DNA of 10,826 nucleotides, taken from NCBI GenBank assembly GCA_003156615.1, contig PMHI01000080.1, forward strand, positions 609 through 11,434, in the 5' to 3' direction. Position numbers and translations under genes: made by a program. Positions 1 to 10,826 of this stretch are shown piece by piece (position 1 is the first letter of the stretch; every line of letters starts with the position of its first letter). This DNA comes from Acidobacteriaceae bacterium (GTDB taxonomy: Bacteria > Acidobacteriota > Terriglobia > Terriglobales > SbA1). The notes beneath the pieces were generated by a model that made no database searches, was not told where the DNA came from, and worked only from the letters and a program-made list of their open reading frames with translations.

Positions 1-930
1 CGTTTGATCCAGGCAGCCTGCGAACGTGGACTAGAGCGGATCAGCGAGCAGCTTCTTGTGATCATCTCGGAAGAGCGCGAGGCACTTCAACGGCCGATCG
101 AGGAATCGGAAACCCGCATTGCCGTAATGAAGCAGACCATTGGCGATGCCGAGCGTTCGATGAGGGAGCTCGGGTTTCTGTTCATGGCTGAACAACAGCA
201 TATTTCAGATATGTTCGTCGATCGTCATAAGACATTTCTCGCACGCGTGTTGCCGCAGGCGCACAAGCAGTTCGATGTTTCACTGCAATCGATATCTGGC
301 TGGCTCGGTCCATCGTATCGGCGACGTACTTTCCACGAGGCGCAAGAACTGGCACGCCGTCATGTCATGCCATGGCTGAAGCCCGAGCAGGAGAAAGCAG
401 AGAACGAATACCGGCGTGTAGCATTGCGGTTCGTAGACATGGCCAACGAGTTTCTAAAGAAACTTGCGAATGCCGGCATTCCCGAGTTGGCCCGGATGCC
501 CCACGCGCTCGATCCGGAACGCGGATTTCGCGTACGCTCTGAATTCACTTTTTATGAGTTCAGAGACGTCGCGCAGCCTGCCTCACCGCTGCGCTGGCTC
601 GCCGACCTGATTCTTGGACTAGTTGGCGCCCGGTGGGTTATTAGGAACGAGGCCCAAGAGTTTCTCACCAGGCTGCTCGAAACCAACAGCACTCGCGTGC
701 AGAGCGACGTTCTCAACCGGATTCGGGAGAGCCGAGGGAAGTTAGAAGCCGAGATTCGCAGACTGCTTCATGAAGTGAGCAGGATTGCGGAACAGGCCCT
801 AGTCCGCGCCCGAAAATTAATGGAAGACGGCGAGCCTGCGGTTCAGGCGGAATTGAGTCGCTTGCATGGGTTGGAACACGAAGTGACTGCCCTCCGCGGA
901 TCCACACAGCTCAATGCATCGCGGGTGTGA
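1..930 (+). CDS. C-terminal part of a dynamin-like GTPase (5' end outside window)
   Basis: The frame is open from the first base, so the gene begins upstream; the TTG at 4 is not a credible start. The visible 309 residues are mostly charged amphipathic helix. Residues 40-160 and 215-295 (counted from the TTG) have coiled-coil character, and a hydrophobic stretch lies at about 195-213 (PLRWLADLILGLVGARWVI). A helical stalk, a short membrane-interacting segment and a second long helix before the C-terminus is the tail layout of bacterial dynamin-family proteins. The GTPase domain would lie upstream and cannot be checked. The product would bind and remodel membrane. The gene ends 13 bases from the convergent MutS-like operon. 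A second dynamin-like gene lies at 5160-6851; bacterial dynamin-like proteins are often encoded in pairs. It could instead be another coiled-coil membrane protein. Confidence 0.7.
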   Translation, partial: RLIQAACERGLERISEQLLVIISEEREALQRPIEESETRIAVMKQTIGDAERSMRELGFLFMAEQQHISDMFVDRHKTFLARVLPQAHKQFDVSLQSISGWLGPSYRRRTFHEAQELARRHVMPWLKPEQEKAENEYRRVALRFVDMANEFLKKLANAGIPELARMPHALDPERGFRVRSEFTFYEFRDVAQPASPLRWLADLILGLVGARWVIRNEAQEFLTRLLETNSTRVQSDVLNRIRESRGKLEAEIRRLLHEVSRIAEQALVRARKLMEDGEPAVQAELSRLHGLEHEVTALRGSTQLNASRV

Positions 931-943
931 ATCCGACTCCGAT

Positions 944-2539
944 TCAACTGCTCATCGTTGGTCCGGCAGCAACCGTCTGATCCTCAACTCCAAATACCTT
1001 GTTGTACAAGTCTTGGCCGTAACTGGTCTGGAGGGGCTCACCTTCTGCCAGCTTGAAAGTTCGCGTTCCATCCGCTTCTCGTTCGGCACGCAGGAAAATG
1101 GCACTTTTGTCCTTTTCGTTGAAAAAGCCCCGCGCAAATTCGTACAAGTGGGTCACGTAGAAGACCTTCATCCCCTTTTCCAATAAAGCGCGAACAATCT
1201 GTGTCGCGATTTCTGAGCCTTCTCGCTCGTTTGTCGCTGCGAATGATTCATTGAAGAGCAAGATCGAATTCGGCACAAGGTGCTCGACGATGTCGCTCAT
1301 TCTCGCGAGTTCCTCATCAAATTTCCCGCTCTTCATGCTGGTGTCTTCTTCACGCTTGTAGTGAGTAAACAGGGCAGAGCAGATTTCAGCCTTGAAGTCG
1401 TCGGCCCCAACGAACAAGCCGCATTGCATCATCAACTGCGCAAGCCCGATGCTCCGCAGGAAAGTCGTTTTCCCACCCTGGTTCGCGCCGGTGATGATCA
1501 CCAAGTTCTTTTGTTTCGCATGAAGGGCATTCCCGACGACGCCGTGATTCATCGTGAGGCAGAGGGTGACATCGTACAATCCGCTGAACTCATGGCTGCG
1601 TTCGCCCGATGGCACCGGGGTTGGAAAAGCAATAGGCATTCGGTGCGATGCCAGTTCGGTATGTAGATTGAGGCAGCCCACGTAAAACGCCAATTCTGTC
1701 CGCAGCGCCTTGAAGAAGCCGAGCACATGATCGGAGGATTGAGTCAGCGCAAGCGCAACGCGGGAGATCCCTCGGTTCCGCATATCCGATAAGATCCGCG
1801 CACCTGCCTCGTCGCGGGGGTCGAGACGGAAACTGTAGGAAACAGGTCCCTTGCCAAGAAGGCGGTCGAGCCAGGTCTGCTCCTTACCGTGCGCCTTGCG
1901 CAGCATGTAGTGGATGCCTTCGTTGCTGTTGCCAAGTTCAGCGCTTAATAGCGCGCCCTTGCGGAATTTCAATTCTTTCAAATGGCTCTTTATCGTTTCG
2001 AGGAATTGCTCACTCAACTCTTTCTTGAGCATTGCAAAGAGTGACCTGAAACCCTCGGACTCGAAGTTGCTGTCGTTCTCTTCGGCGATAATCCTAACCT
2101 TCCGGAGCACATTCAGAAAGGTTTCCATCAAGTCCACAGAGCCGTAGAGCATCGAACTGGGATAGCTACCGGACAGGCTCCACCACTGTCTCCTCGTTTC
2201 TTCCGCCACGGCTGTCATGAGGTCGTAGAGTCCCCTCACTGCGACAGGGTTCTTCAAGCAGTCTCTCAGGATCGCTTGCCTGTAAAGGATTGTGTCGAAG
2301 TCGTTTCGCACCCCGGAGAGAAGCGCTTGCTGCGCCACCTCAAGCACGAACTCGTCGGCGCCTGCCATGGCGCGCAGCAACGTATTCAGTTCCAAGTCTT
2401 TCGTCAACTCAGGCGCGTTCAACAGCACGGCTCGCAGAAGAGTATCCCGATCCACCTCCTGTCGCCGAACATATCTATTCTGTGACGCGGGCCGGTACAG
2501 CTCGAAATCCCTCTCCCGATGCATCAGCAGAACTTTCAT
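944..2539 (-). CDS. MutS-like ATPase, second of a paralogous pair
   Basis: This 531-residue protein has a MutS-type helical core/lever region (about 30-300; note [15 protein letters not shown] near 81-95) followed by the MutS ABC ATPase domain. Walker A is [10 protein letters not shown] (350-359), a signature-like segment is at about 396-416 ([14 protein letters not shown]), Walker B is SILLFNE (425-431), and the H-loop is VTH with His464. There is no N-terminal mismatch-recognition domain with its Phe-x-Glu motif and no C-terminal Smr nuclease, so it is neither MutS nor MutS2 proper. The Walker B acidic pair is Asn-Glu instead of Asp-Glu; the catalytic Glu431 is kept. The start ATG overlaps the stop of the preceding MutS-like gene as ATGA (2536-2539), implying coupled translation and probably a heterodimer. 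Its DNA substrate is unknown. Control is probably by the fluoride riboswitch at the head of the operon. Confidence 0.88.
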
Positions 2540-4071
2540 ACTTCGATCCGCTCCTTGAGCAAGCTGTATGTGACCCGGTACTTCTCGGCGATCGCGTGCG
2601 CATAGGCGAGTCCGTCGGCTCGTCGTCGTTCTAATTTATAGGTGCGATCTGCTGGGTTCTGCGGGTCGACAGTGCTGACGACGCTGACCGTTTTCTCGTT
2701 GAATGATGCCAATTCATCAAGAAAAGTCACCCAGACCCCCAACAGGTCCAGATCAGTAATCTGAGCCATGACTTTCTTGCTCAGAAACACAGCGTCCTGC
2801 ACCGTCGTCGAGGAGAAGATTTCGTTCATGATGACGATACTGTTCGGGGTCGCGTGGTCGAGGATTTGGCGAATTCGAACGAGATCGTTGTGCAGCTTGC
2901 CGCGGAGATTCGTGATGTTCTCTTCGCGTTCGAAATCTGCGAAAAGGTGGTCGTAGAGAAATAGGCGGGCCTCTTTACCTGGAACTGGGCAGCCCAGACA
3001 GCCCAGATAATGCAATTGGCCGAACATGCGGGCGAAGGTGGTCTTGCCGCCCTGGTTCGGACCGGAAACGACGAAGATGCGCTCCGAGCCAACCAGAGAG
3101 AAATCATTTAGGACGACCGCAGCGTTTTCCCGAATCAGCTTGCCGCCCAGTGCGATATCGAAAGCGTCGCGCGTTCCTATTTCTTTTGAAGTTCGTGAGA
3201 GCACTGGCAAGCAGAAGGTCAGGCCCGCTGGCCGGAACTTGTCGATGTACGTGAGGTAGGCAACGTAGAAATGGATCTCTCGATCAAAGCGCGCGATCGT
3301 TTCGTCGAGATAATCTGTATGCGCTGCACTGAATTCATCGAGTGCGCGAAATGCGTCGGGATACAACAGTGCGACACCATCCAGAATGTCGGCCTGGATG
3401 TGATTCATGCCATCGCGGATCGGGACCTTGAGTTGGTAATCAATCGCCGTTTCCCGCCTGAATTTGCTAAAAGTTTCTTCTACGGCGGCGCTGTAGTCGC
3501 TCTCTCCGTCATAGTGACGAACTGTGATGGAATCGTCCTTCAAGAGGAGGCCGTACCTGACGCTAGACAGATCCAAGCGCAGCTTTTCAGTTTCTGTAGC
3601 GAGATTCCTGAATGAGGAGGACCCTACGTAGTCTGTCAGGTATCTGCGGAATGCCTGCAAGCCGCGCGACTCCAAATGGAGTTCACCTAGGTGCTGTAAG
3701 AGCCGCTCGACTGCTTGGCAGTAGATCTCGACCGCCCCGAGGAAGCCGCGCTCAATTGCGTACTTGAAGTAGAGATCCTTCGCTTGCTTAAGACGCTCGC
3801 GCATGGCGCGCATTTGCGCTGAGAACGATTTGACGGCCTCCATCAGACGGGCGCACTCGAAATCCCGCATGACCTCTTGACGGTACGAGATCGCATCGAG
3901 CTCATGCAGTCGCACGTAGAAAAAAGGGGCGAGATTGTAATCCTTCCAACCTTCTGTAATTGCTTGGACGACCTGGCCGAGATTGAGATCTTTGAAGAAT
4001 TCAGGCGATTCCTCGCTGTCGACATTCCTGCCGCTCTCCAGATTCTCAAACAGAATGCTGTGGAACTCCAT
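2536..4071 (-). CDS. MutS-like ATPase, first of a paralogous pair
   Basis: This is a 511-residue MutS-like ATPase, paralogous to its downstream neighbour. The helical lever region spans about 30-300, with [11 protein letters not shown] near 61-71 matching the paralog. The ATPase domain has Walker [11 protein letters not shown] (336-345) and Walker B SIVIMNE (411-417), again with Asn before the catalytic Glu417. The H-loop reads VTF, with Phe450 where MutS proteins have His; the partner keeps His, so the two ATP sites would not be equivalent. Mismatch-recognition and Smr domains are absent. The ATG at 4071 is preferred over one at 4101: AAAGGAG lies at 4084-4090, 12 bases upstream, directly after the stop of the ATPase gene, and the extra 10 residues ([10 protein letters not shown]) read like translated Shine-Dalgarno sequence. 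The gene sits 19 bases after its upstream neighbour and overlaps the next by 4. Confidence 0.88.
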
Positions 4072-4090
4072 CGTCTCTTTAATCTCCTTT

Positions 4091-4876
4091 CTACAACGCA
4101 TTCTCTGCGTGCCAGCCGAGCCGAAAATCGATGTACAGAGGCGAGGTTTTGACGTATTCGCCGAGACGATATTTCGGATGAACTGCCATTTGCATCATTC
4201 TTACGATTGCACCGGGCGAACCTTGGCCCAGATCCACCACACGCTCGATAAATTCGGGGAGATTCGTTGCCCGAAGCTGGGTTCGTCGGGCAACCTCCTC
4301 AGCAAACCGGATGGCCTCTGCGTGCGTAAAATTCGTCAGCCTCATACGCTCGGAGCGCAGTGCGAATATCGGAGTCAGAAAGCCCAAGTCCTCCATGTGA
4401 GTTGAGCGCGTGATTGCTACCACGGGGGTGCCTCCGTAGAACATGAGGTCGCGGGTGTCCGCGGAAAGCGCCGCGGCCGGACCGTGCAAGTGGTCGAGCA
4501 CCACGAGGTACGTCCCGCGTCGTACTGCGTCAAGCACAATCCCGCGCAGGGAGACTGCTGATTTGCTCTTGACCGCCTGCGGATTCCGTAACCAACGACG
4601 GACGGAGCGATCCCGAGAAGCTAGGAGAGCAAGGGCAAGACTTTGAAAAACCACCAGGGGCGAGGTTGCGTCGGGACAATACAGCACTTCGGGGAAGACC
4701 TGCATTACGCGGCGAAGCAGGAACGTCTTTCCGGAGCCGCTAGATCCGTGTAGCACGAAAGATTCACGGGCCGAAAGGCGCTCTCCTAGCTCCGCGATCT
4801 CCTTGGCGCGCCCAAAAACAAATTCGCTACTTTCGAAGGTTTCCGCACAGGATGGAAGGAATTGCCTCGCGGTCAT
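4091..4876 (-). CDS. AAA-type P-loop ATPase, first gene of the MutS-like operon
   Basis: This is a 261-residue protein with one AAA/STAND-like ATPase domain. A motif resembling the N-terminal box of ORC/Cdc6-like ATPases ([12 protein letters not shown], 19-30) precedes P-loop GSSGSGKT (44-51), Walker [10 protein letters not shown] (123-131), a sensor-1-like strand VVAITRS (152-158) and a lid helix beginning near GSPGAIVRM (219-227). The residue after the Walker B Asp128 is His, not the usual acidic residue, so hydrolysis may be slow or need a partner. It probably loads or regulates the two MutS-like proteins encoded 19 bases downstream; that role is inferred. The frame is open to an ATG at 4963, but that codon lies inside the riboswitch pseudoknot strand, and the extra 29 residues translate the aptamer end and the expression platform. 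The ATG at 4876 (MTARQFL) is therefore chosen, although its Shine-Dalgarno sequence is poor. Confidence 0.8.
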
Positions 4877-4931
4877 GCCTTCACGTTCAGGCAGTCGCCG
4901 GGGAGCGGGGGCGGTCCTTATTTTTTGGGTA

Positions 4932-4960
4932 ACTCCTGACACGGAATCCTCGTCAGGAGT
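4932..4960 (-). promoter_or_regulatory. Expression-platform hairpin overlapping the first riboswitch
   Basis: The RNA ACUCCUGAC (4960 to 4952) has a perfect 9-base complement GUCAGGAGU (4940 to 4932) after an 11-nt loop. The 5' arm is the pseudoknot strand of the fluoride aptamer, so hairpin and aptamer exclude each other, as in known fluoride switches. The following bases are UACCCAAAAAA, with no U-tract, so this is not a standard intrinsic terminator. The 3' arm contains AGGAG, which the hairpin would bury. A translational or Rho-linked mechanism is possible. The hairpin is seen; the mechanism is inferred. Confidence 0.6.
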
Positions 4961-5016
4961 CATCAGCCATCCATCGCGATCCGAAGGACGGCGGTTAGCG
5001 GTGGAACTCCTTCACC
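4952..5016 (-). ncRNA. Fluoride riboswitch (crcB motif), copy 1, leader of the AAA/MutS-like operon
   Basis: Read on the minus strand, the RNA starts with GGUGAAGGAGUUCCACC (5' hairpin). It continues through the linker CUAACCGCC and a second hairpin GCCGUCC/GGAUGGC (4986-4992 with 4966-4972; seven pairs including one G-U), and ends with CUGAUGACUCCUGAC. The loop AGGAGU (5006-5011) is complementary to ACUCCU (4955-4960), giving the pseudoknot. This order of elements and the conserved AACCGC and GAUGACUCCU blocks are those of the fluoride riboswitch, which senses F- chelated by Mg2+ and usually raises expression. It begins about 9 nt after the predicted transcription start. The second copy at 6973-7036 has different hairpin bases that still pair. 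The 5' hairpin carries one extra C compared with copy 2. Confidence 0.9.
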
Positions 5017-5031
5017 GGTAACGACTCTTTC

Positions 5032-5060
5032 AGTCTTGAGCAGAAGCTGCCTCTTGTCAA
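5032..5060 (-). promoter_or_regulatory. Probable sigma-70 promoter of the AAA/MutS-like operon
   Basis: On the minus strand a perfect -35 box TTGACA (5055-5060) is followed by a 17-base spacer and AAGACT (5032-5037) in the -10 position. The -10 box is weak, matching three of six consensus bases. Transcription would begin near 5025, placing the aptamer's first hairpin about 9 nt from the RNA 5' end, the same geometry as at the second riboswitch. The promoter lies in the 143 bases between the stop of the dynamin-like gene (5160) and the riboswitch, so the operon is transcribed independently of that gene. Confidence 0.55.
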
Positions 5061-5159
5061 GGCGGGAAGCGTCAGCAGGGTATCTTCTTAGCGATCTCAA
5101 CCCAATTGTCGTCCAAAAAGCATGACTCCCGTAGCTAATTACGAAAACTAGGAAAATAC

Positions 5160-6851
5160 CTACATGATGTCCCTTACCGTGAAGACCGCGTTGACACTCC
5201 GGTGACCGACGAGCAGCTGAAGCGCCTGAAGGTAGGAATTATGTTCCTCGGAACTCGCCAGATCCCGCCGCAGGGCGTCGTGTTTAATGGCGTAGCGCTG
5301 CATGTCCTCTGCAATTCGTTCCATAAGTGCCGCCTCACGACATAAGAGGAGCTTGCGAACTGACTCGCTTTTCGTGCGGCGTAGCACTAACTGCAAGTGG
5401 GGGAGACAAAGAGCTGATAGGGGGAGCTTATCGGGTTCCGGACTTTCGCTGGTTCTGCTGACAATTGAGGCTACTACCTGATCTTCTGTCGCCCAGCGAA
5501 CCTGGCAGGCAGGACAGTGCGATTCAAGCAGCGGAGACGAGAAGTCGTTAGATTCTTGAGTACCATTTGCTGCCAGATGACGCAGCCTCTCGGCCATTTG
5601 GTTCAGAAGTGCCGGGTATGCCGTGCAAACACCGCGGGGAGAAGCGACTTGCTCGTAGTGCCACGTGTGTAATGGACAAAATCCTCCGTCTTTGGCGTGC
5701 TGTTCCTGACTTCGGGGCCGGGTACTGAGATCGTATTGATATCTCGCTAGAAACTTCATGGTCTTCCCCATGACTGCTTTACAAACTTCGCAGCTGCTAA
5801 CATTTTCGAGCCGGAGCACAGCACCCGACCGTGACTCAAACGACGTTTCGTTCAGTGCTGCCGACGCTTCGGGGACGTTTGGGTCGATTTGCTGCCGCAA
5901 GCCATGAAGTTTGGGAATCAAGCTGTCAGTTTGCTGATCCAGCAAGGCTTGCATTTCGGCTAGCGTGCGATCACACATCGAAGACAAGAACATTTGTGCG
6001 CGGTTGTTAGCCAAGAAATCCACTAGCGCGTTCTCAAAGTCCAGTAGGCCGCTGTCGCGCAGTTTCTCTGCATCGCCCACCTGTTTTGCGGCCAATCCAT
6101 CTCTGGCTGAGACCGAAAACGGTGCGACTGCCTTCTCCCCAAGCACATTGTGAGCAGTCTTCTGGACGTACTGAATTATTTCTGCCCGTGAATCAGGAGG
6201 CACAGTGTCCTGCTTATTAATGACAATGAACATGGCACGCACTGAGGTCAATGCATAGTGGAGAAATCGCATTTCATCTTCCGAGAGCGGGCTCTCGTAG
6301 CTGGTGACAAGCACCAGCACGTCGATTTCTGGAATGAATTTTTCCGTCGTCTTCGTGTTTTCGAAGATCGCGGAGCCGAGACCGGGAGTGTCTACGAAGA
6401 AGAATCCCCGGCGAAGAATTTCTGCTGGCAACTGAATCTCCGCCGAGTGAATCCGTTTTGCGTTTCCTGGATTTCCTTTCTCCGTTACGTATTCCGGCAA
6501 TTCTTGAAGTGTAGCCTCTCCCCTCAGCCTCGACCCTTCGTAGTTGAGCAGAACTCTCTCGCTGGTGCCGTAACGAACGTATGTAATCACGGAGGTGAGC
6601 GGAACAATCCCGGTTGGCAGACGGTCCATTCCGAGTACTGCGTTCATCAAGGACGATTTCCCGCGGCTGAACCGCCCAGCCACGACGACCGTGAACCGGT
6701 CTTCGGCCAAGCGAGTCAGCAGATCACGCCACGGCCGTTCCGCATCATAACGCCGGTTTGAATCCTTCTCTCGTTCGGAAGCGATGAGTTGCCCGGACCG
6801 GATCAGTTCGGCCAGTTCGAATTTGATTTGCTCGTATGTTTTCAAGTCCAT
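5160..6851 (-). CDS. Dynamin-like GTPase fused to a Cys/His-rich (probably zinc-binding) domain
   Basis: This 563-residue protein has a full dynamin-type GTPase domain: G1 GRFSRGKSS (59-67), a G2 Thr in PLTSV (84-88), G3 DTPG (154-157), G4 NKQD (212-215) and a G5-like SAR (248-250). A short helical region (about 270-345) follows. The C-terminus has two matching cysteine/histidine units: CEVC (354-357) with CPLH (392-395), then CPAC (446-449) with CLPH (482-485). Each unit could hold one zinc; the pattern resembles DUF6062-type domains, from memory. No clear membrane helix is seen. The start ATG has GGAG nine bases upstream (6861-6864). The gene has its own promoter and a fluoride riboswitch about 120 bases upstream. 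GTP binding is strongly supported; a role in membrane remodelling or scaffolding is inferred from the family. Confidence 0.88.
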   Translation of the reverse strand: MDLKTYEQIKFELAELIRSGQLIASEREKDSNRRYDAERPWRDLLTRLAEDRFTVVVAGRFSRGKSSLMNAVLGMDRLPTGIVPLTSVITYVRYGTSERVLLNYEGSRLRGEATLQELPEYVTEKGNPGNAKRIHSAEIQLPAEILRRGFFFVDTPGLGSAIFENTKTTEKFIPEIDVLVLVTSYESPLSEDEMRFLHYALTSVRAMFIVINKQDTVPPDSRAEIIQYVQKTAHNVLGEKAVAPFSVSARDGLAAKQVGDAEKLRDSGLLDFENALVDFLANNRAQMFLSSMCDRTLAEMQALLDQQTDSLIPKLHGLRQQIDPNVPEASAALNETSFESRSGAVLRLENVSSCEVCKAVMGKTMKFLARYQYDLSTRPRSQEQHAKDGGFCPLHTWHYEQVASPRGVCTAYPALLNQMAERLRHLAANGTQESNDFSSPLLESHCPACQVRWATEDQVVASIVSRTSESPEPDKLPLSALCLPHLQLVLRRTKSESVRKLLLCREAALMERIAEDMQRYAIKHDALRRDLASSEEHNSYLQALQLLVGHRSVNAVFTVRDIM

Positions 6852-6858
6852 GGTTTAA

Positions 6859-6864
6859 GACTCC
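6859..6864 (-). promoter_or_regulatory. Ribosome binding site of the dynamin-like gene, complementary to the riboswitch
   Basis: The RNA GGAGUC contains the Shine-Dalgarno GGAG, nine bases before the ATG at 6851. All six bases are complementary to GACUCC (6977-6982), the pseudoknot strand of the upstream fluoride aptamer. Without ligand that strand could pair here and block the ribosome; fluoride binding would free the site. The complementarity is seen; the switch is inferred, and the two segments are about 110 nt apart. Confidence 0.4.
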
Positions 6865-6960
6865 GTGTAGTCTCGACCATCGCACGAGGCAGTTCCTCGG
6901 TTTGTAGCGTCGACCACGTCAAACTTTCAGCAGGGAATCCGTGACAGACATGGCTCTGCA

Positions 6961-6974
6961 ACAGGTTTCCCTGT
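6961..6974 (-). promoter_or_regulatory. GAAA-capped hairpin after the second riboswitch
   Basis: The RNA ACAGG-GAAA-CCUGU forms five perfect pairs closed by a GNRA tetraloop. It can be lengthened by CUG/CAG across a two-base bulge, which takes bases just after the pseudoknot strand. There is no following U-tract, so it is not a plain terminator. It may be the structured edge of the expression platform. Confidence 0.4.
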
Positions 6975-7036
6975 CAGGAGTCATCATCTGTCCCGATCAA
7001 GAACTGGAACAGCGGTTTGCGGTGAACTCCTTCACC
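6973..7036 (-). ncRNA. Fluoride riboswitch (crcB motif), copy 2, leader of the dynamin-like GTPase gene
   Basis: The minus-strand RNA has the 5' hairpin GGUGAAGGAGUUCACC (7021-7036), the linker GCAAACCGC, and a second hairpin CUGUUCC/GGGACAG (7006-7012 with 6988-6994; seven pairs, one U-G). The pseudoknot strand GAUGACUCCUGAC follows, whose ACUCCU (6976-6981) complements the loop AGGAGU (7026-7031). These are the defining elements of the fluoride riboswitch. Conserved bases match copy 1 while the second hairpin arms have changed on both sides and kept pairing, which is covariation supporting an RNA and not a DNA repeat. It lies about 10 nt after a predicted start of transcription and 120 bases before the GTPase start codon. 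Confidence 0.9.
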
Positions 7037-7052
7037 TTGCGGCTTTTCCATA

Positions 7053-7058
7053 ATTATA
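7053..7058 (-). promoter_or_regulatory. -10 box of the dynamin-like gene promoter
   Basis: A perfect TATAAT is present on the minus strand. No good TTGACA lies at the proper distance; TTCTAT (7077-7082, spacer 18) is the nearest, with three matches. Transcription would start near 7046, about 10 nt before the riboswitch, as at the operon promoter. Confidence 0.55.
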
Positions 7059-7203
7059 AGGCGACGAAGGCAAGGAATAGAAAAAGACCTGGAAAAGTGA
7101 ATTGAAGGCCACGAGACCAGCCGCATATTCCGTATCGCCTCGCGCTCTCACGGCTCAATTGAGTCTGAGGGCTTTCGTTTTCCTTCCTACACAGGAGTGG
7201 TCT

Positions 7204-7500
7204 TCAAACTAGCAACACGTCGCCCGTTCTTCGAAGGCCGAGCTTGGCGGGAGGACCGTAATGAAAACCCAGGCCTAGACATTGATTGGTCTGGGTTCGC
7301 AGTCCGGCGCAAAATAGTCCCAACAGGAAAACGCTGGCGGCGAATACGAGCGTATGCGTCTCGAAATGACTTGCCACCAACGCGCCAAGCGCCGCTCCAA
7401 CTGCTGTTCCGACAAAGCGTTGCCAAGACACTGCGAGTGTTGCGCCAAGAGATGACTGCGTGATCACCATAGTTGTGATTGGCGCCCAATTTTCTGGGTA
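7204..7500 (-). pseudogene. Remnant of a FUSC-family (aromatic acid exporter-like) membrane protein
   Basis: The minus-strand frame contains WAPITTMVITQSSLGATL and RFVGTAVGAALGALVASHF, then a hydrophobic stretch ending LLGLFCAGLR. This is the conserved transmembrane block of FUSC/YccS-type transporters. Homology starts abruptly at about 7488, with no membrane helices or start before it, and fades after about 7297, where the family's next helix appears only in pieces across frames before the stop at 7204. Intact family members are several hundred residues long; this is roughly 65 recognisable residues. It is a broken fragment, truncated at the 5' end by the junction with the dipeptidase gene and probably frameshifted at the 3' end. 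Confidence 0.6.
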
Positions 7501-7976
7501 CGCCCGTATACACCCAGGCACGGGCGTTCCTGCAGCGGCCAGCGGCACAAGCATTGCTTCGCGCCCATCGCGAACTCAAGGCTCAAGGATACGGTTTGAT
7601 CATTCACGATGGCTACCGGCCGTGGTACGTGACGAAAATCTTCTGGGACGCCACGCCCGACGACAAGAAGAGTTTTGTCGCCGATCCGGCAGAGGGTTCC
7701 AAGCATAACCGCGGATGCGCCGTGGACCTGTCGTTATACGATTTGAAAACGGCCAAGGAAGTGAAGATGCCCAGTGGCTACGACGAAATGACTAACCGCG
7801 CATTTGAAGACTACGACGGTGGCACGCCCGAGGAGGGCGCTCGCCGTGCTCTTCTGCGCCGAGCCATGGAGAAGCAGGATTTCAAGGTTAATCCCAAGGA
7901 GTGGTGGCACTTCGACTATAAGGATTGGAAACAATATCCAATCCTGAATGTGAAGTTCGAAGATCTCGGACAGTAG
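7479..7976 (+). CDS. VanX/DdpX-like D-alanyl-D-alanine dipeptidase, N-terminus missing
   Basis: This is a peptidase M15 domain of the VanX/DdpX group, zinc enzymes that split D-Ala-D-Ala. In the 165-residue frame from TTG 7479, the active-site residues are all visible: Arg47 (GYRPW), zinc ligands His76 and Asp83 (SKHNRGCAVDLSL), catalytic Glu141 and zinc ligand His144 (EWWH). Homology begins at NFLG (residue 4), a point that lies about 25 residues inside VanX. An in-frame TGA (7476-7478) directly precedes the TTG, so no leader, signal peptide or first strand can be encoded in frame. There is no Shine-Dalgarno sequence. The gene is either a recent 5'-truncated pseudogene or a residual expressed domain. 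It converges with the L,D-transpeptidase gene 15 bases away; both act on peptidoglycan stem peptides. Confidence 0.75.
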   Translation: MAPNFLGTPVYTQARAFLQRPAAQALLRAHRELKAQGYGLIIHDGYRPWYVTKIFWDATPDDKKSFVADPAEGSKHNRGCAVDLSLYDLKTAKEVKMPSGYDEMTNRAFEDYDGGTPEEGARRALLRRAMEKQDFKVNPKEWWHFDYKDWKQYPILNVKFEDLGQ

Positions 7977-7991
7977 AGATGTTGCTACAGG

Positions 7992-8990
7992 TCAGCGCTC
8001 AGAAGCATTAGTCAATTTCGGCAGCATCCAGCGATTGACCAGCCGCTGATATGTCGGCTCCGGCAGTTGTACCAGCAATGGCTTGCGCGCCGGATCAAGC
8101 CAGGTAAGAAGGGTTTCCAGTTCGGTTTGCGGCATAGCCGTGCATCCAGCCGTGCCCTGATCGTGGCTATGCCAAATATGGAGAAAGACGCACGAGCCGC
8201 CTCCCGGCTCAGGCGGATTGGCGTTGTCCGCCGTGACGATGCCATTGTGATCTACGACGATCCCCCATCGGTACGACTCACCGGCGTTCCGCATGTGCTC
8301 TGAGCTGTTCCAGTCGGGAGCGCCGACAGAGCGATCCATGATTCGGTTATAGTACTTCGAGCTAGGGTCGTCGACGCACTCGATCGATGGAGTCAGGTTC
8401 AGGTAGGGCATCTTTAATCCCCGCAGTGGCTGAGAAGCGTAGCCGAATGCAGTGCCTAGCACGAAGACGCCGGCGGGAGACTTGGCGTCTCCTTCTCTCT
8501 TGACCGGGTCGGATGAGACGCGGAAATTGGAATCATCGGTCGCAAGGACGCCGATGCCCCACCCTAAGCCATTCTTGCCGACGACAATGGAGATCGGCTC
8601 GCCCACGGGACGCCACTTGTCATGCGTAGTGGCGCGCTCGTAACGCTCCAACCGTCCTTCGACCGCGTTCCAGCTCGAAGTTGTGACGATGATCGTCTGG
8701 GTGGAACGAGCGAGAGCATCGGACTTGAAGGCGCGGGCCTGAGTCGAGCCAGACGCACACCAGCCTGCGATTAACAAAAGACAAAGGAGAATGGACGCCG
8801 GTTTCATCAAGCACAAGTGTATCGTGGCGCCCAGAGTCCATCCTCCCACAAACATTCCAAGGGCCAACGCCACGAGGAGCGCTCTAGCCCCGAATTGGCC
8901 GCGCGGGTGACTGCCGGTGCAAAAATGAATGATTAAGACAGCCAACCCAAGGTAGCCGACCAACGCCCCCATCAAGGTCCAGCTCACCAC
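7992..8990 (-). CDS. YkuD-family L,D-transpeptidase (catalytic Cys present)
   Basis: The frame encodes up to 332 residues. The catalytic domain (about 100-310) includes SPAGVFVLG (171-179), MPYL (194-197), ECVDD (204-208) and the active-site block FLHIWHSHDQGTAGCTAM with His271 and nucleophile Cys283. Such enzymes make or edit 3-3 peptidoglycan cross-links, or attach proteins to the wall, in the periplasm. The start is uncertain. From the GTG at 8990 there are two hydrophobic segments (about 7-24 and 35-60) before a second typical signal peptide that begins at Met62 (8807; MKPASILLCLLLIAG) and ends near ARA. The ATG at 8807 would give a normal 271-residue exported enzyme but has no clear ribosome site. 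The longer form may reflect a small membrane protein fused in frame upstream. Confidence 0.85.
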   Translation of the reverse strand: MVSWTLMGALVGYLGLAVLIIHFCTGSHPRGQFGARALLVALALGMFVGGWTLGATIHLCLMKPASILLCLLLIAGWCASGSTQARAFKSDALARSTQTIIVTTSSWNAVEGRLERYERATTHDKWRPVGEPISIVVGKNGLGWGIGVLATDDSNFRVSSDPVKREGDAKSPAGVFVLGTAFGYASQPLRGLKMPYLNLTPSIECVDDPSSKYYNRIMDRSVGAPDWNSSEHMRNAGESYRWGIVVDHNGIVTADNANPPEPGGGSCVFLHIWHSHDQGTAGCTAMPQTELETLLTWLDPARKPLLVQLPEPTYQRLVNRWMLPKLTNASER

Positions 8991-9061
8991 TGATTTAGCG
9001 GATTCCCAGTCGCTCGGAATCTGTCGAACCTGCAGCCCAATGCCGGGTGTTTCGGCTCACT

Positions 9062-9205
9062 TTATACTGCGGCTTGTAACGGTTGATCCTTTGCGCCCCT
9101 AATCGAAAGCCACAAGACAATCGCTGGTTCGCCCAGCGTTAACGCGATGCTTGCGAATCGTGTCACGTCCGGGGTCGATAGAGCTTCGGTCATATTGTTG
9201 GCCAT
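9062..9205 (-). pseudogene. Possible remnant of a small membrane-protein C-terminus (DUF4386-like)
   Basis: This is a 47-codon frame from an ATG at 9205. The middle reads FASIALTLGEPAIVLWLSIR, a hydrophobic helix followed by a basic residue and a short polar tail. The pattern of a helix with Gly-Glu-x-x-(hydrophobic)-LWL-x-(I/V)-(K/R)-G near the C-terminus recalls DUF4386 membrane proteins, from memory. Only the last helix would be present. A weak GGGA precedes the ATG. It may be a decayed gene fragment, a real small membrane protein or chance. Confidence 0.3.
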
Positions 9206-9323
9206 TTCAATTTCCCGAAAATTTGAATTCTCCCGATGCTTCTACCCCCTAAAGGCCACCAAGCCACGTGCCACTGGCATGAGCCAGGAGCCAACACTGG
9301 TTCCTCCTGAATGACGGGCAATT

Positions 9324-9345
9324 CGGAAGTAACGGATTGCTTCCG
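9324..9345. repeat. Inverted repeat upstream of the TetR-type gene
   Basis: CGGAAG and CTTCCG flank a 10-base centre, giving a dyad spanning 22 bases and lying 134 bases before the regulator's start codon. It is far for an autoregulatory operator but the form fits a dimeric regulator. It could also be part of a transcript end for the opposite strand. Confidence 0.3.
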
Positions 9346-9352
9346 GTTTGCC

Positions 9353-9371
9353 GGCCAACCGGGCGTTGGCC
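9353..9371. repeat. Perfect 7-base inverted repeat with 5-base loop
   Basis: GGCCAAC-CGGGC-GTTGGCC would form a strong GC-rich hairpin on either strand. It has no T-run beside it, so it is not a typical intrinsic terminator. It sits just 7 bases from the preceding dyad, making a small cluster of hairpins upstream of the TetR-type gene. Confidence 0.4.
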
Positions 9372-9478
9372 ACCGCAATCGTCTATCGGGGCGCCGCGGA
9401 GTTGGACGGGACGCGCGACTGTAAGTAGATCATTGCCGTGACTCCGAGGACCGAACCACTGTACCCTTATCCATAGCA

Positions 9479-10036
9479 ATGGCGCGAGTCAAAAGTCCTG
9501 AGAAACGCACCGCAATCCTCCAGGCGGCGGTGCACGAGATCGCCGAGGCTGGACTCGGAGCGCCTACGGCGAAGATCGCAAAGCGCGCAGGCGTTGCTGC
9601 GGGCACACTCTTCACCTACTTCACGGACAAGGATGAACTGCTGAACGAGCTTTATCTCGAGTTGAAAGGCGAGGTCTACACAAGGGTAAACTCTGACTTC
9701 CCGCATAAGGGGAGCCTGGAGCGCCGCGCGCGGCATATATGGTCGAGCCTTCTTGATTGGACCATCGAATTTCCAGAGAAGCGCAAGGTTTCAGCACAGT
9801 TGAACGTGTCCGACCTGATCACTCCCGAAACACGTACGAGAGCAGCCGCGGGGCGCGGCACAATAGATACGACGTTAAGCGAGCTGGGTATCCGTGGGGG
9901 GCTGCCGGCGGGGTTCGCGACGGCTACTATGTCAGCGATGCAAGAAGCAACGATGGAGTTCATCACGAAACAGCCGAAACAGCGCAAACAGATCATTGAG
10001 CAGGCCTTTCAGGTCTTCTGGCGTGGTTTGCGGTGA
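9479..10036 (+). CDS. TetR/AcrR-family transcriptional regulator
   Basis: This 185-residue protein has the length and layout of the family. An N-terminal three-helix DNA-binding domain (about 8-55) has the helix-turn-helix at roughly 29-48 (TAKIAKRAGVAAGTLFTYF) followed by the typical FxDKDELL, and a variable all-helical ligand-binding domain follows. The ligand cannot be inferred. The start ATG lacks an upstream Shine-Dalgarno sequence, so translation may be leaderless or from a weak site. The gene lies 71 bases before a reductase on the same strand, a common arrangement in which the regulator represses itself and its neighbour until a substrate-like molecule binds. Confidence 0.88.
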   Translation: MARVKSPEKRTAILQAAVHEIAEAGLGAPTAKIAKRAGVAAGTLFTYFTDKDELLNELYLELKGEVYTRVNSDFPHKGSLERRARHIWSSLLDWTIEFPEKRKVSAQLNVSDLITPETRTRAAAGRGTIDTTLSELGIRGGLPAGFATATMSAMQEATMEFITKQPKQRKQIIEQAFQVFWRGLR

Positions 10037-10107
10037 AGATTTCTGTCCGTAAATAAATGAGCATCCAGTCAGTCATTTTGTAATCCTATGTACAGGAGAA
10101 TCTTGAA
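10037..10107 (+). promoter_or_regulatory. tetR-SDR intergenic region, possible operator
   Basis: The 71 bases include CAGTCAGTCA, a tandem CAGT repeat, and a loose dyad ATGA...TCAT spaced by 12 bases (10058-10077). GACTG-type half-sites occur in operators of some TetR-family repressors. The ribosome site AGGAGA (10094-10099) ends 8 bases before the reductase start. No clear -35/-10 pair is seen, so the two genes may be cotranscribed. Confidence 0.25.
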
Positions 10108-10826
10108 ATGGCGAAGATCTGGTTGATTACGGGAAGTGGAAACGGTTTGGGGCGGGACATCGCCGAGGCAGCGCTGGCCGCGGGCGACAGCGTGGTAGCA
10201 GCAGCGCGGCGCACCGAAGAGTTGGCGCCGCTGGTGGCGCAGTACGGAGACCGAGTAAAACCTGTGACGCTGGAAGTGCGTGATGAGGCCGCTGCCAGGG
10301 CGGCCGTCCAGCTGGCAGTGGAGACGTTTGGGCGTCTCGATGTGCTGGTCAACAATGCCGGCTATGGAGACTTTGCGCCGTTTGAGCAGATGCAGGCGGC
10401 GGACTTTCAGGCCGTCGTGGACACCTGCTTTTACGGTGTCGTTTACACCACGCGCGCCGCAATACCAGTGATGCGGAAGCAGAAAAGCGGTCGCATCTTT
10501 CAGGTGTCTTCGGTCGGTGGCCGCCTGGCAGTTGCCGGTAATACGCCCTATCACGCGGCGAAGTGGGCTGTGGGCGGTTTCAGCGACGCCTTGGCGATGG
10601 AAGTCGCGCCGTTCGGGGTCAAGGTCTGCACACTAGAGCCGGGAGGTATCCGGACCAACTGGGCGCGGCGCGCAAGGCAGAATGCGCCGGATCTGCTGCC
10701 GGACTACGAGGCCTCGGTCGGTTCGATACTCAAGATGTTGCGCAGCCTCGAAGGGCGTTCGGAAGGCGATCCGCGGAAGATCGCGGATGTAATTGTGCAA
10801 CTGGCAAATAGCGACGAGGTGCCGGT
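10108..10826 (+). CDS. Classical short-chain dehydrogenase/reductase (3' end outside window)
   Basis: The first 239 residues of an NAD(P)-dependent SDR are visible, with a Rossmann fold. The cofactor motif TGSGNGLG is at 8-15 and NNAG at 82-85. Ser135 and the YHAAK motif with Tyr148 and Lys152 form the active site, and EPGGIRT (177-183) follows. Arg34/Arg35 after the second strand suggest NADP(H) preference. The Asn of the usual Asn-Ser-Tyr-Lys tetrad, expected in a segment like TNFFGV, is Cys107 here (TCFYGV). The ATG has a good Shine-Dalgarno sequence (AGGAGA, 8-base spacer). The substrate cannot be predicted; adjacency to a TetR-type regulator suggests inducible expression. Classical SDRs are about 250-290 residues, so little is missing. 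Confidence 0.9.
   Translation, partial: MAKIWLITGSGNGLGRDIAEAALAAGDSVVAAARRTEELAPLVAQYGDRVKPVTLEVRDEAAARAAVQLAVETFGRLDVLVNNAGYGDFAPFEQMQAADFQAVVDTCFYGVVYTTRAAIPVMRKQKSGRIFQVSSVGGRLAVAGNTPYHAAKWAVGGFSDALAMEVAPFGVKVCTLEPGGIRTNWARRARQNAPDLLPDYEASVGSILKMLRSLEGRSEGDPRKIADVIVQLANSDEVP

What the first reader, a model, noticed from the sequence alone, without database searches (positions are those of the whole stretch)
6973..7036. Second fluoride riboswitch controlling a dynamin-like GTPase
A second aptamer, conserved at the binding core, precedes the GTPase gene with its own TATAAT promoter. A dynamin-like GTPase is not among the fluoride riboswitch targets I know. It suggests fluoride triggers a membrane-acting protein together with the MutS-like set. 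GTPases are also directly affected by fluoride-metal complexes mimicking phosphate, which is another possible link.
Basis: partly seen in the sequence, partly recalled or inferred. Interest (0 to 1): 0.88.

Follow-up and report, generated by a model that had tools for sequence, protein, structure and literature searches.

The report
Fluoride-switched dynamin-like GTPase gene
A bacterial DNA fragment has a fluoride-sensing RNA switch in front of a dynamin-like GTPase gene, and related acidobacteria often carry several such GTPases inside fluoride-response gene clusters, which points to a dedicated role for them in surviving fluoride.

Summary
Rfam RF01734 hits 7045-6968 (-) at 38.0 bits (cut-off 34). 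It is followed by a Dynamin_N GTPase at 6851-5160 (-). The only TATAAT in the window lies 16 nt before the aptamer; no -35 box was found. A second aptamer heads an AAA ATPase and two MutS-domain genes.

The association recurs. Of 399 genomes of one acidobacterial class, 63 have the GTPase, and 62 of these have RF01734 (185 of the other 336). All 31 genomes with three or more hits are GTPase-positive.

The GTPases sit in fluoride islands with CrcB, enolase, pyrophosphatase, DUF190, cyclopropane synthase, a Nuo/Hyf-like complex and, in part, MutS-like pairs. One metagenome-assembled genome has 21 aptamers. A ~700-aa subfamily is directly behind an aptamer in 19 of 23 cases. The window's own subfamily is directly behind one in only 3 of 28, but in an aptamer-headed run of genes in 20 of 30.

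In ten island genomes, all 34 strong Dynamin_N matches lie on aptamer-bearing contigs, so these are probably not back-up copies. Best reading: a fluoride ON-switch for a dedicated dynamin-type machine, probably acting on the membrane. Fluoride binding and membrane action are inferred. The target table of Baker et al. 2012 could not be checked.

The parts
6968..7045 (-). Fluoride riboswitch aptamer in front of the dynamin-like GTPase gene
   Evidence: RF01734, 38.0 bits, cut-off 34
7053..7058 (-). TATAAT, candidate -10 box, 16 nt before the aptamer; no -35 box found
6977..6982 (-). GACTCC, 3' strand of the aptamer pseudoknot; complementary to the GGAGTC at the ribosome-binding position
   Evidence: sequence; inference
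6859..6864 (-). GGAGTC, likely ribosome-binding site of the GTPase gene, 9-nt spacer from GGAG to ATG
   Evidence: sequence; CGGAG and CCATGG also in the G001 leader
5160..6851 (-). Dynamin-like GTPase (here DYN1), 563 aa: G domain plus C-terminal helical domain with two CxxC and two CxxH motifs
   Evidence: Dynamin_N 88.7 bits; 47-sequence alignment; model m6696ead0eedc
4947..5025 (-). First fluoride riboswitch aptamer, heading the AAA-MutS-MutS genes
   Evidence: RF01734, 40.3 bits
4932..4960 (-). Hairpin ACTCCTGACG...GTGTCAGGAGT that competes with the pseudoknot of the first aptamer
   Evidence: 10-bp outer stem in the MFE fold
4091..4876 (-). AAA/STAND-type ATPase; the ORF opens at 4963 inside the aptamer, the ATG at 4876 gives 261 aa, close to the 262 aa of the G001 relative
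   Evidence: AAA_16 and NB-ARC; lengths
2536..4101 (-). MutS-domain-V ATPase A
   Evidence: MutS_V 61.0 bits, no other MutS domain
944..2539 (-). MutS-domain-V ATPase B
   Evidence: MutS_V 73.4 bits
1..930 (+). C-terminal part of a second dynamin-like GTPase (DYN2 type), cut by the window edge
   Evidence: clusters with the dynamin family, assigned to DYN2, same position as in G001:C306; its GTPase domain lies outside the window and Pfam finds none in this piece

Best explanation
A fluoride riboswitch works as an ON-switch for a dynamin-like GTPase that belongs to a dedicated fluoride-response regulon, best seen in Acidobacteriota. Shown by sequence: the aptamer, its place in front of the gene, and the recurrence of aptamer plus GTPase in islands that also hold known fluoride-resistance genes. 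Inferred for switching: without fluoride the 3' strand of the pseudoknot pairs with a downstream strand (a competitor hairpin, or the ribosome-binding site); with Mg-fluoride bound, the pseudoknot forms and the gene is expressed. Inferred for function: the GTPase is a soluble dynamin of the mitofusin/BDLP/IniA fold class that works on the cell membrane, alongside a cyclopropane-fatty-acid synthase and a Nuo/Hyf-like complex, to keep the membrane working while HF leaks in. Its C-terminal Cys/His domain probably binds zinc and recruits it or a partner.
Against: No fluoride binding or expression was measured. The leader of the window's GTPase has no short perfect competitor hairpin in its 60-nt fold, so its switching mode is the least clear. 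No hydrophobic segment was found in the window's GTPase, so membrane contact is unproven. The aptamer in front of the window's own subfamily is direct in only 3 of 28 (1 of 23 without the window and the aptamer-chosen pieces). DYN2 is in an aptamer-headed run in only 10 of 22. The window itself holds no CrcB, enolase or pyrophosphatase match. Related species are not independent samples, and operons were judged by gene spacing only.
Confidence: 0.6

Rival explanations
1. Replacement or tolerance: fluoride-metal complexes block phosphoryl-transfer enzymes, so the islands supply extra or fluoride-tolerant copies of such enzymes; the GTPases, the MutS/AAA ATPases and the helicases are part of that supply.
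For: Enolase fits: ten of ten island genomes sampled have enolase both on an island contig and elsewhere (in G001 and G242 partly as pieces), while the ten non-island genomes have one full match each, two of them with a partial second at E 1e-4 to 5e-4. Pyruvate kinase, pyrophosphatase, MetK, an Hsp70-like protein and helicases are also behind or near aptamers.
Against: No housekeeping counterpart of the dynamin-like GTPases was seen: in ten island genomes all 34 Dynamin_N matches below E 1e-20 are on aptamer-bearing contigs; in ten non-island genomes the best E is 7e-6, in frames of about 200-530 aa. A replacement needs something to replace. Caveat: the non-island genomes were chosen as GTPase-negative, and all 20 genomes do have weak Dynamin_N matches over the Pfam cut-off, as do 12 of the 14 control genomes, so the family match alone does not separate them.
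Confidence: 0.15
2. The MutS/AAA ATPases, the Hsp70-like protein and the GTPases form a reactivation or chaperone system that frees fluoride-trapped enzymes; the GTPase is a mechanical part of it rather than a membrane protein.
For: The MutS-domain proteins also match the KamC reactivase ATPase family, below its cut-off (74.9 and 36.3 bits, cut-off 300). MutS-like genes were found in 25 of 398 genomes, all inside the GTPase-positive set. No hydrophobic segment in the window's GTPase.
Against: 38 of the 63 GTPase-positive genomes have no match to the MutS-like protein at E 1e-40, so the GTPase does not seem to need it. The fold match is to membrane dynamins.
Confidence: 0.12
3. A phage-defence dynamin module (LeoA/LeoBC-like) that happens to lie near fluoride switches.
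For: PADLOC LeoA profile matches the GTPase, E 7.5e-16, local; the AAA ATPase matches NB-ARC/STAND models.
Against: The aptamer association and the fluoride-gene neighbourhood are too regular. Among the eight proteins scanned, the non-dynamin ones gave no PADLOC match better than E 0.001.
Confidence: 0.05
4. The aptamer at 6968-7045 is a decayed or non-functional copy and the GTPase is expressed independently of fluoride.
For: One near-invariant C is an A; lower score than many relatives; no -35 box.
Against: Still over the Rfam cut-off; the same substitution occurs in the aptamers of L034 and of the G001 GTPase; the leader aligns with that of G001, with the core unbroken (141 of 216 ungapped columns identical).
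Confidence: 0.08

Closest known systems
Fluoride riboswitch (RF01734) regulons, e.g. crcB, CLC-F, enolase, pyrophosphatase, mutS, formate hydrogenlyase
   Same: Same aptamer class and same kind of arrangement in the 5' leader; the islands include the known targets crcB, enolase, pyrophosphatase and MutS-domain genes (PMC2864571 and PMC11139923, passages seen).
   Different: Adds three subfamilies of dynamin-like GTPases, a cyclopropane synthase, a HEAT protein, an Hsp70-like protein and a pyruvate kinase, none of which appear in the passages that I saw. 21 aptamers in one metagenome-assembled genome.
Fluoride-resistance island GI3 of Enterobacter cloacae FRM
   Same: A genomic island with crcB, enolase and pyrophosphatase under a fluoride riboswitch, shown by knock-out to give resistance (PMC5533749, abstract and passages seen).
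   Different: Six genes with one riboswitch, no GTPase, no MutS-like genes ('GTP', 'dynamin' and 'MutS' had zero hits in that text).
Bacterial dynamin-like proteins (BDLP, IniA, DynA, LeoA) and mitofusins
   Same: Dynamin G domain and the neighbouring helices; best fold matches Fzo1, mitofusin 1 and 2, IniA and BDLP.
   Different: C-terminal half is a Cys/His helical domain with weak, sub-cut-off likeness to DUF6062 (E 0.011), also encoded as a separate small protein in the islands (hhalign probability 95, E 4e-8); no membrane segment seen; under all NCBIfam cut-offs.
KamC reactivase ATPases and MutS2 (for the neighbouring MutS-like pair)
   Same: MutS domain V ATPase; local profile matches.
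   Different: Below all cut-offs; no mismatch-binding domain matched.

Membership tests
Fluoride riboswitch RF01734 | Covariance-model score over the curated cut-off | tested here: met
   38.0 and 40.3 bits, cut-off 34
Fluoride riboswitch RF01734 | Pseudoknot strands GGAGU and ACUCC complementary | tested here: met
   read in the alignment
Fluoride riboswitch RF01734 | Lies in the 5' leader on the strand of the target gene | tested here: met
   116 nt before the GTPase ATG, same strand
Fluoride riboswitch RF01734 | Binds fluoride and changes expression | not testable with these tools
   needs in-line probing and reporter fusions
Dynamin superfamily | Dynamin_N G domain with P-loop, DTPG and NKxD motifs | tested here: met
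   PF00350 88.7 bits, cut-off 27; G59 R60 F61 G64 K65 S66, D154-G157, N212 K213 D215 invariant in 47 sequences
Dynamin superfamily | Helical bundle next to the G domain as in BDLP and mitofusin | tested here: met
Dynamin superfamily | Membrane-binding element (paddle, loop or transmembrane segment) | tested here: inconclusive
   no 19-residue hydropathy peak of 1.6 or more in the window protein; amphipathic elements were not tested
Dynamin superfamily | Assembly-stimulated GTPase activity and membrane remodelling | not testable with these tools
   bench assay needed
MutS mismatch repair (neighbouring genes) | MutS domain V ATPase | tested here: met
   61.0 and 73.4 bits, cut-off 30.2
MutS mismatch repair (neighbouring genes) | Mismatch-binding and connector domains (MutS_I to MutS_IV) | tested here: not met
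   no such Pfam match in either protein at E up to 0.1; the PDB matches of protein 2536-4101 cover residues 312-516 only
LeoA/LeoBC dynamin defence module | Full-length LeoA or LeoBC match with partners | tested here: inconclusive
   local PADLOC matches only, E 7.5e-16 and 1e-6
Fluoride-resistance island | CrcB, enolase or pyrophosphatase in the same cluster | tested here: inconclusive
   no such match among the ten window ORFs scanned, present in relatives' islands; the window is cut inside the DYN2 gene

The most novel reading that the evidence does not exclude
Bacteria have a fluoride-induced membrane-remodelling machine: three dynamin-like GTPases, with a cyclopropane-fatty-acid synthase, a HEAT protein and a small Cys/His adaptor, are switched on by up to about 20 fluoride riboswitches and reshape or seal the membrane against HF, a second line of fluoride defence besides export.
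Probability: 0.35. Interest if true: 0.9.

Novelty: new variant of a known kind. Interest (0 to 1): 0.77.

Why it matters
Known fluoride resistance is mainly export plus extra copies of inhibited enzymes. A GTPase family that goes with the fluoride switch, without a housekeeping copy in the genomes sampled, says that cells need something else under fluoride. It gives a concrete, testable function to an uncharacterised dynamin family and to a Cys/His domain, and it extends the fluoride regulon. The islands, with 21 aptamers in one metagenome-assembled genome, offer a natural list of what fluoride harms in a cell.

Tried and rejected
Whole genome of the window: none is held. DNA repair as the role of the MutS-like pair: set aside, since only domain V is matched. 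Back-up copy of a housekeeping dynamin: no strong copy outside aptamer-bearing contigs in ten island genomes, none in ten non-island genomes (the latter were chosen as GTPase-negative, and weak Dynamin_N matches over the Pfam cut-off exist in all 20 and in 12 of 14 controls). Phage defence: only local LeoA likeness. Intrinsic terminators as the expression platform: the scan of 4800-7300 found one, on the other strand; competitor hairpins were tested instead. The C-terminal domain was folded alone from 4 sequences: mean pLDDT 61.1, too low, so no fold search was run on it; its fold stays unknown, as the structural alignment covered residues 1-338 only. Distant dynamins in G469, G513, G696 and G763, and the second one of G003 (C652), had no aptamer on the fetched pieces. 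Those in G624 (weak hit, other strand) and G714 (same strand but 4.4 kb upstream) had none just upstream; the aptamer of G610 is divergent from its GTPase. Results against: G196, and the single 5.2-kb piece G126:C577, had no aptamer on the fetched dynamin-bearing piece; DYN1 of G251 and G194 had no same-strand upstream aptamer on the piece, which ends near the gene. G215 has an aptamer on its dynamin contig, but not upstream on the same strand. Of 30 DYN1 ORFs, 27 show both CxxC and both CxxH; G152 lacks one CxxH, and G158 and G274, cut by contig ends, lack one or all. One of two small Cys/His proteins scanned had no DUF6062 match. Ten of the 63 GTPase-positive genomes were not looked at on the contig level.

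Limits. One search scored only 12 candidates a genome, so its counts are lower bounds (G001: 12 there, 21). Model R1 was built partly from the window's own two aptamers and from aptamers of G001-G006 and of the class, so these match it by construction; the Rfam searches do not depend on it. The 142 aptamers are R1 hits down to E 0.0088, weak ones included. The pieces were chosen partly for their aptamers; one search gives the counts without them. In some searches, 137 of 142 aptamers were usable. The simple ORF caller sometimes kept an antisense frame over a real gene (for example G179:C45), which lowers the counts. Baker et al. 2012 (PMC4140402) is not held, so its table of riboswitch targets was not seen; no supplement of any paper was read.

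Full report
The aptamer is real. A scan of the window against Rfam at E up to 1 gave two hits only, both RF01734: 5025..4947 (-), 40.3 bits, and 7045..6968 (-), 38.0 bits, with a cut-off of 34. The second is the one in the finding. The pseudoknot strands are intact. One near-invariant C reads A, as it does in the aptamers of L034 and of the G001 GTPase. The gene 116 nt downstream is a 563-aa protein with a Dynamin_N domain of 88.7 bits. The only TATAAT in the window lies 16 nt before the aptamer. No -35 box was found.

The neighbourhood. The first aptamer heads an AAA/STAND-type ATPase and two MutS-domain-V proteins. The plus-strand ORF 1-930 is the C-terminal part of a second dynamin-like GTPase: it clusters with the family and occupies the same place as a full-length GTPase in the related island of G001. 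G001 is a Candidatus Sulfotelmatobacter metagenome-assembled genome (record title), which is Acidobacteriota, Terriglobia. There the genes come in the same order: aptamer, GTPase, further genes, then aptamer, AAA, MutS, MutS, and a convergent second GTPase. The 3' third of the window (M15 peptidase, YkuD, TetR, short-chain dehydrogenase) looks unrelated.

Association at genome level. RF01734 was sought in 399 genomes drawn from the class of G001: 247 match at E up to 0.001, 232 over the cut-off. The window GTPase was sought in what its handles show to be the same 399: 63 match at E up to 1e-25. Of the 63, 62 also match RF01734; of the 336 without the GTPase, 185 do (Fisher 1.6e-13). All 31 genomes with three or more RF01734 hits have the GTPase, and no GTPase-negative genome has more than two hits (5.8e-29). 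The one exception, G183, has a weak aptamer (25.2 bits, model R1) before its GTPase. When scored fully, G001 has 21 hits, 16 of them over the cut-off. The MutS-like gene was found at E up to 1e-40 in 25 of 398 genomes, all 25 inside the GTPase-positive set. Species are related, so the p-values overstate the evidence.

Association at gene level. I fetched dynamin-bearing pieces of 53 of the 63 genomes and scanned them with a covariance model of my own. In 52 of the 53 an aptamer lies on a fetched dynamin-bearing piece; the exception is G196. Of the first 45 genomes, 40 have a same-strand aptamer within 6 kb upstream of the GTPase hit, 34 within 3 kb and 13 within 1 kb. On 51 contig pieces (the window and 50 from relatives; 142 aptamers) the GTPases fall into three main subfamilies and 7 others. 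DYN3 (about 700 aa) has an aptamer within 400 nt upstream in 19 of 23, against 28 of 318 for ORFs outside the named families (6.7e-15). DYN1, the window's own type, has it directly in 3 of 28, but lies in an aptamer-headed run of genes in 20 of 30, against 57 of 345 (1.1e-8). DYN2 has it at the head in 10 of 22 (0.002). Since the pieces were chosen partly for aptamers, I recounted without them and without the window: DYN3 direct 17 of 20 against 11 of 196; DYN1 in a run 18 of 25 against 27 of 214, direct 1 of 23. So the window shows a minority arrangement of a general association.

Outside this class. In the phylum of G005 and G006 (L006 is Verrucomicrobiia by title; the two searches list the same genomes apart from the centres) five of 194 genomes match in each search. 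G415 and G559 have an aptamer over the Rfam cut-off just upstream, and G005 has an island-like cluster. In the class of G003 (Trebonia by title, Actinomycetota) 7 of 197 match, and G612 has an aptamer over the Rfam cut-off upstream on the same strand. Dynamins of G469, G513, G696 and G763 have no aptamer on the fetched pieces, and those of G624, G714 and G610 none in the right place.

What the islands hold. Repeated families behind or near aptamers are enolase, calcineurin-type phosphatase, cyclopropane-fatty-acid synthase, HEAT-repeat protein, MFS transporter, CrcB, DUF190/P-II, pyrophosphatase, S-adenosylmethionine synthetase, DnaB-like helicase, and a Nuo/Hyf-like set (NuoH, NuoK-like, NuoL/N, 49+30 kDa, NuoB); one representative of each was scanned. 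The last is probably what earlier work called formate hydrogenlyase (inference). In G001 a pyruvate kinase, a YkoP-domain protein, a universal stress protein, an Hsp70-like protein and a UvrD-like helicase are also near aptamers. One run, in G374 and G350, is aptamer, phosphatase, cyclopropane synthase, HEAT, DYN1; another, in G382, is aptamer, enolase, DYN3, Cys/His protein, DUF190, DYN2.

Dedicated, not back-up. I compared ten island genomes with ten GTPase-negative genomes that have one RF01734 hit. Enolase behaves as a duplicated enzyme: the island genomes have it on an island contig and elsewhere (in G001 and G242 partly in pieces), the others have one full match. Dynamin behaves differently: the island genomes have 3-5 Dynamin_N matches below E 1e-20, 34 in all, and all 34 lie on contigs with aptamers; the ten others have none, their best being E 7e-6. 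All 20 genomes, and 12 of the 14 control genomes, have some weaker Dynamin_N match over the Pfam cut-off, mostly in frames of Era/Der size (size judged by me). This argues for a function that is needed only with the fluoride islands.

How the switch may work. In 137 usable aptamers the exact complement of the five-base pseudoknot strand lies within 45 nt downstream in 57, with 6.8 expected, and the strand is paired downstream in the minimum-energy fold in 68, with 31.3 expected. Such a competition between pseudoknot and a downstream stem is described for transcriptional fluoride riboswitches (PMC13273304, passages seen). For the MutS operon in the window a 10-bp competitor is present. For DYN3 in G350 and G374 the competing strand is itself GGAGGAG just before the ATG, which suggests control of translation. 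For the window GTPase there is no short perfect competitor; the likely ribosome-binding site GGAGTC (6864-6859) is complementary to the pseudoknot strand GACTCC. The leader aligns with that of G001 (141 of 216 ungapped columns identical), with the aptamer core, the hairpin region and CGGAG...CCATGG kept. As the pseudoknot strand always looks like an anti-Shine-Dalgarno sequence, this last point is weak evidence.

What is known. MutS genes and formate hydrogenlyase downstream of this RNA were reported in 2010 (PMC2864571, passages). Exporters, antiporters, pyrophosphatase, enolase and others are listed in a 2024 review (PMC11139923, passages). A fluoride island with crcB, enolase and pyrophosphatase was shown by knock-out (PMC5533749, abstract and passages). 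Searches of the held library for fluoride riboswitch with dynamin gave no paper; fluoride, riboswitch and GTPase gave 16, none on this topic by title and abstract start; fluoride with bacterial dynamin gave 8 and fluoride, riboswitch and cyclopropane 3, likewise. Baker et al. 2012 is not held, so a GTPase in its target table cannot be excluded.

Verdict. The function is inferred. I put the regulation by fluoride at about 0.9 and the membrane role at about 0.45 (0.6 for the statement as worded, whose core is the regulon). Novelty: a new target class and an enlarged regulon of a known riboswitch, as far as the held papers show.

Noticed in passing
L101-L106 (G001, contigs C96, C306, C78, C158): 21 RF01734 hits in one metagenome-assembled genome, 16 over the cut-off, on four contigs, several as back-to-back divergent pairs.
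   Followed up: partly
window:944-4101: The two MutS-domain proteins match KamC reactivase and MutS2 profiles locally and no mismatch-binding domain; they may be reactivases rather than repair proteins.
   Followed up: partly
L101:11278-12828, L103:5428-7866, L103:7875-9107: Pyruvate kinase, an Hsp70-like protein with TPRs and a UvrD-like helicase lie near fluoride aptamers in G001.
   Followed up: no
L126:8664-9263 and relatives (cluster c15): Small protein of about 190-230 aa with two CxxC and two CxxH motifs in the four members printed, like the C-terminal domain of the window GTPase, often next to CrcB and DUF190.
   Followed up: partly
L119:9941-11221: Cyclopropane-fatty-acid synthase in aptamer-headed runs with the GTPase: a possible membrane-hardening response to HF.
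   Followed up: no
window:7187-7976: A short ORF with a partial FUSC_2 match (7554-7204, -) overlaps the start of an M15 dipeptidase ORF (7479-7976, +); either may be truncated.
   Followed up: no
window:4963-4876: The AAA ATPase ORF opens with an ATG inside the aptamer; the real start is probably at 4876.
   Followed up: partly
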